From Candidatus Peribacteria bacterium (GTDB lineage: Bacteria; Patescibacteria; JAEDAM01; Absconditabacterales; Absconditicoccaceae), in assembly GCA_031288635.1 (NCBI GenBank), contig JAITQZ010000072.1, positions 1-5,184 on the forward strand: 5,184 nucleotides of DNA. The letters are read 5' to 3'. Below the pieces are notes generated by a model. That model saw only the letters and a list, made by a program, of their open reading frames with translations, searched no databases and was not told the DNA's origin. How positions within the stretch are numbered: position 1 is the first letter of the stretch; each line of letters begins with the position of its first letter. A program made the position numbers and the translations under genes. Positions 1 through 5,184 of the stretch are shown here, one piece after another.

Positions 1-2458
1 TCAAAGGTGCTACTGAATGAGCTCCCGTTTCCACGAGAGGAGGCGTTCAACATTTCCCATCATAAAGGTCTCCACTATAGTCTCCATCTCCACAAACATC
101 TTGCGTTAATCCTCATCATCAACCACCGCCTCATCATCCACCTCACCCTCATCAACCGCCACCTCATCAACCACCACCAGCCACTACTTGAGTCGCATTA
201 CACGAAGCAGTTGTCCCTCCATTCACTCCAGAACACGTCCACGTTCGTGGTCAACTTCCACTTACAACAGAAGAAACACCTCCTGAACAAAGGTTAGTCG
301 TGGGTGCAACAGAAACACTGGTTCAATGGGCTGTTCCACACACTCCATTAATAATCTCCAGTCTAGTAATCGCAATTTCTGTCTCCGCTTGATGTCCAGC
401 TTCATCAGTAATATGAACCGTAAACATAGAAGTCCCCGTATGCAAAGAAAGAGATGTAGACCAAATTCCTCCCGTAAACGGCACTACCTCCCCACTTATC
501 GTGATAGTAGCCACATTTGCTTCTACATATGTTCCTGTTAATAGTATACTGGCTCCCGTAGTAGAAAATCCACTCTGATGAGAGACAATAGCTATCGTCG
601 GAGGAATAGTATCTAATGTTATCGTCGCTTTCCCCGTAAAAATTAGACTCCCCGTCCAAATGCTTCGAGTAATATCCTTCACTCCCTCCCCACTACTCAA
701 CTCCAAAGCTACATCAAATATTCCCTTCCCAGTACCTGTAATACTCTGTATCATATCTCCAGAAAGTTCATAGTGAGCGTCTAAAGACGTTTCTGCCATC
801 CCAGTAAGTATCATTCCAGAGCTATACAACGGAAATTGAAAGCTATTAGGACACAGTGGCAATGATGCTGAAACCTTCACACTTCCCGTATTTCCCGCCC
901 AATCCTGTACTAACAAGGTCAAAAAAGCTGTCCCCGTACTAAGCGTCGTCGCTCCCGTCCAAGAAAGTCCACCATCCCAACTATAAGCCGCTCCCGCCAA
1001 TGCAAGGTCATCGCTTCCCGTAAACGTATAGGTCAAAAAGGCTCCACTACAGTAATTATCCGTATCTACCGTTCCCGTAACCGTAGGCAAAATAGTATCA
1101 AGCAATTGAAGACTACGATAAAGATTGATTCTTCTATTTCCCGCTATCTGTTTACTAGACGATGAAAGTATATCTGCTCCATCAAAAAGAGCTTGCTTAA
1201 CTTGTCCTCCAGTAAAATCAGGTCTATACGTCCATAAAAAGCTGAATACTCCTACAACGTGAGGCGTTGCCATAGAAGTCCCATCCATATTTGTATAACT
1301 ACCACTGAGAATGGTGCTATTGATACTCACTCCAGGAGCTGAGATATCTACAGTTTGTCCATAATTGGAAAACCAAGCTAAAGTATTATTGCTTCCATGA
1401 GCAGCTACACAAATTACTTGAGGATTTGTAATATTAAAATTACATGGATAATTTGGAGTACCATCATTGTTTCCATTATTATTTCCGGCTGCTGCAATAA
1501 AAATTCCTCCTGCATTCGTGAAGACAGTAATTGCTTCCAACATTGCGGCATCATAATCAGTTCATCACAAACTTGCATTGATAACGTTTGCCCCATTATA
1601 AGTAGCAAACTTAATACCCTTTATAATACTATTAGAATCAATAAATCACTTGTTTGCACTATACTGATACCCTACTTTAATGGCCATTATTTTCGCATTA
1701 GGATGTACACCTACAATTCCTTGCATATTATCCATTTCTGCTGCAATCGTCCCTGCTATGTGCGTTCCGTGCGTATTGTACTCCTCTACAGAAAGCGTTT
1801 GAGAGGGAGAAGTGGGATTTTTTGCAGTAGCTACGGGAAGAGGGTCTTTATTTACAGTACCAGTACCCTGAAAACTCCCTCCTAATTGATAGACATCTTT
1901 AACATAAAAACTTGCTCCATGTTTACATCCTCATCGATAATTTCCACTAATATTTTTACAATTACTTCCATCTCGCATTTGATTTACCAGGTCAGGATGA
2001 CGATAATCTACGCCTAAATCAAGAACAGCTATCAGACTTCCAGTAGCATTGCGGTTCCCACTGAAAATTTCCATCGTTTCTGGTCGATGAATATTGGGTA
2101 AACCTCGCAAACTACCATACAAACTATCGTTGGGAGTAGCAAAAACTTGATACAAATAATTTGGCTGCACGTACTTTACTCCCGGAGATGCAGACAATTT
2201 TTCAATAAGCTCTTGGGTACTCTCTCCGCTTTTCCCCACCACTAACGCCATTGTCTCATTATCCTCTACAGAAAGCGTACTCAGTGTGGTGTACTCCGCC
2301 ACAGGAGTCGAAGCTACAGAAAAAAGCCCTACTTTCGGCTGCTCATATACCACAATCACTTGCCCCTCCATATAGTCCTGAGCAAAAGCCAAAGGAAAAA
2401 AGAAAGCAGAAATTGAAAAAAGAGCAAAAAGAATCTTATATATATATCTGCATTGCAT
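1..2458 (-). CDS. Secreted subtilisin-like serine protease (S8) with Ig-like and Cys-rich tail; UGA read as Gly; C-terminus beyond window
   Basis: Reading UGA as Gly gives one open frame of 819 residues that runs off the left edge. Residues 1-26 form a signal peptide (basic R4 and K8, hydrophobic core, AFA-Q cleavage site), so the protein is exported. Residues about 30-105 resemble an I9-type propeptide (SPGVKYVQPNY). The peptidase S8 domain spans about 140-453 with the full triad: Asp147 (VLDLGVD), His230 (HGTHIAG) and Ser395 (GTSMATPH); Asn326 (AAAGN) fits the oxyanion residue. Two Ig-like regions follow (about 455-532 and 615-697), then a Cys-containing repeat (about 698-757), a poly-Gly linker (761-783) and another Cys-containing motif (CGDGDYSGDLYDGKCG, 789-804). 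Seventeen in-frame TGA codons occur, ten of them in the linker; residues 298-299 of the family motif VINASLGG are both TGA. Six CGA codons (residues 118, 125, 162, 175, 598, 738) probably encode Trp. The family is certain; the substrate is unknown. A role against host or prey proteins is only inference. Confidence 0.95.
110..178 (-). repeat. Poly-glycine linker, 23 codons mixing TGA with GGN
   Basis: On the minus strand this in-frame tract contains only GGN codons (13) and TGA codons (10), including a run of three TGA at 113-121. Read with UGA as Gly it is 23 uninterrupted glycines (protease residues 761-783), a flexible spacer between the Cys-containing repeat and the next C-terminal motif. 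Under the standard code it would be ten stops in 69 bp. On the plus strand it appears as TCA/ACC triplets, which creates a meaningless His-rich open frame. Confidence 0.93.
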
Positions 2459-2459
2459 T

Positions 2460-2465
2460 TCCTCT
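2460..2465 (-). promoter_or_regulatory. Shine-Dalgarno-like AGAGGA very close to the protease start
   Basis: AGAGGA lies immediately before the protease ATG, leaving only one or two bases between it and the start codon, closer than the usual 5-9. The ATG at 2458 is still preferred because the signal peptide needs it and no other plausible in-frame start (ATG, GTG or TTG) occurs in the next few codons. The motif may be coincidental. Confidence 0.4.
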
Positions 2466-2498
2466 GAAATAAAAAGCTAAAACCTTGTTTTCAAATCT

Positions 2499-2531
2499 AA
2501 AAAAATCCCCTAAGAATGCAAGAGATTTTTT
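2499..2531 (-). terminator. Possible second hairpin with U-tract in the protease leader
   Basis: The inverted repeat AAAAAATC (2500-2507) and GATTTTTT (2524-2531) can be extended inward on the minus-strand RNA by G-U and C-G pairs. It is followed by a run of seven T on that strand. It lies between the strong terminator and the protease start. It may be a tandem back-up terminator for the regulator gene, or an attenuator if the protease promoter lies upstream of it. The stem is AT-rich, so support is weak. I see no convincing promoter for the protease on either side. Confidence 0.35.
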
Positions 2532-2551
2532 ATACTTTTAACCTGAGATTC

Positions 2552-2591
2552 AAAAAAACATCGCTCCATTTCCCTCAGGACGAAGCGATGT
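2552..2591 (-). terminator. Intrinsic (rho-independent) terminator of the regulator gene
   Basis: A perfect 8-bp inverted repeat, ACATCGCT paired with AGCGATGT (plus positions 2558-2565 and 2584-2591), is followed on the minus strand by seven consecutive T (plus 2552-2558). It begins about 12 bases after the TAA of the sigma-like/HARE gene. The loop is about 18 bases, and its outer bases can add one or two pairs. Position and structure fit a standard intrinsic terminator that isolates the regulator from the protease gene downstream. Confidence 0.87.
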
Positions 2592-2603
2592 CGATATAGT
2601 AAT

Positions 2604-3698
2604 TTATTTCTTTGCTTTCAATTGGTACACTCCTTTATCTACTCTCTCAAACAACTCCTTGAACTTTTGCAGATTAAGCATTACGGTATTTGGACTCACC
2701 ATTTTTTCTTTCAATACTTCCTTGCAAAGCTCTTTTACTGCCATTGGCCTCTCGTTTCTCTTAAAAATTCTTTCGAGAATTTCTTTTACTTGTCCTCCTT
2801 CGTATCCCCATTCTTTGAGCCCATAACGTCCGAGTCCAAGATTAACAAAGATATCATTATTTTTCACGAGTTCATTATGAATAGTATTGATTTTTACGCT
2901 TTTTTCTGGGAACCATTCCAAGATTTTAGCTGGCAACTCTTGGAAATGCACAGGTTTATTGAGCCTTCTCATCGTATAATAGATTTTGAGCTTCATTGTC
3001 TTTGGATTTACATCAGCGAATGACTCAAATCCTACTTTTCCATCAAATACACATATTCCTCTGATAATAGAGAAAAAGTTCATATAAAACAAATCGTTTT
3101 TCAGATAGCTTACTTCTTTGTACTCTTTCAAGAATGCATCTTTAAGCACTGCAATAAATTCATACACATCCTGAGACTTTCCTCTTTTGGTAAAATAATC
3201 ATTGATATACAATACCATCTTCGTCAGCAGGTCTTCGTAGATAGGTTCAATATAGAACGCTTTGTGCAAAAATCTATTTCTCTTGAGATACGTGACATCA
3301 AAATCTGAAATAAGAATAAGTTTGAGCTCAGCTTTATTAAATTTGAAAAGATTTCTATTTACGAGTTTTGCCACGAGCGTATCTTCTGCTAACACTCCTC
3401 CGTGAGCCTCCAACACTTTTTTGGCTTCAATCAAAACGTTCATATAGGTATCGTTTCCAACGATTAACCTTCTGAACCTCATCAGAGCTTGGGTTTCAAT
3501 CTGTCTGATTCTTTCCCTCGTCAGATTGTATTCCACTCCAATCCTTTGCAGAGGAATCCCTTTTTCTCCTCCCAGCCCAAATTTTTTCATCAACACTAAT
3601 CTCTCTTTGGGTTTGCAATAGATTAGAATATCCTTGAGGGCGGTTCCCTCAACGTCGACTTTGAGTTTCTTGTCGTCTAGTTTTACGTTAAAGTTCAT
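2604..3698 (-). CDS. Transcription regulator with sigma-70 region-4-like HTH and HARE-type winged helix
   Basis: This complete 364-residue protein is probably a DNA-binding or RNA-polymerase-associated regulator in the cytoplasm. Residues about 21-80 resemble sigma-70 region 4, with the recognition helix LTRERIRQIETQALMRFRR (59-77) that in sigma factors contacts the -35 element. No sigma region 2 is visible, so it is not a complete sigma factor. Residues about 232-297 match the HARE-HTH fold (NTIHNELV, then FVNLGLGRYGLKEWG), as in the RNA polymerase delta subunit. A second winged-helix-like unit may span about 302-361, and the middle (about 92-230) may hold further helical domains I cannot name. 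The ATG at 3698 is the only reasonable start, because an in-frame TAA lies at 3711-3713. No Shine-Dalgarno motif is seen. It has its own promoter and terminator. Unlike its neighbours it uses no TGA (all 20 Gly are GGN) and no CGA; Arg is mostly AGA/AGG. Target genes are unknown. Confidence 0.88.
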   Translation of the reverse strand: MNFNVKLDDKKLKVDVEGTALKDILIYCKPKERLVLMKKFGLGGEKGIPLQRIGVEYNLTRERIRQIETQALMRFRRLIVGNDTYMNVLIEAKKVLEAHGGVLAEDTLVAKLVNRNLFKFNKAELKLILISDFDVTYLKRNRFLHKAFYIEPIYEDLLTKMVLYINDYFTKRGKSQDVYEFIAVLKDAFLKEYKEVSYLKNDLFYMNFFSIIRGICVFDGKVGFESFADVNPKTMKLKIYYTMRRLNKPVHFQELPAKILEWFPEKSVKINTIHNELVKNNDIFVNLGLGRYGLKEWGYEGGQVKEILERIFKRNERPMAVKELCKEVLKEKMVSPNTVMLNLQKFKELFERVDKGVYQLKAKK

Positions 3699-3742
3699 TG
3701 GTAGAATATTTTAAAAGTTAAAATAGTCATTGAATTAACTAG

Positions 3743-3770
3743 AGTATAAGAAACTCTTTTTCAAAGTCAA
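3743..3770 (-). promoter_or_regulatory. Near-consensus sigma-70-type promoter for the regulator gene
   Basis: On the minus strand TTGACT (3770-3765, 5 of 6 to the -35 consensus) and TATACT (3748-3743, 5 of 6 to the -10 consensus) are separated by 16 bp. Transcription would begin near 3736, giving a leader of about 38 bases before the ATG at 3698. It lies between the recombinase stop (3802) and the regulator start, the expected place. I see no intrinsic terminator for the recombinase upstream, so some read-through is possible. Confidence 0.75.
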
Positions 3771-3801
3771 GCCCAAATTTTGTTTTTTTATGTTCTCTGC
3801 T

Positions 3802-4746
3802 TTACATCATATTTTTATACAGTTCCGTCGTATCATCTTTATCTAAAAGCGTATGGACTTGTTGGAGATATTTATCATCCACGTGCGTATAAATTTGTGT
3901 CGTAGTAATAGAAGAATGTCCCAATAATGCTTGTACTGACCTAATATCTGCCCCCTTTCTCAATAAAGAAGTAGCGAAACTATGTCTAAGCGTATGAGGT
4001 GTCACTTTTTTCGAGATACCTACCAACTGAGCATATTGTTTTACCAAGGCTTCCACACTATTCCTACTCAAAGGGGTCCCATAACTATTTCTAGACAAAG
4101 AAATAAAAAGAAAATCTGAATCATCACCTCTCGCAAACAAATAATTTTTCAATTTCTCCCTCGCCTGCACCGTCATAAAAACAGAACGCAGTTTGCTACC
4201 TTTCCCAATCACAGAAAACTGTTTTTCAGACAGTTTAATATCGCTTTTTTTGAGGGTAATCAACTCTGTCACGCGAAGCCCTGTACCATAAAGCGTATAT
4301 AAAATAGCTTGGTCTCTCGCAGATTTCAAAGGATGCTTCTCAAACTCCAGAGGAGCTCCCAAAATCTTTTCCACCTCTTGTTCAGAAAGGTAAGAAAGCT
4401 GACGAGGAGGGATTTTGGCCAAATCCAGCTTATCAGGAGAAATCGTTTCTACATCATTCCTCAGCAAAAACCTAAAAAACGACCTCAATCACACAATATG
4501 ATAGTTGACCGTTTTATGACTCAAGCCCTGTTTCACCAAAAAAATTCTAAAATCCTGAATTTGCAGACTATGCACCTGATTAGCAGAGACATCTCCCACA
4601 TACGAGATAAACCTATTCACTCGCAAACTGTAATTTTCTATCGTTTTAGGAGAGGAATTTTTGGTATATTGAAGATAATTAATGAACCTTTCTAAATGCG
4701 TACTCAGCAAATTAAAATCCTGACCATATCCCTTAGTAGACCCCAT
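3802..4746 (-). CDS. Xer-type tyrosine recombinase, one UGA codon read as Gly
   Basis: The protein is 314 residues when TGA at 4489-4491 is read as Gly86, near the usual Xer length of about 300. Residues about 10-95 form the SAM-like core-binding domain (SPKTIENY, then LRSFFRFL). Residues about 113-305 form the catalytic domain with all six active residues: Arg158 (TGLRVTEL), Lys182 (GKGSK), His251 and Arg254 (HTLRHSFAT), His277 (LGHSS) and nucleophile Tyr286 (QIYTHV). Their spacing closely follows E. coli XerD. It probably cuts and rejoins DNA, for example to resolve chromosome dimers, or acts as an integrase. XerC, XerD, XerH-like or integrase identity cannot be settled, and no dif or att site is seen. 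I chose ATG 4746, which overlaps the upstream gene by 14 bp; an in-frame ATG at 4839 would add 31 low-complexity residues and a 107-bp overlap. Neither has a clear Shine-Dalgarno motif. CGA at residue 42 sits where related proteins often have an aromatic residue. Confidence 0.93.
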
Positions 4747-5184
4747 TTTGACTGTTGACGAAATTTTGGAGCTGCTGTTTGTCTTGCTCTGGGGTTTGGG
4801 CGGCTTGTGAAAGGTTGGGGTCGAATTCTCCGTTAACATACGCCTGCATTTGAGTTAAAAAGGTGTTCATACGATTAGATAACACCGTATATTCCTCTAT
4901 ACTCAAAACCTCTCTATTTTCAACTCTTTTAATCAAAAGGTCAGATTGATAAACGACATACCCCGCATACTTCACCAGATAGGCATCGTCCTGTCTTTCT
5001 CAGATTTCTACCAGCTGTTGAGCAAAATTATATTGAGACATCAAACTCTGCACCATATCTTGGGAACTCACTTCAGTGGGAAGAAGCGGCTCTGTATCTG
5101 TTCCATCTAAAGGCAGAGGAGAAGAAGGCTGTTCATTTGGAGTTTCAAGAGGAGAAGAAGATGGTTCATTTGGAGTTTCAAGAG
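4733..5184 (-). CDS. Unrecognised protein with Pro/Ser/Glu-rich repeats, C-terminal part only
   Basis: The frame is open from the right edge to TAA at 4733-4735 if TGA at 5000-5002 is read as Gly (EI-G-ERQDD), giving 149 visible residues; the start is outside the window. The first part is disordered-looking and low in complexity, with an 11-residue tandem repeat (LETPNEPSSSP, then LETPNEQPSSP). A helical, Gln- and charge-rich region follows (from MVQSLMSQYNF to about NTFLTQMQAYVNG), then a polar tail ending NSQNGVY. I see no transmembrane segment or catalytic motif in the visible part and do not recognise the family. It overlaps the recombinase start by 14 bp, so the two are probably cotranscribed and translationally coupled. 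A GTG at 4975 could be taken as a start under the standard code, but that would ignore the open frame continuing upstream. Confidence 0.75.
5131..5184 (-). repeat. 33-bp in-frame tandem repeat, reaching the window edge
   Basis: A 21-base stretch at 5131-5151 recurs identically at 5164-5184, a period of 33 bp (11 codons). It encodes repeats with the core LETPNE followed by a Ser/Pro-rich spacer in the unrecognised protein. The second copy reaches the window edge, so the copy number is unknown. In-frame repeats of this kind commonly vary in number between strains. Confidence 0.8.

Follow-up and report, generated by a model that had tools for sequence, protein, structure and literature searches.

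Predicted reassignments of CGA and CGG to tryptophan

A reassignment of the arginine codons CGA and CGG to tryptophan, accompanied by that of UGA to glycine, has been predicted in the Absconditabacteria (Shulgina and Eddy, 2021; PMC8629427). The initial annotation of the DNA studied here had referred to this published screen, and correctly so. In the accessible portion of that paper, six Absconditabacteria species are tabulated, in which the codons had in general not rebounded (CGA below 37 per 10,000 Pfam-aligned codons), one species being more advanced. The same portion uses G73 without A20 as the test for a tryptophan-type tRNA, and it states that a reassignment can be established by experiment alone (PMC8629427). 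According to the portion of another article that was at hand, Absconditabacterales decode both CGA and CGG as tryptophan (PMC13092985). Among the matches listed for literature on Absconditabacteria codon reassignment, no protein-level proof of CGA as tryptophan was found. Since the prediction has been published in PMC8629427, the finding described below is right but known. The comparisons provide strong independent support for the 2021 prediction, at the level of sequence, and their additions over published work, namely the boundary of the change and the share of CGA among tryptophan codons, are modest. A sense codon that has taken a new meaning in a bacterial order makes the evolution of the code testable.

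Layout and placement of the window

The window, i.e. the whole stretch of DNA analysed (5,184 nucleotides), contains four frames on the minus strand, which were read with NCBI table 25 (UGA as glycine) for codon counts (Table 1). Together they hold 7 CGA, 0 CGG, 6 CGT, 2 CGC, 27 AGA, 14 AGG, 10 TGG and 19 TGA codons, and both the number of CGA codons and the lack of in-frame CGG agree with the initial annotation, whose positions were also correct. The triplet TCG at 1973-1975 of the plus strand is CGA on the minus strand, where it makes up codon 162 of the frame that encodes the subtilase (2458..2). Six CGA codons lie in the subtilase and the seventh in the recombinase, where residue 73 becomes residue 42 if counted from a later ATG. 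ARAGORN detected no tRNA gene in these 5.2 kb.

Table 1. Frames of the window and their in-frame CGA codons; homologue counts refer to the matches listed, except for the recombinase site (36 sequences including the window)
Feature	Position	Strand	Evidence	In-frame codons
S8 subtilase with prodomain, 3' end open in the window	2..2458	-	PF00082 (4.4e-48), PF22148 (7.2e-07)	17 TGA (Gly), 6 CGA, 8 TGG
CGA, subtilase residue 738 (GSGP-x-TWTC motif), read as Trp	245..247	-	W 587, F 50, Y 16, R 3 of 656 motifs	
CGA, subtilase residue 598	665..667	-	position from codon count	
CGA, subtilase residue 175, column without decision	1934..1936	-	Leu 42, Asp 37, Ile 19, W 2, R 0 of 109	
CGA, subtilase residue 162 (NQM-x-DGS), read as Trp	1973..1975	-	W 104/116, R 8	
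CGA, subtilase residue 125, column without decision	2084..2086	-	Ala 85/115, R 6, W 3	
CGA, subtilase residue 118 (SL-x-GL), read as Trp	2105..2107	-	W 110/120, R 6	
Sigma-70 region 4 / HARE-HTH protein	2604..3698	-	PF04545, PF05066	no CGA, no TGA
XerC/D-type tyrosine recombinase	3802..4839	-	PF00589 (3.1e-43), PF02899 (4.6e-13); 77% to L001	1 CGA, 1 TGA
CGA, recombinase residue 73 (ENYSL-x-VNRF), read as Trp	4621..4623	-	TGG 19, CGA 12, CGG 4, TAT 1 of 36	
Unnamed ORF overlapping the recombinase start	4733..5182	-	no Pfam match; 36% relative in L001	1 TGA, no CGA

The in-frame TGA codons are spread over three of the four frames, so that UGA is read through and does not act as a stop. Conserved TGA sites in related genomes are opposite glycine, e.g. 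in 1099 of 1275 aligned cells in genome G005, and the single TGA of the window with orthologues faces alanine five times and glycine four times. A glycine-rich linker at about 110-187 of the window (subtilase residues 758-783) comprises 10 of the 17 TGA codons of the subtilase; as it would be senseless with TGA as tryptophan or as a stop, it gives a vivid sign of UGA as glycine. The sigma-like protein next to the subtilase has neither TGA nor CGA in its 364 codons, compared to 17 and 6 in its neighbour, and has an 81% relative in G006 (L027). The relative of the unnamed ORF occupies the same place in L001 (9625-10050), just before the recombinase.

The nearest record, JAISMG010000014.1 (L001 of genome G001), is labelled Candidatus Peribacteria, yet its genome belongs to the order of SR1 bacterium MS502-49. 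This order can be equated with the Absconditabacterales because the record is titled SR1 and because SR1 is equated with the Absconditabacteria in the accessible part of PMC8629427. In a recombinase tree, which is built on one gene and whose bootstrap stopped short of full convergence, the window groups with G001 and G041 (94/87) inside a nine-row clade that includes G005 (100/96). The view of the initial annotation that the window argues for Absconditabacterales is thereby supported. The G+C content is 0.394 over the 5.2 kb of the window and 0.284-0.359 in the loci of nine relatives; the reassigned clades in the available text of PMC8629427 range from 0.26 to 0.38, slightly below the value of the window.

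CGA at conserved tryptophan sites of the window

Recombinase residue 73 was followed through the order of SR1 bacterium MS502-49 (49 genomes), with matches of at least 48% identity taken. This set leaves out 13 genomes, four without any match and the rest with weak matches only; G046 lacks the site. In the window and 35 relatives the site is occupied by TGG, CGA, CGG or TAT and never by AGA, AGG, CGT or CGC. The nine relatives that a genome scan had turned up divide into three with CGA and six with TGG at this site. By comparison, 11 near-invariant arginine columns of the same protein hold 399 arginine codons in 37 sequences, none of which is CGA or CGG, and so the earlier statement that conserved arginines never use CGA is upheld in the recombinase. 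The 120 close database homologues listed print residue 73 as arginine 92 times and as tryptophan 28 times; the printed R results from the translation used and is no evidence for arginine.

The columns of the subtilase were scored on the 120 database homologues listed, all of which were kept, some of them probably from the same order and misprinted. Tryptophan had been expected at residues 118, 162 and 738, and it dominates all three (Table 1). Eleven homologues whose names place them outside the order (in Paceibacterota, Dojkabacteria, cyanobacteria, Pirellulales and other groups) were inspected, and all of them have W at both 118 and 162. The motif around residue 738 is a repeat (G-x-GP-x-x-W) that was sought in the subtilase and recombinase homologues and not found there; it was counted in the homologues listed for a G001 repeat protein that carries the same motif (120 sequences). 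In sampled parts of G001 and G005, CGA or CGG occurs in six of six copies of this motif, the search pattern having admitted only W or R at that place. Residues 125, 175 and 598 had been called uninformative, which holds for 125 (mostly alanine) and 175 (leucine or aspartate), residue 598 having been located by codon count. Between residues 100 and 440 the subtilase has only four columns dominated by tryptophan, at which the window carries CGA twice, TGG once and ATG once; these columns take two of the four CGA codons of the region, more than expected by chance.

Codon meaning across the clade

The meaning of CGA in relatives was read from reciprocal best alignments with conserved surroundings, covering parts of G001, G003, G005 and G008 and the flanks of other loci. 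The 212 CGA sites of G001 are opposite W in 102 cases, CGA/CGG alone in 72, F in 7 and Y in 7, and the 223 TGG sites of the same genome give a similar profile (W 103, CGA/CGG alone 58, F 13, Y 10). CGG sites face W in 13 of 32 cases, and CGT, CGC, AGA and AGG are mainly opposite R. The same picture emerged for CGA in G003 (W at 72 of 151 sites), G005 (85 of 170) and G008 (43 of 89). Isolated CGA or CGG codons opposite R were seen in G002 to G005. Few sites were available in G006, G007 and G009; the four CGA sites of G009 face F twice, CGA/CGG alone twice and W never. A prevalence of conserved arginine in CGA columns, which the initial annotation had named as contrary evidence, does not occur in these alignments of order genomes.

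The comparison was extended to solved proteins that use the standard code, i.e. LeuRS, MetRS and PcrA. Among 37 CGA/CGG codons of the G001 orthologues, 29 could be aligned (four unaligned in LeuRS, one opposite a gap in PcrA and three in a 2-bit stretch of MetRS were left out), and these are opposite W in 13 cases, F or Y in 7, R in 3 and other residues in 6. As controls, TGG was opposite W in 8 of 13 cases and AGA opposite R in 24 of 31. CGA had been entered as arginine in the search, which biases the result against tryptophan. MetRS was aligned to its second match (3vu8); against the best match (2csx), eight sites inspected by eye gave one W and no R.

Extent and possible course of the change

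LeuRS was surveyed in G001 and in 40 of the 144 class genomes that gave a match; 16 of them belong to the order and 25 lie outside it. The outside genomes were picked, 15 because their LeuRS gene contains UGA and 10 as others. They were divided according to the number of TGA codons, except that G151 and G101 were assigned by hand to the second group (matched part without TGA). Because each frame was taken upstream as far as the preceding stop, TGA totals may include bases 5' of the true start. Within the order, 132 of 149 CGA and 13 of 15 CGG codons fall on tryptophan columns, and one CGA falls on an arginine column (in the weakly aligned C-terminus of G041). Outside the order, 57 of 64 CGA codons fall on arginine or lysine columns. 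The proportion is 36 of 42 in the genomes with UGA in the gene, in which 8 of 10 CGG codons lie on such columns and one on a tryptophan column (G060), and 21 of 22 in the ten others. In this chosen sample, the use of CGA as tryptophan thus coincides with the order and UGA as glycine extends more widely. Neither CGA nor CGG is present in the LeuRS of 7 of the 15 outside genomes with TGA in the gene (L285, L289, L290, L292, L295, L296 and L298), which makes these loci candidates for an emptied-codon stage. Sister genomes that lack both codons and are not reassigned could show the intermediate stage.

The two codons have been adopted to different degrees within the order. CGA and CGG provide 52% of the tryptophan-type codons at conserved aligned positions in G001 and in G005, 44% in G008 and 40% in G003, and their share at the tryptophan columns of LeuRS ranges from 5% (G011) to 86% (G049, 12 of 14). 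In G005 and G001, CGA accounts for 52-55 of every 10,000 codons at conserved aligned positions. A probable course is that CGA and CGG were first emptied and then captured: UGA as glycine would be common to the order and to sisters with CGA as arginine, some of which have emptied the codons, the takeover by tryptophan would have occurred on the Absconditabacterales stem only, and CGA would later have become the majority codon in some members. If this stepwise reading is true, present-day lineages display a series of codon capture that goes further than the early stage described in 2021.

tRNAs for CGA and alternative readings

ARAGORN reported 39 tRNAs in G001 and as many in G005; their anticodons include GCG, UCU, CCU, UCG, CCG and CCA. 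An ACG (ICG-type) tRNA, the normal arginine tRNA for CGA that had been put forward as an argument against tryptophan, is not among the 39 found in either genome. The tryptophan-like tRNA with anticodon UCG or CCG that the initial annotation had proposed to look for does occur in relatives: tRNA-UCG (in nine of the first nine genomes) and tRNA-CCG (five read) have G73 and lack A20. For comparison, all 11 arginine tRNA genes examined (GCG, UCU and CCU) combine A20 with A73, and tRNA-Trp-CCA (three read) has G73 and A1:U72. Of the 49 genomes of the order, 37 yielded a total of 38 readable UCG genes, and 37 of these genes (in 36 of the 37 genomes) have G73 and no A20. The 12 genomes without a readable gene comprise nine without a pattern match and G022, G026 and G027, in which the match gave no UCG tRNA; second matches of G026 and G027 were left out. 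Although 29 of the 38 UCG tRNAs carry A/G1:U72, this pair is no sharp mark of tryptophan, since the UCU and CCU arginine tRNAs have G1:U72 as well. The exception is G037 (L273, G037:C58), which has a classical arginine-type tRNA-UCG with A20 and A73 and a recombinase match of 25% identity without TGA; this tRNA is perhaps a contamination, otherwise G037 would be a member without the change. TrpRS gave one match in each of the nine genomes searched.

In G002 and G003, tRNA-CCG (L002 7083-7155 and L003 7398-7470) is encoded about 2.5-2.9 kb before the recombinase. ARAGORN also reported "selenocysteine" tRNAs with anticodon UCA (L041 879-953, L079 2243-2316, L034 1025-1098 and L036 1980-2053), which start with GCG and seem to carry a U discriminator, as would be expected for tRNA-Gly-UCA.

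The most probable mechanism is that a dedicated tRNA with anticodon UCG, aided by the CCG tRNA, pairs with CGA and CGG. With the arginine mark A20 absent and the tryptophan mark G73 present (A/G1:U72 in many), this tRNA would receive tryptophan from the single TrpRS instead of arginine from ArgRS. Arginine would be left with CGU and CGC, read by tRNA-GCG, and with AGA and AGG. By extension from its relatives, the genome of the window would be expected to encode the same tRNA, presumably with no residual reading of CGA as arginine. The codon meaning in the clade and the tRNA marks are established as far as sequence comparison goes. Given that the conserved sites of the window, the orthologue alignments of the relatives, the solved standard-code proteins and the tRNA identity marks agree, CGA in the window almost certainly specifies tryptophan and not arginine. 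There is very little doubt about the wider reading, by which the window is chromosomal DNA of an uncultured bacterium of the Absconditabacterales (SR1) with UGA as glycine and CGA as tryptophan (CGG likewise, judging from the relatives), decoded by a dedicated, tryptophan-charged tRNA.

One alternative concerns only the origin of these tRNAs. They may be former arginine tRNA genes that have lost A20 and not recoded copies of tRNA-Trp, an option that we consider somewhat less likely than not. It would account for the arginine anticodons kept in both tRNAs, and G001 and G005 carry further arginine tRNAs (GCG, UCU and CCU). Against it, with the anticodon masked, the CCG tRNAs of G001 and G008 have tRNA-Trp-CCA as their closest match, the UCG and CCG tRNAs are mutually nearest in G005 and in G003 (whose sample has no CCA tRNA), and the UCG tRNA of G001 is nearest to CCG. 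As the UCG tRNA of G008 resembles tRNA-Gln-UUG, to which it is nearest, an origin of the UCG and CCG genes from tRNA-Trp is only suggested.

The recognition of tRNA-Arg uses the anticodon base C35, which both the UCG and the CCG anticodon keep. Ambiguous decoding is therefore conceivable, in which CGA is mostly tryptophan and partly arginine because ArgRS charges the UCG tRNA or because another tRNA-Arg misreads CGA, and the few CGA codons opposite arginine in the solved-protein comparison and in the LeuRS survey would fit it. The separation of the UCG and CCG tRNAs (G73, no A20) from the arginine tRNAs (A20, A73) and the avoidance of CGA in the conserved arginine columns of the recombinase make this very improbable. 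The standard reading, with CGA as arginine and the tryptophan columns as chance substitutions, could appeal to subtilase columns 125 and 175, which are not tryptophan, and to the three arginines among 29 solved-protein sites; it is refuted at the clade level by the alignments (recombinase residue 73, the arginine columns free of CGA/CGG, and the opposite LeuRS columns inside and outside the order) and deserves practically no credence. Another aromatic residue (phenylalanine or tyrosine) or an unusual one is just as implausible a meaning of CGA. In its favour, F and Y rank directly after W among the certain partners in G001; against it, the partner profiles of CGA and TGG are alike. Tryptophan remains the preferred reading.

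Comparison with known systems

NCBI table 25, defined for SR1 and Gracilibacteria, converts UGA to glycine as in the window, whose frames stay open under it. It differs from the code proposed here in that only TGA is altered, and its translations consequently print arginine at CGA sites for tryptophan. Public proteins of the order, for which this table is used, accordingly show arginine where the cell most likely inserts tryptophan, as read from the protein records of 92 of the 120 recombinase homologues listed. Other database proteins (P0007, P0011, P0091 and others) look as if translated with UGA as tryptophan and CGA as arginine, e.g. RWL where the family has WGL, in which case both codons would be misprinted.

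A CGN-box arginine codon has likewise passed to tryptophan in other low-G+C bacteria, Anaerococcus and a clade of RFN20 Bacilli, according to the accessible part of PMC8629427. Unlike the situation here, these belong to another phylum, only CGG is affected and tRNA-UCG is missing. The closest match is provided by the Absconditabacteria of the same paper, which in that part share with the present case the codons, the amino acid, the group and the tRNA logic (UCG and CCG tRNAs with G73 and no A20, and no ACG tRNA). They are reported with CGA below 37 per 10,000 Pfam-aligned codons, compared to the 52-55 found here with another denominator that precludes a direct comparison (PMC8629427).
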